Below, piece after piece: positions 1 to 64,000 of a stretch of 64,000 nt of DNA. The position numbers and the translations under genes are program-made. The notes beneath the pieces were generated by a model. That model was not told where the DNA came from. It ran no database searches and saw only the letters and a program-made list of their open reading frames with translations. This stretch comes from Emticicia agri (GTDB lineage Bacteria > Bacteroidota > Bacteroidia > Cytophagales > Spirosomataceae): positions 1 to 64,000 of the forward strand of contig NZ_SEWF01000013.1 of the NCBI RefSeq assembly GCF_004168285.1, written 5' to 3'. The first letter of the stretch is position 1, and the number at the start of each line of letters is the position of its first letter.

Positions 1-24
1 ACATGAGTCATCCCGAATTTTGGG
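1..24 (+). repeat. IS left terminal inverted repeat
   Basis: Perfect 24-base inverted match to 1430-1453. It begins ACATGAGTCATCCC and reaches into the transposase 3' end, whose stop codon is at 8-10. This is typical of compact insertion sequences. Confidence 0.9.
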
Positions 25-1351
25 TAATACTTAAATGAATTAATGCATTCAAACAATTGGAGATGGCTAATCTCAATCTGTAAATCGGTATCGAAGCATT
101 TCGGTACCGATTTCCTGTTCTATGACACCAGTTTTTGAGCAGGATAGGGATAAAACTACTCCAGTTTCTGAGCATCGATAGTAAGAAGTCATAGACAAGT
201 GTCACAATGGCCATTAATTTGAGTCTATTTTCCCAAAACCAAAGTCTGGGTGATTCTAACCCCAATTCTGCTTTCCCTACTCTGAAAGTCTGTTCTATGT
301 TCCATCGATGCATATAAGAATGGAGCATCTGCCAGGCATCTTTGTTGGATAAAACAATACAACAAGTAAGCAGATACATAGGTGCTTGCCGTCCTTTTTT
401 GTCTCTTACTACAATCAGGTAAAGTTCTTTATCAGGGAATTCAGGATGAATCACTGCACAGAAAGCAATACCGATGTGTTTAGTAATTTTACGTTGGGTA
501 TCCAATACTACTTTTCTGGCAGAAGATTTTAAATACCGAGCAATCTGATGCGTCTGTTTAGTACCTTTTTGTGGATGAATGAGCAAAATATTCTTTTTCC
601 AACGAACCAGAAAATCCTGTTCAAAGTGCATCATCCATTCAATAGTCCATGCAGAAGCATAGCCTCTGTCAAGTACATGTAAAACCTTTACGATGAGTGA
701 CTTGTTGAGTTTTTTGAGCATTCGGAACATGATATTCGAAGCCAATTCCTTGTATTTACCTCTACTGGTCCACCAACTCATTTGACACACCGAGGGGATT
801 TCTCCCAAAGCTGATACCATCGTAGCTGTCCAATGAAAACCTGGTACACAAATCCGACTGGCTGGTGGATGGTAAAAACCTTTCTTGATTTTGGTTAATC
901 GTTTCCCTTTGCTACTTTCTACACTACATAAGCCCTCCATGAACCAAGACTCTGGTTTTTCTATCCGACTATCATCCCACAATAACAGTGGACGAAGACC
1001 TCTTGCCTGTAAATCTCTGATGCGTTCTTTGGCCTTTGCAAACAAAAAATTGTCAACTAATTTACTTTCCCATTTCTTACTCCGAAGTAGATTACTGATG
1101 CGTTTGGTGCCTGCTGGGGCATGGGCAAAACCACAGATGTAAGCCCCTAACTCGCTTAATAATAAACCCATTTTCTGATTGCGGAAAACCAGTATGGCCA
1201 TAAATAAATCAAAAAATGTACGGCTTAGACGCTTATCTATTTGAGAATCAAGTTTTGTGAGAATACTTTGAAGATATTGACTGGATTGACTTAGAAGAAA
1301 AGCACCTGTCTTATTGTGTGTTTGCTTAGTTTTTGATAATATTGTAAACAT
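8..1351 (-). CDS. IS4-family DDE transposase
   Basis: Transposase of the surrounding insertion sequence, expected to cut and rejoin the element ends with a DDE-type RNase H fold. Length 447 aa, within the usual IS4 range. Visible signatures are a first acidic site in LLLWDDSRIEKP, a second Asp in HVLDRGYAS, and the IS4 hallmark Y-x2-R-x3-E-x6-K in YMHRWNIEQTFRVGK, which holds the catalytic Glu. The start at 1351 is preceded by an AGGAGG Shine-Dalgarno sequence (about 1359-1364 on the minus strand). Such strong sites are rare at chromosomal Bacteroidota genes and hint at transfer. No frameshift is seen and all three acidic residues are present, so the element looks active. Confidence 0.93.
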   Translation of the reverse strand: MFTILSKTKQTHNKTGAFLLSQSSQYLQSILTKLDSQIDKRLSRTFFDLFMAILVFRNQKMGLLLSELGAYICGFAHAPAGTKRISNLLRSKKWESKLVDNFLFAKAKERIRDLQARGLRPLLLWDDSRIEKPESWFMEGLCSVESSKGKRLTKIKKGFYHPPASRICVPGFHWTATMVSALGEIPSVCQMSWWTSRGKYKELASNIMFRMLKKLNKSLIVKVLHVLDRGYASAWTIEWMMHFEQDFLVRWKKNILLIHPQKGTKQTHQIARYLKSSARKVVLDTQRKITKHIGIAFCAVIHPEFPDKELYLIVVRDKKGRQAPMYLLTCCIVLSNKDAWQMLHSYMHRWNIEQTFRVGKAELGLESPRLWFWENRLKLMAIVTLVYDFLLSMLRNWSSFIPILLKNWCHRTGNRYRNASIPIYRLRLAISNCLNALIHLSITQNSG

Positions 1352-1429
1352 AAAAAGGCCTCCTGATTGATTTGTGTTTGTAGTGATTCACAAATTTAAC
1401 CAGAAGGTTCTTTTTTTTTATTTACCAGT

Positions 1430-1453
1430 CCCAAAATTCGGGATGACTCATGT
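1430..1453 (-). repeat. IS right terminal inverted repeat
   Basis: Perfect reverse complement of bases 1-24. It lies 79 bases upstream of the transposase start, leaving room for the transposase promoter between the repeat and the gene. Confidence 0.9.
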
Positions 1454-1458
1454 TTGTT

Positions 1459-2337
1459 TTATTTACAGGTATATATATACGTAGTTTCTTCTTTCTGTGT
1501 TTCGCCGCCCGATTTTCGCATAGCTGTCATTTTCGATGGAAAACCCTCGGCCGTATAGCCGTAATCATAGGTAGTGGTGACTTCCTCTCCCTGAAAAAAT
1601 GAAAATGCACTATCACTCAACACATTATTTGTATTAAACAATGAAGTGGTATTTACTCCAAAAAGTGCTCCGATAATTATATGTGGAATATGCGCTTTCG
1701 ATAAATTGGTGTTCAGAAACGCATTTGATTTATTATCAAATTTTAGATTCTGTACTAATGTATATTTATCCTCTCCATCGTCAAATATTATTTTTGTTAT
1801 ATTGTTATTGGCATCATATTCAAAAAAAAAGTCAAGTGCACCATCTTCTCCTATTGCTTGTACTTTAGTCACCTGACCTTTTGCATTAGTGGTCAGTAAA
1901 TATTCACTGATATCTATTTCTAATACTCCGCCTTCTGCAAAATATTTTATTTTAGACATATTCCCTTTACTGTCATATTCATACGTAAAAGTTTCAATGC
2001 CTGGCGAGTTAAGATTCATTTTAGTGATACGATTGTTGGCATCGTATTCAAAAGATGTTTTGCCGTCTGTTTCATCTCTGCTTTCAAGTAGGTTTTTTGA
2101 ATTGTAAGTAAATTTTGTCACATAAGACGTGCCATCTTCTGTATTCTTTATTTCACTTACATAACATTTTGGCGTAGTATTAGGATTATTGGGGTTATTC
2201 GGATTGCCCGGGTTTCCATTTGGGTCGGAAGAATTAATACCAGCAGGGTTAGCCAACATTCCTCCTTCATCATCACACGATAATAAGGCAAATGTTGATA
2301 AAGTTGCAATAATCACAGACAGTAAAGTTTTTTTCAT
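1459..2337 (-). CDS. YD-repeat-like lipoprotein
   Basis: Probable surface or periplasmic lipoprotein of about 292 aa. I start it at 2337 because this gives a classic lipoprotein signal (MKKTLLSVI...ALLSC, lipidated Cys21). An upstream extension would place about 25 extra residues before the signal. Cys21 is followed by acidic residues and an Asn/Pro/Gly-rich linker (NPNNPNNPN), then several copies of a YD/RHS-like motif such as YDANNRITKM, YDSKGNMSKI and YDANNNITKI. These predict a beta-sheet repeat fold of the kind found in DUF4595-type Bacteroidota lipoproteins. It ends YIYTCK just before the insertion sequence and seems complete. Function is unknown. Confidence 0.8.
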   Translation of the reverse strand: MKKTLLSVIIATLSTFALLSCDDEGGMLANPAGINSSDPNGNPGNPNNPNNPNTTPKCYVSEIKNTEDGTSYVTKFTYNSKNLLESRDETDGKTSFEYDANNRITKMNLNSPGIETFTYEYDSKGNMSKIKYFAEGGVLEIDISEYLLTTNAKGQVTKVQAIGEDGALDFFFEYDANNNITKIIFDDGEDKYTLVQNLKFDNKSNAFLNTNLSKAHIPHIIIGALFGVNTTSLFNTNNVLSDSAFSFFQGEEVTTTYDYGYTAEGFPSKMTAMRKSGGETQKEETTYIYTCK

Positions 2338-2446
2338 AAGACAATATTCAGTGTTAATTAAATTTCTGACAAAATTACAAAAAAAAATAATCATAGCAAC
2401 TTTCATTATCACACCCGAAAGATTTGACTATCAACTATTTATTAGT

Positions 2447-3229
2447 TTATTTACCTTTAAAAACAGCTTTTCTTTTCTGCAAAAATGCCATTACGCCTTC
2501 TACAAAATCGTGTGTTCTGCCTAATAAATCCTGATGAACAGCTTCCTGTTCTAATACTTCATTAAGATTACTATTAAGCGACTGGTTCAATACTTTTTTC
2601 ATGAACCCAATCGATTTGGTTGCCGAGGTTTTATAAATTGCTACCAATTCATCTACTGCCGCATCAAGTGCTTCATAAGCTACTGATTTATTCACAAGAC
2701 CTAAACTTACGGCTTCTTCCATATATACTTTCCGACCTGTGCTACATAATTCAAAGGCTTTTTGTACCCCGACTATACGTGGCAGAAAAAATAGAGAACC
2801 TGCATCAGGCATCAGGCCTATGCCTACAAATAATTCGCTCATATAGGCCTCTTTGTTAGCAATAATTATATCACAAGCCAATGCCAGAGACATACCCGCG
2901 CCTGCGGCTATACCATTTAACCGACAGATAACAGGCTTCTCAGCATTTCTGATTGCCTGAATCATAGGGTTGTAGTTTTCTCTGAGCGAATCTCCCAAGG
3001 AGGTAAACCCTTTATCTAATCCGGCTTTCAGGTCAGCTCCAGAACAAAATGCCTTATCCCCTACACCAGTCAACACAATTACTCTGATAGTCTCGTCCTG
3101 ATTTGCCGTTTCAACAGCCTGCGTTATTTCTTTTATTAATTCACTACTTAGCGCATTAAACACTTGAGGCCGATTAAGTGTTATCGTTACAGCACCTTCT
3201 GAAACCTGATAGATAATATGAGCATACAT
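2447..3229 (-). CDS. Enoyl-CoA hydratase/isomerase (PaaG-like)
   Basis: Crotonase-superfamily enzyme of 260 aa, cytoplasmic, acting on an acyl-CoA thioester. Visible signatures are CSGADLKAG (oxyanion-hole Gly-Ala-Asp loop), GIAAGAGMSLALACDI (second oxyanion glycine region) and IGLMPDAGSLFFLPRIVG. The last resembles the PaaG group (ring-epoxide isomerase of phenylacetate breakdown), where an Asp replaces the glutamates of true enoyl-CoA hydratases. No other paa genes are nearby, so the substrate is uncertain; a general fatty-acid or aromatic-acid isomerase or hydratase is equally possible. The gene stands alone, head-to-head with kup across 183 bp. Confidence 0.85.
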   Translation of the reverse strand: MYAHIIYQVSEGAVTITLNRPQVFNALSSELIKEITQAVETANQDETIRVIVLTGVGDKAFCSGADLKAGLDKGFTSLGDSLRENYNPMIQAIRNAEKPVICRLNGIAAGAGMSLALACDIIIANKEAYMSELFVGIGLMPDAGSLFFLPRIVGVQKAFELCSTGRKVYMEEAVSLGLVNKSVAYEALDAAVDELVAIYKTSATKSIGFMKKVLNQSLNSNLNEVLEQEAVHQDLLGRTHDFVEGVMAFLQKRKAVFKGK

Positions 3230-3378
3230 AATTGATAGTCAAGTTTTTATTAATTGATAAAATTTATTCGGTCTAAAAATTGTTATATTATTTATAAAAT
3301 AGACACACAAAATTGACAACTAATGTGACTTTACAAAACATTTTTATTGAATATTTATAGTAATTCACATTGATGCAA

Positions 3379-3386
3379 TATATTTG
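3379..3386 (+). promoter_or_regulatory. -7 element before kup
   Basis: TATATTTG matches the Bacteroidota -7 consensus TAnnTTTG and ends 26 bases before the kup start codon. No TTG at the expected -33 distance was seen, so the call rests on the -7 element alone. Confidence 0.5.
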
Positions 3387-3412
3387 CAAACTTTTTTTTA
3401 AATTTTCTTCAA

Positions 3413-5401
3413 ATGGAAGTGAATCAACCGTTAAACGGTAATGGTAGTGGTCATCACCACCACAATCTCGACAAAATTTCTGCTGCAGGACTTCTTATCG
3501 CATTAGGTATTGTTTTCGGTGACATTGGTACATCTCCTCTATACGTATTAAAAGCTATTGCAGGCACAGAAGTAGTAGATGAAGAAATTATCCTCGGCTC
3601 ACTATCTTGTGTATTCTGGACATTGACCCTTCAAACTACTTTTAAATATGTAGTGCTGATTTTAAAAGCAGACAACCGTGGTGAAGGAGGTATTTTTTCT
3701 TTATATACATTGGTACGTCGTCATGCTAAATGGCTAACTATTCCGGCTATTATCGGAGGGAGTACTATGTTGGCCGATAGTGTGATTACCCCACCCATTT
3801 CGGTATCGTCTGCTGTTGAAGGTCTTACAAAATTATATCCTGATATTAAGACTGTTCCTATTGTTATCGTTATTTTATCGATTCTATTTTTAGTACAGGC
3901 TTTAGGTACCAATGTAGTGGGTAAGGCTTTTGGCCCTATTATGTTGATATGGTTTTTAATGCTGGGTACTTTTGGAATTATAAATGTTGTAAAAGATTTT
4001 GAGGTACTAAGAGCCATTAACCCTATGTACGGCCTGAGATTGCTAACACATCATCCGGGTGGGTTTTTCTTGTTAGGCTCGGTTTTCTTATGTACAACAG
4101 GAGCAGAAGCCTTGTATTCTGATATGGGACACGTTGGGCGTGCCAATATCCGTATCATGTGGGTTTTTGTTAAAATATGTTTATTACTGAATTACTTCGG
4201 GCAAGGTGTATATGTGATGAGCCTAAAAGGCCAGACTATTGATACCCGTAATCCGTTTTACGATATTATGCCTGAGTGGTTTTTACCTTTTGGCATTGGT
4301 ATTGCCACAATGGCGGCTATTATTGCCAGCCAGGCTATGCTCACAGGTGTATTTACCTTGATTTCAGAAGCCATTCGTTTGAACTTATGGCCTAAAATCA
4401 AGATTAACTTCCCATCAGACCAGAAAGGGCAAATCTATGTACCAAGCTTAAATGTATTGTTGTATATAGGTTGTGTAGGCGTAGTATTATATTTTCAGAA
4501 ATCGTCTTTAATGGAGGCCGCCTATGGTTTAGCTATCGTTCTGACGATGATGATGACTACCTTCCTGTTTAGTTATTATCTCTATGCCAAGAAGGTAAAT
4601 ATGTGGATTATTCTGGGCTATTTCTGTTTATTTATATTTATTGAAAGTTGTTTCCTTATTGCTAATTTACAGAAATTCACCCATGGTGGCTGGGTATCAA
4701 TGCTCATCGCAACCATTATGATATCAGTAATGTATATCTGGCTGAGTGCTTCTAAAATCAAAGCACGTCTGACTGAATATGAGAAACTGGATAAATATGT
4801 AGAGTCTTTGCAGGAACTTAGTAAAGATATAACTGTACCGAAGTATTCAACGCACTTGGTCTTTTTGAGCAATGCTTCACGTGCATCTGAAATTGAAAAT
4901 AAGATCATCTATTCCATTTTCCAGAAGCGACCTAAACGTGCTGATGTGTACTGGTTTGTGCACGTAGATACTTTAGATGACCCATACACGATGGAATATA
5001 AAGTAAAAACCATTGCCCCTGACGATGTTTATAAAGTCAATTTCCGTTTAGGTTTCCGTGTTCCAAATAAAGTAAATCTTTATTTCAAGAAGGTATTGGA
5101 AGATATGGTGAAATGTGGAGAGGTGGACATCAGAAGCCGCTATGAGTCTTTGAATAAACACAATGTAATAGGTGATTTCCGCTTTGTTGTATTAGAGAAA
5201 TTCCTTTCCTATGATAACCAGCTTTCTTTCTTTGAAAACCTGATTATGAAGGCTTATTTCTTCATTAAAGGCTTTACACCATCAGAAGATAAATGGTTTG
5301 GATTAGATAGTAGCTCAGTAAAAGTAGAAAAAGTACCTTTAGTAATCCGTCAGGCCGAAAACGTTAATCTAAAGCGTATTCCCTGGCAGAACAACGGTTA
5401 A
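3413..5401 (+). CDS. kup: Kup potassium transporter
   Basis: KUP/HAK/KT-family potassium uptake protein in the inner membrane, thought to couple K+ entry to protons. Length 662 aa, normal for the family. The diagnostic motif GDIGTSPLYV is at residues 36-45. About 12 membrane segments run to roughly residue 455, followed by the soluble C-terminal region. The N-terminus carries a natural HHHH run at residues 14-17, outside the conserved core. The gene starts a probable two-gene operon with the epimerase 21 bp downstream. A strong hairpin terminator follows that pair. Confidence 0.96.
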   Translation: MEVNQPLNGNGSGHHHHNLDKISAAGLLIALGIVFGDIGTSPLYVLKAIAGTEVVDEEIILGSLSCVFWTLTLQTTFKYVVLILKADNRGEGGIFSLYTLVRRHAKWLTIPAIIGGSTMLADSVITPPISVSSAVEGLTKLYPDIKTVPIVIVILSILFLVQALGTNVVGKAFGPIMLIWFLMLGTFGIINVVKDFEVLRAINPMYGLRLLTHHPGGFFLLGSVFLCTTGAEALYSDMGHVGRANIRIMWVFVKICLLLNYFGQGVYVMSLKGQTIDTRNPFYDIMPEWFLPFGIGIATMAAIIASQAMLTGVFTLISEAIRLNLWPKIKINFPSDQKGQIYVPSLNVLLYIGCVGVVLYFQKSSLMEAAYGLAIVLTMMMTTFLFSYYLYAKKVNMWIILGYFCLFIFIESCFLIANLQKFTHGGWVSMLIATIMISVMYIWLSASKIKARLTEYEKLDKYVESLQELSKDITVPKYSTHLVFLSNASRASEIENKIIYSIFQKRPKRADVYWFVHVDTLDDPYTMEYKVKTIAPDDVYKVNFRLGFRVPNKVNLYFKKVLEDMVKCGEVDIRSRYESLNKHNVIGDFRFVVLEKFLSYDNQLSFFENLIMKAYFFIKGFTPSEDKWFGLDSSSVKVEKVPLVIRQAENVNLKRIPWQNNG

Positions 5402-5422
5402 TACATTCATAAAACCTCAGAT

Positions 5423-6484
5423 ATGCGTATTTTAATCACAGGAGGAGCCGGATTTGTAGGCTCTTCTTTAGCTATTGCGTTAAAACAAAATTATCCTTCT
5501 TACGAAATCTTCTGTTTAGATAATCTTAAAAGAAAAGGGTCAGAACTCAACGTAGCCCGTCTGGGCAAACAAGGCATTACTTTTATTCATGGCGATATTC
5601 GCAGCAAAGAAGATTTTGATGCTTTACCCAATGTTGACTCTGTGATTGAAGCCTCTGCCGAGCCGTCAGTACTGGCAGGATTAAATGGCTCACCTGATTA
5701 TCTGATAAATACCAATCTGTTTGGTACAGTAAACTGTCTGAACTATGCCGTGAAATGTAAAGCTAATTTTATCTTTCTTTCCACGAGCCGTATTTATCCG
5801 ATAAAGACTATTGAAACCTTAGATTTTGTTGAATCTGAAACACGTTTTGAATTAACTAATAATCAGAAAGTAAAAGGAGTTTCATCAAGAGGTATTGCTG
5901 AAGATTTCCCTTTAGATAGCGCAAGGTCTTTGTATGGAACCACCAAATTAGCTTCAGAATTAATCATTCAGGAATACAATGAGTTCTATAACCTGAAAAC
6001 GGTTATCAACCGTTGTGGAGTTTTGACAGGCCCGTGGCAGATGGGAAAAGTTGACCAGGGAGTAATGGTACTCTGGATTGCCAAACATTTTTTTGAACAA
6101 CAATTGGCTTACATTGGCTATGGTGGCACAGGTAAACAAACCCGTGATATATTGCACGTAGCTGATTTGTACCGTTTGATTGACTGGCAATTACATAATA
6201 TAGATAAAGTAAATGGCGAGATTCTGAACGCAGGGGGTGGGGTAGAAGTAAGTGTATCGTTGCAGGAGTTGACTAAAATTTGCCAGAAAATAACTGGTAA
6301 AACAATCCCTATCAATACAGTTGCTGAAAATCGTCCGGCAGATATTCGCTTATATATCACCGACAATTCTAAAGTAACTGCCTTGACAGGCTGGAAACCG
6401 GAAATCGGTGTAGAGCAGATTGTAGAAGAAATTCATGCCTGGCTGGCAGAAAACAGAGAAGCCTTAGAGCCAATTCTTAAATAA
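5423..6484 (+). CDS. NAD-dependent epimerase (CDP-paratose epimerase-like)
   Basis: Extended short-chain dehydrogenase of 353 aa, predicted to epimerise or dehydrate an NDP-sugar in the cytoplasm. The NAD-binding motif GGAGFVG is at residues 7-13 and the catalytic Tyr-Lys pair in YGTTK at 171-175. LDNLKRKGSELNVARL near residue 35 resembles CDP-paratose/tyvelose 2-epimerases more than GalE. It lies 21 bp after kup and probably shares its transcript, an unusual pairing since no other nucleotide-sugar genes are adjacent. The exact sugar cannot be told from sequence. Confidence 0.87.
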   Translation: MRILITGGAGFVGSSLAIALKQNYPSYEIFCLDNLKRKGSELNVARLGKQGITFIHGDIRSKEDFDALPNVDSVIEASAEPSVLAGLNGSPDYLINTNLFGTVNCLNYAVKCKANFIFLSTSRIYPIKTIETLDFVESETRFELTNNQKVKGVSSRGIAEDFPLDSARSLYGTTKLASELIIQEYNEFYNLKTVINRCGVLTGPWQMGKVDQGVMVLWIAKHFFEQQLAYIGYGGTGKQTRDILHVADLYRLIDWQLHNIDKVNGEILNAGGGVEVSVSLQELTKICQKITGKTIPINTVAENRPADIRLYITDNSKVTALTGWKPEIGVEQIVEEIHAWLAENREALEPILK

Positions 6485-6503
6485 GTCTTATCAAGTAGCT
6501 AAT

Positions 6504-6549
6504 AAAAAGGGAAAGCCTTTCATATTGTCCTGAAAGGCTTTCCCTTTTT
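6504..6549. terminator. Bidirectional terminator, epimerase / hemE
   Basis: Perfect 19-bp stem (6504-6522 with 6531-6549) and an 8-base loop. T-runs form on the 3' side in both directions. It sits between convergent genes, and the hemE stop codon lies in its right arm. Confidence 0.9.
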
Positions 6550-7573
6550 ATGCGGAGTAAGTTTTAACCGCCTCAAAGAAACACTTTACTTTCTCAGGGT
6601 CTGTATCAGGGTAAACCCCGTGTCCCAGATTGGCTATGTAGTGTTGTGTTCCGAATGCTTTGAGCATTTTCTTGGTTTCCTTTTCAATATCTTTGAATGA
6701 TGAGTATAAAACACAAGGGTCTAGATTACCTTGCAAGGTTTTATTAGGAATCATCTTTCTGGATTCTTTAATATCCATGTTCCAGTCTAAGCCGACTACA
6801 TTGCAATTCAACTTAGCCATGTCTTTTCGGGCAAAGAATGCACCTTTGGCAAAAACCGTAACCGGAACTTCATTAATGGCATTACAAATCTGGGCGATAT
6901 AAGGTAACGAGAACTTTCTGTATTGCTCGGGTGATAAGATGCCTGCCCATGAGTCGAAAATCTGCAATAAATCGGCTCCGTGGCGTGCCTGTGCTTTCAG
7001 ATAGCTAATTGTACTATCGGTTATCTTTTGAAGCAGCAGATGGGCTAATTTGGGCTGTGAGTACAACATCTTCTTGGCCGCTGAAAAAGTCTTTGAACCT
7101 TTGCCCTCAACCATGTAGCAAAAAATAGTAAACGGTGCCCCTGCAAAACCTATCAATGGTACTCTGCCGTTTAGCTCTTTCTTTACTATATCAATAGCCG
7201 ACAATACATACCCTAAGTCAGTTTCAGGGTCGCTTATCTTTAATAAATCAATGTCTTTTTTTGATTGGATTACTTTTGGGAAGATTGGGCCTTTGGCTTC
7301 TATCATTTCGTAGGGTAGTCCCATTGCCTCAGGTACTACTAAAATATCAGAGAAAATAATAGCCGCATCTGTTTTCAGAATATCTACCGGCTGAATGGTT
7401 ACTTCGGCTGCCAACTCGGGGGTAGTAGCTAATTTAATAAAACTTCCTGCCTGTGCTCTTACGGCACGGTATTCAGGTAAAATTCTACCTGCCTGACGCA
7501 TCATCCAGACTGGCACACGTTCTACGTGCTCACCCTTTGCCGCACGTAAAAGCAAATCGTTCTGTAATTTCAT
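6548..7573 (-). CDS. hemE: Uroporphyrinogen decarboxylase HemE
   Basis: Converts uroporphyrinogen III to coproporphyrinogen III in haem synthesis; cytoplasmic. Length 341 aa from the start I chose at 7573. The family hallmark WMMRQAGR is at residues 23-30, followed by ILPEYR, and [14 protein letters not shown] supplies the catalytic Asp. A frame extension to 7636 is unlikely: it would run through the transcription terminator of the upstream gene, and a good Bacteroidota promoter sits immediately before 7573. Other hem genes are not adjacent. Confidence 0.95.
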
Positions 7574-7577
7574 GCCG

Positions 7578-7608
7578 CAAAGATAAACACGAAAGGTCGA
7601 TTCTCCAA
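7578..7608 (-). promoter_or_regulatory. hemE promoter
   Basis: On the minus strand, TTG (7606-7608) is followed after 20 bases by TATCTTTG (7578-7585), matching the Bacteroidota -33/-7 consensus. The -7 box ends only 4 bases before the hemE ATG at 7573, so the transcript should be leaderless or nearly so. Confidence 0.7.
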
Positions 7609-7623
7609 TGGATACTCCATACA

Positions 7624-7652
7624 TAAAAAAAGCCATGAGTTAAGCTCATGGC
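7624..7652 (-). terminator. Terminator of the thioredoxin gene
   Basis: On the minus strand, an 8-bp perfect stem (7645-7652 with 7632-7639) with a 5-base loop is followed by seven Ts. It lies 48 bases after the thioredoxin stop codon and separates it from hemE. Confidence 0.85.
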
Positions 7653-7699
7653 AGGTAATCAACCGAAAATTGTTCTTTTTACTAAGGTGTTTTTCGATT

Positions 7700-8170
7700 C
7701 TAATTGTTTACAGCATCTGACGTTATAAAATCCTTTCCTGTGCGGGATTTATTTTTTTCCAGTTCTTTCTTTAAATAGTAGGCCGGAAAAAAGCCTTTAT
7801 ATCTGTTTATGTATTTATTCTTCGAATCTAACAAAACCAGAGTAGGATAAGCATCAATATTATACCTGTCTGCAATATCCATTCCGTCAAAGGTATCAAT
7901 ATTTACCTTATATACCAAGAAGTTTTTGTTAATATATGCGGCAAAATCGGGGTCTGCAAAAGTTTCTTTTTCCATTTTGCGGCAGGGAATACACCAGGTT
8001 GCCCAGAAGTCTAAGATGATTGGCTTTTTCAGCTTTTTCGATTCCCGTAGAAGTTCGTCATAAGAGCCATCGTAAAATCTTACTTCACCTGACTCAATTT
8101 TTTTATCATTTTTGTAGGAAGCTAACGTAAACAGCGCTATTCCTAAAAGACTCAGCACTTTAAGTTTCAT
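7700..8170 (-). CDS. Exported thioredoxin-fold protein
   Basis: Thioredoxin-like protein of 156 aa with active site WATWCIPC (Cys60, Cys63), expected to reduce disulfides on envelope proteins. It resembles the thioredoxin domain of DsbD-type and Thioredoxin_7 proteins, including the KEKKP-like lead-in and the later cis-Pro in DAYPTLVLL. An N-terminal hydrophobic segment of about 15 residues indicates export. At the position where a lipoprotein would have its Cys (LAS-C) there is Tyr19 (codon TAC), so it should be cleaved by signal peptidase I or stay anchored. The gene is monocistronic, with its own terminator. Electrons could come from the DsbD-like protein at 60.8 kb. Confidence 0.88.
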   Translation of the reverse strand: MKLKVLSLLGIALFTLASYKNDKKIESGEVRFYDGSYDELLRESKKLKKPIILDFWATWCIPCRKMEKETFADPDFAAYINKNFLVYKVNIDTFDGMDIADRYNIDAYPTLVLLDSKNKYINRYKGFFPAYYLKKELEKNKSRTGKDFITSDAVNN

Positions 8171-8316
8171 TATTTTATGGGTTTTATTAATAAATGGGGT
8201 CTGAAAACACGTGAAAGACCCGAAAACTGATATTTTTTATCAATTACAAATATTAAGCCATTTTTTTCCTGACTTTTGTAAAGTGCTTTATTAACGATTA
8301 ATTACGATGTGTCATT

Positions 8317-9111
8317 ATGAAAATTTCAGTGATTGGTGCAGGGAATGTAGCCTGGCATTTGAGCATTGCTTTTGAAAATCATCATCATCAGGTTTGTGAA
8401 ATCTATAGCCGTCAGCTTTCGAAAGCTAAGGCAATTACTTCTATGTTGTATCAGGCTGAGGCTACAACCAGCCTGGACTTTTCTGAAAGCAAAGCCGAAC
8501 TTTTTATATTGGCAGTTTCTGACGATGCCATTGCTGAAGTTTGTTCAAAATTAGTTTTACCAGAAAATGCTATACTTGCGCATACATCCGGTACCAGGAG
8601 TTTAAATGAATTACAGCAATTGATGGTGTCTTATCATGATCTACCTATCAGATGTGCTGTATTCTACCCATTGATGACTTTCAGCATTCAGAAAAGAATA
8701 CAAATGAAAGAAGTACCATTCTGTATTGAAGCCGATGAAGAAATGGCCGAAAATCAACTGGTAAAATTAGCGCAGGGATTAAGCAAAACTGTTTATCTGA
8801 TAAGTTCACAAGAGAGAAAAGTGTTGCATGTAGCGGCGGTTTTTGCCTGCAACTTTACCAATCATTTATTAGCCTTAGCCAAAGAAATTACCATTGAAGA
8901 AGAGTTAGAGTTTGATTTATTAAAACCTTTAATCAAAGAAACTTTTCAAAAAGCTATGGCTGCCGAACACCCTGCCGATGTGCAGACAGGCCCGGCTGTA
9001 AGAGGGGATAACTCAACAATGAATAATCATCTGATTTACCTAAAAGACCGAACAGACTTATTTGAGATATATGAGATTATGAGCGAGAGTATTCAGCAAT
9101 GGCATGCCTGA
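8317..9111 (+). CDS. Rossmann-like / DUF2520 protein
   Basis: Cytoplasmic NAD(P)-binding protein of 264 aa. The Rossmann motif VIGAGNVAWHL is at residues 5-15, and the all-helical DUF2520 domain covers about residues 130-260 (ending with HLIYLKDRTDLFEIYEIMS). This architecture resembles pyrroline-5-carboxylate reductase and 6-phosphogluconate-dehydrogenase folds, but the reaction of DUF2520 proteins is not established. Convergent with fba, sharing a hairpin terminator. Confidence 0.85.
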   Translation: MKISVIGAGNVAWHLSIAFENHHHQVCEIYSRQLSKAKAITSMLYQAEATTSLDFSESKAELFILAVSDDAIAEVCSKLVLPENAILAHTSGTRSLNELQQLMVSYHDLPIRCAVFYPLMTFSIQKRIQMKEVPFCIEADEEMAENQLVKLAQGLSKTVYLISSQERKVLHVAAVFACNFTNHLLALAKEITIEEELEFDLLKPLIKETFQKAMAAEHPADVQTGPAVRGDNSTMNNHLIYLKDRTDLFEIYEIMSESIQQWHA

Positions 9112-9120
9112 TAAAATAAA

Positions 9121-9150
9121 GAAGCCATCAGAGTTTATACTGATGGCTTC
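9121..9150. terminator. Terminator between DUF2520 gene and fba
   Basis: Perfect 10-bp stem (9121-9130 with 9141-9150) with a 10-base loop. On the minus strand it is followed by a T-rich TTTATTTTAT, so it mainly ends the fba transcript. The plus-strand tail is weaker. Confidence 0.75.
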
Positions 9151-9174
9151 CCTATAATTCTTATTGAACAGTTC

Positions 9175-10257
9175 TTAATAAAGACCTTCGCAACGGTTGA
9201 TACAATCTAAATCTTCAAAGGCAACTTTCAAACGGCTAATCATGCTTTCTTCACCTTTACGTAACCATACACGTGGATCGTAGTATTTTTTGTTTGGTGA
9301 GTCAGCACCTTCAGGGTTTCCTAATTGGCCTTGTAAGTATCCTTCTTTATCTTTATAGTATTTCAGGATACCTTCCCAGGTTGCCCATTGTACGTCTGTA
9401 TCAATATTCATTTTTACAGCGCCATATTTAATGGCTTCTCTGATTTCTTCACGAGAAGAACCTGAACCACCGTGGAATACAAAGTTTACCGGCAACTCGC
9501 CTGTTCCGAAATGTTGTTGGATATAATCCTGAGAATTTTTCAGAATGATTGGCTGTAACTTTACGTTACCCGGTTTATAAACACCGTGTACGTTACCAAA
9601 CGCAGCCGCAATGGTAAAGTTCGGAGAAATTTTCAATAGCTCTTCGTAAGCAAAAGCTACTTCTGAGGGTTGCGTATATAGTTTTGAACTATCTACGTCT
9701 GAATTATCAACCCCATCTTCTTCACCACCTGTTACACCTAATTCAATTTCGAGTGTCATGCCTATTTTAGCCATTCTCTCAAAATATTTTGCACAGATTT
9801 CAATATTCTCTTCGATAGGCTCTTCTGATAGGTCGAGCATGTGTGAACTGAATAATGGTTTGCCATGTTGCGCAAAATATTTTTCACCTGCATCTAATAA
9901 ACCGTCAATCCAGGGTAATAATTTTTTTGCACAGTGATCGGTATGTAAAACTACCGGAATGCCATACATTTCGGCAATCTGGTGTACGTGTATTGCTCCA
10001 GAAATGGCTCCCGCAATTGATGCTTCCTGATTTTTGTTTGGTAAAGATTTACCTGCATAAAAAGAGGCACCACCGTTTGAGAATTGTATAATCACTGGTG
10101 AGTTAACAGCTTTAGCGGCTTCCATTACACCATTTACTGAATTAGTTCCTACAACATTAACAGCGGGTAGGGCATAATCATTTTCGTTAGCGTGACGTAA
10201 CAAAGCAGCAAGTGCTTCACCTGTAACTACGCCCGGCTTAATCAAAGATTGACTCAT
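9175..10257 (-). CDS. fba: Class II fructose-bisphosphate aldolase
   Basis: Zinc-dependent aldolase splitting fructose-1,6-bisphosphate into DHAP and glyceraldehyde-3-phosphate in glycolysis and gluconeogenesis; cytoplasmic. Length 360 aa, as for class IIA (E. coli FbaA-like) enzymes. HTDHC at residues 105-109 holds catalytic Asp107 and zinc ligand His108. ELGVTGGEEDG, AFGNVHGVYKPGNVKL (zinc His) and FHGGSGS plus NIDTDVQWATW (phosphate binding) follow in the expected order. No partner genes of glycolysis are adjacent. Confidence 0.97.
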   Translation of the reverse strand: MSQSLIKPGVVTGEALAALLRHANENDYALPAVNVVGTNSVNGVMEAAKAVNSPVIIQFSNGGASFYAGKSLPNKNQEASIAGAISGAIHVHQIAEMYGIPVVLHTDHCAKKLLPWIDGLLDAGEKYFAQHGKPLFSSHMLDLSEEPIEENIEICAKYFERMAKIGMTLEIELGVTGGEEDGVDNSDVDSSKLYTQPSEVAFAYEELLKISPNFTIAAAFGNVHGVYKPGNVKLQPIILKNSQDYIQQHFGTGELPVNFVFHGGSGSSREEIREAIKYGAVKMNIDTDVQWATWEGILKYYKDKEGYLQGQLGNPEGADSPNKKYYDPRVWLRKGEESMISRLKVAFEDLDCINRCEGLY

Positions 10258-10435
10258 GGTAAGTATTTTGAATTTTAAAAAGAAAAAATATTGTTATAAC
10301 TGTCAATGAAGTCTGATAATGAATTTTTATGCAAATTAGCTATTTTTGAAGATATTGATATAGAAAGTGCTGAAAATTTGCACCAACGTATATAGTTTTA
10401 ATCTATTCTGATAATACTGTTACTATAACCTATTC

Positions 10436-11362
10436 TTACTTTTTCTCATACAAAGCCTTAATGTCTGCCGGCATTTCTACTTCCTTTAAGGTTGTTTTCT
10501 TGTTATCTGTTATTCTCCAACGATGTATCCACGGGAAACCTCCTTTAGTGACTACCGTATCTTTGTGTTTATACACTTCATCCTGTAGGGCTTCATCTAA
10601 ACTGATAAAACTGAATCCTTTATCTGTCATTACTTTACATAGCTCATCAAAATAGTCAGCATTGAGAGCATTGGCATGGCACAGAAAAATATGCTTGATA
10701 GGTCGGCCTATTATTTCCTGTGTTAATTTCAGATAATAGTCAAAATAATCACTATTGTGCTTGAGGTACTTTTCTGCAATGGTTTTCATTAAGTCTTTGT
10801 TACCTGCCCTCATGGCATCCATATACACTTTATTAAAATACCAGTCGTCAGCTTCTATTGTTACAGGTGCGTTGATATAATTTTGTTCGGCCAGTATTTT
10901 TTCAAAGCCGAATTTTTTCAGACTATCCGGCCCTGTATGTAAAAATGGGTAGCGGAAATATTTTTTAGTTTCTCTATATTTTGCGTTGAGTTCTGAAGTG
11001 ATTACTTCTCCTTTCAATAACTCAGTTTTAAAATCTTCAAGGCTTGTGGTATTGAGGGAAGGGTGGGAGAAGGTATGATTTCCTAACTGATTACCATTGA
11101 ATAGCCATCTTTCTAACATAGCCACTCTATTATCAATTTCTCCGAGTCTTACTACCGACTTTTCGTTGACAAAACCTACCGCCCGTATATTGTTTTTCTT
11201 GATTTTAGCTAATAATTTATCTGTTGACTCCTCTGCATGTTTGAGAGAGAGTTCCTGAACAAAAGGCAGGTCGTCTATTGTAATGGCTATCTGATTTTGC
11301 GCATTCGCATTTAATACCAAGAAAAAAGCGAAATTTAAAGTAGTAATTTTTAGTTTTCTCAT
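10436..11362 (-). CDS. Polysaccharide deacetylase (NodB domain)
   Basis: Exported carbohydrate esterase 4 / NodB-homology protein of about 309 aa, expected to remove acetyl groups from a cell-wall or exopolysaccharide sugar. A signal peptide ends near ANAQ (residue 22). Motif 1 TIDD is at 28-31 (catalytic base and metal Asp) and motif 2 is GNHTFSHPS (metal His residues). I prefer the start at 11362 (MRKLKI); a few upstream codons would overlap the terminator of the previous gene. It may belong functionally with the SGNH esterase just upstream, but a terminator separates them. Confidence 0.88.
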   Translation of the reverse strand: MRKLKITTLNFAFFLVLNANAQNQIAITIDDLPFVQELSLKHAEESTDKLLAKIKKNNIRAVGFVNEKSVVRLGEIDNRVAMLERWLFNGNQLGNHTFSHPSLNTTSLEDFKTELLKGEVITSELNAKYRETKKYFRYPFLHTGPDSLKKFGFEKILAEQNYINAPVTIEADDWYFNKVYMDAMRAGNKDLMKTIAEKYLKHNSDYFDYYLKLTQEIIGRPIKHIFLCHANALNADYFDELCKVMTDKGFSFISLDEALQDEVYKHKDTVVTKGGFPWIHRWRITDNKKTTLKEVEMPADIKALYEKK

Positions 11363-11366
11363 CATA

Positions 11367-11393
11367 AAAAGAGCCACCGTTAACTCAGTGGCT
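11367..11393 (-). terminator. Terminator of the SGNH hydrolase gene
   Basis: On the minus strand, a 7-bp stem (AGCCACT with GGTGGCT, one G-U pair) is followed by CTTTTT. It sits 12 bases after the esterase stop codon. Confidence 0.75.
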
Positions 11394-11404
11394 AGTCAAT
11401 TTTG

Positions 11405-12079
11405 TTATTTTACAATTGCTTTTAATATAAAGTCAGCTACCATCTGATTCCCTGTCTCATTCAGGTGAACACGGTCGGTTGTTAAGATGCCTGACTCTTT
11501 ATTCTGCGGGTTATTTTTTACATTGTAAGCCACAAATTCTTTTCTTAAATCAACCAATGGACAATCAAATTTTGAGGCAATACCTCTGATAAGATTTGAG
11601 TAGTGATTTAAGTCACCATCTTGTGAGTTGCTATTGTCGTTGCGTTCTCCAATAACTGCTGGCGTACAGCAGATTACCTTTATGCCTTTTGATTGTAGTT
11701 TCTTAATGATAGCCGTGTAGAAACCTACAAACTTATCAGCATCTGTACCTGTTCCATGACTTGACTTATGCCACACGTCATTTACTCCGATATAGATTAC
11801 TACTACATCAGGGTTCTGATTCAGCACATCGTCTTCCATACGTAGGAATAAATCATAAACTTTATTTCCACCGATACCTGCACCAATCAATTGATATTTT
11901 TCTTTGATGCCTTGTTTTTCGAGTGTTTCCTTCATTTTAGTGATATAGCCTGTAGGGCCAACACCTGCCTGTGTGATAGAATCACCAAATAAAATAACTT
12001 TGGTTGGTTTGTCTTGGGTTAGAGAGAACATAAGGACAGAAAGCAAAATAAGGGTAAGCGTTTTCAGGGTGTTTTTCAT
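11405..12079 (-). CDS. SGNH/GDSL-type esterase
   Basis: Exported SGNH hydrolase of 224 aa that should hydrolyse an ester, perhaps an acetyl ester on a polysaccharide. Start 12079 gives a signal peptide (MKNTLKTLTLILLSVLMF). Block I is FGDSIT (catalytic Ser34), block II contains GIGGNKV, block III is YIGVNDVWH (Asn of the oxyanion hole), and block V is DRVHLNETG with Asp202 and His205. All four SGNH residues are present. It is followed by its own terminator and then the NodB deacetylase on the same strand. Confidence 0.9.
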   Translation of the reverse strand: MKNTLKTLTLILLSVLMFSLTQDKPTKVILFGDSITQAGVGPTGYITKMKETLEKQGIKEKYQLIGAGIGGNKVYDLFLRMEDDVLNQNPDVVVIYIGVNDVWHKSSHGTGTDADKFVGFYTAIIKKLQSKGIKVICCTPAVIGERNDNSNSQDGDLNHYSNLIRGIASKFDCPLVDLRKEFVAYNVKNNPQNKESGILTTDRVHLNETGNQMVADFILKAIVK

Positions 12080-12257
12080 GTATTTTAAGGTTGAATTGGT
12101 TGAAATAAAACAGTCGTTTAAAATTAGTTTTTTTGGTTGTATTGTCAAAATAACATAGGGTAGAGGAGATATTTTTTAATTTGTCAGCAAAAAATCAGAC
12201 ATCAAAAAAATAAAATCCTATTTTTGGGTTTGATATATTTCATCTATAGACTTTTGT

Positions 12258-12542
12258 ATGCTAACAGTCATTGCTAAAATTTTAGTTAAAGCAGATAAGG
12301 TAGAAGAAGCCAAGAGTGGTTTATTGGATTTAATCGCACCTACCTTAAAAGAACACGGTTGTATAGATTATGTTTTGCACCAAAGCAACGACAATCCTCA
12401 ACTGTTTTTCTTCTATGAAAACTGGACAGATAGAGAAAGTTTAGAGAACCATCTGGCTAATGAACACGTAGCAGCCTTTTCGGCAAAAGCTGAAGATTTG
12501 TTAGCAGAACCTGCGGAATTGTTTTTTCTTTCGAAAGTTTAA
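12258..12542 (+). CDS. Antibiotic biosynthesis monooxygenase-domain protein
   Basis: Small ABM-fold (dimeric alpha-beta barrel) protein of 94 aa, similar to YgiN-type putative quinol monooxygenases. The conserved layout is visible: an N-terminal beta strand LTVIAKILVKADKVEEAKSGL, then HGCIDYVLHQSNDNPQLFFFYENWTD and an H-containing helix LENHLANEHVAAF. It is expected to be cytoplasmic and dimeric. Substrate unknown; quinol oxidation or a stress role would be inference. It stands alone between a minus-strand esterase and a minus-strand radical SAM gene. Confidence 0.87.
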   Translation: MLTVIAKILVKADKVEEAKSGLLDLIAPTLKEHGCIDYVLHQSNDNPQLFFFYENWTDRESLENHLANEHVAAFSAKAEDLLAEPAELFFLSKV

Positions 12543-12548
12543 TGCTTT

Positions 12549-13526
12549 TTATATCAACTGCTTCCAGGTACTCTTTATATAATTGTATTTAAGTGTACTT
12601 GGTAGTGCTTTCCAGAAGTATTTGTTGATTTCTACAGCAAAAGAAGGTTGCATGTAGCAATTAATTACACAACCTTCGCATTCTTTGAGTTTTCCTTCCA
12701 AGGCTACTATTTTCTGTACTTCGGCTGATTGGTATAAATTGTAAAGATTATTGTTGATAGTAAAGCTCTTGGTACCTAAATGATAGCATGGGAGTACCAA
12801 TTTGTTTTCAGGAGAGATAACTAAAGTGGTAGAAGCAGCTTTGCAAACGGGGTTATCCACATGGTTTCCACCATTCTGTCTAAGGCTGATGAAGGCTTCG
12901 TTCAGATAAACATTCTTTTGTTTACCCCACCATAGTAACTGATTAAGCGATTGTTCAGAAAGACTTCCGCCTGTTTGTACACTATTATAGTCGAATACAG
13001 GATTGAGTATCAAAACGAGGCCATTGGGTTGCGTAATTTCTTTCCACACCCGTTCTACCTTATCCACATTTTGTTCAAAAACTGTGAATAACACATCCGG
13101 TCTTTCACCTAATTTTCTGGCAATGGCTATTGATTCCATCACCTTATCAAAGCATTTTACCCCCCGTGAAAGGTTATGTTCTTCTTCATCAGGTGAATCT
13201 AAAGAGAAATGAAGCATATCCACTTTGTCTTTCAGTCGCTCGGCATATTTGGGGTAGAGTAAACAATTAGTCGTAACTGTGGTTATCATACCTGCCTTTT
13301 TTGCTTCAGCCAGTAGTATATCTAATTCACGATGCAGGAGAGGTTCGCCTCCGGTAAAGTCAATAACCTTTACCCCTAATTTTTTCAGGTCTCTGAGGTT
13401 TTCTCTGAAATTCTGGAGGGTAATATAAGGTGAGGGTTTCTCCCATATATCACAAAAACTACACGTAGCATTGCAGCGATACGTAACATAGTAATTGCAT
13501 AATACAGGATGCTTGATAAGTCTCAT
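12549..13526 (-). CDS. Radical SAM protein with C-terminal Cys cluster
   Basis: Radical SAM enzyme of 325 aa. The 4Fe-4S/SAM motif is CNATCSFC (Cys18, Cys22, Cys25), followed by DFTGGEPLL, the SAM-binding GGE motif. The C-terminal part has extra cysteines (CKAASTTLVI, PCYHLG, CEGCVINC) arranged like a SPASM/Twitch auxiliary cluster domain. The layout resembles HpnH- and MoaA-like proteins of broad function, so the reaction is not predictable. Two perfect DnaA-box 9-mers (12853-12861 and 13060-13068) fall inside this gene. It starts 55 bp after accD. Confidence 0.87.
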   Translation of the reverse strand: MRLIKHPVLCNYYVTYRCNATCSFCDIWEKPSPYITLQNFRENLRDLKKLGVKVIDFTGGEPLLHRELDILLAEAKKAGMITTVTTNCLLYPKYAERLKDKVDMLHFSLDSPDEEEHNLSRGVKCFDKVMESIAIARKLGERPDVLFTVFEQNVDKVERVWKEITQPNGLVLILNPVFDYNSVQTGGSLSEQSLNQLLWWGKQKNVYLNEAFISLRQNGGNHVDNPVCKAASTTLVISPENKLVLPCYHLGTKSFTINNNLYNLYQSAEVQKIVALEGKLKECEGCVINCYMQPSFAVEINKYFWKALPSTLKYNYIKSTWKQLI

Positions 13527-13581
13527 ACTTGCTTTATTGGTGATTGATAAGTATGATTTACCCTACTGCTGCTGATAGAAA

Positions 13582-14424
13582 TTAAGCCAGCATTTTTAAA
13601 AGACTTGCTAATTTATCTTTTAAATCCTTTCTATCGACAATGAAATCAAGGAAGCCATGCTCTAAGATAAACTCTGCTGTCTGAAAACCTTTTGGCAATT
13701 CTTTACCGATGGTTTCTTTAATGACACGCGGCCCTGCAAATCCGATTAATGCCTGTGGTTCAGAGATATTAAAATCGCCTAACATAGCATAAGAAGCGGT
13801 TACACCTCCGGTTGTAGGGTCAGTCAATAATGATACATAAGGAATACCTGCTTCGGCTAATTGTGCTAATCGGGCAGAAGTTTTTGCCATCTGCATCAAT
13901 GAAAAACCTGCTTCCATCATTCTGGCACCTCCCGAACGTGAAATCATCAGGAAAGGAACTTTGTTTTTCAGGGCATATTCTATGGCTCTCGCTATTTTTT
14001 CTCCTACTACCGAACCCATAGACCCACCTATAAAACCAAAATCCATACAGGTAATTACAATATTAATATCTGACATTTTTCCGTATGCCGACCGGGCAGC
14101 ATCTTTTAAACCTGATTTTTTCTCGGTAGAACGTATTCTATCCGGATATGGTTTTGTATCGACAAAATGCAAGGGGTCGCCCGAACGCAGATTAGCGTCT
14201 AATTCAGTAAATTTTCCTTCATCGAATAATATAGTAAAATAGGCTTCAGAGCCGATTTTTTCGTGGTAGTTACAATGAATACATGTATAAGCATTATTTT
14301 TATGCTCACGCGTATGCATTGCTTTTTTACAGTTCGGACATTGATACCATAAACCATCTGGAGCTTCACGCTTCATTTCGGTTGGTGTCTGAATTCCTTT
14401 GACAGTGCGCTTAAACCAAGACAT
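13582..14424 (-). CDS. accD: Acetyl-CoA carboxylase carboxyltransferase beta AccD
   Basis: Beta subunit of the carboxyltransferase that moves CO2 from carboxybiotin to acetyl-CoA, making malonyl-CoA for fatty-acid synthesis. Length 280 aa. The N-terminal zinc ribbon uses Cys29, Cys32, Cys48 and Cys51. The crotonase-like core includes [12 protein letters not shown] and [17 protein letters not shown], with [13 protein letters not shown] near the end. accA is not in the window, which is usual where accA and accD are unlinked. Confidence 0.97.
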
Positions 14425-14525
14425 ATCAGAAAAAAATCATTTTGAGGGGTCAAAGGTAAATATCTTACGGTCTGATTGACAAGTTTTTTCTTAATTTTTT
14501 ACAAATCTGATGCTAACCCGATAAA

Positions 14526-14555
14526 AAAAGCTGAGATTTGTTTATCTCAGCTTTT
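14526..14555. terminator. Terminator of the metallopeptidase gene
   Basis: Perfect 11-bp stem (14526-14536 with 14545-14555) with an 8-base loop. On the minus strand it ends in seven Ts. It lies 11 bases after the metallopeptidase stop codon. Confidence 0.85.
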
Positions 14556-14565
14556 CAGATTTGTT

Positions 14566-15840
14566 TTAAAACGTATTGATAATTCGTCCACTGGCATCCC
14601 GATAAGTCTTTCTTTCTATGTCATTATCGAAATACGTTTCTTCTTTTCGTCCATCCGGGTACAATCGTAGGGCCCTTCCAGTTTTCTTATTATTTTCTAC
14701 TTTTACAACCAGGCGCATATTATTATTGTAAATAAAATAACCTCTTTCATCGTTCATCATTCCATTTCTATACCTACCCACATACTTATCACCATTTTTG
14801 AAATAGTATGTTCCATTACCCTGATACTTGCCATTCTCAAAATTACCTACGTATTTTTTCTCCCCATCAGCATAATATTCAACTCCTCTGCCGTCACGTT
14901 TACCATTTTTCCACTCACCTTCATATCTTTCCTGTGTTCTTGTATTAATCATTTTTCCGAAACCATTTCCACAATCTCCTTCAAGACAAGCCGGATTACG
15001 TGAACTTACAGCAGAGTTATCCACAGTATTCGGGTCTATTCTGCCAACTTCAGGTGCTCCACTCATATTCCCATCGGTTCTTCTGATAGGATCAATAGGA
15101 TTATTCACATTTTTATCCACATTATCCACAATCACTGGTCTTGTTTCAGGTCTTTGTTGTGGTTGTGGTGGATATTGTACCTCAGGTAATTGTTTAGTTG
15201 GCGTTGAAGTAATCACACTTCCGTCGTTTTTCTTCACATTCGGGTATAACTCCTGCGCATTTCTGTATCCTTTCTCAATAGATGCTAAACGTCTGGTTCT
15301 TGGTGGGTGGGTACCTCCATCATAATCTGAAGTCAGTTTACTGATAGCAGCTTGTGCTTCTTTTAATGAGGCTCCCATCTGATACATCACAAATCCTGAA
15401 AATTCATCTGCTTCCAGTTCTTTTTGCGGGTCACTACCCCCTTCAATAATGGTATGTCCTTGTAAATGATGTCCTATTTCGTGGGCAAGTATGCTTAGTG
15501 CACCCCAGTCTGTTTTAGAAATATTATTGGCTTTTTGCATAAATGCTCCATCATATACAATTAAACGGGTTTGTCCGTTTACTGCGGCAAAGCAGTTATC
15601 TGTATTAGGGCATTCCATCACATAAAAATTCCTTTTTAATCCACTTCTGCGTACTATCTCATCTACTGCTTTCTCTGCTACTTCTTTAGAGCGAAAACTC
15701 ACCATGTTACAGATAGCCTTTTCGTTGATACGCTGACCATAGTAATTATAGCCAAAAGTTCTTGTTTGTTCAGATTGAGCATTTGCCACATAGGTCAATG
15801 TGCATAACATTGTGGACAATGTGAATAACCTACCTTTCAT
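14566..15840 (-). CDS. Exported zinc metallopeptidase with MORN repeats
   Basis: Secreted protein of 424 aa. A signal peptide ends near YVANAQ (residue 22). The zinc motif HEIGHH is at residues 120-125, with the downstream third-ligand region ELEADEF near 141-147, an M48-like arrangement. A low-complexity Asn/Asp/Pro linker spans about 200-290. The C-terminal third has MORN repeats (YEGEWKNGKRDGRGVEYY, YVGNFENGKYQGNGTYYF, YVGRYRNGM) that may bind cell wall or membrane. The metallopeptidase-MORN combination is uncommon. The linker codons for Val-Asp-Asn contain three perfect DnaA-box 9-mers. Substrate unknown; cell-wall or secreted-protein processing is possible. Confidence 0.83.
   Translation of the reverse strand: MKGRLFTLSTMLCTLTYVANAQSEQTRTFGYNYYGQRINEKAICNMVSFRSKEVAEKAVDEIVRRSGLKRNFYVMECPNTDNCFAAVNGQTRLIVYDGAFMQKANNISKTDWGALSILAHEIGHHLQGHTIIEGGSDPQKELEADEFSGFVMYQMGASLKEAQAAISKLTSDYDGGTHPPRTRRLASIEKGYRNAQELYPNVKKNDGSVITSTPTKQLPEVQYPPQPQQRPETRPVIVDNVDKNVNNPIDPIRRTDGNMSGAPEVGRIDPNTVDNSAVSSRNPACLEGDCGNGFGKMINTRTQERYEGEWKNGKRDGRGVEYYADGEKKYVGNFENGKYQGNGTYYFKNGDKYVGRYRNGMMNDERGYFIYNNNMRLVVKVENNKKTGRALRLYPDGRKEETYFDNDIERKTYRDASGRIINTF
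15101..15130 (+). promoter_or_regulatory. Three tandem DnaA boxes inside a coding linker
   Basis: TTATTCACA at 15101-15109 (one mismatch) is followed by two perfect, directly abutting TTATCCACA copies at 15113-15121 and 15122-15130. Another perfect copy is at 15017-15025. All lie within the low-complexity linker of the metallopeptidase gene, encoding Val-Asp-Asn/Lys residues. Confidence 0.55.
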
Positions 15841-15931
15841 GGTTTGATTTTTTGTTTAGCTTATATAGAAGAATAACGAGGAAAGTTCTTTTCAATAGGT
15901 ATGTTGAGGTTGACTTAACAATACTTTAACA

Positions 15932-15967
15932 AATAAGTCTCATAAGCCGGTGGTTATGAGACTTATT
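15932..15967 (-). terminator. Hairpin after the TPR gene
   Basis: Perfect 14-bp inverted repeat (15932-15945 with 15954-15967) with an 8-base loop, 24 bases after the TPR gene stop codon. The T-tail is weak (ATTTGTT), so termination efficiency is uncertain. Confidence 0.65.
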
Positions 15968-15990
15968 CACAGTATTAATGTGGAAAACCC

Positions 15991-17790
15991 TTAATTTATT
16001 GTATCGCCACGTAGATTTCTGAATCTTTTTCTGGCGTCGGCACTGTAGATGCTTCCAGGGAAATTCTGCAGGATTTGTCGGTACAAATCCATTGCTTTAT
16101 CTTTCTGGCCTAATTTCTCCTGATATATCTTTGCTTCGAGGTATAAAGCATCATCGGCCAGTATATCAAAGTTATAGTTTTTGCGTAATGCCTCTAAATC
16201 GTCTAAAGCCTTGTTAGGCTGGTTAATCTTAACATAGGTATTGGCACGTAACCAGAGGATTTCATCCGCTAAACTATGACTTTTGTATTTCTGGAAAGCA
16301 CTTTCCAGCGCAGCTATTGCTTCCTGGTTTTTATTCTGAAATAGTAATAAATCAATACTGGCATACTCGCGCATAGCGGCTTCAGATGTATCCAGGCCAA
16401 TGTTATCCTGAATGAGTAAACTTAGTTGCATGGCATCGTTGGCTATTTCACGGGTAGTAGCCTTTTTCAGAATATCCAGTACTTCTTTCGATAAGTCGAA
16501 ATCACCGTTGTAGTAATGAAGCTTTGCATTTTTCAGTTTAGCTTCTTGTCCGAGCATGTCTTCTTTCTGAGACTTTTCCACTTGCGAATACAATAGGGTT
16601 GCCTCCCATGGCTCGTTTCTCAGAATATAAATATCTCCTAAATCAAGTTTACATTTATCTCTGAAATTGCCATCTCCTCCGGCAATACTGATGGCTTTTT
16701 CAAGCACGGCAATGGCTGTATCTCTTTCGTTCAGATAAAAAGCATAGAGCTGTGCTGTATTGCGCATAGCTTCCATTGTTTTCTGATTCTGACCTAAATC
16801 TATGAAGAGGTTCTGGTAGTCTTTGATAAGCGTTCTGATAGAGGCTAAATCAACGGGATATGTGGTCTTAATGACTTCTTCTTTGCAGAAGATGGCATTA
16901 CGCCTGGCATAAGGGTAATACTGGCCTTGTGGATACTCTTTCATCACATATTCATACATCTGAATAGCGTTCTTGTAATCCTTATTCACCAGTGCAGTTT
17001 GCGCCAATTCAAAAACCCGTTGTCCTTCCAGTTTATATCTTCTGTCTAAAGCCCGGGTTTGCACAAAAGCCTTGTAAAACTCTTTCTGCTGAATCAAATG
17101 CCAGATAAGTATATCAGCATAGTATTGCTCGTTCGGAAACTTCTGTACCTTGCTGTAAAGCGTCTTTTCGAGCATATCTATTTCAGCATCGGTTTTCAGA
17201 TTATCCTGAAATGTTGCTTTTACGTAATCTGTGTTCCCTTCGGTCAGTCCATACTTCAGCATTTCATCAATCATCGGTTCTTTCTGGCCGTTATACAGAT
17301 AAGCCCGAGCAAAGAAGATGGCGTATTTATTATCGTCTTTGGCATTCTCTCTGCCTTTTTTCAATAACTGAATCACCTGCTCTGTTTTACTATTCCGATA
17401 CAGAAAATCCTGCATTTCATAAAGTGTCCCATCCGATTTTGCTGCAAGGTCAATCACATTGTTGAATTCTTTCTGAGCTTCGTCAACTTTTCCGGTCATT
17501 TCCAACAATAGTGCATAGTCTGCCTTATAAGTAATGATATTATCATTGGCTTTGATTTCACGTTTCAGAAATTTTTCGGCCTCGTCCCAGTTCTTTAATT
17601 TATAAAGCGTTTGCAGGTAATTAGTATGCACCAGCCTGACCGTATTTTTATCTTTCGACAACTTCACATAAATCTCTCTGGCTTTTTCATATTCTCCTTG
17701 TTTAAAATATTCATTGGCCAATTCAAGGTCTTGCGCCTTTAGACTTACTCCGATGAAAGTCATCACCACAAGTAATAGATACCTCTTCAT
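15991..17790 (-). CDS. Exported TPR-repeat protein
   Basis: Periplasmic tetratricopeptide protein of 599 aa. A signal peptide (MKRYLLLVVMTFIGVSLKAQ) precedes TPR motifs across the full length, such as LANEYFKQGEYEKAREIYVKL at residues 25-45 and a C-terminal AKIYQEKLGQKDKAMDLYRQIL block with NFPGSIYSADARKRF, typical of YbgF/Tol-Pal-like arrays. It probably acts as an envelope scaffold; partners are unknown. It lies immediately downstream of the DnaA-box-rich gene-free region, and transcription runs away from that region. Confidence 0.85.
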   Translation of the reverse strand: MKRYLLLVVMTFIGVSLKAQDLELANEYFKQGEYEKAREIYVKLSKDKNTVRLVHTNYLQTLYKLKNWDEAEKFLKREIKANDNIITYKADYALLLEMTGKVDEAQKEFNNVIDLAAKSDGTLYEMQDFLYRNSKTEQVIQLLKKGRENAKDDNKYAIFFARAYLYNGQKEPMIDEMLKYGLTEGNTDYVKATFQDNLKTDAEIDMLEKTLYSKVQKFPNEQYYADILIWHLIQQKEFYKAFVQTRALDRRYKLEGQRVFELAQTALVNKDYKNAIQMYEYVMKEYPQGQYYPYARRNAIFCKEEVIKTTYPVDLASIRTLIKDYQNLFIDLGQNQKTMEAMRNTAQLYAFYLNERDTAIAVLEKAISIAGGDGNFRDKCKLDLGDIYILRNEPWEATLLYSQVEKSQKEDMLGQEAKLKNAKLHYYNGDFDLSKEVLDILKKATTREIANDAMQLSLLIQDNIGLDTSEAAMREYASIDLLLFQNKNQEAIAALESAFQKYKSHSLADEILWLRANTYVKINQPNKALDDLEALRKNYNFDILADDALYLEAKIYQEKLGQKDKAMDLYRQILQNFPGSIYSADARKRFRNLRGDTIN

Positions 17791-18542
17791 GTCTTATAAA
17801 AAAAATAAAAATTAATTAATGTTTTATTGTTGTTTTAAATTGTTAGCCCTGTGGAAATGTGAATAAATATAACCTGTGGATAATGGGTTTCCAAGTATTC
17901 ACATAAATAATCTGTTTTTCCACAGTTTTAGTATACTCATCCACACTTATTTTATTGATAATCAATTCTGATACCACTTATTTACATTGGTTAAAAAATA
18001 TTTGTGTTGATAGCTTTATCTGTTATTCACACCATGTTTCCACGTTAATCCACTTGGTGTGAATTGAGGAAAAAGGCATAGTTTTGAGGTTATTCCACAG
18101 TTCTACTATTCTTTCCACGTACCCTGTTGTTTTCTCCACAAGCCATTCCACGTGGTAGTTCACATTCTACCTATCTTATCCACCTATTTGTCCACAGAAA
18201 TTTTTGGATATTTTTTATTTTGAATTGACCTTTTACTTTTTGTTGAAAGAACATATCCTCTGTGATTTTAATTATGATTCTAATGAGGTATTAGTATGGA
18301 TGGATGCGTAAAGAAAATGAGGTTTTTAAATGTGTATATTGTATAATTTAGCTTGTAGGTTTGAAAGTATTTGTTTGTCTAAATTACATTAATAGAGGAG
18401 TAAAGATTTTATAACCTTATATAAGGCTTAAGAAGTGGATACCCAACTTATGCAATGGTATTCAAAAATTCAGATTGGTTATAATAGTAACGATTAATGG
18501 AAGTAGCGTAATTATTAAAAAACGAGTGGCAGTAATATTAGA
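17791..18542. other. Candidate replication origin (oriC) region
   Basis: A 752-bp stretch with no gene. Between 17850 and 18196 it holds a dense set of DnaA-box-like 9-mers in both orientations. One is perfect (TGTGGATAA at 17875-17883). One-mismatch copies are at 17916-17924, 17937-17945, 18023-18031, 18132-18140, 18176-18184 and 18188-18196. Weaker ones are at 17850-17858, 17895-17903, 18045-18053 and 18091-18099. A CCACGTGG palindrome is at 18148-18155. A T-rich tract at 18199-18245 could be an unwinding element. The remainder, 18246-18542, shows nothing recognisable. Origin function is inferred from box clustering and from mnmG and parS-like sites nearby. Confidence 0.7.
17875..17883 (-). 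promoter_or_regulatory. Perfect DnaA box
   Basis: TGTGGATAA is the exact reverse complement of the consensus TTATCCACA. It is the only perfect copy in the gene-free region and is surrounded by one-mismatch copies. Confidence 0.75.
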
Positions 18543-19274
18543 TTAACAAGCGTAAGCAAATGTTATTAGTAATTTGCCTTCCTTTTTCCATCTTAGCCAA
18601 CCATTGTATTGAGCGTTTTGCGAAAAGCCACAGATAGCTTTTGATTCAATGTAAATCCAATCTCCTTTTATTTCGGTTGCAACAAAAAATAATTCCTCTT
18701 CCGAATTTTCGTAACCTAAACTTTTACTGTCTTCAATGGGTGAAACTCTGATAATGTCTTTTTTCGTATGAAAGTCTATCATTGTCCCGACTATGTGTTC
18801 TTTCCAGTTTTCAACCTTGAACAAAGTAGTGTCCAGAGATAGTTTTTTTGTAATAGATTTTGCTTCATCAATATAGATTTCAATAAAGTTGTCTTTAGAT
18901 TGGAGATATTCAAACTGAAAGATATGGTAGTCAGGCCAGAAGCCTTTAGGAGAAAAGTGATGCTTTTGGAAGAATTGTTTACTTTTATCAAAGTCTGACA
19001 GTCTGAATTCTTTATTTTGGAAATTTATTGAATCATTAAAAGGCACTATCTTCATAAAATCAGAACCATCACCATTAAAGATTTTAAACCCTTTTCTGAT
19101 ATTATCATCTGTATTTATAAAAGTAACCACTCCATTCGATTGAAAAAATTGACTCAAGGAATCCTTACTTAATATCAGAGCAGTATCTGATTTTAGATTG
19201 TCACCAGATAATTGTTGCTGGTTACATGAAACAATAATAACATTCATTAAAATCAGTAGATAGGAGAGTTTCAT
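18543..19274 (-). CDS. Uncharacterised lipoprotein
   Basis: Lipoprotein of 243 aa with signal MKLSYLLILMNVIIVSC; the lipidated Cys is residue 17. The mature part has no family I recognise. The last 80 residues, with VSPIEDSKSLGYENSEEELFFVATEIKGDWIYIE and NGWLRWKKEGKLL, resemble an SH3-like (bacterial SH3 / GW-type) beta barrel. This is weak evidence from pattern only. The gene lies 27 bp after the stop of the Ig-like lipoprotein gene on the same strand, so they may form an operon. Confidence 0.72.
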   Translation of the reverse strand: MKLSYLLILMNVIIVSCNQQQLSGDNLKSDTALILSKDSLSQFFQSNGVVTFINTDDNIRKGFKIFNGDGSDFMKIVPFNDSINFQNKEFRLSDFDKSKQFFQKHHFSPKGFWPDYHIFQFEYLQSKDNFIEIYIDEAKSITKKLSLDTTLFKVENWKEHIVGTMIDFHTKKDIIRVSPIEDSKSLGYENSEEELFFVATEIKGDWIYIESKAICGFSQNAQYNGWLRWKKEGKLLITFAYAC

Positions 19275-19301
19275 CTTTAATTGATTTATAACTTATACTT
19301 G

Positions 19302-20933
19302 TCATTTATCAGATATAGGAACTTTAATTCCTCTTAGCTCGAAATTAGCTTTGACCCTTATTACTTCTTCTGAAAAATACACCTTCTCAGGTTCTATATC
19401 TTTTTCAACATTTCCATAATCCCATTGGCCATTACCGTTGGTATCTACAATAATTCTGAATAGGTATGCTCCGGGCCTCACATTGATAAAATTGAATTTG
19501 TTATCTTTTGTTTTTTGCTCTACTTCTATTGTGTAATTTTCATCTACTAACTGAACGATTTTATTCTCCTGATTTCCGTCAATCACGCCCTCAACAATTC
19601 CATAGTCCTCAGGTTTCAGAATTGGATTTCTTAAAACCATTGTCTCGCTTGAATCACCTTTAATATCCATAAATGCCCCTGTAAGAAATTCTAATTTTAT
19701 TTCTCTTGTGGCCGAAATGTCTTTAATGATTTTTAGTTGGGTTTTATAGGTGTTCCACATGAGTGCTTTGTCGTCTAATGGTTCGTTCTTTATTGTATCA
19801 CTTAATAATCTGATTTTAGTAAAATCGGTTTTCTCAATAGGTGTATCGAAGTATAAATCAAGAACAAGATTTTTTTCTACTGCTTCTCTCGTTTTAGGGT
19901 CTGTCTGAAAAGAGAAGTTATTAGACTTAGTTCTTCGTGTTGTGCGCCTTTCCTGATCTCTGAATTTGATTTTCTGCAAATGGGTCAACTCATTGTTGGC
20001 AGAGTCTCTTACAGTGATATTTACTTTAACCGTATCTGTTTTCAGTGGGATGTTGTAGAATTTAATCTCATTTCTTTGTGCCGAGTACGGAAGACTATCA
20101 GCAGGATTCACGAAAGAAATTTCATAAGTCTTGATATTTTTATCATAAATTACAGTAAAGTCTTCTACCCGTTGTAAGGTCTTCTGATTCTTCGGTTTAT
20201 CATTGTTAGCCATATATAAGGCCATGTTAATATTTGATATATTTGAGTCCAGTTTAATCGTATCTTTTATGAAAGCAATCATTTCTGATTTACTATCAAA
20301 TCGTAGATTACTATTCTTATCTGTATAGGCATATAATCTATACTTTCCCTTTTTGAGGTTTTCGAATTTAAAGTTGCCACTTGAATCAGATTTCAGGAAG
20401 TAGTTAGGTTTAGACTTTTTAAGGTCTAAAGAATCTCTTACTTCGTATAAGGAAACCTGAGCATCTAAGATAGGTTGATTGGTGAACAGATTTTTTATAT
20501 TTCCTTGTAATTCTAATGAATCAATTTTTGGCCCTGTACTAAAGGCTAATTTAAGGTTTTGAACTTCATTACGCTCGTTTAGGTCTTTTACACCTTTTTT
20601 AAAGTTGAGTGTATAAGTGGTACTATCTTTAAACGGTTTGTCAAACTTCAGTACTACACTATTGGATTTTGGTTTCACATCAAAATATCCATCCTGTTCA
20701 GGAATAACCACTAATTCCTGTCTTAGGCTTGTAACATCTATCAGTTCATCAAAATAGAGTTCTATCTGATTTCCTTTAAAATTGGTCTGCTTGTTGGCCG
20801 GAATAGATCTTACCAACTTCGGTGCAATCTCATCTTTCTTCCCTCCGGTTGGTGGTACAAACTGTGCACAACTCAATAATAAATTACAGGTAACTAAAAA
20901 CGCTACTATTCGATATAGATTTTTCTTTAACAT
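19302..20933 (-). CDS. Ig-like domain lipoprotein
   Basis: Lipoprotein of 543 aa with signal ending LLLSC (Cys22). Directly after comes PPTGGKKDEIAPKLVRSIPANKQTNFKGNQIELYFDE, the start of a bacterial Ig-like (SbsA/Ig_5-type) domain seen in a widespread Bacteroidota lipoprotein family. A second beta-rich domain near residues 160-210 (SGNFKFENLKKGKYRLYAYTDKN) resembles a carboxypeptidase-regulatory-like fold. A C-terminal stretch YLFRIIVDTNGNGQWDYGN repeats that pattern. Function unknown; an outer-membrane or surface structural role is likely. It sits between mnmG and the 243-aa lipoprotein, all on the minus strand. Confidence 0.8.
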   Translation of the reverse strand: MLKKNLYRIVAFLVTCNLLLSCAQFVPPTGGKKDEIAPKLVRSIPANKQTNFKGNQIELYFDELIDVTSLRQELVVIPEQDGYFDVKPKSNSVVLKFDKPFKDSTTYTLNFKKGVKDLNERNEVQNLKLAFSTGPKIDSLELQGNIKNLFTNQPILDAQVSLYEVRDSLDLKKSKPNYFLKSDSSGNFKFENLKKGKYRLYAYTDKNSNLRFDSKSEMIAFIKDTIKLDSNISNINMALYMANNDKPKNQKTLQRVEDFTVIYDKNIKTYEISFVNPADSLPYSAQRNEIKFYNIPLKTDTVKVNITVRDSANNELTHLQKIKFRDQERRTTRRTKSNNFSFQTDPKTREAVEKNLVLDLYFDTPIEKTDFTKIRLLSDTIKNEPLDDKALMWNTYKTQLKIIKDISATREIKLEFLTGAFMDIKGDSSETMVLRNPILKPEDYGIVEGVIDGNQENKIVQLVDENYTIEVEQKTKDNKFNFINVRPGAYLFRIIVDTNGNGQWDYGNVEKDIEPEKVYFSEEVIRVKANFELRGIKVPISDK

Positions 20934-20959
20934 GCTTGTTTGCTTTGAACTTCAAAAAT

Positions 20960-20985
20960 AAAACCCCCAAATAACATTTGAGGGT
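20960..20985 (-). terminator. Terminator of mnmG
   Basis: On the minus strand, a 10-bp stem (20976-20985 with 20963-20972, one G-U pair) with a 3-base loop is followed by TTTATTTTT. It starts 22 bases after the mnmG stop codon. Confidence 0.8.
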
Positions 20986-21007
20986 AATTAAGAAAATTTA
21001 ATATTTC

Positions 21008-22870
21008 TTATCGTCCGAGGTGTACCATCAGTACTGATATATCGGCGGGAGAAACTCCACTTATTCGTGAAGCTTGTCCTAATGTCTGCGGTTTCATCTT
21101 CTTTAATTTTTGTCTGGCTTCAATAGAAATTGAGGTGAGTTTGTCGTAATCAATAGTAGATACTATATTGAGGTTTTCCAGCTTCGCCATTTTCTCTGCC
21201 ATTAATAATTCTTTCTCAATATAACTTTCGTATTTCACATGTATTACCGCTTGCTCCAATACCTCCTCATCATAACTATCCATATAGGTTTTTATTTCAT
21301 CGCTAAGGTTTTTTATATCACCTAATTCTATTTCCGGTCTTTTCAAAATACTGTAATAGGATGATTTTTCTCTTAATCCGGCCGATTCTATTGATTCAAG
21401 AAAACCATTCGCCTGGTCTGGAGATATTTTCATTTCTTTCAATGCCTTTACCAGTTTTTCTGACTCCTCTCTTTTCTGAATCATTCTATCTAAACGACCC
21501 TGAGAAGCCAAGCCTAAATCATATCCTTTTTGGGTAAGGCGTATATCGGCATTGTCTTGTCTTAGAAGTGTTCGAAACTCTGCTCTTGAAGTAAACATAC
21601 GATAAGGCTCTTCTGTACCTTTATTTACCAAGTCGTCTATTAGTACGCCGATATATGCTTCATTACGTTTCAAGATAAAAGCCTCTTTTTCTTTTACTTT
21701 ATTATGTGCATTGATACCTGCTACCAATCCTTGACAAGCCGCCTCTTCATATCCCGTTGTTCCGTTGATTTGTCCGGCAAAGAAAAGGTTTTCAATCAGA
21801 TGCGTTTCTAAAGTCAGTTTAAGTTGGGTTGGAGGAAAAAAGTCGTATTCTATGGCATATCCCGGTCTGAACATCTTGGCATTTTTAAAGCCTGGTATTA
21901 ACCGTAATGCTTCATACTGAATATCTTCAGGCAAAGAGGTTGAGAAACCATTGATGTACATTTCAACGGTATTCCACCCTTCTGGTTCCACAAATATCTG
22001 GTGACGGTCTTTGTCGGCAAATCGGTTAATTTTATCTTCTACTGATGGGCAGTAACGAGGCCCTAAGCCTTTGATTCTGCCACTAAACATCGGAGACCTG
22101 TCAAAGCCTTTTCTGAGTGTTTGGTGTACCTGTTCATTGGTATAGGTTACATAACAACTTCTTTGTTTAGTTAATCTTGGGGTATCTGTATAAGAGAACT
22201 TTTCAGGATTTTCATCTCCTTTTTGTTCTTCCATTTCATTCCAGTCTAACGACCTTCCATCTACTCTTGGCGGTGTTCCGGTTTTCATCCTCCCGGATTC
22301 GAATCCTAACTCTATCAGTTGTTCGGTGATTCCATAGGCTGCTTTCTCCCCTGTTCTACCACCGCCAAAGGTTTTCTCTCCTATATGTATCTTCCCGTTC
22401 AGGAATGTACCATTGGTTAACACTACTGCCTTGCCTTTGATTTCAACGCCCATTGATGTTTTCACACCTATTACCCTTTTATCTTCTACAAGCACGCCAG
22501 TAGCCATATCTTGCCAAATATCAAGATTTGGGATACTTTCCAACGTATCTCTCCATTCTTGTGCAAATAGCATTCTATCACTTTGGCATCTTGGGCTCCA
22601 CATGGCAGGTCCTTTTGAGCGATTTAACATTCTGAACTGAATCATAGTCTTGTCACTAATGATTCCTGAATGGCCGCCTAAAGCGTCTATTTCACGAACT
22701 ATTTGTCCTTTTGCTACGCCCCCCATTGCCGGGTTACACGACATCTGCGCAATGGTTTGCATATTCATTGTTATCAATAGTGTAGATGAGCCCATAGTGG
22801 CTGCTGCAGATGCTGCTTCGCATCCGGCGTGTCCTGCCCCTACTACTATGACATCATATTCTGGAAACAT
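21008..22870 (-). CDS. mnmG: tRNA modification enzyme MnmG (GidA)
   Basis: FAD-dependent subunit that, with MnmE, installs the carboxymethylaminomethyl (or aminomethyl) group on wobble uridine 34 of tRNAs. Length 620 aa, the family norm. The FAD-binding [10 protein letters not shown] is at residues 11-20, and [20 protein letters not shown] and [12 protein letters not shown] (FAD site) are present. The C-terminal helical domain ends [24 protein letters not shown], the MnmE/tRNA-binding tail. Historically named gidA because it often flanks the chromosome origin. Two parS-like palindromes sit directly upstream and a candidate origin lies 3 kb downstream. Confidence 0.98.
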
Positions 22871-22887
22871 TGTTTAAAATTGTTTAT

Positions 22888-22903
22888 GGTTCCACGTGAA
22901 ACT
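22888..22903 (+). promoter_or_regulatory. parS-like site 1
   Basis: A 16-mer centred on CACGTG that matches the bacterial parS consensus (TGTTnCACGTGAAACA) at all but the two outermost bases. It lies 18 bases upstream of the mnmG start codon. Confidence 0.65.
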
Positions 22904-22925
22904 TTTGGTTTGTGAAAATTGATTG

Positions 22926-22941
22926 TGTTCCACGTGAAACA
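22926..22941 (+). promoter_or_regulatory. parS site 2 (full consensus)
   Basis: TGTTCCACGTGAAACA fits the 16-base ParB-binding consensus TGTTnCACGTGAAACA at every position. It lies 38 bases (centre to centre) from the first site, in the region upstream of mnmG. Confidence 0.82.
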
Positions 22942-23036
22942 GAAATTTGTTATAAACTTTCGGATAAAAATCTTCCAAACTCAGGCATCGTAAAAAATAT
23001 AAAACGATGAAAACTGAAAGAAGGTTCTCTGATAAA

Positions 23037-23067
23037 ATAAAAAAAGGACGCTCATTAGAACGCCCTT
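23037..23067 (-). terminator. Terminator of the DUF4175 gene
   Basis: On the minus strand, an 8-bp stem with two G-U pairs (23060-23067 with 23044-23051) is followed by TTTTTTTATTTT. It lies 22 bases past the stop codon. Confidence 0.75.
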
Positions 23068-23089
23068 ACAAATTTACGAATAAATACAG

Positions 23090-26000
23090 TTACTTAATTT
23101 TTCTGAAATAATTATCAGTTTGTTTCTTATAGAATGGAGTATAATTAGGCGGAACTGTTCTAATTAACTCCACTTGTTTCACTTTCTCCTGTAAGAATTT
23201 CTCCATAGATGGCGGAGCCTGACGATTAAACTGCTGTGCTGTACGAGACTGACGTGTTGGGTCTTCTTCCTGTTGTTTAATAGCTTTCTCTGCTTCGAGC
23301 AAACGAGTCTGCAATTCTTTTGTGCGTTTCATCAGCTCAGGATTTACACGTTTGTTCACAAGGTCGGTTTCATTCTCATCCATTTTCTTTTCCAACTCTT
23401 TCAGTTCATTGCCCAACTTCTTGCCTGCTTCAGTACCTTTTAAGTCTTCCTGCAATTGCTGAATCATCTTGCGGAGTTTCGCTTGTTCCTGTGCTAATCG
23501 AGCAGCTTCTTCCGACATCTGTCTGCCCGACTTATTCCCCTGCCCCATTTTCTCCATGCCTTCATTCAGTTTCTGTTGCATTTCACCTAAAGGCATTTCA
23601 GAAGGTTTTTTGCCTTTCTTTCCTTTTTTGCCACTACCCGGCATAGCATTCGCCATCATTTGTTGCATCTGGTTAAAAGTGTCGCTCAACATCAAAGCAA
23701 GGTTATTAATGGAGGTCATGGCAAATTGCTGTTTAGCTGAGGCTACATTCAATTTTCTTTCTTTAATAAACTTCACACTTTCGTCCATTGAGTTACGCAT
23801 AGAAGTAACTTCTTTCGTAATAAACGATTGTATCTGTAATACACGTTTAGCCAACGAATAAAGACTATCCTCGATGATTTTAGCATCATCCTGTAGCTTT
23901 AACTGGTCTTGCGAAAGTTTCACGAATCTTGGGTCTGAAACCGTCATATTTCTGAAGTCTTTCATTAAGCCCTCCTGGTCGAAAGAAAGTTTCACAAGGT
24001 TCTCTAAAATAGCCCTTAAAGCATCAATATCCTCATCCATTTCTTTCATCTCCTGGCTCTGCATAGATTCAGACATTTGTTGAGCCATCTGCTTCATTTT
24101 ATTAGCCGCTTTCTTTTGGCTTTTAGAGGCCGAATTCTTCTGGTTCTGGTCTAATTGTTTCTCTGCATTCTTCTGCTCTTTCGAAATCTCTTCCTGATCT
24201 TCTTTCTGAGGGTCTAAGTCTTTCTTGAGGTCTTTACTCAATTGCTCAATATCTTTCATTTTCTCCTTCATCTCCTCAAACTCCTTTGTAAGCTTTTCCT
24301 GCTCTTTCTTCAGTTCGTCACTCTTCTCTTTATTACCCTCCTGATTCTGGTCTTTATTATCCTTGGAATCGTCTTTTTTACCGTCCTTAGAGTCTTCTTT
24401 CTTACCATCTTTAGATTCATCCTTTTTACCGTCTTTAGAGTCGTCTTTTTTGCCATCTTTATTCTGATCTTTATTTTCATCAGATTTATCCTTTTCCTTA
24501 CCAGCCTGCTCTTTTTCTTTCTCTTGCTCTTTATCCTTGTTGGCAGGGTCCTTTTCTTTCTCTTTATTCAACTGTTCTTGTTTTTGAGTTTCATCGCCTA
24601 ACTTATCTTGTTTTTCGGCCAGTTTCTCCAATTCTTTTGCAGTCTTTTCTACCTTTTGTTGCAATTGTAATTGTTTAAAGAGTTTCAACGTACGGTCAAT
24701 CTCTTTGTCCATGTTACGCTCTTTGTTTTTCAACTTCTCTAATTGTTCAATGGTCTTTTCATCCATATCCTTATCAAGGAGTTTTTTCAACTCTTCATAC
24801 ATCTTATTGGTTTCATCGTTCATCAACTCATTCATCAGTTTTTTCAACTGTTGCATTTTCTCCTGCAACTCGGGGCTTTGTTGCTGGAAACGATTAGCCT
24901 TCTCCTGCATCTGGTCGAACTGCTCTTGTAAGGTCTTTAGTTCATTATTCAATTCGTCACGTTTGCGAATTAATTCTTCCAATTGTTTCTTCTCCTGAAA
25001 ATCTAAATCCTTTTTACTCTTTAGACGGTTTTCAATATTATTCAGTTCTGTTTTTAACTTTTTCGATTTCTCATTCAGTTTCTCCAGCATATCTTCTGTT
25101 TTCTCAGTCGCTTTTTCAATTTCAGCATCATACATTCGGGCTGATGGCAATGCAAGCGTCATAGTAGGCGTTTTGGTGCTTTTCGAGCCATTTACGCCAT
25201 CATTGTCCCACAGTTGCAGATAATACTCTACTTTATCGCCCGGATTCAACTGTAAGTCTGCTAAAGGCATCTGATAATAAAAGCTTTGAGATACCTGTGA
25301 ACGATTAAAGGCTACATCAGCAGAAGCAAATGGCTGATTCTGATTATTGTCTCTGATAGCCTTATAGAAAAGCTTGAATTGAGACAAGCCATAATCATCA
25401 GTAATATTTCCACCTAATACTATGTAGTTAAACAAGGTAGAGTCTTTTAATTGCTCTAACAGAATTTGTGGGTAGCGGTCAGGGATTACATTGATATAAA
25501 AATCAACGTTTTCACGGTTACTGCTAAATTCATTTTTAAGATGTATCTGGTAAGAAGAAGAATTTTTAAGACGTTTGGCATAAGAAAAATTATCTCCGAA
25601 TCCATCTTTGGCTAATACTTTACCTTCATTATCAAAACTTAGATACAAAGAGTCAGTATTAACAGCCTTGAAATTCCATTGAACAGTTGTTCCTTCAGGT
25701 ACTACAAGGTTACCCACATTGTTAAATGCTTCGTTAGCTTTATTCAGGTAAGAAGGATAGTTTAAGCCTACATCAAAAGAAAGTAAGTTAGGGCGACTGA
25801 TTAACTCCAGTTCAAAAGCATTAGATGTAAAGCCAGAAGCTAAAAAATGAAAATCAACGGCATTCTGCACTTTTGAGAAAGTGAAAGAATAAGTCTTGTT
25901 ATCAGCCGAATTCATCTTGAACTTCCTGTCATTGGCTACCAAATATACTGCTTCCGGTACAGCATTACCAATGAGTTTAAGATTGAGTATAAAATCTTCA

Positions 26001-26629
26001 TTTTTTACTGCTTTTAGCTCTTCATTAGTAATCTGAAATTTAAAAGGAGCTTCTTCAGCGAAGTCTTTCTGGAAGTACACGATTCTTTCAGTACTGTTTT
26101 TGAAAAACTTCGGTGAAACCGCCGCAATCAATAATACTAATACCAAAGGAGGTATAGCGTATTTCAGGTACTTCTTGTTTTCACTGAATTTAATGGCATC
26201 AGCAAAACGAACAAATTTTAAATCCTGTGATTTCTGGTTGATACTTGCCTGTAACAAGGCATTTTCTTTTTCAGAGAACTGGGCTAATTGAAGCGTGTTT
26301 AATAGCCTGTCCCCTACCTCTGGAAAAAATTTTCCAATTTCGTTTGCTGCTTTTTCATAAGTAAGTGGTTCATTAAAATGCAAAAGGTATAGGATAGGTT
26401 TAATCACCCAGAAAACAAGTGAGTAAAGCACTACGCCTATAAATGCAAAAAGTAAAGTACCTCTGATAACAGAGCTAAAACGGCCAAAATACTCAATGGT
26501 GTTGAGTAAAAGAAAAGATGATAATAATAAAGCCAAAGTAAACAAAGAACCTTTGATAAGCAGGTTTTTGTAGTACTGACGTTTGTATTCGTCAATCTTC
26601 TCAAAAAGAGCTTTAACTGAACTTGACAT
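23090..26629 (-). CDS. DUF4175 family large membrane protein
   Basis: Giant Bacteroidota-type protein of 1179 aa. Two or three membrane segments lie in the first 80 residues (FTLALLLSSFLLL, LLFAFIGVVLYSLVFWV) with another near 155-170 (YAIPPLVLVLLIAAV). A beta-rich extracytoplasmic region spans about 190-490. A long Gln/Lys/Glu coiled coil follows from about 500 to the C-terminus. Inside it, about residues 722-755, is a short tandem repeat of DGKKDDSK-like octapeptides. The architecture matches DUF4175; its role is unknown, and a scaffold or stress-linked envelope function is inference. The gene is monocistronic with its own terminator. Confidence 0.85.
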   Translation of the reverse strand: MSSSVKALFEKIDEYKRQYYKNLLIKGSLFTLALLLSSFLLLNTIEYFGRFSSVIRGTLLFAFIGVVLYSLVFWVIKPILYLLHFNEPLTYEKAANEIGKFFPEVGDRLLNTLQLAQFSEKENALLQASINQKSQDLKFVRFADAIKFSENKKYLKYAIPPLVLVLLIAAVSPKFFKNSTERIVYFQKDFAEEAPFKFQITNEELKAVKNEDFILNLKLIGNAVPEAVYLVANDRKFKMNSADNKTYSFTFSKVQNAVDFHFLASGFTSNAFELELISRPNLLSFDVGLNYPSYLNKANEAFNNVGNLVVPEGTTVQWNFKAVNTDSLYLSFDNEGKVLAKDGFGDNFSYAKRLKNSSSYQIHLKNEFSSNRENVDFYINVIPDRYPQILLEQLKDSTLFNYIVLGGNITDDYGLSQFKLFYKAIRDNNQNQPFASADVAFNRSQVSQSFYYQMPLADLQLNPGDKVEYYLQLWDNDGVNGSKSTKTPTMTLALPSARMYDAEIEKATEKTEDMLEKLNEKSKKLKTELNNIENRLKSKKDLDFQEKKQLEELIRKRDELNNELKTLQEQFDQMQEKANRFQQQSPELQEKMQQLKKLMNELMNDETNKMYEELKKLLDKDMDEKTIEQLEKLKNKERNMDKEIDRTLKLFKQLQLQQKVEKTAKELEKLAEKQDKLGDETQKQEQLNKEKEKDPANKDKEQEKEKEQAGKEKDKSDENKDQNKDGKKDDSKDGKKDESKDGKKEDSKDGKKDDSKDNKDQNQEGNKEKSDELKKEQEKLTKEFEEMKEKMKDIEQLSKDLKKDLDPQKEDQEEISKEQKNAEKQLDQNQKNSASKSQKKAANKMKQMAQQMSESMQSQEMKEMDEDIDALRAILENLVKLSFDQEGLMKDFRNMTVSDPRFVKLSQDQLKLQDDAKIIEDSLYSLAKRVLQIQSFITKEVTSMRNSMDESVKFIKERKLNVASAKQQFAMTSINNLALMLSDTFNQMQQMMANAMPGSGKKGKKGKKPSEMPLGEMQQKLNEGMEKMGQGNKSGRQMSEEAARLAQEQAKLRKMIQQLQEDLKGTEAGKKLGNELKELEKKMDENETDLVNKRVNPELMKRTKELQTRLLEAEKAIKQQEEDPTRQSRTAQQFNRQAPPSMEKFLQEKVKQVELIRTVPPNYTPFYKKQTDNYFRKIK
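24369..24464 (-). repeat. 24-bp tandem repeat in the DUF4175 coiled coil
   Basis: About four imperfect copies of a 24-base unit encoding the octapeptide DGKKDDSK with D/E exchange. The repeat keeps the reading frame and is likely to vary in copy number between strains. Confidence 0.75.
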
Positions 26630-26944
26630 GATTTTATAAAAGATTAAGGATTTTCAAAGGAAAAAACCTGGTAAGAAATAGTTTAAGTGAAACATTATAA
26701 ATTAAAAACACCTTCTTTCTGCTATAGTAAATAGAAACATATGGCTGTGGAACACTATTGAAAATTTACGTTTGAGTAAACTTTAAAAACTTATCCGGTA
26801 GAAACCTATTCTACCGATAACTCATAAGCCTTTATAGAATACTATTCTAAATTTAACAGAAAGACATTATAATTACTGAAACAACTCGTTATAATCATTT
26901 ATTTTATCGACCAAAACTCGCAATCAGACTTAGTTCTTTGGTTT
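26630..26944. other. Gene-free spacer, DUF4175 / xth
   Basis: 315 bp of AT-rich sequence. It contains the presumed DUF4175 promoter area and a hairpin at 26791-26820 that probably ends xth transcription. No open frame or other element was recognised. Confidence 0.6.
26791..26820 (-). terminator. Hairpin terminator of xth
   Basis: On the minus strand, an 8-bp perfect core stem (26809-26816 with 26796-26803) is extended by four outer A-T pairs around one bulged base and followed by GTTTTT. It lies 125 bases past the xth stop codon, farther than the other terminators here. Confidence 0.6.
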
Positions 26945-27712
26945 TTAAGCAAACTCCAGACAAAGTTCTATCGGACAGTGGTCAGAGAAATATACTTCCG
27001 GATAAATGGCGGCACTCTTTAAATGAAGTTGTAATGATTTAGAAGCAAAATGGTAATCGATACGCCAGCCTAAGTTCTTTGCACGAGCTCCCAATCTTAA
27101 CGACCACCAGGTATAATGATGAGGAGTTTGATTAAAAAACCTGAAAGTATCAATATATCCACTATCAAGAAACCTGCCAACCCATGCCCTTTCTTCGGGT
27201 AAAAAGCCTGACGATTTTGCATTTGCCTTCGGGTTATGGATATCTATCTCCTGATGACAGATGTTTACATCACCACTCAATACAAGGTTGGGTATGGTTT
27301 TACTGAGTTTTTCAATATAAACGAAAAAATCTTCAACGAATTTCATTTTAATACCCTGACGTTCGTCACCTGACGTACCTGAGGGAAAATAAGTACAAAC
27401 AAGGGAAAATTTCTCAAAATCGGCACGTATCATTCTTCCCTCAAAATCATATTCTTTAATTCCCATACCATATGCTACATGCAAAGGTTTTACTTTACTG
27501 AGAATTGCCACCCCACTATATCCACGCTTCTGGGCGGGGTACCAATAACAGTGATAACCCATTTCTTCAAATTTATGACTCACTAATTCGGTTTCAGAAA
27601 GTTTAATTTCCTGAAGACAGATAGCATCAGGCTGGTGGGTTTCAAGCCAGGTTAATAGCCCTTTATTGATGGCGGCACGAATGCCATTTACATTGTAGCT
27701 GATAATTTTCAT
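26945..27712 (-). CDS. xth: Exodeoxyribonuclease III / AP endonuclease
   Basis: Endonuclease/exonuclease/phosphatase-fold DNA-repair enzyme of 255 aa that nicks DNA at abasic sites. MKIISYNVNGIRAA (metal Asn) opens the protein. Next comes CLQEIKLS with the catalytic Glu, then LSGDVNICHQEIDIHNPK, where the usual D-F-N motif reads D-V-N. WWSLRLGARAKNLGWRIDYHF and YFSDHCPIEL hold the final catalytic Asp-His. All key residues are present. It overlaps the preceding 118-aa gene by ATGA (27709-27712), so the two are translationally coupled. Confidence 0.95.
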   Translation of the reverse strand: MKIISYNVNGIRAAINKGLLTWLETHQPDAICLQEIKLSETELVSHKFEEMGYHCYWYPAQKRGYSGVAILSKVKPLHVAYGMGIKEYDFEGRMIRADFEKFSLVCTYFPSGTSGDERQGIKMKFVEDFFVYIEKLSKTIPNLVLSGDVNICHQEIDIHNPKANAKSSGFLPEERAWVGRFLDSGYIDTFRFFNQTPHHYTWWSLRLGARAKNLGWRIDYHFASKSLQLHLKSAAIYPEVYFSDHCPIELCLEFA

Positions 27713-28065
27713 ATATGTAGTCCGACTTCTTTTCTGAAATATTCTATAACAAAGTGTTTCAATAGTTTTTCCTGTGATAATAGATCAAAGTTAGGTAAAG
27801 GGTTAATCATTTTCCAATGAGGCCAGCCTTCTTCATCTTTACCTTCTAACTCATAATAACCACCATAACTCAGCACCTTGCAGATAGCAATGTGCATTAA
27901 ATCCTGTTTTTCTTCTTTTGAGAAAAACTTCTTCCCCTGCCCCAATTCCTGTACGCCAATAATGAATAATACACCATTCAGATCCACAGGTTTCTTTCCG
28001 AGATTTTGTTTCAGAAACAGTAATAATGTTTGCCAGTTTTCTTTTAATTTGTCTTCTTCTACCAT
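27709..28065 (-). CDS. Conserved-looking hypothetical protein coupled to xth
   Basis: Soluble 118-aa protein, no signal peptide or membrane segment. I do not recognise a family. It is mainly helical, with an aromatic-rich C-terminal half (GWPHWKMINPLPNF, then LLKHFVIEYFRKEVGL). Its stop overlaps the xth start (ATGA), so it is probably made together with the AP endonuclease. It starts 40 bp from the divergent comF-like gene. A role linked to DNA repair is inference from this coupling only. Confidence 0.75.
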   Translation of the reverse strand: MVEEDKLKENWQTLLLFLKQNLGKKPVDLNGVLFIIGVQELGQGKKFFSKEEKQDLMHIAICKVLSYGGYYELEGKDEEGWPHWKMINPLPNFDLLSQEKLLKHFVIEYFRKEVGLHI

Positions 28066-28105
28066 TAGCTGTTTTAATATCTATATACAAACTTAATGAA
28101 AGCAT

Positions 28106-28792
28106 ATGAAATGGTTTAATCATTTAATAGATATAATCTATCCGAAAACGTGCGAAGCCTGTAGAGAACCACTTTTAGGAGGAGAAAAACTGATTTGTAC
28201 GCAATGCCTCATTAGTTTACCGAGAACAAATACGCACCTGAATCCTGATGAACTAATACAAAGAAGATTCTGGGGTAAAATTGCTGTTTCACATACATTA
28301 GCTTATCTCAGGTTTTCAAAGAAAAGCAAGGTACAACATTTGTTACATCAGCTAAAATATAAAAATAAACCAGAGTTGGGCAGCTTTTTAGGCGAGTTAT
28401 ATGGAACAGATTTAAAGGCAACAGGTTTCGATAAAAAGATAGATTTAATTATCGGCGTACCGCTTCACAGGCAGAAAGAAAAACAAAGAGGTTATAATCA
28501 GGCTAATTGTATTGCCGAAGGGCTTTCAAAGGCATTAGAAGTGCCTTACGACCCTACTCTTGTCAAGAAAGTACTCAATACTGCAACACAGACCCGAAAG
28601 AGTCGTTTTGAACGCTTTATGAATGTGAAAGACGCTTTTGAAATAGTTGACAAAGAAAAAATAAAAGGTAAGCGTATAGCTATTGTAGATGATGTTTTAA
28701 CCACAGGCGCAACCATTGAAGCATTTGCCGGAACTTTATTAGAAAATGGCTGTACAGATGTTTCTGTGATAACCATTGCTATTGCAGATTGA
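28106..28792 (+). CDS. comF: ComF family phosphoribosyltransferase-like protein
   Basis: ComF-type protein of 228 aa, the cytoplasmic factor linked to natural DNA uptake in competent bacteria. The N-terminal four-cysteine zinc finger uses Cys16, Cys19, Cys31 and Cys34. The C-terminal phosphoribosyltransferase-fold motif IVDDVLTTGAT is near residues 193-203. QREKQRGYNQA-like residues (here RQKEKQRGYNQANCIAEGLSKAL) and TRKSRFERFMNVKDAFEI are typical of ComF. Other com genes are not nearby. It is divergent from the 118-aa/xth pair and convergent with gldJ. Confidence 0.9.
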   Translation: MKWFNHLIDIIYPKTCEACREPLLGGEKLICTQCLISLPRTNTHLNPDELIQRRFWGKIAVSHTLAYLRFSKKSKVQHLLHQLKYKNKPELGSFLGELYGTDLKATGFDKKIDLIIGVPLHRQKEKQRGYNQANCIAEGLSKALEVPYDPTLVKKVLNTATQTRKSRFERFMNVKDAFEIVDKEKIKGKRIAIVDDVLTTGATIEAFAGTLLENGCTDVSVITIAIAD

Positions 28793-28845
28793 TGGTCAGA
28801 GAATTATCTGCTTGCCAAAAATGTGAAACTCTTTATCAAACAAAA

Positions 28846-28867
28846 AACCCTCTCAACTGAAAGGGTC
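28846..28867. terminator. Terminator between comF and gldJ
   Basis: A stem of about 8-9 bp with one G-U pair (ACCCT... with AGGGT). On the minus strand it is followed by TTTTTTG and so serves gldJ. The plus-strand tail TCTTTCT is weaker. Confidence 0.7.
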
Positions 28868-28894
28868 TTTCTATAAACTAAGATTTTATATACC

Positions 28895-30181
28895 TTATAG
28901 TTTACGTTTACCTTTAGGCCCAATGGCAATCATGGCACAACGGAAACCGATAGTTGCTGTTGCCGAATCCTGGTCTAAGTAACGACGAGTACCAGGTGAT
29001 AACCAGTAAGCTACATCATTCCATGAACCACCTTTGTAAACACGTAGTTTATTGTCTATTAAAGAGTTAAACCCTTTTTTATCGTATAAACTTTCTTCAT
29101 CCAAATAATCGCTGCGACGAATCGGGTTCAAATCGTTTACGTCCTGAAATGAATTCGGACGATATACGTCCCAAACCCACTCATTTACGTTTCCAGCCAT
29201 ATTATAAAGACCAAAGTCATTAGCAGGAAACTCATACACTTCCATAGTAATAATACCACCGTCGTTCTGATGTCCGGCAATACCGGCGAAGTCACCACGA
29301 CCACGTTTGAAGTTAGCTAACATCGTTCCTTTTTGTCCACCTTTAGGTTTACGCATAGAAGAACCATCCCAAGGATAAATACGCTGACTTGACTGATTTT
29401 CATCCATATATTGTGTACCAATCATGGCTTTAGCAGCATATTCCCATTCAGCTTCTGTTGGAAGACGATATCCGGGTAATACATTACCTGTTTCGATAGC
29501 TAAACGACCCCCGGTTTTAGCTTGTGGTGCTTCGGTAGTCGGTGCACTTCTGTCTTTTTTAGACGTTTTAGCTTTAGGACCAAAACGAACAGCCATTTCA
29601 CCATTAACAGCGGCAGTTCTCCATTTACAGTAATCTGATGCCTGTACCCATGAAACACCAACTACAGGATACATCCTGAAACCAGGGTAGCGAAGGTATT
29701 GCTCAGTAAACTGGTCATTAAATGATAGTTTATTTACCCAAACCAAAGTGTCTGGTAGTGCTGATTCATAAAATTCTTGCGACGAATCCTTTTGAATACC
29801 ATGTAAATACTCGAGCCAGTGTAGATTAGTAATTTCCGTTTCATCCATATAGAACGAAGAAACAGTTACAGTTCTTTCAAGGTTATCACGTGAATAGGTT
29901 ACATCCTCTTCCACAGTTCCCATTGTAAAACGTCCACCCTCAATATATACAAGGTTTGGACCAGCCGGCTGACCTTTAAAGGCGTTTACCTGAAAACCAT
30001 CAGCTTGTGCAGCTTGTCCTTTTTTAGGTTTTTTACCTTTATTGTCTTTAGAATAGGCAATTCCGGTAGCAGTACTATTGCGACCCGGATCGATACTCGT
30101 TCTTTTTTTGCTCGAACAGCCACTCAGGATAAGCGCAAAAGCCAACGCACCCGTAATCGAACTAAAAAGTAATCTTTTCAT
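28895..30181 (-). CDS. gldJ: Gliding motility lipoprotein GldJ-like
   Basis: Outer-membrane lipoprotein of the gliding / type IX secretion machinery, 428 aa. Lipobox ILSGC (Cys22). The core is a formylglycine-generating-enzyme-like (FGE-sulfatase) domain starting at LVYIEGGRFTMGTVEEDV, with SSFYMDETEITNLHWLEYL, PVVGVSWVQASDYCKWR, LPTEAEWEYAA, YNMAGNVNEWVWDVY, YKGGSW and GFRCAM near the end. The early STATGIAYSKD and the lack of a gldL-gldM-gldN cluster favour GldJ over GldK. It is shorter than Flavobacterium johnsoniae GldJ (about 560 aa), so a related paralogue cannot be ruled out. Confidence 0.85.
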   Translation of the reverse strand: MKRLLFSSITGALAFALILSGCSSKKRTSIDPGRNSTATGIAYSKDNKGKKPKKGQAAQADGFQVNAFKGQPAGPNLVYIEGGRFTMGTVEEDVTYSRDNLERTVTVSSFYMDETEITNLHWLEYLHGIQKDSSQEFYESALPDTLVWVNKLSFNDQFTEQYLRYPGFRMYPVVGVSWVQASDYCKWRTAAVNGEMAVRFGPKAKTSKKDRSAPTTEAPQAKTGGRLAIETGNVLPGYRLPTEAEWEYAAKAMIGTQYMDENQSSQRIYPWDGSSMRKPKGGQKGTMLANFKRGRGDFAGIAGHQNDGGIITMEVYEFPANDFGLYNMAGNVNEWVWDVYRPNSFQDVNDLNPIRRSDYLDEESLYDKKGFNSLIDNKLRVYKGGSWNDVAYWLSPGTRRYLDQDSATATIGFRCAMIAIGPKGKRKL

Positions 30182-30216
30182 TTTCGGAATGATTTTTGTT
30201 AATAGAATTCGTTTTG

Positions 30217-30224
30217 CAAAAATA
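30217..30224 (-). promoter_or_regulatory. -7 element of gldJ
   Basis: On the minus strand TATTTTTG fits TAnnTTTG, 35 bases upstream of the gldJ ATG and between the mfd stop and gldJ. A -33 TTG at the usual spacing was not found. Confidence 0.5.
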
Positions 30225-30267
30225 GGTTATTTGATGTAAATATCTTAATGTACTAAGAATCAATAAT

Positions 30268-33200
30268 TTAAGAAAGACTATCTTTCCCGACAAATCCACT
30301 CAATAATTTATCTAAATCGTCAATGCTTTGTAAATTTTCTACAGTAAGAAGAAGTTTAGATTTAATTTCCTTTAGCGAGCATCTTTTTGGATTATTTTTA
30401 ATATAATCAAGAATTCTGCCAAACTTATCTGCCTGAAAATATTCTGTTTTCTCTGAAGAAACGAAAAAGCATTTTAGGATATTGTTTTTTAAAGTTAATT
30501 TTTCAAAACCTAATTGTTCTGCTTTCCATCTGATTCTCACCATTTTAACTAAATTTTCTACTTCTTGCGGCATTGGGCCAAATCGGTCGATGATAGATTT
30601 CTGAAACTCTTGTAGTTCTGCTTCTTTCTCTATATTATCTAACTGATTATACAACGAGAGCCTTTCTGAAATATTACTGACATAGTTTTCAGGAATAATA
30701 ATCTGCAAATCAGTTTCAATCTGGCAGTCAGGCAGGTGTAAATCTATGGCAGCTGCCGTCATTTCTTTCATAAATAAGTCCTTAAACTCATTTTCTTTCA
30801 GTTCCTGTACTGCCTCATCTAAAATCTTATGATAAGTTTCATACCCTAAGTCATTAATAAAGCCACTTTGCTCTGAACCTAAAAGGTTTCCAGCCCCTCT
30901 GATGTCAAGGTCTCTCATGGATACCTTGAAGCCATCGCCCAAATCAGAAAACTCTTCTAAGGTTTGTAAACGCTTACGCCCATCGCTTGATAAAACAGAA
31001 GTTGGTGGTGTAAGCAGATAACAGAATGCTTTACGATTTGAACGGCCTACCCTACCACGCATCTGGTGTAAATCAGACATGCCAAAGTTTTGTGCCTGAT
31101 TAATAATAATAGTATTGGCATTAGGTATATCAAGCCCTGACTCAATAATGTTCGTTGAAACCAATACATCATAATCACCTTCAATAAATTTCATCATTAC
31201 TTTCTCTAACCTGTCACCCTCCATTTGTCCATGTGCAATACCTATCTTTGCATCTGGTACCAACCTTAATATAATATTGGCAATTGACTCAATGTCGTTT
31301 ACCCGATTATGCACAAAATACACCTGACCGCCTCGCTTTAATTCGTAGCTGATAGCATCTCTGATGAACTCTTCTTTAAATATGTGTACTTCAGTCGTAA
31401 CAGGTTGGCGATTGGGTGGAGGTGTAGAAATAACAGATAAATCGCGCGCACCCATCAGCGAGAAATGTAATGTTCGTGGAATCGGGGTAGCTGTCAATGT
31501 CAGTACATCTACATTCAGCTTCATTTCTTTCAATCGGTCTTTAGCCTTTACCCCAAACTTCTGCTCTTCGTCAATAATCAACAACCCTAAATCCTTAAAC
31601 TCAATGTCTTTATTTAATATACGATGTGTACCTATCAGTATATCTATTCTGCCCTCTTTCAGTTTCTTTAGCGTTTCATTAATCTCTTTGGTGCTTCTGA
31701 AGCGGCTTATCTCATCCACATTAACCGGGAGTTTAGATAATCGTTCGGCAAAAGTTTTATGATGTTGCATAGCCAGAATAGTGGTAGGTACCAAAACGGC
31801 TACCTGCTTACTATCTGCTACTGCTTTAAAAGCTGCCCGAATGGCTACCTCCGTTTTTCCAAAACCTACATCGCCACATACCAGTCTGTCCATAGGGTAC
31901 GCTTTTTCCATATCATCTTTTACATCGTTGGTAGCTTTAGCCTGGTCGGGGGTATCTTCATAAAAGAAAGAGGACTCCAATTCGGCCTGCATAAAACCAT
32001 CTCTTGAAAAAGCAAAGCCAGGAGCCATACGGCGTTTGGCATACAAACCAATCAGTTCTTTGGCAATGTCTTTTACTTGTCGCTTGACCCTTGATTTTTT
32101 ATTCTCCCACTCGGCTGAACCTAACTTACTCATCACCGGAGGTGCGCCCTCTTTACCTGAGTATTTGGCTATCTTATGTAAGGAGTGAATATTCACCAAT
32201 AGAATGTCATTGTCCCGATAAATTAATCTTACGGCTTCTTGTTCTTTATCACCAACCATTACTTTTTCCAACCCTGCAAAACGCCCGATACCATAATCGA
32301 TATGTGTTACAAAATCACCTGTCTGTAAGGCTCTCAACTCTTTCATGGTTAAGGCTTTCGACTTGCTGAATTTGTCTCTGACCTTGAAACGATGGTAACG
32401 GTCAAATATCTGATGGTCGGTATAAAAAGCTACTTTGGTTTGCTCATCAATAAATCCTCCACGCAAAGACATTTGTAAAGAATTGAATTTGGTGAAAGGG
32501 TCAATCTCTTCAAAGATAGCATTGAGGCGGCTCAACTGCTTAACCGACTCAGCCGAGATAATGGTAGTAAAATGCTTCGACTGGTTTTCTTTAATATTAT
32601 CAATCAGCCGTTTGAAGTCTTTATTAAATGACGGTTGACTTTTACTTTGAAAGATTACTTTTTCGGAATCTTTGTAATAATTTTTTGTGCCGAATTCGAT
32701 GATTTTAAATTTCTTGAGTTCGTTCTGAAAACCCCTACGTGTTTCAAAAAGCGCATCTGGCGATTCAATGACCTGAATGCCTCCACTTCTACTAACTATC
32801 TGCTGGAAATGTTGCTCAACAACGTTAAAACATTCCTCTATAACCTCAAAACAGAAAGATGCGTCTTTTATCCATATATTACTCGTATTGCGAATAAAAT
32901 TAAAAAAAGTCTCACGTCTTTCCTCTATTAATTTGTTCTGAACGTCGGGTATAATGTTAATTTGGTTAACCGTTTGCATAGATAACTGCGACTCTGGGTT
33001 AAACAAACGTATACTGTCTATCTCATCGCCGAAAAGTTCTATACGATACGGATATTCCGAAGCATAAGAGAAGATATCGACGATACCCCCACGAATAGAA
33101 AATTGTCCGGGCTCGTAAACAAAGTCAGCTTTTTCAAAATCATAGCCAATGAGCAACTCTGAAATAAAATTGATGTCGAAGTTCTCGCCGACCTTTACCT

Positions 33201-33627
33201 GAAGAGTATTGGCAATGAGTGATTTCTTGTTAATCACCTTTTCTGATAATGCCTCCGGATAAGTTACAATCATCAGATTGGCCTTATCATTATTCAATTG
33301 ATTAAGGATTTCTGCCCTCTGAAGCACATTTGCATTATCAATTTCCTCATATTGATAAGGTTTTTTATAAGACATCGGAAAAAGAAATACATTTTCTTCT
33401 CCTAAGAGATTCTGCAAGTCGTTGTAAAAATAGGCAGCGTCTTCCTTATCGTTTAATATAAAAAGATTATGCTGTGGATTAATCTGATAGTTGACACTCG
33501 CAAAAATGGCATCTAAACTTCCGCTGAATCCTTTGAGTTGTATGGCTGTATTTGCCTTTACGCTCTCAATAGCTGCACAAACAAAGCTATCTTCACTGTA
33601 AATTTTTAATAAGTCTTTTACTTCCAC
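30268..33627 (-). CDS. mfd: Transcription-repair coupling factor Mfd
   Basis: ATP-driven DNA translocase that removes RNA polymerase stalled at lesions and recruits UvrA. Length 1119 aa. In order: the UvrB-homology module (YQYEEIDNANVLQRAEIL, IRGGIVDIF), the RNA-polymerase interacting domain (LQTGDFVTHIDYGIGRFAGLE), the translocase with Walker A GDVGFGKTE near residue 585 and DEEQKFGV near 684, then QMRGRVGRS and the C-terminal TRCF domain (IDRFGPMPQEVENL). The start is GTG at 33627 because no in-frame ATG fits the conserved N-terminus. It lies 86 bp upstream of gldJ. Confidence 0.97.
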   Translation of the reverse strand: MEVKDLLKIYSEDSFVCAAIESVKANTAIQLKGFSGSLDAIFASVNYQINPQHNLFILNDKEDAAYFYNDLQNLLGEENVFLFPMSYKKPYQYEEIDNANVLQRAEILNQLNNDKANLMIVTYPEALSEKVINKKSLIANTLQVKVGENFDINFISELLIGYDFEKADFVYEPGQFSIRGGIVDIFSYASEYPYRIELFGDEIDSIRLFNPESQLSMQTVNQINIIPDVQNKLIEERRETFFNFIRNTSNIWIKDASFCFEVIEECFNVVEQHFQQIVSRSGGIQVIESPDALFETRRGFQNELKKFKIIEFGTKNYYKDSEKVIFQSKSQPSFNKDFKRLIDNIKENQSKHFTTIISAESVKQLSRLNAIFEEIDPFTKFNSLQMSLRGGFIDEQTKVAFYTDHQIFDRYHRFKVRDKFSKSKALTMKELRALQTGDFVTHIDYGIGRFAGLEKVMVGDKEQEAVRLIYRDNDILLVNIHSLHKIAKYSGKEGAPPVMSKLGSAEWENKKSRVKRQVKDIAKELIGLYAKRRMAPGFAFSRDGFMQAELESSFFYEDTPDQAKATNDVKDDMEKAYPMDRLVCGDVGFGKTEVAIRAAFKAVADSKQVAVLVPTTILAMQHHKTFAERLSKLPVNVDEISRFRSTKEINETLKKLKEGRIDILIGTHRILNKDIEFKDLGLLIIDEEQKFGVKAKDRLKEMKLNVDVLTLTATPIPRTLHFSLMGARDLSVISTPPPNRQPVTTEVHIFKEEFIRDAISYELKRGGQVYFVHNRVNDIESIANIILRLVPDAKIGIAHGQMEGDRLEKVMMKFIEGDYDVLVSTNIIESGLDIPNANTIIINQAQNFGMSDLHQMRGRVGRSNRKAFCYLLTPPTSVLSSDGRKRLQTLEEFSDLGDGFKVSMRDLDIRGAGNLLGSEQSGFINDLGYETYHKILDEAVQELKENEFKDLFMKEMTAAAIDLHLPDCQIETDLQIIIPENYVSNISERLSLYNQLDNIEKEAELQEFQKSIIDRFGPMPQEVENLVKMVRIRWKAEQLGFEKLTLKNNILKCFFVSSEKTEYFQADKFGRILDYIKNNPKRCSLKEIKSKLLLTVENLQSIDDLDKLLSGFVGKDSLS

Positions 33628-33653
33628 CTTTCAGAATTTTATAAATAAGAAAG

Positions 33654-33678
33654 GGACGCAGAATGATATCCTGCGTCC
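33654..33678 (-). other. Hairpin in the mfd leader
   Basis: Perfect 8-bp stem (33654-33661 with 33671-33678) with a 9-base loop, 27 bases upstream of the mfd GTG and about 13 bases after a TAnnTTTG element. It could be a transcript-stabilising 5' stem-loop of mfd or a weak terminator of ppk2, whose stop is 146 bases away. The tail CTTTCTT is poor for termination. Confidence 0.5.
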
Positions 33679-33690
33679 TGAATTTTACTA

Positions 33691-33698
33691 CAAATTTA
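33691..33698 (-). promoter_or_regulatory. -7 element of mfd
   Basis: On the minus strand TAAATTTG matches TAnnTTTG, placing the transcript start just before the hairpin at 33654-33678. Confidence 0.45.
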
Positions 33699-33823
33699 AA
33701 AAATAAACCCGAATTTGATTTTTCGGGGTATTAATACTTTGTTAATTTACCTCTAAAAGTCAATTTTTAGGGTATCTTATATCGTATTTTGTTAAATATT
33801 AGATTTTATAGCGAATATTTAAA

Positions 33824-34705
33824 TTATTGCGATTCAATGATGCTAATTAGGTTTTTAAGCTCTGTATGCCGCTCCGGCGTTGATTCCGGGTAACTCATAT
33901 TTAACATTTTAAGCTCATGTACAATGGCCTTCGCTACTATCAGCCGCATATTTTTCTTATCATCAGCCGGAATAATATACCAAGGACACTTATGGGTTGA
34001 GGTAGCATTAATCAAATCTTCATAGGCCTGTTGGTAGTCATTCCAGAAGCCTCTTTCCTTTACATCCTGCTCATCAAACTTCCAGTTTTTAGTTGAGTCT
34101 TGTATCCGCTCTATCAATCTTTCGGCCTGTTCTTCCTTCGAAACATTCAGAAAAAACTTCACCACTCTGATTCCGTTCCGATGCAAATAAGTTTCTAAAT
34201 TGGTAATATCTTCATATCGATTCTTCCAGAGTTTATCCATATCGTCGGTCAACTCTACCGGAAGCCGCTGGTTTTGCGTGACAATTTCGGGGTGAACTTT
34301 TACCACCAGTACCTCTTCATAATACGAACGATTGAAAACGGTAATGGCTCCTCTTTGTGGTAGTTGTAACACCGTGCGCCAGAGAAAATCATGCTCTAAT
34401 TCTATTTCAGTTGGCCGCTTAAAAGAATACACACTTAGTCCTTGTGGGTTCACACCAGAGAATACCGCTTTCAGAGTACCATCTTTTCCGGCTGCATCCA
34501 TTGCCTGAAAAATCACTAAAAGACCATATCGGTTATGCGCATACATCATACTTTGAAGTTCGTCCATCTGATTGTTCAGATCGGCTAAAGAATTTTCATA
34601 CTCTTCTTTGTCTTCATACAAATCTTTAATTTTGGTTTTGGTATCACTAATAGAAAATTTCCCGCTTCCGTCAAATTTGAAATCTTCGATGTCAATTTTT
34701 TTCAT
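33824..34705 (-). CDS. ppk2: Polyphosphate kinase 2 family protein
   Basis: PPK2-family phosphotransferase of 293 aa, using polyphosphate to phosphorylate nucleotides. The P-loop-like motif MDAAGKDGT is at residues 69-77. GVNPQGLSVYSFKRPTEIELEHDFLWR is the PPK2 lid and nucleotide region, and FNRSYYEEVLVVKVHPE is the second conserved block. The spacing and HKCPWYIIPADDKKNMR near the C-terminus fit short one-domain PPK2 proteins. Whether it prefers AMP, ADP or GDP cannot be told. It lies upstream of mfd on the same strand, 196 bp away. Confidence 0.94.
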   Translation of the reverse strand: MKKIDIEDFKFDGSGKFSISDTKTKIKDLYEDKEEYENSLADLNNQMDELQSMMYAHNRYGLLVIFQAMDAAGKDGTLKAVFSGVNPQGLSVYSFKRPTEIELEHDFLWRTVLQLPQRGAITVFNRSYYEEVLVVKVHPEIVTQNQRLPVELTDDMDKLWKNRYEDITNLETYLHRNGIRVVKFFLNVSKEEQAERLIERIQDSTKNWKFDEQDVKERGFWNDYQQAYEDLINATSTHKCPWYIIPADDKKNMRLIVAKAIVHELKMLNMSYPESTPERHTELKNLISIIESQ

Positions 34706-34820
34706 AAGGTGTTTAAATTTTAAGGCAAGGAATTAAAAATGTAAAGAGTGTAAGTCTGCTATAGATGTCTGATATTTTATATAGAAACAATTTTTGTGAA
34801 TCATAGTTTTCATTAATCCA

Positions 34821-35282
34821 TTAAATATTCACACCAAGCCCTGCTTTCACTTTGTCCATTACTACATGGGTATAAAATTGTTTTACATCCGGGTTATCCA
34901 TCAGATACTTTTTAGAGAAATTCTCATAGTGCTTCATGTCTTTGGTATTAACAATAATTACAAAATCATAAGCTCCGGTTACATAATAGCATTGGGTAAC
35001 TTCATGGCAGTCTGAAATAAGAGATTTAAAAGTGTCAACTACTTTTGAACTTCCTACATGTAATGTTACATCAACAATGCAGGTAATACTGATTCCGACA
35101 GCATGTGGAGAAATAACAGAGATGTCGGCCTCTATTACTTTTTCTTCCCTCAACTTCTTTAGTCTTCTTTGCACAGCACTCGTACTAAGGTTTATCATCT
35201 GCCCTAATTCCTCGGCTGTTATTCTGTTATTTTTCTGAAGCTGACTCAGAATTTTTTTGTCGCACTCATCCAGCTCTTGCAT
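34821..35282 (-). CDS. Lrp/AsnC family transcriptional regulator
   Basis: DNA-binding regulator of 153 aa. The N-terminal helix-turn-helix (residues 3-62, ILSQLQKNNRITAEELGQMINLSTSAVQRRLKKLRE) precedes a RAM ligand-binding domain (HAVGISITCIVDVTL, VTQCYYVTGAYDFVIIVNTKD). Such proteins form octamers and sense amino acids. It is divergent from the serine hydrolase gene. The shared 165-bp spacer holds three TACCTG-type half sites, so autoregulation is plausible. Confidence 0.94.
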   Translation of the reverse strand: MQELDECDKKILSQLQKNNRITAEELGQMINLSTSAVQRRLKKLREEKVIEADISVISPHAVGISITCIVDVTLHVGSSKVVDTFKSLISDCHEVTQCYYVTGAYDFVIIVNTKDMKHYENFSKKYLMDNPDVKQFYTHVVMDKVKAGLGVNI

Positions 35283-35285
35283 AAT

Positions 35286-35358
35286 TTACCTGTTTAACGT
35301 TTTAAATGTAATTAATTTGTGCGTTCAGGTAATGAAATTTAATCAAAAAATATACCTG
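35286..35358. promoter_or_regulatory. Three TACCTG half sites near the Lrp-type gene
   Basis: TTACCTG at 35286-35292, its inverted copy CAGGTAA at 35326-35332, and TACCTG at 35353-35358. They lie between the regulator start and the -7 element of the divergent gene. They could be operator half sites for the Lrp-type protein; this is pattern-based inference. Confidence 0.35.
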
Positions 35359-35366
35359 ACAAGCCT

Positions 35367-35374
35367 TAATTTTG
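35367..35374 (+). promoter_or_regulatory. -7 element of the serine hydrolase gene
   Basis: TAATTTTG fits TAnnTTTG, 73 bases upstream of the start codon, with a TACCTG half site ending 8 bases before it. Confidence 0.45.
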
Positions 35375-35447
35375 CAGCGTGTAATAAAAGTACTTGCTAT
35401 TTTTTACACGTATAATTATGTAAAGCTATTTTAAAATTAAAAGAAAA

Positions 35448-36653
35448 ATGAAAACGCTAATTACAATTATTGCGCTGTGCGCAAGTACTGCCTATGCCCA
35501 GCAGGCAACCTCTCAGGCTAATACTTCTACGGTTGAGACCGCAACAAAATCATTAGATAATTTTATAGAGGATAAAGTAAAAGAGTCTGGTATGGTTGGA
35601 CTTGGAGCGGCTATTATAGTCAATAAAGAAGTAGTATGGATGAAAGGTTATGGGTATGCTGATAAGGAAAGCAATAAGCCTTTTACAACAAATACAATCA
35701 TGAACATTGGCTCTATCAGCAAAACTTTTACAGGAGTAGCACTGATGCGTGCCGTTGAAGAAAAGAAACTTTCGCTCGATGAAGACATTAATCAATACTT
35801 GCCTTTCAAAGTAATTAATCCATATTGCCCAAATGAGAAAATTACTTTAAGACATCTGGCTACACACACATCCGGCATTGCAGATGCTTATCCTACTTAC
35901 GATAGTGTCTATCATTATGGCGGCGACTCTCCTGTACAATTGGGTAGTTTCTTAAAAAGCTATTTCGAGCCGGGTGGCAAGTTTTATTCAAAAGAAAATT
36001 TTCTGAACCATAAGCCAGGTACATACAGAGAATACTCGAATATTGGTGCAGGTCTTGCCGGATATATTGTTGAAATTGTAACAGGTAAAAAATTGAATGT
36101 ATATACCAAACAGCATATTTTCAAACCGCTGAAAATGAATAATACTGGTTGGTTTTTCTCCGAGATAAACCTGGCTAATCATTCAAAATTATATGACAAA
36201 ACAACAGATAAACTTAAGCCAATAGAATTGTATGGAGAAATCACTTACCCCGATGGTAGTGTTCGTACATCGGTTTCAGAGTTGTCAAAGTTCTTTATTG
36301 CCTTACTTAATGAAGGGCAGTACAAAGGAGTAAGGCTTTTAAAGAAAGCATCAGTAGATGAAATGTTAAGATTCCATTACACGATAGATAATAAACCGGA
36401 GAACATAGAATTGAATGAAAAGAATGCCGGAATATTCTGGTCTACCAAGATGAATACAACACGAATTGGCCATGGAGGTTCTGACCCCGGAGTAAAAACC
36501 GAAATGCTTGCAGACTTATCGAAAGAAGTAGCCGTTATTATATTTACGAATACGGCATTACCAAATAAAGAGATGGGAAAATACTTTTACGGTATTTATG
36601 ATGAACTTCATAAGACGGGTGAGAAAATAAAAGACGCACTCACAAAACCTTAA
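35448..36653 (+). CDS. Exported beta-lactamase-fold serine hydrolase
   Basis: Class C beta-lactamase / penicillin-binding-protein-like hydrolase of 401 aa. A signal peptide ends at STAYAQ (residue 18). The SxxK motif is SISK with Ser89 and Lys92 in NIGSISKTFTG, the YxN motif is YSN at 196-198, and the third motif is HGGSDPG from residue 342 (His-Gly-Gly in place of Lys-Thr-Gly). This is typical of esterase or D-aminopeptidase-like members rather than true resistance enzymes. It is expected to act in the periplasm on peptides or esters. Possible control by the divergent Lrp-type regulator. Confidence 0.9.
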   Translation: MKTLITIIALCASTAYAQQATSQANTSTVETATKSLDNFIEDKVKESGMVGLGAAIIVNKEVVWMKGYGYADKESNKPFTTNTIMNIGSISKTFTGVALMRAVEEKKLSLDEDINQYLPFKVINPYCPNEKITLRHLATHTSGIADAYPTYDSVYHYGGDSPVQLGSFLKSYFEPGGKFYSKENFLNHKPGTYREYSNIGAGLAGYIVEIVTGKKLNVYTKQHIFKPLKMNNTGWFFSEINLANHSKLYDKTTDKLKPIELYGEITYPDGSVRTSVSELSKFFIALLNEGQYKGVRLLKKASVDEMLRFHYTIDNKPENIELNEKNAGIFWSTKMNTTRIGHGGSDPGVKTEMLADLSKEVAVIIFTNTALPNKEMGKYFYGIYDELHKTGEKIKDALTKP

Positions 36654-36861
36654 TAGTTTCGGGAACTCAATTTTGTTAGAAGATTAAACGATGCTTAAAC
36701 AACAAATGAGTTGTGAATGAATAGATTTGAATATGGTTGATAAGTAGTATGTTTGTATTTACAAAAAGCTATTTATTGACCATCTTTTATTTAAGCAAAC
36801 TCAAACCGTTAATAATTCGTTTATTCAATAAAACGTTCAATCAAGAAACTTTGTTAAACAA

Positions 36862-37512
36862 ATGAAGATACAATCAATTATTTTAATGGGAATAGCTATT
36901 GGAGTTATTACCTTATCAGGATACAAATTCAACAAAAAAGAAACGATAATGAATCAAGAAACAGAACAAGATAAAGCTGTTGCCACATTCGGGGCAGGGT
37001 GCTTCTGGTGTGTAGAAGCAGTGTTCCAAAGATTAGAAGGGGTTACTAAAGTGGAGTCGGGATATATGGGTGGCGCGAGTAAGAACCCAACCTATAAAGA
37101 AGTATGTACAGGAATGACCGGGCATGTAGAAGTTGCACAAATTACGTATAACCCTCAGAAAATATCTTTTGAAGAATTACTCGAAGTTTTCTGGAAAACC
37201 CATGACCCTACCACTTTGAACCGTCAGGGTAATGATGTAGGAACACAATACCGCTCGGTGGTTTTCTACCATGACGATAAACAAAAAGCATTAGCAGAAA
37301 AATATAAAGGCGAGTTAAACACAGCAGGAATTTTCAACTCCCCTATTGTAACAGCCATTGAGCCTGCTCAGACATTTTACAAAGCTGAAAACTACCACCA
37401 GGATTATTACAATCTGAACGGCTCACAACCTTATTGCCAGTTGGTAGTAAGACCTAAAGTAGAAAAATTTGAAAAAGTATTTAAAGATAAATTGGCGAAG
37501 AAGAATCAATAG
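36862..37512 (+). CDS. msrA: Exported peptide methionine sulfoxide reductase MsrA
   Basis: Reduces methionine-S-sulfoxide in damaged proteins. Length 216 aa. The catalytic motif GCFWC is at residues 46-50 (Cys47 nucleophile), followed by GVTKVESGYMGG, HVEVAQITYNP and HDPTTLNRQGNDVGTQYRS. ENYHQDYY is near the C-terminus. An N-terminal hydrophobic segment of about 20 residues precedes the domain, so the enzyme should act in the periplasm. Tyr21 (TAC) stands where a lipobox Cys would be (LSG-C). An internal ATG at residue 30 could make a cytoplasmic form. The gene is monocistronic with a strong terminator. Confidence 0.95.
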   Translation: MKIQSIILMGIAIGVITLSGYKFNKKETIMNQETEQDKAVATFGAGCFWCVEAVFQRLEGVTKVESGYMGGASKNPTYKEVCTGMTGHVEVAQITYNPQKISFEELLEVFWKTHDPTTLNRQGNDVGTQYRSVVFYHDDKQKALAEKYKGELNTAGIFNSPIVTAIEPAQTFYKAENYHQDYYNLNGSQPYCQLVVRPKVEKFEKVFKDKLAKKNQ

Positions 37513-37536
37513 TCTTTCTTGAGACTGATATTTAAG

Positions 37537-37575
37537 AACTCTTCCTGTCTTTGATGATGGGAAGAGTTTTTTGTT
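37537..37575 (+). terminator. Terminator of msrA
   Basis: Perfect 9-bp stem (37537-37545 with 37560-37568) followed by a long T-run, 25 bases after the msrA stop. Confidence 0.88.
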
Positions 37576-37706
37576 TTAATAATCAATTAGGTTTCTTTAT
37601 TTTCTTCTTGACTGGTGACTTTAACCATCAGCAGTTACTCAGATTTTCATAAATCATAAGAGTAAATAGTTTTACACTTTATAAATAGTAATGGCTCATT
37701 GCTTGT

Positions 37707-37743
37707 AAAATCCTATTGGATTTTGGCGAAGTACAACTTCGCC
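37707..37743. repeat. Twin short palindromes
   Basis: Two abutting hairpins: a 7-bp stem with a 4-base loop (37707-37724), then an 8-bp stem with a 3-base loop (37725-37743, GGCGAAGT with ACTTCGCC). They have no T-tail and are far from either gene end, so they resemble a REP-like element more than a terminator. Confidence 0.5.
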
Positions 37744-37832
37744 CCACAGACTAATTTAGGCATTCAATAACTTCAAAAGACTAACAATTGCGAAAACAAC
37801 AGAAATAAATGGTATTTTTCTTAGAAAGAAGC

Positions 37833-37840
37833 TAATTTTG
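37833..37840 (+). promoter_or_regulatory. -7 element of the aminotransferase gene
   Basis: TAATTTTG matches TAnnTTTG, 97 bases upstream of the start codon, implying a leader of about 90 bases. Confidence 0.4.
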
Positions 37841-37937
37841 CACCCGAATTTTAGTGATAAGTACTTAGCTATCAATATCAAAGCTAAAACTTAGGGCTAA
37901 AAGATAAACAATTTTATACTTTTCATTTCAAAAAATC

Positions 37938-39152
37938 ATGTCTGCATTAGTTGAAACAGCGAACCTACTCGCTGACAGAATCAATGCGTTGGAAGAATCA
38001 GCCACGCTTGGTATGTCGAAAAAATCGCGCGAATTAGCCGCGCAGGGGCACAAAGTCATTAACTTATCTGTTGGAGAGCCAGATTTTAAAACTCCAAAGC
38101 ATATTTGTGATGCTGCCAAGGCAGCTATCGACAACGGTTTCCACCACTACACACCAGTAGCCGGTATTCCAGAACTCCGCAAGGCAATTGCAGACAAGCT
38201 CAAGCGCGAAAATAATCTGGATTGGAAGCCTGAAAATATTGTTGTTTCTACAGGAGCAAAACATTCATTAGCAAACGTAATACAATGTTTAGTAAATCCG
38301 GGCGACGAGGTAGTAATTCTTGCGCCCTACTGGGTGAGCTACTCTGAAATGGTAAAGTTGGCAGAAGGTAAATCTGTAATTGTTGAGGGTTCTTTTGAAA
38401 ATGATTTCAAAGTAACACCTGAGCAATTAGAAGCAGCTATTACAGACCGCACCAAAGTAGTAATGTATGCCTCACCAAACAACCCGACCGGGTCGGTATA
38501 TAGTGAAGCAGAACTAAGAGCTTTAGCCAAAGTAATCGGGTATCACGAAAACGTTTTTGTATTGGCTGATGAAATCTACGAATACATTAACTTTACAGAG
38601 GAAGGACATTTCAGTATCGGCTCTATTCCTGAAATTAAAGACAGAGTAATTACAGTGAATGGTTTTGCTAAAGGCTTTGCCATGACAGGCTGGCGTTTAG
38701 GTTTCATTGCTGCTGCCAAATGGATAGCTGACGGTGTAGAGAAACTACAAGGCCAGGTAACTTCTGGTACAAGCTCTATATCGCAACGTGGGGCAGTAGT
38801 GGCATGGGAAGACATGTCGGCACCTGAAATGATGAAGTTAGCTTACCTGCGCCGTAGAGATTTAGTGATTAAATTATTAAGAGATATTCCGGGCGTGAAA
38901 GTAAATGTACCTGATGGCGCATTCTATGCTTTTCCTGATATTAGTTTTTACTTCGGAAAATCAGATGGGAATGTAATTATCAAAGATGCAGACCAACTAT
39001 GTATGTGGTTATTAGAAACCGCACATGTAGCTATGGTAGGTGGTGGTTCTTTCGGAGCACCAAACTGTTTGAGAATTTCAACGGCTGCTTCTGACGAAGC
39101 ATTAATAGAAGCAATGAACCGAGTAAAAGCAGCTTTGGCTACGCTTAATTAA
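37938..39152 (+). CDS. Class I/II aspartate-type aminotransferase
   Basis: PLP-dependent aminotransferase of 404 aa, probably making or using aspartate/glutamate; cytoplasmic. INLSVGEPDFKTP opens the fold, YASPNNPTGSVYS holds the substrate-binding Asn, and DEIYEYI holds the PLP-binding Asp and Tyr. The Schiff-base lysine is Lys245 in NGFAKGFAMTGWRLG. The residue before Lys is Ala where many homologues have Ser. The C-terminus has GAPNCLRISTA with the carboxylate-binding Arg. Substrate choice (aspartate, prephenate or others) is not certain. Confidence 0.93.
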   Translation: MSALVETANLLADRINALEESATLGMSKKSRELAAQGHKVINLSVGEPDFKTPKHICDAAKAAIDNGFHHYTPVAGIPELRKAIADKLKRENNLDWKPENIVVSTGAKHSLANVIQCLVNPGDEVVILAPYWVSYSEMVKLAEGKSVIVEGSFENDFKVTPEQLEAAITDRTKVVMYASPNNPTGSVYSEAELRALAKVIGYHENVFVLADEIYEYINFTEEGHFSIGSIPEIKDRVITVNGFAKGFAMTGWRLGFIAAAKWIADGVEKLQGQVTSGTSSISQRGAVVAWEDMSAPEMMKLAYLRRRDLVIKLLRDIPGVKVNVPDGAFYAFPDISFYFGKSDGNVIIKDADQLCMWLLETAHVAMVGGGSFGAPNCLRISTAASDEALIEAMNRVKAALATLN

Positions 39153-39169
39153 TATTCCTCAATGAGCTG

Positions 39170-39200
39170 AAAATAGCACCTTTATGCCGGGTGCTATTTT
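39170..39200. terminator. Terminator between aminotransferase and DUF481 gene
   Basis: 11-bp stem (39170-39180 with 39190-39200) followed by CTTTTATTTTT on the plus strand. It lies 18 bases after the aminotransferase stop and is convergent with the DUF481 gene. Confidence 0.85.
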
Positions 39201-39276
39201 CTTTTATTTTTCATTGAAAAGTATAATACTTTTTAAAAGTAAATTTTTACTCAATAAAATTAATCTAAATAGTTTC

Positions 39277-40137
39277 TTATTTCCGGAACTCAAAAACCAC
39301 TCCGAAAGTCCATCTGAAATCATTGTTTTTGCGACCGCTTACTACTACACTTTCATAGGAATTTTCAATAGTGCTTCTGATACCAGTACGTTTGGTAATC
39401 TGGTACCGGACACTCAAATTACCATTCCATCGGAAATTTTTCTCTGTGATAGCTGGTTGAAGAAATAAGATATGCGATATATAAAGTTTGCCCTCGTTGA
39501 GTGTATACTCTCCAAAGAAGCGGGTAGAGTTACGCCATAGGTTTTTATCAGGAAGATCTGTATTATTAATAAAGTCAGTCCATTCATATAAAAGCACATT
39601 CGTAATAGACAAATAGTAAACGCCCTTATCTATCAATTTGTAACCGACCCCTCCTGCTGCTATTAAACGGTTTCCTATTTTTCGAAGGTTACTTCTTTCA
39701 AAAGAACCAAAGGCCAGATAGTAAAATCTGTTCTCGGGTAAAACAGTCGTTCGGAAATCAGCAAAAATCTCCCGTTCATTTAATAGCTTATTTTGCTGAC
39801 CATAAATAAAAGATGGACTACTCGAAAATTTCAGAACCTTACTTAAATTCCAGTCGATACCTGAAGCTAATTGCATAAAGGCTCGATTGATGTTACCCGA
39901 AGTATAAGTTCCATCGGCCGATAACCTGAACTTGAATTTAGCGGGTGAATCATCTTTTGGTTCTTCTTCCTTTTTTTCCTCTTCTTCACCTTCCTGTTCT
40001 TCTTCCGTAGTACTACTGTCAGGAGACATCTGAACAGGCGGAAGATTTTCAGGCTTAAGGGTATCCGGGTCTGTAGTCTGGGCTTTCACGGTTACGCTTA
40101 ATAAAGAAAAAAATAAGATTAGCAATTTTAGTTTCAT
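39277..40137 (-). CDS. DUF481 outer-membrane barrel protein
   Basis: Predicted outer-membrane beta barrel of 286 aa. A signal peptide ends at VKAQ (residue 20). A very acidic linker (EEEQEGEEEEKKEEE) lies near residues 44-58. From about residue 68 there are alternating aromatic strands such as FKFRLSADGTYTSGN and FYYLAFGSFERSNL, ending WTFGVVFEFRK with a C-terminal aromatic-rich strand. This matches DUF481 (YdiY-like) proteins. Role unknown; the acidic stretch could bind cations. Confidence 0.82.
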   Translation of the reverse strand: MKLKLLILFFSLLSVTVKAQTTDPDTLKPENLPPVQMSPDSSTTEEEQEGEEEEKKEEEPKDDSPAKFKFRLSADGTYTSGNINRAFMQLASGIDWNLSKVLKFSSSPSFIYGQQNKLLNEREIFADFRTTVLPENRFYYLAFGSFERSNLRKIGNRLIAAGGVGYKLIDKGVYYLSITNVLLYEWTDFINNTDLPDKNLWRNSTRFFGEYTLNEGKLYISHILFLQPAITEKNFRWNGNLSVRYQITKRTGIRSTIENSYESVVVSGRKNNDFRWTFGVVFEFRK

Positions 40138-40279
40138 AGGTGTTCGCTTATTTATAAATTTCGCAAAAATTGCATTATCTTTTTGATTTTGCTAAACAAG
40201 CAGTCAATTAAAGTGTTAATGCAAATATGGAATCCATACAAAACGCTGATAAGTAATTATCAAAAAATAAAAATAAACA

Positions 40280-40729
40280 ATGGAGGTGGCTAAGTATCTT
40301 TCAGTAATTTTTGCAAGCATGATAAAATTTTTCGGCGGGCCTTTAACAGGTCTGGCTCTGAAAATTACATGGGTAGAAACTGCCATTTGCTCGGTAGTAG
40401 GCATGATGATAACCGTGGCGTTGATTACGTTTTTTGGCAATTATATTCAAACGTTTTTTACGAGGATTTTTCAACGGGGCAGCGAACCTAAGAAAAAGAA
40501 AAAATTTACCCGCTCTAACAGATTAGCTGTAAGAGTAAGAAGAAAGTTTGGCCTGATGGGTATTTCTTTCTTAACGCCGATACTCTTTAGCCCTATAGGC
40601 GGAGCAATTTTAGCTTTAGCATTCAGGTATCATAAAAGAGATATTATGTTAAATATGCTTTTAAGTGCCTGTGTATGGGGCATTATCCAAAGTCTGTTTC
40701 TTTACTATGCAAAAGACTTTTTTTTCTAA
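40280..40729 (+). CDS. Small membrane protein, unknown
   Basis: Integral membrane protein of 149 aa with about three or four hydrophobic segments: residues 6-30, 33-52, 96-114 and 127-143. A strongly basic loop (SEPKKKKKFTRSNRLAVRVRRK) lies at about 68-89, which should face the cytoplasm. The segment FGLMGISFLTPILFSPIGGAILAL has the Gly/Pro pattern of small export-type membrane proteins, but I cannot assign a family. Alone on the plus strand between two minus-strand genes. Confidence 0.72.
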   Translation: MEVAKYLSVIFASMIKFFGGPLTGLALKITWVETAICSVVGMMITVALITFFGNYIQTFFTRIFQRGSEPKKKKKFTRSNRLAVRVRRKFGLMGISFLTPILFSPIGGAILALAFRYHKRDIMLNMLLSACVWGIIQSLFLYYAKDFFF

Positions 40730-40815
40730 GCAACCATACATGGTTGAAAGTCGTAATTGTACAGACAGTAAAATCCTGAGTTATGTATATAAGACTATTA
40801 TTTTTCCGGCTCATC

Positions 40816-43188
40816 TTATAGCTTCACAACCCGAATCCTTTTCAAGACAGTACCTGCTTTGTTGATTTCTAAAATGTAACTTCCGGCTATAATATTAGTA
40901 TTGCTTAAATTAATATAAGCTACATTATTGATCAGTTTAATACGTTCTTTATTGATAGGTATTTTCTTCCCTCCATTCGTGTGCATCACAAATTCAAGCG
41001 CATTAAAATCTTCTTCTAAAGGTAATCTGACATTACAGATATTTTCAAAAGGGTTTGGATAGACTACCCAGTCAGTAATAATATTTTGTGATGAATCGGT
41101 AGAGTATTTAACTGTAAACTGAACTGTTTTAAAAGTAATCAAAGTATCTCTCTGATAAGCATTTGCTTTTAGGGTATAAGTACCCACAGGGAACTCTAAC
41201 CCTCTGCCCTCTCCGAATAAATTATAAGGGGGGCGGTCAGAAATACGTTTGAATTGATAGGGGCCTGTCAGTTCAAAATGAAAGTTCACCGAATCTAAAT
41301 TACAGCGGGCAAGTACATTCAGTTTTTCTGGCAGGTCTTTTAAGTACAATGTCCGGTTATTGGTTAATAACCCCCACCCTTCTATCGGTACATCAAAGTA
41401 ATCGGCCTTAATGAGTTCAAAATCAATAGCCGGAGGAATACTCTCTATATACATTTGCGATTCAAGACTCGCTCCTTTATTATCATAAATTTTTAGTTTG
41501 ATTCTGGTTTTTCCGAGCGACGGTGCTTTACCATAAAAACTAAATTCAAACTTATTAAAGTTTACCCAGTTAGGTGCTTCAGTTATTTCAATGTAAGCAA
41601 TGTATCCATCGGGGTCTATATAAAGGTTTTCGGGTATTCTGAAAATAAAAGGTTGGTTCACAACTATCTGCTGTGTAAAGTCTTTGAAGTTTTCAATCGG
41701 TACTTCGTTAGGCCCTGCCTGTACAGGCGGTTTCGGTGGGTCCGGAACTACCGGGCCTGGTCCGGGACCCGGGTCAGGGTCCGGTCCGGGGTCAGGAATA
41801 TCGGGCAATGGATTATCGATTACCTGCTTATCATGTACCAGATCTTCATCGTAGATAATCTTTATTTTCTTCTTCCCATTTTCCGACCTTATCCGCCAGT
41901 CTTCCACTACTGCTTCTCGGTTATCAATCAACTGCGAAAGGCGGTATTTCATCGAGTCTGCAAATACTATCGGGGGGGTGGGTTTATCCATCCAGTAAAC
42001 ACCCTCCTGCACTGCAGGTAATATTTTCTCAACATCTTTGCCGTTGTCGTAATCAGTATAAAGCAGCACTACCTCACACCCATATTCAATGGCACGGTCT
42101 ACGTAGTTTCTTAATGCTTCAGGCGTAGAGAGGTCGAAGTGGGCAATCTCGGTATAATATTTTTGCCCTGGTCTTAGGTTACTGATTACTAAATCAGCCT
42201 GAATCCCATCTCCTTGAAAAGCATCTACAGAGGTCTTGATAATATCTGCTTTTTCTGTCAGGTTCTTAAACGCAAAAGTCCCTCTTTGTAAAGATAGGTT
42301 ATCGGCTATTCCGCCAAACTCACAAGCCACTTTATACGATGGGTCAACAGACTTCACGGCATCGGTCATCTGGTCGATATGGCTTTTGAGCAACTGATGT
42401 CTGAATAAATACCAGTCTTTTCCCCGCAGCCCTCTGAAAGAGTCTTTAGGGTTAAACCAGTTTACATAGGGTTCTATATCTAAAAACTGCTTATAATTGG
42501 TTCCCCAATAACTGTTTAGGGTACGTATGGTCTGATACTTGGTTCTTCCCCATTCTTTCCATTTAATCATCGACCATTTAGAGTGGTCGAAAACGGCAAA
42601 ATAAGACGGATTGGGATACTGCTGATTTTCATAGGCATAGCCTAACTCTTGTTGTGGCGTATTTACAACCGATATAAAAAGTATCTGCCCACGTGCCTGT
42701 AAGTCCTTGTATCGTTGGCATACCTCCTTTACAAAACCAGCCGCTTTGGCAATAGAAGGCTGGTGTGCAAAGCTGAAATGGTTGTTATCATAATAATGCG
42801 TCAGGGGTTTTCCCTTAAAATCTGTTACGGCCTCTTCTAAAGCCCAGAAGCCCGGCGTAAAGGCAATATGCCTACCTAAATGTATTCTTATAACAAGCTT
42901 TACTTTAAGGTTATTTACAACATGATTTATCTGGTTATCTATCTGTGCCCAATCACCTTTCGAATCAGCCTTGGGGTATATTCTGTCCCACATAACGGTC
43001 AAGGCTACCGCATTACACCCGGCTCCTACCATTTTGTTCATGGCACTGATGCCATGATTCATGGTTGCCTCTAAATTTAAAACACCATGAACAATATATC
43101 TTTTAGGAGGGGTCTGTGCAAATGAAGAGACCGATAAGTTAAATACTAAGAAAGCCAGTAAACAAAAGTAATGTGAAAGTCTGTTCAT
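40816..43188 (-). CDS. T9SS-secreted glycosidase-like protein
   Basis: Secreted 790-aa protein. Signal peptide ends at SSFAQ (residue 25). Residues about 30-400 look like a TIM-barrel glycoside hydrolase of the GH42/GH5-like clan (NAVALTVMWDRIYP, HLGRHIAF, a late VACEFGG). The place of the usual N-E-P acid/base motif reads N176-T-P-Q-Q-E181, so catalytic residues are uncertain. A Pro/Gly/Asp linker follows at about 458-485, then a cadherin-like/Ig domain (WVNFNKFEFSFYGKAP) and a type A sorting domain from about 705 (WVVYPNPFENICNVRL to VLKRIRVVKL). It probably binds or cuts polysaccharide at the surface. It is transcribed with the membrane protein gene 5 bp upstream. Confidence 0.8.
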   Translation of the reverse strand: MNRLSHYFCLLAFLVFNLSVSSFAQTPPKRYIVHGVLNLEATMNHGISAMNKMVGAGCNAVALTVMWDRIYPKADSKGDWAQIDNQINHVVNNLKVKLVIRIHLGRHIAFTPGFWALEEAVTDFKGKPLTHYYDNNHFSFAHQPSIAKAAGFVKEVCQRYKDLQARGQILFISVVNTPQQELGYAYENQQYPNPSYFAVFDHSKWSMIKWKEWGRTKYQTIRTLNSYWGTNYKQFLDIEPYVNWFNPKDSFRGLRGKDWYLFRHQLLKSHIDQMTDAVKSVDPSYKVACEFGGIADNLSLQRGTFAFKNLTEKADIIKTSVDAFQGDGIQADLVISNLRPGQKYYTEIAHFDLSTPEALRNYVDRAIEYGCEVVLLYTDYDNGKDVEKILPAVQEGVYWMDKPTPPIVFADSMKYRLSQLIDNREAVVEDWRIRSENGKKKIKIIYDEDLVHDKQVIDNPLPDIPDPGPDPDPGPGPGPVVPDPPKPPVQAGPNEVPIENFKDFTQQIVVNQPFIFRIPENLYIDPDGYIAYIEITEAPNWVNFNKFEFSFYGKAPSLGKTRIKLKIYDNKGASLESQMYIESIPPAIDFELIKADYFDVPIEGWGLLTNNRTLYLKDLPEKLNVLARCNLDSVNFHFELTGPYQFKRISDRPPYNLFGEGRGLEFPVGTYTLKANAYQRDTLITFKTVQFTVKYSTDSSQNIITDWVVYPNPFENICNVRLPLEEDFNALEFVMHTNGGKKIPINKERIKLINNVAYINLSNTNIIAGSYILEINKAGTVLKRIRVVKL

Positions 43189-43193
43189 AAGTT

Positions 43194-45113
43194 TTATTTC
43201 ATTTCGTAGTACACTTGTTCCAACTCAAATTCCTGGGTATATCCGGCACGACCTCTAACAATTTCCTGAATATTGATAGATTTTACACCCTTATTTCTGA
43301 CAGAAGTAGAATCAAAGAATTGTTTTACATCTTGTACATTATCTATTTTAGAATTAATGATTAAGCCTTTTTCCAATAAAATAGATACACTATTGTAAGA
43401 CGCCTTTTTTCCGTCTTCCGTTGTAATTGTTACAGCAAAATGGGGAGGTTGAAAAAACAAATTTAATAGTTTACCGAACCAGGTACGTGAAGTTTTTATT
43501 TTTAATACCATTAGTGTATTAACTGAACTATCCGCAGGAATGTTATAATCTTGTCCGAATCGTAATTTTTTGCGCTCGCTTTTGATGGGTTTCAGTGTTT
43601 TTGTTACGGGTTGTTTGGCTAATAATAAACGGTTATCCCAAATCTTTACAGGTTTATAATGCTGCAAAAGTGCCAGCAATGTCTGCGTTTCATCGCCCCA
43701 GGCATATTTATTATCCGTACTTTCAACCCCATAAATTACAAAATCAGGCGCACTGGCTGAAAGATATTTCTCCCGGTTTTTATTATCTAAAAACTCATTA
43801 TAGGCCTGATAAGACTGAAGCGTAGGGCGAGGATTGTAATTAAGCCTGTTGAAATAAATTTCTGAAATTTCGTTCGGTACAATATCTACACTTTTATTGC
43901 CTATAGTATTAATCACATCATTCGGGTATGTTCTTTGAGGTTTATAATCAGGCTTGTAGGTGGAGAAGGCATCTCTAAAGTATTGAGGAAAAATATAAGT
44001 TTTTGTGCGTAGGTTATCAGGTATTGAAAAAGTAACCTTTCCAAAGATGGGTTGATAAAATATAAGATAAAAAACAATATTCAAGGCTACCAACACCCAA
44101 CCGCCAACTCTGAGCCATAAGTTAGTAGCAAAAAAAGGTAAGAGTAAAAGGGGAAGGTTGGCCAGTTTAACAAAAGCCGTAATATGCCCATCATCAGCCC
44201 GGACAAAAGCGTATTTAACGAGAATGAAAGCTATGATTACACTACAACCCCATACAAAAAGATTATCGACCAATGGTAAACTCAACTTTCTGTACTGCAT
44301 AAGATTTTTGACTGCGTATATTATTCCTAACGCAACCAATATAGCCCAGATAACAAAGGCAGCAATTACCAACCGGAGCCTGCTGTCGGGGAAAAGAGAC
44401 TGTGCCTCGTTATAGCCACTGATTACTTTGATACTTGAATAAAAATATTGCAACAAATCTGTTTTAAGCAGTAGCGACAAAACCCATAAGACAAGCGCAC
44501 TACTGATAATGTATAAGAGAAACTCTGTAAGCGAAAGACGTTTGGTAAAAAATGAATAAACAGTTAAGACCCCCACAAAGCCCAAACCAATGATGCCATA
44601 ATTTGCCTTCACAAAAAAAGTAATAATACCCGCTAAAACAGCATAAGAGAGTAGCCAGTGGTTTTTTATTTGCAGAAATCGTATGCCCAAAAAGATAGAC
44701 GAATAAAACAAAAGAAAATGCACCCACTCACCATACATGGAAGATACAAAAAAGAACACCACAAAATGAGCCACTAACTGATAAAGCCTGAGAGGTTTAG
44801 GCAATAATAGAAATAATAAAAGACCTATATTAGCGAAAAAGAAGAGGTCGAACAGGAAAAGTTCAAAGGGGTGCGTAATGATGGCAAACCGTTGTGTTAA
44901 GGTACCTAAAGGGCCATAAGTATAAATAATATCCTTCCCGAATGTCAGTCTTTTTTCTTTGGCTAATTCAAGGGCAATTCTCCACGAATTATCAATACCA
45001 CCTGCCGGATTTTCATAAATCCGATAATAAGGAAATACTAAAATAATCAGCAATAAGACATACAAAAATTTTAACCAGAAACTGTGGATTTCCCACTTCA
45101 GAAATTTTACCAT
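43194..45113 (-). CDS. Multi-pass membrane protein, unknown
   Basis: Protein of 639 aa. About 10-12 membrane segments fill the first 355 residues. A soluble part of about 280 residues follows, rich in charged and aromatic residues. The early loop (NPAGGIDNSWRIALELAKEKRLTFGKDIIYTYGPLG) has the feel of a GT-C-type glycosyltransferase or O-antigen-ligase-like protein with its catalytic loop after the first segment, but I cannot confirm a family. It lies 5 bp upstream of the T9SS-sorted glycosidase-like gene, so they are one operon and may share a polysaccharide substrate. Confidence 0.7.
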   Translation of the reverse strand: MVKFLKWEIHSFWLKFLYVLLLIILVFPYYRIYENPAGGIDNSWRIALELAKEKRLTFGKDIIYTYGPLGTLTQRFAIITHPFELFLFDLFFFANIGLLLFLLLPKPLRLYQLVAHFVVFFFVSSMYGEWVHFLLFYSSIFLGIRFLQIKNHWLLSYAVLAGIITFFVKANYGIIGLGFVGVLTVYSFFTKRLSLTEFLLYIISSALVLWVLSLLLKTDLLQYFYSSIKVISGYNEAQSLFPDSRLRLVIAAFVIWAILVALGIIYAVKNLMQYRKLSLPLVDNLFVWGCSVIIAFILVKYAFVRADDGHITAFVKLANLPLLLLPFFATNLWLRVGGWVLVALNIVFYLIFYQPIFGKVTFSIPDNLRTKTYIFPQYFRDAFSTYKPDYKPQRTYPNDVINTIGNKSVDIVPNEISEIYFNRLNYNPRPTLQSYQAYNEFLDNKNREKYLSASAPDFVIYGVESTDNKYAWGDETQTLLALLQHYKPVKIWDNRLLLAKQPVTKTLKPIKSERKKLRFGQDYNIPADSSVNTLMVLKIKTSRTWFGKLLNLFFQPPHFAVTITTEDGKKASYNSVSILLEKGLIINSKIDNVQDVKQFFDSTSVRNKGVKSINIQEIVRGRAGYTQEFELEQVYYEMK

Positions 45114-45197
45114 TACATTTTATACTTCAAGCCAATTGAAAGGATAGTTACGGGTAAAGAGAGCCTATAGTACAACAAAGGTAGATACACAACGCTA

Positions 45198-45231
45198 AAA
45201 AAAAAGGCTTTCAACCAAGGGTTGAAAGCCT
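45198..45231 (-). terminator. Terminator of the APC permease gene
   Basis: On the minus strand, a perfect 12-bp stem (45220-45231 with 45205-45216) with a 3-base loop is followed by eight or more Ts. It lies 21 bases after the stop codon. Confidence 0.9.
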
Positions 45232-45251
45232 CTATATAGATTAGTATCTAT

Positions 45252-46730
45252 TTACATATCATTTAACTTGCTTTTATTGCGGCTATAAATGAAATAAACA
45301 ACAAAGCCCAGTAACATCCAGCCAATAGCAAATTTTTGTGCCTTGCTATCAAGTAATGCCATCAAAGCAAAGTTGGTAACGATGCCTAATGGCCCGATAA
45401 CATATACCATAGGGGTTTTAAATGGTCTTTCACGGTTTGGTTCTCTGTAACGCAAAATCAATACAGCTAAACATACCATAGCAAACGCAAACAGCGTACC
45501 AAAGCTCGTCATATCGCTTAATATACCGATAGGTGTGAACGAGGCTACTAAAGAAACTACTAAACCTACTAAAATTGTGCTTTTCCACGGTGTTTGCCAT
45601 GTCTGATGAACTTCTTTAAAGAAATTAGGTAATAAACCATCTTTCGCCATTCCTAAGAATACACGGGTTTGGCCTAACATCATCACTAGCATTACCGAAA
45701 TCAGACCGGCGGTTGCAGCAGCAGTAATAATAAATACAGCCCAGGGCTGGCCAACTTTATCAAAAGCCATGGCAACAGGTGCTTTCAGTGCATCACCGGT
45801 AATATCTTTATAATTCATCATACCCGTTAGTACCAACGATACAAGAATGTACAGAATAGTACAAATTAAAAGAGAGGCAATGATAGCAAATGGAATATCT
45901 TTTTTAGGATTAATGGCTTCGCCGGCAGAGGTAGAAACCACATCAAAACCAATATAAGCGAAGAAGATTGCAGCCGCACCACTAAAAATACCTTTCCAGC
46001 CGTAGGCTTCTTTGGCAATACCATCTTCATGCACTACCATTTCCGGTTGAGGGATAAAAGGCTCCCAGTTACTATAATTAACAAAGAAAGCACCTACAAT
46101 AATCACAAATATAACGGCAGCTACTTTTAGAATCACAATAAGGTTATTGGTGTTAGCTGCTTCTTTAATACCTTTTACCAGAATCCAGGTTACTAACCAG
46201 GTGATAAGAAAAGCAGGCAAGTTAAGGGCAAATGAAGGTGCATCAAGCCCATTGGCTTGGGCATAAGTAGTAGCCGACCAAGGGTCGTTGCGTAGGTAAA
46301 AAGGAATATCTACACCAAATAAATGAACTAACTTATTGAAATAACCCGACCAACTCACAGCAACCGTCATAGCTCCCATCGCATATTCGAGAATCAAACC
46401 CCAACCAATAATCCATGCAAAAAGCTCACCGATTGTACCGTAAGCATAGGCATAAGCCGAGCCTTCAACCGGAAGCATAGAGGCAAACTCAGAATAGCAA
46501 AGGGCAGCAAATACACAGCCTATACCTGCTATAATAAATGAAAGTGCTAACGCCGGACCGGCATGGTAGTGAGCAGCAGTACCTGTTAATACAAATATAC
46601 CCCCTCCGATAATACCACCAATCCCGATAGCGGTAAGACTCCACTTACCCATTATCCTTTTGAGTTGGTTATTCTTAATATCTGCTTCGTAAGCAGACAT
46701 TGGCTTCTTACGCCAAATACTGTTTTCCAT
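45252..46730 (-). CDS. APC-family amino acid permease
   Basis: Inner-membrane amino acid transporter of 492 aa with about 12-14 membrane segments. The first segment has GIGGIIGGGIFVLTG, the substrate-binding glycine motif of the family. PVEGSAYAYAYGTIGE and AYIGFDVVSTSAGEAINPKKDIP are also conserved in CAT/YfnA-type permeases. Start 46730 (MENSIWRKKP) is preferred; a longer frame to 46805 runs through a perfect palindrome that looks like an operator. Substrate is unknown; cationic or neutral amino acids are likely from the group. The gene is monocistronic with a strong terminator. Confidence 0.92.
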   Translation of the reverse strand: MENSIWRKKPMSAYEADIKNNQLKRIMGKWSLTAIGIGGIIGGGIFVLTGTAAHYHAGPALALSFIIAGIGCVFAALCYSEFASMLPVEGSAYAYAYGTIGELFAWIIGWGLILEYAMGAMTVAVSWSGYFNKLVHLFGVDIPFYLRNDPWSATTYAQANGLDAPSFALNLPAFLITWLVTWILVKGIKEAANTNNLIVILKVAAVIFVIIVGAFFVNYSNWEPFIPQPEMVVHEDGIAKEAYGWKGIFSGAAAIFFAYIGFDVVSTSAGEAINPKKDIPFAIIASLLICTILYILVSLVLTGMMNYKDITGDALKAPVAMAFDKVGQPWAVFIITAAATAGLISVMLVMMLGQTRVFLGMAKDGLLPNFFKEVHQTWQTPWKSTILVGLVVSLVASFTPIGILSDMTSFGTLFAFAMVCLAVLILRYREPNRERPFKTPMVYVIGPLGIVTNFALMALLDSKAQKFAIGWMLLGFVVYFIYSRNKSKLNDM

Positions 46731-47159
46731 ACGTCTTTTTAGAGTTGTTTTTGGTTTGTTTCGAATTATATTGCAATATACTGTAAAAAACACTTGATTT
46801 ACCAAACCATTTAATCAAAAAACGAAATATTCTTTTATTTTTTGTCTTTTTACTTCAAAAAAGTAGTACGTATATTTATATATATGAAATATTATTTACC
46901 GGACTCATCTACCTTTCTATCTTTGTTCTTCATCAGGTCGAATATATAGCTCACTCATGATACCCTGATTAACAGTATCTTTTACCGGAATATGCGGTAA
47001 AACACATCATTAAATAAAATTTATTTTAATATAAGTTCTGAACTCCTTTAATTTGCTCCGGTTTAATGTTTTTATTGATTCAGGCATATACAAGTACATT
47101 CAATAAACTATTATCAATCACTTTTATCTTATCATTATTACAACACTACTAAGGCTCGC
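46731..47159. other. Divergent spacer, permease / SGNH gene
   Basis: 429 bp, AT-rich. It holds a perfect palindrome near the permease (46767-46780), a TATCTTTG element on the plus strand at 46918-46925, and an 8-bp hairpin at 46980-47002 (TTTTACCG with CGGTAAAA). No open frame of note. Confidence 0.6.
46767..46780. promoter_or_regulatory. 14-bp palindrome upstream of the permease
   Basis: TATATTGCAATATA is a perfect palindrome, 36 bases before the permease ATG. Its position is right for a repressor or activator site. The binding protein is unknown. Confidence 0.45.
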
Positions 47160-48380
47160 ATGACCAAAAAGCAAATTAACTGGGTAGGATTTTTAGTTGG
47201 AATTTTACTGTTCAGTATCAGTTTATTCCGTGAAACTTTGTTTATTAATTCTTACTTCGGAATTTATACATTACTATTTCTGAAATCTGCTTCTATATTA
47301 GTTTTAGGCTACTTCTTTGCCAGAATCATTGGTGTCAGACCCATCAGGTTTTTAATAGTAGGTATCTGTTTTGAAGCCTTCATACGATTGACAATGCCAT
47401 TCGCTGGCCCAATCAACGATAGGGTTAAGAAAATATATAAATACCCGACTTTAAAAAATATCATTTTCCCGATAACCGATTATGCCCAGAATATAGCCCG
47501 TAATATTGGCTCAGATATGGGCTCGGTTCAGTACTTTGAAACAGGGAGCAGATATGACGAAGAACTCTTTTATACCTTTGAGCCAAGCCAGTTCAGCTTT
47601 AAACATATTAATTTCGATAATGAATACAGCATTAATTCAAAAGGTGCAAGAGACGACGAAGCCTCATTGCAGAAGCCGGAGATAATTTTTATTGGTGATT
47701 CATTTACTACCGGAATAGGTGTAAATCAGGACGAAACTTTTTCGAGTAAAGTAGAAAAAGCATTGCAGAAGAAAACCCTTAATATTGGAGTACCTTCTTA
47801 TGGCACAGCAAGAGAGTCATTGTTTCTGAAAAGATTCGATTTAGACTCTTGTAAATATATAGTATTGCAATATTGCAACAATGATGATAATGAGAATAAG
47901 GCCTTTGTTGATAATAATTTCAAACTCAATAAAAGGTCTGAAAAAGACTACAAAGACGCCCAGATTTATAATGAATTGGTTTTACATTATTATCCTTTCA
48001 GATATACCTATTCATTATTCGCCAAGAAGTTGCTCTATACCTTAGCAGATTTGATGGCTAAAAAAACGACCAGCCAACCGCAGGCAAAAGCAGTGACTAA
48101 TGACCCAGTTATAAACTTCTTTAAGATTCTTCAAGGCATACAAGCTACTTACCCTGAGAAAAAAATTATCGTTTTTGAATTGGGTTTATTTGCTACGTCA
48201 GAAGAGTTTTACAAGGAACTAAAAAAACTGGTAGAAACTCATCAACTTAAGAATGTTGAACTGATAGACACCTCAAAATTCATCAATTGCGATGGATGCT
48301 ATTATAGCCTTGATTTTCATATCAAACCCAAGGGGCACCAGCTAATGGCTGATACATTGGTGAATTACCTGAAAAAATAA
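47160..48380 (+). CDS. Membrane-anchored SGNH hydrolase-like protein
   Basis: Protein of 406 aa. Three N-terminal hydrophobic segments span about residues 8-77, then an extracytoplasmic SGNH fold. The catalytic motif is FIGDSFTTGIGV with Ser181. The oxyanion region is LQYCNNDDNEN, and the C-terminal Asp-His pair is DFH (Asp385, His387), followed by IKPKGHQLMADTLVNYL. It is similar in plan to AlgX/AlgJ-like or acyltransferase-partner SGNH proteins. It likely acts on acetylated or acylated glycans; the partner is unknown. Its transcript ends at a hairpin shared with the SprF-like gene. Confidence 0.82.
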   Translation: MTKKQINWVGFLVGILLFSISLFRETLFINSYFGIYTLLFLKSASILVLGYFFARIIGVRPIRFLIVGICFEAFIRLTMPFAGPINDRVKKIYKYPTLKNIIFPITDYAQNIARNIGSDMGSVQYFETGSRYDEELFYTFEPSQFSFKHINFDNEYSINSKGARDDEASLQKPEIIFIGDSFTTGIGVNQDETFSSKVEKALQKKTLNIGVPSYGTARESLFLKRFDLDSCKYIVLQYCNNDDNENKAFVDNNFKLNKRSEKDYKDAQIYNELVLHYYPFRYTYSLFAKKLLYTLADLMAKKTTSQPQAKAVTNDPVINFFKILQGIQATYPEKKIIVFELGLFATSEEFYKELKKLVETHQLKNVELIDTSKFINCDGCYYSLDFHIKPKGHQLMADTLVNYLKK

Positions 48381-48406
48381 AAAGCCTGATTGTCGGTCAG
48401 GCTTTT
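48380..48406. terminator. Terminator between SGNH gene and sprF-like gene
   Basis: Perfect 10-bp stem (48380-48389 with 48397-48406) with a 7-base loop between convergent genes. T-runs of four on each strand. Confidence 0.75.
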
Positions 48407-48422
48407 CAGATATATTTCTAAA

Positions 48423-49472
48423 TCAGAATTTAGGACAAGATAACTCCTTCTTCATTCTTCTGCTTCTTGACCTTTTCTTTTCAATCGGGTCAAACTGATA
48501 AGCTATTGAGATTTCGTGCGAACCACCTGTTGAAAACCCTAAGCTTGAAACAGTAATATCGTAGCTATAACCAATAGAAAAATTATCCTGCCGTACCCCA
48601 ACTAAAAAAATAAGCGCATCATGATTGGTACGTGTAATGTCTTTTTTCTTAATCGGGATACCTCTGTACCAAAGCCCCAGAGTAAGTGGTGAATAAGTAG
48701 CATAAAAACCCAAATCCAATTGGTCGAACTTACCTTGTCTTTTATATAAGAATGCAGGCGATACCGAAAACTCTCTATCTACATTAGCTGCATTTGAATA
48801 CGGATTATTTAATGGGATTCTTAAACCTCCGCTTACGCTTATTTTCATGGGTACAAATGATTGCTCTCCGCCAAGTGCCGAATTGAAAGTAAAAGAAGGC
48901 TGAGTCAGATGATGGGTAGATACCCCCAACCAGGATTTACTGTTATAAAATAAGGCTCCGGCACTATAATCTATGTATTGGATGGGTCTGATATTTCTCG
49001 GGTCTCTTATCAGAGGGTCATCAGTCGGAAGACCCGTATAGCCTGAATTGGTGTATTGGTCGCCAAAAGTAAGTCCCAAATAATTAAGTGTTTTATTGGC
49101 ATAAGTTCCTTGTACTCCCAGGCGTAAGAAGTTTTCTTCGTTGATTCTTACCTGATAAGAGTAAATAGCACTGAATTCTGTACTTTTTATTCTGGCCGGA
49201 CCCTGAGAGTCGTTAGTCGCTAAAATACCGATACCACTATTCAATTTTTCTATATAATGATCAAACGAAAAAGAAGCAGTAACAAAGTTGGCGTCAATAG
49301 AAGGCCACTGGTTGCGGTAGTTGGCAATCAATCGGGGTGCATAGGCTCCTCCTGCAAAGGCAGGATTCTGGTATAAAGGGGCTGCATAAAACTGCGAAAA
49401 CTGGGGGTCTTGTGCCAGGCTATTCAAGCAAACTGTACACAAAAGGACAATTCGTAAATAAAGTTTTTCCAT
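48423..49472 (-). CDS. PorP/SprF family T9SS outer-membrane protein
   Basis: Outer-membrane barrel of 349 aa from the PorP/SprF family, which anchor or export surface adhesins through the type IX system. A signal peptide ends near LNSLAQ (residue 20), immediately followed by DPQFSQFYAAPLYQNPAFAG, the family's opening motif. GIGILATNDSQGP, FGDQYTNSGYTGLPTDD and an F-S-I-G-Y-S-Y strand near the end are also typical. The C-terminus has an unusual basic, Cys-containing tail (KKRSRSRRMKKELSCPKF). It is divergent from a CHU_C-terminal PKD protein, the common SprB/SprF-like gene pairing. Confidence 0.93.
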   Translation of the reverse strand: MEKLYLRIVLLCTVCLNSLAQDPQFSQFYAAPLYQNPAFAGGAYAPRLIANYRNQWPSIDANFVTASFSFDHYIEKLNSGIGILATNDSQGPARIKSTEFSAIYSYQVRINEENFLRLGVQGTYANKTLNYLGLTFGDQYTNSGYTGLPTDDPLIRDPRNIRPIQYIDYSAGALFYNSKSWLGVSTHHLTQPSFTFNSALGGEQSFVPMKISVSGGLRIPLNNPYSNAANVDREFSVSPAFLYKRQGKFDQLDLGFYATYSPLTLGLWYRGIPIKKKDITRTNHDALIFLVGVRQDNFSIGYSYDITVSSLGFSTGGSHEISIAYQFDPIEKKRSRSRRMKKELSCPKF

Positions 49473-49780
49473 TGCCTATGTTTGATAGGAGATATGATGT
49501 TTTTCTAAAGCAAATTTCATTCCAAAGCACGGTTTTAAGTTTTATGAAAAGGTTTTTATACGAAAATACTGTTTTTTGTAACATTTATCTACAAAATAAC
49601 GTCATAGATATAGTTTTGGTGTAAATCAACTAAAAAATGTAGATTGTTGACCAATAACGAAATGTTTAAGCTCGAATATCAAATATTTTTCTTTTAAATC
49701 TCGTTAAAATTTTTAGAAGCAAAGTCTTACAATTTTGATTTATTTTTAATAAGTTTAGTATTTATAATATTTAACGAACT
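49473..49780. other. Divergent control region, sprF-like / CHU_C gene
   Basis: 308 bp of AT-rich sequence between two genes whose products should work together. No convincing TAnnTTTG element or palindrome was found by eye. Confidence 0.55.
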
Positions 49781-52477
49781 ATGTGGGGTGGTATTGGTAC
49801 TAATCTAAGGATTTTTTTTATTGCAGCCACATTATCTTCTACTTCTATTTTATCCTTTTGTCAGGAGTTCTATGTAGGTGGTAAAAAATGTATAAGTGTT
49901 CCTGCTACGCCACCAGGGCCGGGTGGAGGTACTGGTGGGCAGGCGCAGAGTGCAGACTGTAATGAGCCAACCGTTTTTTTTGACACAAATCCGAATACAA
50001 CCGCCTGGCTATGGGATTTTGGCGACGGTAGTGCTACTGCTACTACCCGTAACCCACAACATAGTTATGCAGCGGTTGGTACTTATACCGTTACATTAAC
50101 CCGTACAATAGGTGCTGTTGTGCAGCCCCCGGTTACAGAAACCGTAACCATCAGCCAGCCGCCTGTGCAACCCATGTTCTTCAAAAAAATCAGTGCCGAT
50201 ACTACTGTTTGCGATGGCAAGACCGTCACATTAAATCCTTATAAAGATTCAGGCCCTCCGGCAGGTGTAACCTACCTGTGGTTTCCGAAAGGACAAACAA
50301 CGCCAACCATTGATGTTGATTCGGCAGGCTGTTATTCAGTAGAAGTGTTTGACCCCTCTGGTCAGTGTTCACGCATAGCAAAAATCAATGTAAAATTCTG
50401 TTTACAGGAAACCAGTAGCGGAGGCGGTGAAAAATGGTATTTTGGCAAAGGTGCTACGCTTGAGTTTGGGTTAAATCCTGCATCAGTGCTTCCGCCTGAT
50501 ACATTGGCCAATAGTGGAGACCTTTTTGAAGACCCTGAAGAAGAAGACCCGACGTATATACCTGTAGAACCAAGTTCCAGCAATGCGCTTGATACACCCG
50601 AGGGCGCTGCTATGGTATATGGTCCTAAAGGCAGTCTGTTGTTCTATACCGATGGGGTAACAATATATGGTAGCAACGATCAGCCATTGGCGTTTGTGCC
50701 TCCGCTTACTGATAGTAATTTAGGCGGAACTAATACATCAACGCAATCTTCGCTCATTATTCCAAAGAATTCCTGTAATGAGTGCCCGCATCATCTTTAC
50801 TATGTTTATACTTTAAATAAGACAACGGGGCTTTTATCTTACAGTGTAGTTGATTTACGCAGAGATGATGGTAAGGGAGCCGTTGTAGAAAAAGATATTC
50901 CGGTGAGTTTTACAACCAGCCCGCAGATTGCCACCAGAGTAGCATTTGATGATAGTGGGAATGAGGTAGGCTACTACATCTATTCGCACGATAGTAAAAC
51001 AAACGAGTTCAGAATACTGAAAGTTGATTCTACGGGTACAACAGAAAAAGTGCAGACCTTAGGAATGATTCCCTCAGATACAACAGGCTATATGCGCATT
51101 TCTCCGTCGGGGGACAAGTTAGCAATGGCCATCGTAAAAAATGGGAAAAACTATATTGAAGTATATGATATAAATACCGAGACCGGAGATCTGACACTAA
51201 GCCTGACTATTGACCTGAAAACTACTGCGCCCCCCATGGTGTATGGCCTGGAGTTTTCGCAGGATGGTGAGAAACTATATACTACCCTGAGAGGAGACCC
51301 CTCTAAAGGCAAGAAATCTTATTTATATCAACTGAATCTGAATCGTAGAGATCCGGTTGTTATCAATAATACAAAAATCAGAATAGATTCGTCAGCAACC
51401 GATATTTTTGGTGCCATACAAATGGGGCCTACCAATGCAGGTGGTGGAGGAGCTATCTATATGGCGGTAGATGGTAGCGATAGAGTGCCTTATATTTCGC
51501 AGCCCGAAGTAGTGGGTAATGCAAGTGAAGTGGGCTATGTGCCACTTACCGGAGGCTTTGGCGCAGAAGTAAAAGGTACCAGTCGTTACGGATTTCCGAA
51601 TGTGGTTCATGCCAAACCTATACAGGACGGCGAAGGGTTAAGTGCTACATTTGAAGGTACCTGTCAGGGTCAGCCAACAATATTTAAAACCCAAGGAATA
51701 TGTAGTCCAATGAAAAACAAAGTCTCTTGGGACTTTGGTGATGGGGCAACCGGCAATGGCACAGAGGTTTCTCATACCTATGAGAAAGAAGGTAGGTATA
51801 TTATTAAAATGACCGTTGACGTTTTCTCGGAAACCTTCATCAGTAAGAATGTTAATATTCCGATTGTAAGTAATCTTTTAGGTAATGCGCTCAGAGAGAA
51901 TTGCAATACATTTACGGTAATAGATACCGTTTATATTAAACCTACTCCGGTGATTAACCTCCCTGATTCGGCCTTTGTCTGTGTACTCAAAGGGGCAACT
52001 TTACTCTTAGACCCTAAAGCCCAGAGAACCTTTGACCCTCAGTATCTCTGGAGACCGACTTCTGAAACTACTCCAACCATTACCGTCAGTGCTTTGGCAA
52101 CCTATAGTGTTGAGGTAGCCAATAAGTTTGCTTCAAGAAGTGGTAATGTTTTCTGTCCGGCAAAAGATGAGGTAATAGTAAAAGAGGGGTGTGAACCACT
52201 ATTATTTGTACCGGAAGCATTTACACCTAATGGAGATGGTATTAATGACAGGTTTGAATTACCCAATGAATTTATCAAAGACTTTGACCTGAAAATTTAT
52301 AACCGCTGGGGTGAAATAATTTTTGAATCTTTCGATACCGAAAAACTGTGGGACGGTACCTATAAGGGTAAACTAATGGCTCCCATGCTTTATGCCTTTG
52401 TGGTGAGTTATAAAAGTCTGTATTTTCCTTACCGACCGAAAATAACCAAAACCGGAGGTATTCTATTAATAAAATAA
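49781..52477 (+). CDS. PKD-repeat surface protein with CHU_C (T9SS type B) tail
   Basis: Large secreted protein of 898 aa. N-terminal signal segment (LRIFFIAATLSSTSILSFCQ). A first PKD domain is near 60-115 (AWLWDFGDGSATATTRNPQHSY), and a beta-propeller-like middle from about 210 to 620 carries repeated SPSGDKLAMA and FSQDGEKLYTTL blades. A second PKD domain is near 640-700 (VSWDFGDGATGNGTEVSHTYEKEG). The gliding-associated C-terminal domain starts at about 808 with VPEAFTPNGDGINDRF and IYNRWGEIIFES. It should be exported by the type IX machinery and act at the surface, perhaps with the divergent SprF-like protein. Confidence 0.92.
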   Translation: MWGGIGTNLRIFFIAATLSSTSILSFCQEFYVGGKKCISVPATPPGPGGGTGGQAQSADCNEPTVFFDTNPNTTAWLWDFGDGSATATTRNPQHSYAAVGTYTVTLTRTIGAVVQPPVTETVTISQPPVQPMFFKKISADTTVCDGKTVTLNPYKDSGPPAGVTYLWFPKGQTTPTIDVDSAGCYSVEVFDPSGQCSRIAKINVKFCLQETSSGGGEKWYFGKGATLEFGLNPASVLPPDTLANSGDLFEDPEEEDPTYIPVEPSSSNALDTPEGAAMVYGPKGSLLFYTDGVTIYGSNDQPLAFVPPLTDSNLGGTNTSTQSSLIIPKNSCNECPHHLYYVYTLNKTTGLLSYSVVDLRRDDGKGAVVEKDIPVSFTTSPQIATRVAFDDSGNEVGYYIYSHDSKTNEFRILKVDSTGTTEKVQTLGMIPSDTTGYMRISPSGDKLAMAIVKNGKNYIEVYDINTETGDLTLSLTIDLKTTAPPMVYGLEFSQDGEKLYTTLRGDPSKGKKSYLYQLNLNRRDPVVINNTKIRIDSSATDIFGAIQMGPTNAGGGGAIYMAVDGSDRVPYISQPEVVGNASEVGYVPLTGGFGAEVKGTSRYGFPNVVHAKPIQDGEGLSATFEGTCQGQPTIFKTQGICSPMKNKVSWDFGDGATGNGTEVSHTYEKEGRYIIKMTVDVFSETFISKNVNIPIVSNLLGNALRENCNTFTVIDTVYIKPTPVINLPDSAFVCVLKGATLLLDPKAQRTFDPQYLWRPTSETTPTITVSALATYSVEVANKFASRSGNVFCPAKDEVIVKEGCEPLLFVPEAFTPNGDGINDRFELPNEFIKDFDLKIYNRWGEIIFESFDTEKLWDGTYKGKLMAPMLYAFVVSYKSLYFPYRPKITKTGGILLIK

Positions 52478-52599
52478 GATTTCTTCAAAAATACATAGTA
52501 GGTCATTTCCTCTGTAAAACCTTTGACAAGATAGTTCAATTAAAATATCAGATACTGATACTTTAAATGGTTTTTCTATAGAAAACACCGAAAATATCG

Positions 52600-52607
52600 T
52601 ATATTTG
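52600..52607 (+). promoter_or_regulatory. -7 element of ruvB
   Basis: TATATTTG fits TAnnTTTG, 33 bases before the ATG at 52641. It overlaps a possible TTG start at 52605, so that upstream start is unlikely to be used. Confidence 0.6.
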
Positions 52608-52640
52608 ATAAATAAAAAAGAGAGATTTCTCACCGATTTC

Positions 52641-53666
52641 ATGCGACAAGATTATATAAAAGGAGATAGCGAAGGACTCTCACCGATAGAAAAAGAAATA
52701 GAAAAAGCCCTGCGACCTCTTTCGTTTGACGACTTTACAGGACAGGATAAAATTCTTGAAAATCTGAAAATCTTTGTTCTGGCTGCTAAACAAAGAAAAG
52801 AAGCACTTGACCATGTACTTTTGCATGGCCCTCCGGGTTTAGGCAAAACCACGCTTTCGCATATCATTTCTAACGAGTTAGGTACTAACATTAAAATAAC
52901 TTCGGGTCCGGTTTTAGACAAGCCCAGCGATCTGGCAGGTTTACTAACCAACCTTGATTCTTTTGATGTTCTTTTTATTGACGAGATTCATCGGCTGAAT
53001 CCTATTGTGGAAGAGTATCTTTACTCGGCGATGGAAGATTATAAGATAGATATTATGCTTGATTCTGGCCCTAATGCCCGAAGTGTGCAGATTAGCCTGA
53101 ATCCGTTTACCTTGATTGGAGCTACCACCCGTGCAGGATTATTAACCTCACCCCTCCGTGCCAGGTTCGGTATCAATTCCCGGCTTGAGTATTATGATGC
53201 TGAATTGCTGTCTAAAATTATCAAACGCTCTTCTTATATATTAAATACGCCCATCAGCGATGAGGGTGCTTATGAAATTGCCCGACGTAGCCGTGGTACA
53301 CCCCGTATTGCTAATAACCTACTCAGACGTACCCGGGATTTTGCACAGGTAAAAGGGAACGGAAAAATTACTTTAGAAATTGCAGAAATAGCCCTGACAG
53401 CCCTTGATGTTGACCAGGACGGCTTAGACGAAATGGATAACCGTATTCTGCAAACCATTATCGAAAAATTCAAAGGTGGCCCGGTAGGATTATCAACCAT
53501 TGCTACAGCAGTAGGAGAGGAAGCCGAAACCATTGAAGAGGTTTATGAGCCATTCCTGATTCAGGAAGGGTATCTGAAACGTACCTCACGAGGAAGAGAA
53601 GCTACTGAAAAAGCTTACAAGCACCTGAATATTTTGCCTAAGTACCGGATGGGCGAGTTGTTTTAG
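52641..53666 (+). CDS. ruvB: Holliday junction helicase subunit RuvB
   Basis: AAA+ motor that with RuvA drives branch migration of Holliday junctions. Length 341 aa from ATG 52641. Family opening [12 protein letters not shown], Walker [10 protein letters not shown] at residues 63-71, Walker [10 protein letters not shown], sensor I/arginine finger regions [18 protein letters not shown], and sensor [18 protein letters not shown]. The C-terminal winged helix ends [11 protein letters not shown]. The start at 52641 matches Bacteroidota RuvB proteins and keeps the promoter out of the coding region. Its stop overlaps the yraN stop by 4 bases. Confidence 0.97.
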
Positions 53667-54013
53667 AAGAATACATCTTCAAATTGCCGGATTTCAAAAT
53701 TCTGCCCGACAATAATAGCAATAATATCGAAACGTATTTTGCCTCGCCAGTCTTTCTGATAAACATAGTTTTCGGCTGTTTTCATGAGAAGGCTGGCTTT
53801 GGCTTTTGAGATTGTCTGTTCAGGAAAACCATAAATGACTTCGGTGCGGGCTCTTACTTCTACAAAAATCAGCCAGTTATCTTTTTCGGCAATAATATCT
53901 ATTTCTCCTTTGCCAAATACATAGTTTCGTTGAAGAATCTTATATCCTTTTTGTAGCAGAAAATTGACTGCCATTTCTTCTGCTTTATTTCCGGTCTCAT
54001 TATGTTGTGCCAT
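53663..54013 (-). CDS. yraN: UPF0102 (YraN) nuclease-like protein
   Basis: Small endonuclease-fold protein of about 116 aa from ATG 54013 ([15 protein letters not shown]). The core [23 protein letters not shown] carries the restriction-endonuclease-like D...ExK-type acidic residues. The family is common next to ribonuclease HII or repair genes and its substrate is not established. A longer frame to 54082 would add about 23 residues that look unlike the family. Convergent with ruvB, with a 4-base overlap of stops. Confidence 0.9.
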
Positions 54014-54141
54014 CGGTTGAGAAATTTGTGGGGCGAACCTTTGGTTCGGCAAAATTCGGCAGGATTTTATAAGCCTTTCCATGCCCCGGTTGTGCAGAGA
54101 AATAATATTACCAAACGAACTTTTAAAAGCTATTCAGATAA

Positions 54142-54801
54142 CTAAGCTAACTCCGCAATGACAGTCTCACCACCCACAGGACGGTCATCAATATTTACTA
54201 AGATTTTAGCATCAAGCGGTAAGAAAATATCAATTCTTGAACCGAATTTTATAAAACCAAATTCAGTACCTTGCTCTACTTTTTGCCCTTCTTTTACATA
54301 CCAGCATAAACGACGAGCCAAAGCCCCTGCTATCTGTCTGAAAAGTACTTCTGTACCATTGGCATGTTTTACTACAATGGTTGTTCTTTCGTTATCAGTA
54401 CTCGATTTCGGATGCCACGCAACCAGGTATTTTCCGGCATGATATTTAAAGTAAGAAACAATACCCGAAATAGGATTGAAATTGATATGCACATTGATAG
54501 GCGACATAAAGATAGATACTTGTCGGCGCGGTTCTTTGAAATACTCCGTTTCTACTACTTCCTCAATCACAACCACCTTTCCGTCGGCAGGAGCAATTAC
54601 GTGCTTTGAATTTACCGTGGTAGTGCGGGTAGGCTTGCGGAAGAATTGAAGAATAATAAACAAAAAAACAATACTGACACCAATGAGTACATTATGCACA
54701 AGAGTATTGTCCGGTACGAAGTAGCGCACTAACCCGTTAAGAATTACTAATGCAATAATTGTTAGAGAAATGGTTCCTGTACCCTCTTTATGTAGTGTCA
54801 T
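54142..54801 (-). CDS. psd: Phosphatidylserine decarboxylase
   Basis: Makes phosphatidylethanolamine from phosphatidylserine at the inner membrane. About 219 aa from ATG 54801, the short type of the family. Hydrophobic segments lie at residues about 8-53. The autocleavage site is the GS pair (Gly187-Ser188) in IKFGSRIDIF; cleavage turns Ser188 into the pyruvoyl cofactor. HVNF-type sequence (INVHINFNPISG) and KHANGTEVLFRQIAG are conserved. pssA is not nearby in the window. Confidence 0.94.
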   Translation of the reverse strand: MTLHKEGTGTISLTIIALVILNGLVRYFVPDNTLVHNVLIGVSIVFLFIILQFFRKPTRTTTVNSKHVIAPADGKVVVIEEVVETEYFKEPRRQVSIFMSPINVHINFNPISGIVSYFKYHAGKYLVAWHPKSSTDNERTTIVVKHANGTEVLFRQIAGALARRLCWYVKEGQKVEQGTEFGFIKFGSRIDIFLPLDAKILVNIDDRPVGGETVIAELA

Positions 54802-54887
54802 TTTTAATCTGCTGGTTTTTTGAACCACAAATATAATCAACGCAAAGATTTTGCGTTATCTTCACGGCTCAAATATTTATCATATTG

Positions 54888-54928
54888 TGTGAATAACCTG
54901 TGGATAAGTGGGTGTTTCACGTGGAAAA
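54888..54928. promoter_or_regulatory. DnaA box plus parS-like site before the TPR gene
   Basis: TGTGAATAA at 54888-54896 (one mismatch), a perfect reverse DnaA box TGTGGATAA at 54899-54907, and TGTTTCACGTGGAAAA at 54913-54928. The last is a parS-like 16-mer with one mismatch to the degenerate consensus TGTTnCACGTGnAACA. All three sit in the 140 bp between psd and the next gene. Confidence 0.55.
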
Positions 54929-54942
54929 CTTTCTAATCTTCT

Positions 54943-57489
54943 ATGTATCAATTGTTTTTTTGGCAGAACTGGTCTAAAACAGAGAAACTCATAAGCGTAT
55001 GTATTTTACTGATTCTGCTGTTTTCATTGGTGTTTTTAGGCTTCTATTGGTATCATGGTCTTGATAGTGTTATTCACTGGGACGTCTTGAGTGAATTAGA
55101 TGAAATACCTACAGTTACCAATAGTTTTTCAGACGGGCAATTGAAATACACCATTAACGGAAATGCCTATCTGGTAAAAGAGCGTTTTTTAGCCTCAAAA
55201 ATGGAAACCAATGTGGGGGCAACTTATATATTCTTAGGTTTATTTGTCATAGGGATTAATCTTTTACTATCGGCCTTTTCGGCTTTGCCCCGCTATTGGT
55301 TTTTAGGGGGTATGGTAGCTTTAGCTGGCGTATTCATTACATTCAGATTAGAAAATGTTTTTAATATTACTAATCAGGCAGGCTTTCTGGTGGCGTTTGC
55401 AGGCTTTGCAGGGTTAGCTTTTTATTTGAATAATTTTGCCACTAAAGCCAGTTTCATTAAAAGATTTACAGGTTTTCTGCTACTGACTATTATTGCTTTC
55501 TGGGTTATTCAGTCTTTCTCAAAAATAAGTCATCCATTCTTAGCACTTGCCTCGTATGGCTTATTGTCTGCTATCGTTTTTACCGTGCTGTTTGTGCTGC
55601 TCATCGCGCACGAAATTGTAGCTTCTTTGGTTTGGGTGGTTTCAAATTCAGGTATTAAGGGCAAAAGTTCACTAAATCAGTTCCTGATTGTTTCGAGTAT
55701 TTACTTATTAAATATCCTGCTGATATTCTTAGAAAGACACCAGTACATTGACTGGAATATTCTTGCTCTCAGCCCCATGGTATTATATATTATTTCAACA
55801 GTTCTGGGTATATGGGGTTTCAGAAATGTAAGCGAAGAATCTGATAGTTTCAATTTCAGAACCATCGGTGCCTGGTTATATCTGGGGCTGGCAATTATAG
55901 CTACGGCAACTATCAGTTTAGCATTTGCCACAGGTAATGACCCTCTGATTGATGCTTTTCAAAGTTTTATTATAGGTGTACATCTGGTAATGGGTTTTGC
56001 CTTTTTCTTGTATGTGATACTTAATTTTATACAAGCCATGCAGAAGGGTTTACCCATACATAGAATACTGTACAGACCACAATTTTTAGAACTGTCTCTC
56101 TTTCGTTTAGGGGCATTGGTGGGTATTGTTACATTGTTTTCGCTGAAGAATTTTTATATATACTATCAGGCAAATGCCGGGTACTATAACACGATTGCTG
56201 ATTTTTATAAGGCAAGTAATGATTTATCTTATGCCGAAGCCTTTTACAAAGAAGCTACCCATAACGATATTCGCAATCATAAGTCAAACTATGCTTTGGC
56301 TACTTTGGCTATGGAAGGAAACGATAAAAACAATACAGGAGCATTTCTGAAAAACGCTTTAGAGAAAAACCCAAGCCCTTATGCTTACGCAGGATTAAGT
56401 AAGGTTCTGCAGGAAAAGGATATGTTTTTTGATGCCTTGTTTACGCTACAAGAAGGTGTTCGGAAATTCCCGGCTAATCAACAGCTATTAACTAATTTAG
56501 CCTGGCTATATGAAAAAACTAAAGTAACAGACTCGACCTTATTTTATCTTAATAAAGCCAAAGAAAACTGTACAGATTGCGATTTGGCTGATGCCAATCT
56601 GTTGGCTTATCGTCTGAAATATGCTAAAGCTGATACGCTGAAAAACCAAGCAGAAGAAAAAAACAGTATATCTATTACCCTTTTAGCTAATCAATCAGCT
56701 AAAAGGATAAATGAGATAAGTACGGCAACACTAAAATTGGGAAGTGATTCGGCATTGAACGTGAGTCAATTTGCGTTGATTTATAACCATACTACAGCAG
56801 CCACCGAAAAGTCGCTTTTGTCGGGCAAAGATTTACAGAAAATTCAACAAAAATCAGCCAATCAGGGCTTTTATGAAGATTTAGAGTTTGCCATTGCTTC
56901 TCAGAATTATTACAGAGAAAATAAAATAGAAGGATTGAAGCAGTTAACGATACTTGCCAACGATTCAACCAGAAAAAAGCAATTATACAATCAGGTTGTG
57001 GGTATGTGGTATTTGCAACAGGGGGTATTTGATAAAGCCATCGTACACCTGACAAGAGCAGGTGATAAAGCCTCTGCCGAGGTCTTGCAGAAACAGGATT
57101 ATGTGATTTCTATCCCAGAGTACCAACAGGCACAGGCAGAAGAGTTGTTAAAAAATGCCAGAACCAAAGCGGATTTTGATAAGGCACTTAGCAGAAGCCC
57201 TTTGAATCCTGTGCTCATCAGTAAAACATTAGATTTTTATAATACAAAATTGAACAAGCCTAATGAGGCATACAATCTTGTTTTCAATGCCTTGCAGGTA
57301 AACGATAACAGTGTTGAACTCTGGAAATTGTATGTATTACAATCTTTAAAAGTCGGGGTAGAAAATTATGCCGAAGAGGGGCTTGAAAAAATTCGTTTAC
57401 TGGCAAGCGCTACCGATTACCAAGCGTTTCTTTCCACCTATCAAGCCCAAAAAGCATTGATGGAAAAAAGCAAGGTTGGTTTTGAATGA
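54943..57489 (+). CDS. Membrane protein with C-terminal TPR array
   Basis: Protein of 848 aa. About 10 membrane segments fill the first 400 residues, beginning with LISVCILLILLFSLVFLGFYW. The C-terminal half, from about residue 405, is made of TPR-like helix pairs (ADFYKASNDLSYAEAFYKEAT, YAYAGLSKVLQEKDMFFDALFTLQEG). I do not recognise a named family. The layout suggests an envelope scaffold or assembly factor. The short upstream region carries a DnaA box and a parS-like site, unusual for a structural gene. It is followed after 81 bp by an ABC ATPase gene on the same strand. Confidence 0.8.
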   Translation: MYQLFFWQNWSKTEKLISVCILLILLFSLVFLGFYWYHGLDSVIHWDVLSELDEIPTVTNSFSDGQLKYTINGNAYLVKERFLASKMETNVGATYIFLGLFVIGINLLLSAFSALPRYWFLGGMVALAGVFITFRLENVFNITNQAGFLVAFAGFAGLAFYLNNFATKASFIKRFTGFLLLTIIAFWVIQSFSKISHPFLALASYGLLSAIVFTVLFVLLIAHEIVASLVWVVSNSGIKGKSSLNQFLIVSSIYLLNILLIFLERHQYIDWNILALSPMVLYIISTVLGIWGFRNVSEESDSFNFRTIGAWLYLGLAIIATATISLAFATGNDPLIDAFQSFIIGVHLVMGFAFFLYVILNFIQAMQKGLPIHRILYRPQFLELSLFRLGALVGIVTLFSLKNFYIYYQANAGYYNTIADFYKASNDLSYAEAFYKEATHNDIRNHKSNYALATLAMEGNDKNNTGAFLKNALEKNPSPYAYAGLSKVLQEKDMFFDALFTLQEGVRKFPANQQLLTNLAWLYEKTKVTDSTLFYLNKAKENCTDCDLADANLLAYRLKYAKADTLKNQAEEKNSISITLLANQSAKRINEISTATLKLGSDSALNVSQFALIYNHTTAATEKSLLSGKDLQKIQQKSANQGFYEDLEFAIASQNYYRENKIEGLKQLTILANDSTRKKQLYNQVVGMWYLQQGVFDKAIVHLTRAGDKASAEVLQKQDYVISIPEYQQAQAEELLKNARTKADFDKALSRSPLNPVLISKTLDFYNTKLNKPNEAYNLVFNALQVNDNSVELWKLYVLQSLKVGVENYAEEGLEKIRLLASATDYQAFLSTYQAQKALMEKSKVGFE

Positions 57490-57570
57490 TGAAATATATT
57501 TGAACTTGAAATAATGAGGCAGTACCTAAATGCCTCATACACTCATGTACTCACTCATTAAGAATTACTA

Positions 57571-58308
57571 ATGAAAATAATTGAGACTACCAATATTTCT
57601 AAGCGCTACATTATGGGTAGCGAAATAATTGATGCTTTAAAGTCAGTTACCATTTCAGTCAACAAGGGAGAATACGTGGCATTCATGGGGCCGTCTGGTT
57701 CAGGAAAATCTACACTGATGAACATCATCGGTTGTCTGGATTCTCCGACGGGAGGACGTTATGTATTGAATAACCAGGACGTGAGTAGTATGAGTGAGAA
57801 TGAATTAGCCGAAGTAAGAAATAAAGAAATTGGTTTCGTTTTTCAGACTTTCAATCTTTTGCCTCGTCAATCTGCTTTAGAAAATGTAGCACTACCACTT
57901 ATTTATGCAGGCTACACCAAATCTCAACGCACCGAGAAAGCCATGCAGACGCTTAAAAACGTAGGTCTGGAAAACAGAGCCCATCACAAACCAAATGAAT
58001 TATCAGGTGGACAGCGTCAACGTGTGGCTATTGCCAGAGCCTTGGTGAACGACCCCAGTATATTACTGGCCGATGAACCTACTGGTAACCTGGATACAAA
58101 AACCTCTTACGAAATCATGGAGTTGTTTGATCAGCTATACTCAAAAGGTAATACGATTGTAATGGTAACGCACGAAGAAGATATAGCCCGGTATTCGCAC
58201 AGAATTGTTCGGTTACGCGATGGTCTGGTAGAGTCTGATAAGGTGAATGCTACGCCAACTAACCCCCGGGAGATGGCAAAATTGTTTGCTGAAAAGACCA
58301 AAGAATAA
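57571..58308 (+). CDS. ABC transporter ATP-binding protein (LolD/MacB type)
   Basis: ATPase subunit of 245 aa, powering a FtsX-like permease in lipoprotein sorting, macrolide or peptide export. Walker [10 protein letters not shown] at 40-48, signature LSGGQ at 144-148, Walker B ILLADEPT, and H-loop VTHEED. The phrase [13 protein letters not shown] fits the MacB/LolD group. No permease gene lies next to it here, so the partner is unlinked. Confidence 0.95.
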
Positions 58309-58392
58309 TTTTTAGAGACGTCTTAAACTAATCGGCATTTTTTTTCGTTAATAATCATATATCAAATACCATAACTAATTTAACTTATTACT

Positions 58393-58884
58393 ATGAAAAA
58401 AACAGTATTACTACTCTCATTTTTATTCTCAATTACTTCTTTAGTTTTTGCACAAAAAGCGAGTCCACATGTAACTGCTGAAAGCAAAAATGTAAAAGTA
58501 ACTTATGGACAACCCTCTAAAAAAGGACGTGTAATTTTCGGAGGCTTAGAAAAGTTCGGAACAGTGTGGAGAACGGGAGCAGATGAAGCAACAGAAATTA
58601 CTTTTGCCAAAGATGTAAAATTTGGTGGTAAAGCAGTAAAAGCAGGTACTTATACACTTTTCTCTAAATTAGGAGAGAAAGAGTGGACAATCATATTAAA
58701 CAGTGAGTTGAAACAATGGGGTGCTTACGGCTACGAAAAAATCAAAGACAAAAACGTAGCAGAAGTAACAGTACCTGTAAAAACATTGTCAACGCCAGTT
58801 GAAAAGCTAACAATCACTACTGATGATAAGGTTTTAACCATCGCCTGGGATACCACTCAAGTGAGTGTTCCCATGGAGTTTTAG
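58393..58884 (+). CDS. DUF2911 exported protein
   Basis: Small secreted protein of 163 aa. A signal peptide ends at LVFAQ (residue 20). The mature part is a beta-sandwich matching DUF2911, with VTYGQPSKKGRVIFGGL, VWRTGADEATEITF and GTYTLFSKLGEKEWTIILN. Function of the family is unknown. A strong terminator follows, so it is probably transcribed alone or with the ABC ATPase upstream (84 bp). Confidence 0.92.
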   Translation: MKKTVLLLSFLFSITSLVFAQKASPHVTAESKNVKVTYGQPSKKGRVIFGGLEKFGTVWRTGADEATEITFAKDVKFGGKAVKAGTYTLFSKLGEKEWTIILNSELKQWGAYGYEKIKDKNVAEVTVPVKTLSTPVEKLTITTDDKVLTIAWDTTQVSVPMEF

Positions 58885-58905
58885 GGTTTAGGTAAGTGTA
58901 GTGAT

Positions 58906-58938
58906 AAAAAGCAGAGGCATGTGCTTCTGCTTTTTTTG
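58906..58938 (+). terminator. Terminator of the DUF2911 gene
   Basis: Stem of about 13 bp including five outer A-T pairs and one G-T pair (58906-58918 with 58923-58935), with a 4-base loop and seven Ts. It lies 21 bases after the stop codon. Confidence 0.88.
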
Positions 58939-59066
58939 TTGCCTGCTTATATTAATATGGCACGAAACATGTTATTTTTACATAAATTCCAGATGTCAGA
59001 AAAAAGAGTAAAATTTTTTTAGACATTGGTCGTTTGTATAGAGAAGTAAAATGGCGTTTAACAAAA

Positions 59067-60086
59067 ATGAGAGTTCTACCAATAATCATCTTAGGAACAG
59101 GCCTTTTAACAGGTATTCATGCTGTGGCACAAACCCCGACACCAAGTTCGGTTCCGACTGCTAAGAAAAGAAAGGCAAAAGATATATTAAAAGATGCCGT
59201 TGAAATAGGCGGTGGTCCTAAGGTATCGGCTGGTGCTTCTGCGTCCGGAGGTGTTTCTTCTTCTGCTTTGGGCTCTAAAGATGGGTCTGTAGCCTCACCT
59301 AACCTGAATATTTCAAGTGTAGATGATGCCAAGAAATTTGCCACAGAAACCTTACCGGATTTGGGATTAAAGATTTCAAAGAGCTTCAAGAAGGTAAAGA
59401 AAGAACTGAAAAGTCTTAAAAAAGAATTTAACGGCCGAGATTATGAGGGTTTGAAAGTAGAAAAACAGATTCTGCGGCAGGGAAGCGGTAGCCGACTAAC
59501 CTATAGTGAGTTTTATACGCTGAAAGAATACAAACAACCCGATTTATACAGCCGTCATTTATTCTGGTTCGATCATAAAGCTAATAGAATAGTAGAAGGT
59601 ATAGGACGAGACAAAGAAAGAAATGACCTGATGCACGGGCCCTATAAAAAATATTTAGGTGATCTATTGGTAGAAGAGGGGTGGTATTATATGGGTACAA
59701 AACACGGCCGCTGGGAGCTATATGATAAAAACAATAACCTGCTTAATAAAGAATATTTTGAGAAAGGCTTCTCTCGTGACGCCACTATCAGTTACTATGA
59801 TGAGTCAAAACATAAAATCAAAGAAGTGATTCCTAAAAACTATGATAAGGTAACCGGTGAATACTTTCTGTTTAACGAAAGTGGCACACTGGCCGAACAG
59901 GGAATGATGGATGATAGTGTGAAAATAGGCCAGTGGGTAGAGTATTATCCTACCGGAAACAGACGTAAAAAAGAAGTTCAGTATGGCAAAGATTGTTTTG
60001 ATACTACCTTTGAATCATACATAATCAGAGAATATGACGAGCGCGGGAAGATGGTTTTTGAGTCTCCGAAAGTGAAGAAAAATTAA
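59067..60086 (+). CDS. Exported MORN-like / YwqK-type repeat protein
   Basis: Secreted protein of about 339 aa from ATG 59067, chosen because it gives a clean signal peptide (MRVLPIIILGTGLLTGIHAVAQ). A Ser/Gly/Ala-rich and basic linker precedes a C-terminal array of MORN-variant repeats (HGPYKKYLGDLLVEEGWYYMGTKHGRWELYDKNNNLL, KIGQWVEYYPTGNRRKKEVQYG). The repeats resemble YwqK-like antitoxin folds. It could bind cell-wall or surface glycans; function unknown. It stands alone between terminators, upstream of aat. Confidence 0.83.
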   Translation: MRVLPIIILGTGLLTGIHAVAQTPTPSSVPTAKKRKAKDILKDAVEIGGGPKVSAGASASGGVSSSALGSKDGSVASPNLNISSVDDAKKFATETLPDLGLKISKSFKKVKKELKSLKKEFNGRDYEGLKVEKQILRQGSGSRLTYSEFYTLKEYKQPDLYSRHLFWFDHKANRIVEGIGRDKERNDLMHGPYKKYLGDLLVEEGWYYMGTKHGRWELYDKNNNLLNKEYFEKGFSRDATISYYDESKHKIKEVIPKNYDKVTGEYFLFNESGTLAEQGMMDDSVKIGQWVEYYPTGNRRKKEVQYGKDCFDTTFESYIIREYDERGKMVFESPKVKKN

Positions 60087-60139
60087 ATAATTTGATAGAA
60101 GCAAAAGGCTTTTTTCTTAGTTTTTCTCATTTTTTTTCT

Positions 60140-60147
60140 TATCTTTG
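60140..60147 (+). promoter_or_regulatory. -7 element of aat
   Basis: TATCTTTG matches TAnnTTTG and ends 24 bases before the aat start at 60172. This supports that start over a TTG at 60145 that lies inside the element. Confidence 0.6.
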
Positions 60148-60171
60148 TTAGTGCTCTTGCAACGCAAAGAA

Positions 60172-60798
60172 ATGACTACACTATCCGCTGATGATTTAAT
60201 TTACGGCTATATAAATGGTATTTTTCCGATGGCCGATTCTGATGGAACACTTTATTGGTACTCTCCGGACCCCCGTGCCATTATACCCATAGATACCTAC
60301 AGACCCCCCAAATCTCTGAAACCAATCATTAATAAAAATTTATTTGAAGTCCGTATCGACTACGATTTTCGGGCGGTAATGGAAGCATGTTCCAAACCAC
60401 GCAGAGACTCAGAAGATACCTGGATTTCGGAAGAAATTATAGATGCCTATACAAGGCTTCATCAGATTGGATTTGCTCACAGTATAGAGGCTTATCTGGA
60501 TAATCGTTTAGTAGGCGGGCTCTATGGCGTATCTATAGGGTCGGCGTTTTTTGGTGAGTCTATGTTTTATACCGAACCCAATGCCTCAAAAGTAGCCTTT
60601 AATTACCTGATGGAATTGCTCAAAAAACAAAAGTTTGAGCTATTAGACACACAATTCATCAATGACAACGTAAAACGTTTTGGAGCCATAGAAATCAGTA
60701 AGGCAGAGTACATGAAAAAACTCAAAAGAGCTACCAGCCGCAAAGCCAGATTTACTGAGGTCGAAGTTGAACATCTGTTTAATCCGCTTACTTCTTGA
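60172..60798 (+). CDS. aat: Leucyl/phenylalanyl-tRNA-protein transferase
   Basis: Adds Leu or Phe to N-terminal basic residues of proteins, marking them for ClpAP (N-end rule). About 208 aa from ATG 60172. Family blocks are YGYINGIFPM, YWYSPDPRAIIP, EDTWISEEIIDAY, GFAHSIEAYLDNRLVGGLYGVSIG and FFGESMFYTEPNASKVAF, then LLDTQFINDNVKRFGAIEIS. It overlaps the convergent dsbD-like gene by 11 bases. Confidence 0.96.
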   Translation: MTTLSADDLIYGYINGIFPMADSDGTLYWYSPDPRAIIPIDTYRPPKSLKPIINKNLFEVRIDYDFRAVMEACSKPRRDSEDTWISEEIIDAYTRLHQIGFAHSIEAYLDNRLVGGLYGVSIGSAFFGESMFYTEPNASKVAFNYLMELLKKQKFELLDTQFINDNVKRFGAIEISKAEYMKKLKRATSRKARFTEVEVEHLFNPLTS

Positions 60799-62164
60799 AA
60801 TTATTAATTCCTTCGTCTAAGAATTTAATAAAATCTTCTGTTGAACTATAACCAATGGCTTGTTTCACAATCAGCTTGCCATTTGTATCTTCAATGACAT
60901 AATAAGGCTGTGCATTATTATTATACTTGGTAATTTCAAGATCCATGTTTTTATCGCCAATGGTTTCTTTCAATTCCTCGTCGTATTTCGAGATATATTG
61001 TTTTTCTTTTGGTAATGCCTTTTTATCATCCACGTACAACGAAGCAATCACAAACTCGTTTTTAAGTCTTTCTAACACTTCCGGTTTAGGCCATACATTC
61101 TCTTCCATCTTGCGGCAATTAGCACAGGCATAACCAGTGAAATCGATAAATATAGGCTTGTTTACTTCTTTGGCATAAGCCAGCGCATCGTCATAGTCAT
61201 AAAAGCCCTGTAAATCGTGCGGCAAGGCTCTGAGCTTAGAACCATCTGCTACTGTCGTGTTCAGGGCTTTAGGAGGCAATAAACCCGATAAAAGGCTTAA
61301 TTCTCTGCCTTTAACAAAACCGGAAGCCATATAGGCTGTAAATGCAAAGAAGATAAACGCAAAAACCACACGTTGTACACTGTACTTGGTAACCTTATTG
61401 TCTTTAGGCAAACGGATAATTCCTAAAATATATAAGCCAATAGCTGCAAAAATAACAATCCAGATACCCAAGAAAAGATTACGGGAAATCAGGTTGAAAT
61501 GGTAAGTTAAATCAATATTACTCAGAAATTTCAAAGCTAAAGCAAACTCTAAAATTCCGAAAACGGCTTTCATTTCATTCATCCATCCACCCGATTTCGG
61601 CAGGCTTTTCAACCATTGCGGGAACATTGCTAAAGAGGTGAAAACTACGGCAAATGGTAATCCAAAAGCAAGCATTCCCCATAAAGGTCTCCAAACTTCA
61701 CCTTTAGCCGCTAAAATCAATAAAGAACCTACAAACGGAGCTGTACATGAGAAAGAGACTACTACTAAGGTAAGAGCCATGAAGAATATACCTAAAAAGC
61801 CACCTTTTTCTGACATTCTATCAATATTATTCACCATGTTATGTGGCAACACAATCTCAAACGCCCCTAAAAGCGAGATTCCGAAAACGACAAAGATAAC
61901 AAAGAATATAAGGTTAGGAATCCAGTGTGTGCTGATGAAATTAAGGAAAGGTGCGCCAAAAAGTGTAGCAACCAAACCTATAATAGCAAAGACAAACATA
62001 ATAGACAAACCATAAAATGTAGCTTTGCTTGTACCTTGTGACTGTTTCGTAAAGAAACTAACCGTCATTGGCATAATCGGATAAATACAAGGCATGAAAA
62101 TAGAGGCAAAACCCGCTAAAAAAGCAGTCAGTAGAAATCCAATCAGTGTATTACTTTCTTGCAT
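60788..62164 (-). CDS. DsbD-like thiol:disulfide interchange protein
   Basis: Carries reducing electrons from the cytoplasm across the inner membrane. Length 458 aa. About eight membrane segments span residues 8-300, with the transmembrane redox Cys pair in IFMPCIYPIMP and VVVSFSCTAPFVG. A C-terminal thioredoxin-like domain has YACANCRKM (Cys347, Cys350). The N-terminal periplasmic DsbD alpha domain is absent, so downstream partners may include the exported thioredoxin at 7.7-8.2 kb. Its 3' end overlaps aat by 11 bases on the opposite strand. Confidence 0.92.
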   Translation of the reverse strand: MQESNTLIGFLLTAFLAGFASIFMPCIYPIMPMTVSFFTKQSQGTSKATFYGLSIMFVFAIIGLVATLFGAPFLNFISTHWIPNLIFFVIFVVFGISLLGAFEIVLPHNMVNNIDRMSEKGGFLGIFFMALTLVVVSFSCTAPFVGSLLILAAKGEVWRPLWGMLAFGLPFAVVFTSLAMFPQWLKSLPKSGGWMNEMKAVFGILEFALALKFLSNIDLTYHFNLISRNLFLGIWIVIFAAIGLYILGIIRLPKDNKVTKYSVQRVVFAFIFFAFTAYMASGFVKGRELSLLSGLLPPKALNTTVADGSKLRALPHDLQGFYDYDDALAYAKEVNKPIFIDFTGYACANCRKMEENVWPKPEVLERLKNEFVIASLYVDDKKALPKEKQYISKYDEELKETIGDKNMDLEITKYNNNAQPYYVIEDTNGKLIVKQAIGYSSTEDFIKFLDEGINNFKK

Positions 62165-62200
62165 AGAGTAGTTTGTGTTGATGAACTTGTCTAAATTTCA

Positions 62201-62318
62201 CCGACTGAAGTCGGCGGCTAAAATAACAAAGGTCTTTTTCTTACATAAGCGGACTTAAGTCCGCTTTAAATACTAAAATTATTCCTTTGTTTTCTTAGAC
62301 AGCGAATTCATTCGCTGT
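62201..62318. repeat. Cluster of three short palindromes
   Basis: CCGACT-GA-AGTCGG at 62201-62214, a perfect 20-base palindrome at 62247-62266 centred on CTTAAG, and ACAGCGAA-TTCA-TTCGCTGT at 62299-62318. They lie in the upstream spacer of the dsbD-like gene and have no T-tails, resembling REP-type intergenic palindromes. Confidence 0.6.
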
Positions 62319-62365
62319 ATCATATAGAGACAAGTTCAATACCGTTATTAACATTAAACAAAAAA

Positions 62366-62392
62366 CTGCCTGAAAAATTTCATCTCAGGCAG
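62366..62392 (-). terminator. Terminator of the cyclophilin gene
   Basis: On the minus strand, an 8-bp stem (62385-62392 with 62366-62373) is followed by TTTTTT. It lies 25 bases past the stop codon. Confidence 0.78.
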
Positions 62393-62416
62393 CTTTTAAC
62401 AAAACTTTTACAAATA

Positions 62417-62860
62417 TTATGCCTCTGTTTCAGTAATGTTGATTTTTTGAATTTTATCTCCCTGACGGATAGCATCAACAATATCAAGACCTTCTACTAC
62501 TTTCCCGAAACAAGTATGGTTACGGTCAAGGTGAGCCGTATTAGAGCGGTTATGGCAGATAAAGAACTGTGAACCCCCTGTATTACGACCTCTATGAGCC
62601 ATAGATAGCACGCCTTTATCATGATATTGATTATTACCTGTTAACTCGCAAGGAATAGTATAGCCTGGGCCACCTGCACCTGTTCCGGTTGGGTCTCCAC
62701 CCTGAATCATGAAGTCAGGAATGACACGGTGGAATTTTAAACCATCGTAAAATCCTTTTTTAGCAAGTGTTACAAAATTATTAACTGCAATCGGAGCATC
62801 TTGTTCGTAGAATTCGATAAGCATTGTACCCTTATCGGTAATCATCTCAGCTTTTAACAT
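62417..62860 (-). CDS. Cyclophilin-type peptidyl-prolyl isomerase
   Basis: Catalyses cis-trans isomerisation of proline bonds. Length 147 aa, no signal peptide, so probably cytoplasmic (PpiB-like). Active-site arginine and ring residues are in FHRVIPDFMIQGGDPTGTGAGGPGY. SQFFICHNRSNTAHLDRNHTCFGKVVEG follows; the H in HLDRNHTCFG is where many have a Trp for cyclosporin binding. Lies 70 bp after moaA on the same strand. Confidence 0.95.
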   Translation of the reverse strand: MLKAEMITDKGTMLIEFYEQDAPIAVNNFVTLAKKGFYDGLKFHRVIPDFMIQGGDPTGTGAGGPGYTIPCELTGNNQYHDKGVLSMAHRGRNTGGSQFFICHNRSNTAHLDRNHTCFGKVVEGLDIVDAIRQGDKIQKINITETEA

Positions 62861-62930
62861 GTGTTTGGTTTCGTTGCGGCGACCCGTTTGAAAATTTAGA
62901 ATTATATGGAATAAATTTTAAAACATATTT

Positions 62931-63920
62931 TTAACCACCAATGGTAGTCATAGATTCAGAAACCAGATTTTTTCGGTTTCTTTCAGCCTCAAAACCATCT
63001 AAAGCACGGCTTTGGAGTGCTTCGCTAATCAATAACTTAATTTCATCATCAGAAAGTTTCTGACGCATCATATCACGGATATTAAAAACACCATCATCAT
63101 ATAAACAGGTTTTAAAAACGCCTGTAGGCGTTACCCTGAGACGATTACAAGTACCACAAAAAGTACGGCTGAAAGCAGCAATAACGCCAATGCTTCCTTT
63201 AAAGTTCGGAATCTGATAATTATAAGAAGTAGAATTAGGCTCATCTTGTAGACGGTATATTTCAGGATAAGCCGAACGTATTAAATCCATTATCCGGCCA
63301 TAACTCCAGAAATTCTGTATCTGGTCAGGTCGAAGCCCGGCCCCATTAAACGGCATTTCTTCGATAAACCTTACTGATACGTTCTGGTCTCTTGCCAGTT
63401 CTACCATTGATAGAATATCTTCATCATTTTTCCCTGACATTACTACTGTATTAATTTTCACAGGAATATCATGTGCTAAGAGTGTCTCTAATGTCTCCCA
63501 TACTTTTGGAAATTCATCCCGGCGGGTTATTTCATAAAAGCGTTGGCGGTCGAGAGAGTCTAAACTCAGATTTACTGAATTGACACCTAATTTTTTCAAC
63601 TCAGGCACGAGCGGAGCGGTCAATACCCCATTAGTTGTAATATTGATTTTATTAATCCCCTCAATCTCTGATAGTTTCCACAGAAACGGCATTATATCTC
63701 TTCTCAGAAACGGCTCACCTCCGGTAATACGTACCTTGCTGATACCCATTTCGGCCAATATGGTTACTAATCGAATCATTTCTTCATAGCTCAACAAATG
63801 AGGTTTGGGCAGATACTGAATGCCTTCTTCTGGCATACAGTAAAAGCATCGCAGATTACAACGGTCTGTAACTGCTAACCTCAAATAATTGATTGGTCTG
63901 CCATGATTGTCTATGAGCAT
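62931..63920 (-). CDS. moaA: GTP 3',8-cyclase MoaA
   Basis: Radical SAM enzyme starting molybdenum-cofactor synthesis from GTP. Length 329 aa. The N-terminal cluster is Cys21, Cys25 and Cys28 (CNLRCFYC); the SAM motif is RITGGEPFLRRD. The C-terminal cluster is FCGTCNRLRVTPTGVFKTCL. The conserved final Gly-Gly is present (STTIGG... reads MTTIGG). No other moa/moe gene is visible within the window; they may lie beyond the right edge. Confidence 0.97.
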   Translation of the reverse strand: MLIDNHGRPINYLRLAVTDRCNLRCFYCMPEEGIQYLPKPHLLSYEEMIRLVTILAEMGISKVRITGGEPFLRRDIMPFLWKLSEIEGINKINITTNGVLTAPLVPELKKLGVNSVNLSLDSLDRQRFYEITRRDEFPKVWETLETLLAHDIPVKINTVVMSGKNDEDILSMVELARDQNVSVRFIEEMPFNGAGLRPDQIQNFWSYGRIMDLIRSAYPEIYRLQDEPNSTSYNYQIPNFKGSIGVIAAFSRTFCGTCNRLRVTPTGVFKTCLYDDGVFNIRDMMRQKLSDDEIKLLISEALQSRALDGFEAERNRKNLVSESMTTIGG

Positions 63921-64000
63921 AATGAGCTATTGAGTGATTTTGTGATTTAGTGAATGAGTGATTAGGCTGCTTCGCAGTAATTGTTTTAATTATGAATTGT
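63921..64000. other. Window end, no gene
   Basis: 80 bases upstream of moaA with no recognisable element; the moaA promoter is probably here or just beyond the edge. Confidence 0.5.

Follow-up and report, generated by a model that had tools for sequence, protein, structure and literature searches.

Introduction

The locus described here has its closest counterparts in the replication origins of bacteria and in clusters of DnaA boxes lying outside them. In Bacillus subtilis the joint deletion of six oriC-proximal DnaA-box clusters (DBCs) is reported to lead to early initiation, although the same review also states that no clusters with significant roles have been identified in this organism (PMC5295017). 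For Escherichia coli and Salmonella, boxes near oriC are described as denser than permuted words, and DnaA titration is proposed (PMC12371093). The E. coli locus datA, a non-origin box cluster controlling DnaA, is characterized as non-coding (PMC12371093) and as working with IHF (PMC13036160).

We have analyzed a window of 64,000 nucleotides (64 kb), corresponding to positions 1-64000 of contig C13 in the 174-contig, 6.65-Mb draft genome of Emticicia agri, to which all coordinates refer unless another record is named. In our reading, its intergenic part is an ordinary oriC. It shares with bacterial origins the presence of intergenic boxes in both orientations, an unstable AT-rich edge, a nearby skew minimum in a congener and the proximity of mnmG, and it differs in the absence of linkage to dnaA, which in the congener lies at a distance of 1.77 Mb, and of a DnaA-trio tract above chance. 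The neighbouring genes also contain arrays of boxes which, like the B. subtilis DBCs, are box clusters outside the origin. Unlike these, the Emticicia arrays lie at most 5 kb from oriC, inside reading frames, with boxes above codon expectation. They also differ from the enrichment in E. coli and Salmonella, which is a broad gradient over centisomes, whereas the arrays are compact and sit in specific genes. The likeness to datA, as regards the control of DnaA, is putative in Emticicia, and datA is non-coding and characterized by IHF-dependent hydrolysis of ATP-DnaA whereas the arrays are coding. In the open-access literature searched we found no description of arrays inside genes with codon-level constraint, and no paper on the Emticicia replication origin.

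A DnaA-box cluster in the gene-free stretch

Between the gene of a TPR protein (15991-17790, minus strand), which serves as family marker of the origin, and a 243-aa ORF on the other side, there is a gene-free stretch of 752 bp (17791-18542, with ORFs of at least 100 aa counted as genes), as the initial annotation had reported. One perfect and at least six one-mismatch DnaA boxes had been claimed there within 350 bp; the count amounts to one perfect and seven one-mismatch boxes in both orientations, starting at 17858 and 17875 on the minus strand and at 17916, 17937, 18023, 18132, 18176 and 18188 on the plus strand. This cluster of eight boxes with at most one mismatch (17858-18196), which we assessed by its count against chance, by alignment within the genus and by recurrence in the family, is the densest 350 bp of the window (25-bp steps), the average over the 64 kb being 0.23 boxes per 350-bp window.

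Perfect copies of TTATCCACA in the window number seven and were all recovered at the positions previously annotated (12853, 13060, 15017, 15113, 15122, 17875 and 54899), against a shuffle mean of 0.63; the shuffles reached at most 3 copies, with seven or more in none of 100. The word TTATNCACA occurs 18 times against 3.71 expected, and at least 18 copies were found in 0/100 shuffles. The grouping of six of the perfect copies between 12.8 and 17.9 kb also held, the whole 6.65-Mb genome containing 65 perfect boxes. These copies had been taken as signal of an origin cluster, which the counts favour, but most of them sit in separate arrays embedded in coding sequence and recurring in congeners: five of the six are coding, those at 12853 and 13060 in a radical-SAM gene and those at 15017, 15113 and 15122 in an M48/MORN gene. 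The box count also gave a pair of boxes, both with one mismatch, between the TPR and M48 genes (15963-15987).

Conservation in the genus and the family

Of 101 family genomes, own genome included, 95 contain a match to the TPR gene, six of these matches being partial at 33-34% identity. Apart from the own genome, six of the family genomes sampled belong to Emticicia. The nearest named record with the TPR gene is Emticicia sp. C21 (95% identity), and nine records with the gene comprise six Emticicia, two Cytophagaceae bacterium MAGs and one Arcicella rosea. We took the best 30 of the 95 loci, 29 of which have upstream sequence, among them the own window and six congeners. All 29 of these best-scoring loci contain 4-18 boxes (at most one mismatch) in the 900 bp preceding the TPR gene. 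They add up to 211, whereas 40 permuted words yield 11 on average and 35 at most, and the opposite 900-bp ends of the same loci contain 64 boxes. Over the cluster, nine genus loci, window included, align with long invariant blocks. Conservation of the kind expected of an oriC is therefore found in relatives, and is weak in the genome G073, outside the 29-locus set, where the 1-kb stretch preceding the TPR gene has only 2 boxes; nine other non-Emticicia loci have 4-18 boxes in the same interval.

Elements inside the probable origin region

According to nearest-neighbour stability, the AT-rich segment at 17795-17844 is a candidate DNA unwinding element adjoining the boxes, having the third-lowest stability among non-overlapping 50-bp segments of the 135-kb contig. 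The signal is weaker when 100-bp segments are used, as the minimum of the locus is then at 18323, ninth in the contig, and the 17795 site is not among the least stable. Because the ranking shifts between the two lengths, duplex instability alone is not specific.

Beside this segment, a Gibbs search identified a core motif, aTTAg..CTGTGGATATGTGGATAA.TTTT, with two minus-strand DnaA boxes (17842-17871, plus strand), which scores 24.1 bits versus 11.6-12.2 bits in five Markov controls. The search comprised 430-bp stretches from 23 of the 29 loci, after dropping 6 near-duplicates, with one site per sequence forced; it was used instead of a 700-bp search, which had picked up a motif inside the end of the adjacent reading frame and was discarded. 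Across the family loci the core motif is positioned approximately 40-140 bp from the TPR start, and it may resemble the left edge of the E. coli oriC.

A DnaA box with six NTN triplets immediately after it (17937-17963, plus strand), in a block conserved in the genus, was considered as a possible DnaA-trio tract. In our reading of the BUS rule, a box plus at least three DnaA-trios within 16 bp (PMC8287927), the run satisfies it, yet a run of at least six is found in 61 of 300 shuffles, and the tract is not above chance; at four other loci the trio run was matched by 70, 81, 96 and 151 of 300 shuffles. Since trio runs do no better than shuffles, the segment at 17795-17844 beside the core would be the preferred melting site among the candidates. 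At the right edge of the cluster, a conserved T-rich block (18206-18234), which could be a promoter or a second AT-rich element, is identical in 7 of 9 genus rows, the two exceptions being C1MAG, where it is altered, and 21SJ11W-3, where it has diverged.

Skew, dnaA and the probable position of the origin

Because the own genome is a draft of 174 contigs, GC skew was determined in a complete congener, Emticicia sp. 21SJ11W-3 (G062; NZ_CP092074.1, 5,177,490 bp). Sampled as 100 blocks of 20 kb, or about 40% of the chromosome, its cumulative GC skew has a maximum at ~2.85 Mb and a minimum in the last block (5157491-5177490), which holds the homologous cluster. At fine scale, over a contiguous 175 kb, the minimum lies 459 bp past the record start, approximately 13 kb from the cluster, and with gene strand included as a covariate the fitted origin falls in the interval from 5.10 Mb to 0 (R2 0.73). 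The skew minimum which the initial annotation had proposed to look for is present near the homologous cluster of the congener, but in the own contig it falls at 72 kb and not at 18 kb. This distance of 54 kb from the cluster counts against the oriC reading; the genes around that minimum are strongly strand-biased, and the cumulative skew of the window or the own contig alone was dismissed as a locator. The caution that co-orientation with replication fails to the right of the cluster was correct, as the genes and the local skew on that side are not leading-strand-like. In the complete genome G073, of another genus, the skew maximum is at 0.81-0.91 Mb of 4.06 Mb (20 blocks, first 1.95 Mb only); its antipode is therefore at ~2.84-2.94 Mb and spans the TPR gene at 2.88 Mb.

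Linkage of oriC to dnaA, which is common though not required, is absent. A box cluster of equal density near dnaA would have spoken against the candidate, and none was found: the own dnaA is on another contig (C94, 8 kb), which has no cluster and 1 one-mismatch box; the dnaA of 21SJ11W-3, at 3.39 Mb and 1.77 Mb from the homologous cluster, has no box in its 3.5-kb locus; and 13 other dnaA loci (2.5-3.5 kb) have 0-3 one-mismatch boxes. The own DnaA keeps the GGRDHSTV-type domain IV, which is in line with the oriC call. In this family dnaA is a misleading guide to the origin: in two complete genomes, G073 and G021, it sits at the record start, in G073 at base 474, while the TPR gene of G073 is at 2.88 Mb. 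A plasmid-like origin was also considered and rejected, the interval 17791-18200 having no match in 72,556 plasmid records.

The candidate chromosomal origin put forward in the initial annotation is supported by the cluster, its recurrence, the core motif and the skew of the congener. Computation gives directly the cluster and its conservation, as well as a site near the skew minimum of the congener, and from these sequence comparisons we consider it very likely that 17795-18196 is the oriC of this Emticicia genome. This provides a precise and testable oriC for Emticicia and, with the TPR gene as marker, a candidate for many members of the family. The contrary proposal, that the intergenic cluster is a titration or regulatory site and that replication starts at another place, some tens of kb away at most, could draw on the two displaced skew minima (13 kb in the congener, 54 kb in the own contig). 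We judge it highly improbable, as in the 175 kb around the minimum of the congener only the cluster and one of the coding arrays (array B, see below) exceed 3 boxes per 400 bp, no site of the own 135-kb contig beyond the interval 15.0-18.2 kb is above that value, and the cluster and core motif recur across the family. In fact, within the 2.10 Mb of the congener examined, the homologous cluster is the densest site (8 boxes per 400 bp), array B is second (5) and the remainder have 3 or fewer.

Box arrays inside the neighbouring genes

The gene of the M48-peptidase/MORN protein (14566-15840, minus strand) carries two arrays. Array A (15799-15828, minus strand) consists of three boxes with spacings of 9 and 12, in the codons of a signal peptide predicted by eye, and array B (15101-15130, plus strand) of three boxes, two of them perfect, in the linker, with an outlying perfect box at 15017-15025 (plus strand). 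In the radical-SAM gene (12549-13526, minus strand), array D (13060-13091) combines the perfect box at 13060 on the plus strand with TTATTCACA at 13083 on the minus strand, and a further perfect box is at 12853-12861 (plus strand). The offsets from the TPR start in the window are +1962, +1971 and +1983 for A, +2660, +2669, +2681 and +2765 for B, and +4699, +4722 and +4929 for D. The three arrays recur across the genus, with losses in some species; the radical-SAM gene has no box in 21SJ11W-3 and only one, with one mismatch, in L048. Boxes 1 and 3 of array A fit TTATNCACA in 8 of 8 genes, varying only at N, a base at which the encoded residue switches among Phe, Cys and Ser, and the middle box is lost (more than one mismatch) in 2 of the 8.

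The contribution of codon choice was evaluated by synonymous resampling, with codon frequencies estimated from the genes of the respective locus. The 8 M48 genes contain 67 boxes versus 18.5 upon resampling (maximum 33; 0/500), the 9 radical-SAM genes 17 versus 7.2 (0/500) and the TPR gene, pooled over the genus, 15 versus 6.0 (0/500), pooled counts which overstate independence because the rows of one genus are related. No box excess resulted from the same resampling for accD (13582-14424, minus strand), which is an internal control, or for the Big_5, mnmG (8 genes, one with another start being left out) and DUF4175 genes. In the window alone, M48 has 7 boxes versus 2.1 (2/3000), the radical-SAM gene is marginal (96/3000; 58/3000 for perfect boxes) and the TPR gene is not raised (1387/3000).

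Codon conservation was analyzed in two manners. In a first test on M48, 10 of 14 amino-acid-invariant box columns keep a single codon, against 41 of 214 other columns (Fisher 7e-5). However, the columns were chosen by the presence of boxes in at least 60% of rows, a choice by which the test leans to conservation by construction, and it was replaced by a weaker clade-split test. When boxes are defined from the window and codons compared in five distant M48 genes, the proportions are 9/14 versus 114/311 (P 0.048), and with boxes from the five distant genes and codons in three near ones they are 32/39 versus 160/302 (P 5e-4). For radical-SAM the corresponding values are 3/6 versus 83/247 (P 0.41) and, in the other direction, 8/15 versus 69/248 (P 0.044). 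In terms of codons, these results make a fair case for M48 and a weak one for radical-SAM. Box clusters outside oriC which appear to be kept by selection, as would be expected of a DnaA sink, are found in the M48 arrays.

A related picture resulted from ten loci outside Emticicia, those of nine genomes and of Arcicella rosea. Box counts on the TPR side are raised for 2-4 kb in G089, G004, G026, G048, G001 and Arcicella, slightly in G034, and not in G021, G045 and G073. Codon resampling over 54 ORFs, uncorrected for this number, gives an excess in the TPR gene of G089, G004, G001 and Arcicella (0/400 each), in the gene after it in G026 and G048 (0/400 each), and in the gene across the origin in G021 and G001 (0/400), G045 (2/400) and Arcicella (4/400). 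This survey indicates that the array habit is common, neither universal nor one-sided, and that the carrier genes vary.

Array B in a congener lacking the M48 gene

The M48 protein was matched in 9 of 11 genus genomes, own included, and is absent from 21SJ11W-3 and G101. In 21SJ11W-3 the interval between the TPR gene and accD, which is the site of the M48 gene elsewhere, has no long open frame; within this non-coding DNA array B is present with 33 of 34 bases kept, and the other clear similarities to the M48 region of the window are in its flanks, namely a stem-loop that follows the TPR gene and the accD upstream region. Because more distant congeners possess the M48 gene, its loss in 21SJ11W-3 would be the simplest history. 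The perfect 18-mer formed by two abutting boxes is found in 5 of the 11 genus genomes, in one copy each and always at the same locus. Array B without its gene seems to be the strongest sign of selection acting on the DNA and not on the protein. Altogether, we consider it probable that the coding arrays are kept as DNA, with good confidence for M48 and with less for radical-SAM.

A possible role of the arrays and its alternatives

In the mechanism that we propose, DnaA would bind the box cluster and melt the AT-rich segment at 17795-17844 beside the conserved core, and forks would leave oriC both ways, with dnaA not adjoining. Located 2-5 kb to the left, the M48 and radical-SAM arrays would belong to the control region of oriC, most likely as origin-proximal DnaA sinks which, being doubled just after initiation, would capture free DnaA and help to prevent re-initiation. 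The excess of boxes over codon expectation is observed; that DnaA titration is the function of the arrays we infer with about equal weight for and against. Selection on the array sites would also shape the codons and, in part, the protein sequence of the carrier genes. It is an evenly balanced proposal that the origin-adjacent genes hold a second, overlapping code, in which putative DnaA-sink arrays fix codons, choose amino acids and can outlive their genes, with other genera placing excess boxes in other origin-proximal genes (TPR and its neighbours). The choice of amino acids is suggested by the M48 signal peptide, where Phe, Cys and Ser replace one another and TTATNCACA is retained each time.

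The main rival to titration is a split origin, in which the coding arrays would be the second half of a bipartite oriC, looping to the intergenic half and needed for melting. In its favour, arrays A and B of the genus are found on one and the same side of the TPR start, at a distance of 2.0-2.8 kb, array D is at ~4.7-4.9 kb in several species, and 6 of 10 loci of other genera have raised counts on the TPR side. The oriC of B. subtilis, moreover, consists of two parts around dnaA and forms loops (PMC5295017), and a distal box there is considered to act via a loop at distances of up to 462 bp (PMC6669920). But the left-hand wing is missing in 3 of the 10 other loci (G021, G045 and G073), array D is missing in 21SJ11W-3, and the excess is found on the other side too in G021, G045, G001 and Arcicella, so that we regard the split origin as possible with a chance of roughly one in four.

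Less probable still is that protein motifs (L-x-T, VDN/VDK repeats), together with base composition, gave rise to the coding boxes as a by-product. Indeed, VDN and VDK codons are naturally near TGTGGATAA, the resampled M48 genes still yield 18.5 boxes, and the radical-SAM signal is weak in the single-genome and clade tests; on the other hand, the 67 boxes observed in M48 are far beyond the maximum of 33 in 500 simulations, the M48 box codons vary less in the other clade, and array B persists without its gene. That same persistence in 21SJ11W-3 also argues against the arrays being a means by which DnaA controls transcription of the M48 and radical-SAM genes, unrelated to the control of initiation, a proposal to which only the position of array A at the 5' end of the M48 gene lends itself; arrays B and D are within reading frames and not at promoters, and the excess boxes of other genera sit in different genes, which makes transcriptional control improbable, somewhat more so than the by-product account. 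Returning to titration, the coding arrays offer a natural test, as synonymous recoding would remove them and leave the protein untouched, and a natural isolate has array B without its gene.

Neighbouring genes and additional observations

To the right of the origin, the 243-aa ORF (18543-19274), which has no Pfam or NCBIfam match, precedes the Big_5 protein gene (19302-20933); the place of this ORF is occupied by no listed ORF of at least 150 aa in the eight other genus loci. The mnmG gene (gidA), an origin neighbour that had been annotated about 3 kb from the cluster, is accordingly at 21008-22870 (minus strand) and contains no boxes. Searches of the window gave no RNA family at gathering threshold and no tRNA. 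Downstream of the TPR gene, a stem-loop with GAGTCTCATAA at 15928-15969, kept in the relative without the M48 gene, is probably the TPR terminator. Among the 95 matched genomes there are 19 whose contig ends 3.3-3.7 kb away from the TPR gene, downstream of it, which suggests that a repeat (perhaps an rRNA operon) is beside the origin in those 19 genomes.

Perfect TTATCCACA is rarer than the reversed word in the own genome (65 versus 101), and because of this scarcity boxes may be avoided there away from the origin; 21SJ11W-3 behaves likewise (40 versus 60), and the pattern fails in some of nine relatives checked. At the far end of the window, TTATTCACA and TTATCCACA are separated by 2 bp at 54888-54907, in a short intergenic gap between a phosphatidylserine decarboxylase gene (54142-54840, minus strand) and an 848-aa ORF (54943-57489, plus strand) without Pfam or NCBIfam match, and this site is possibly a DnaA-regulated divergent promoter.
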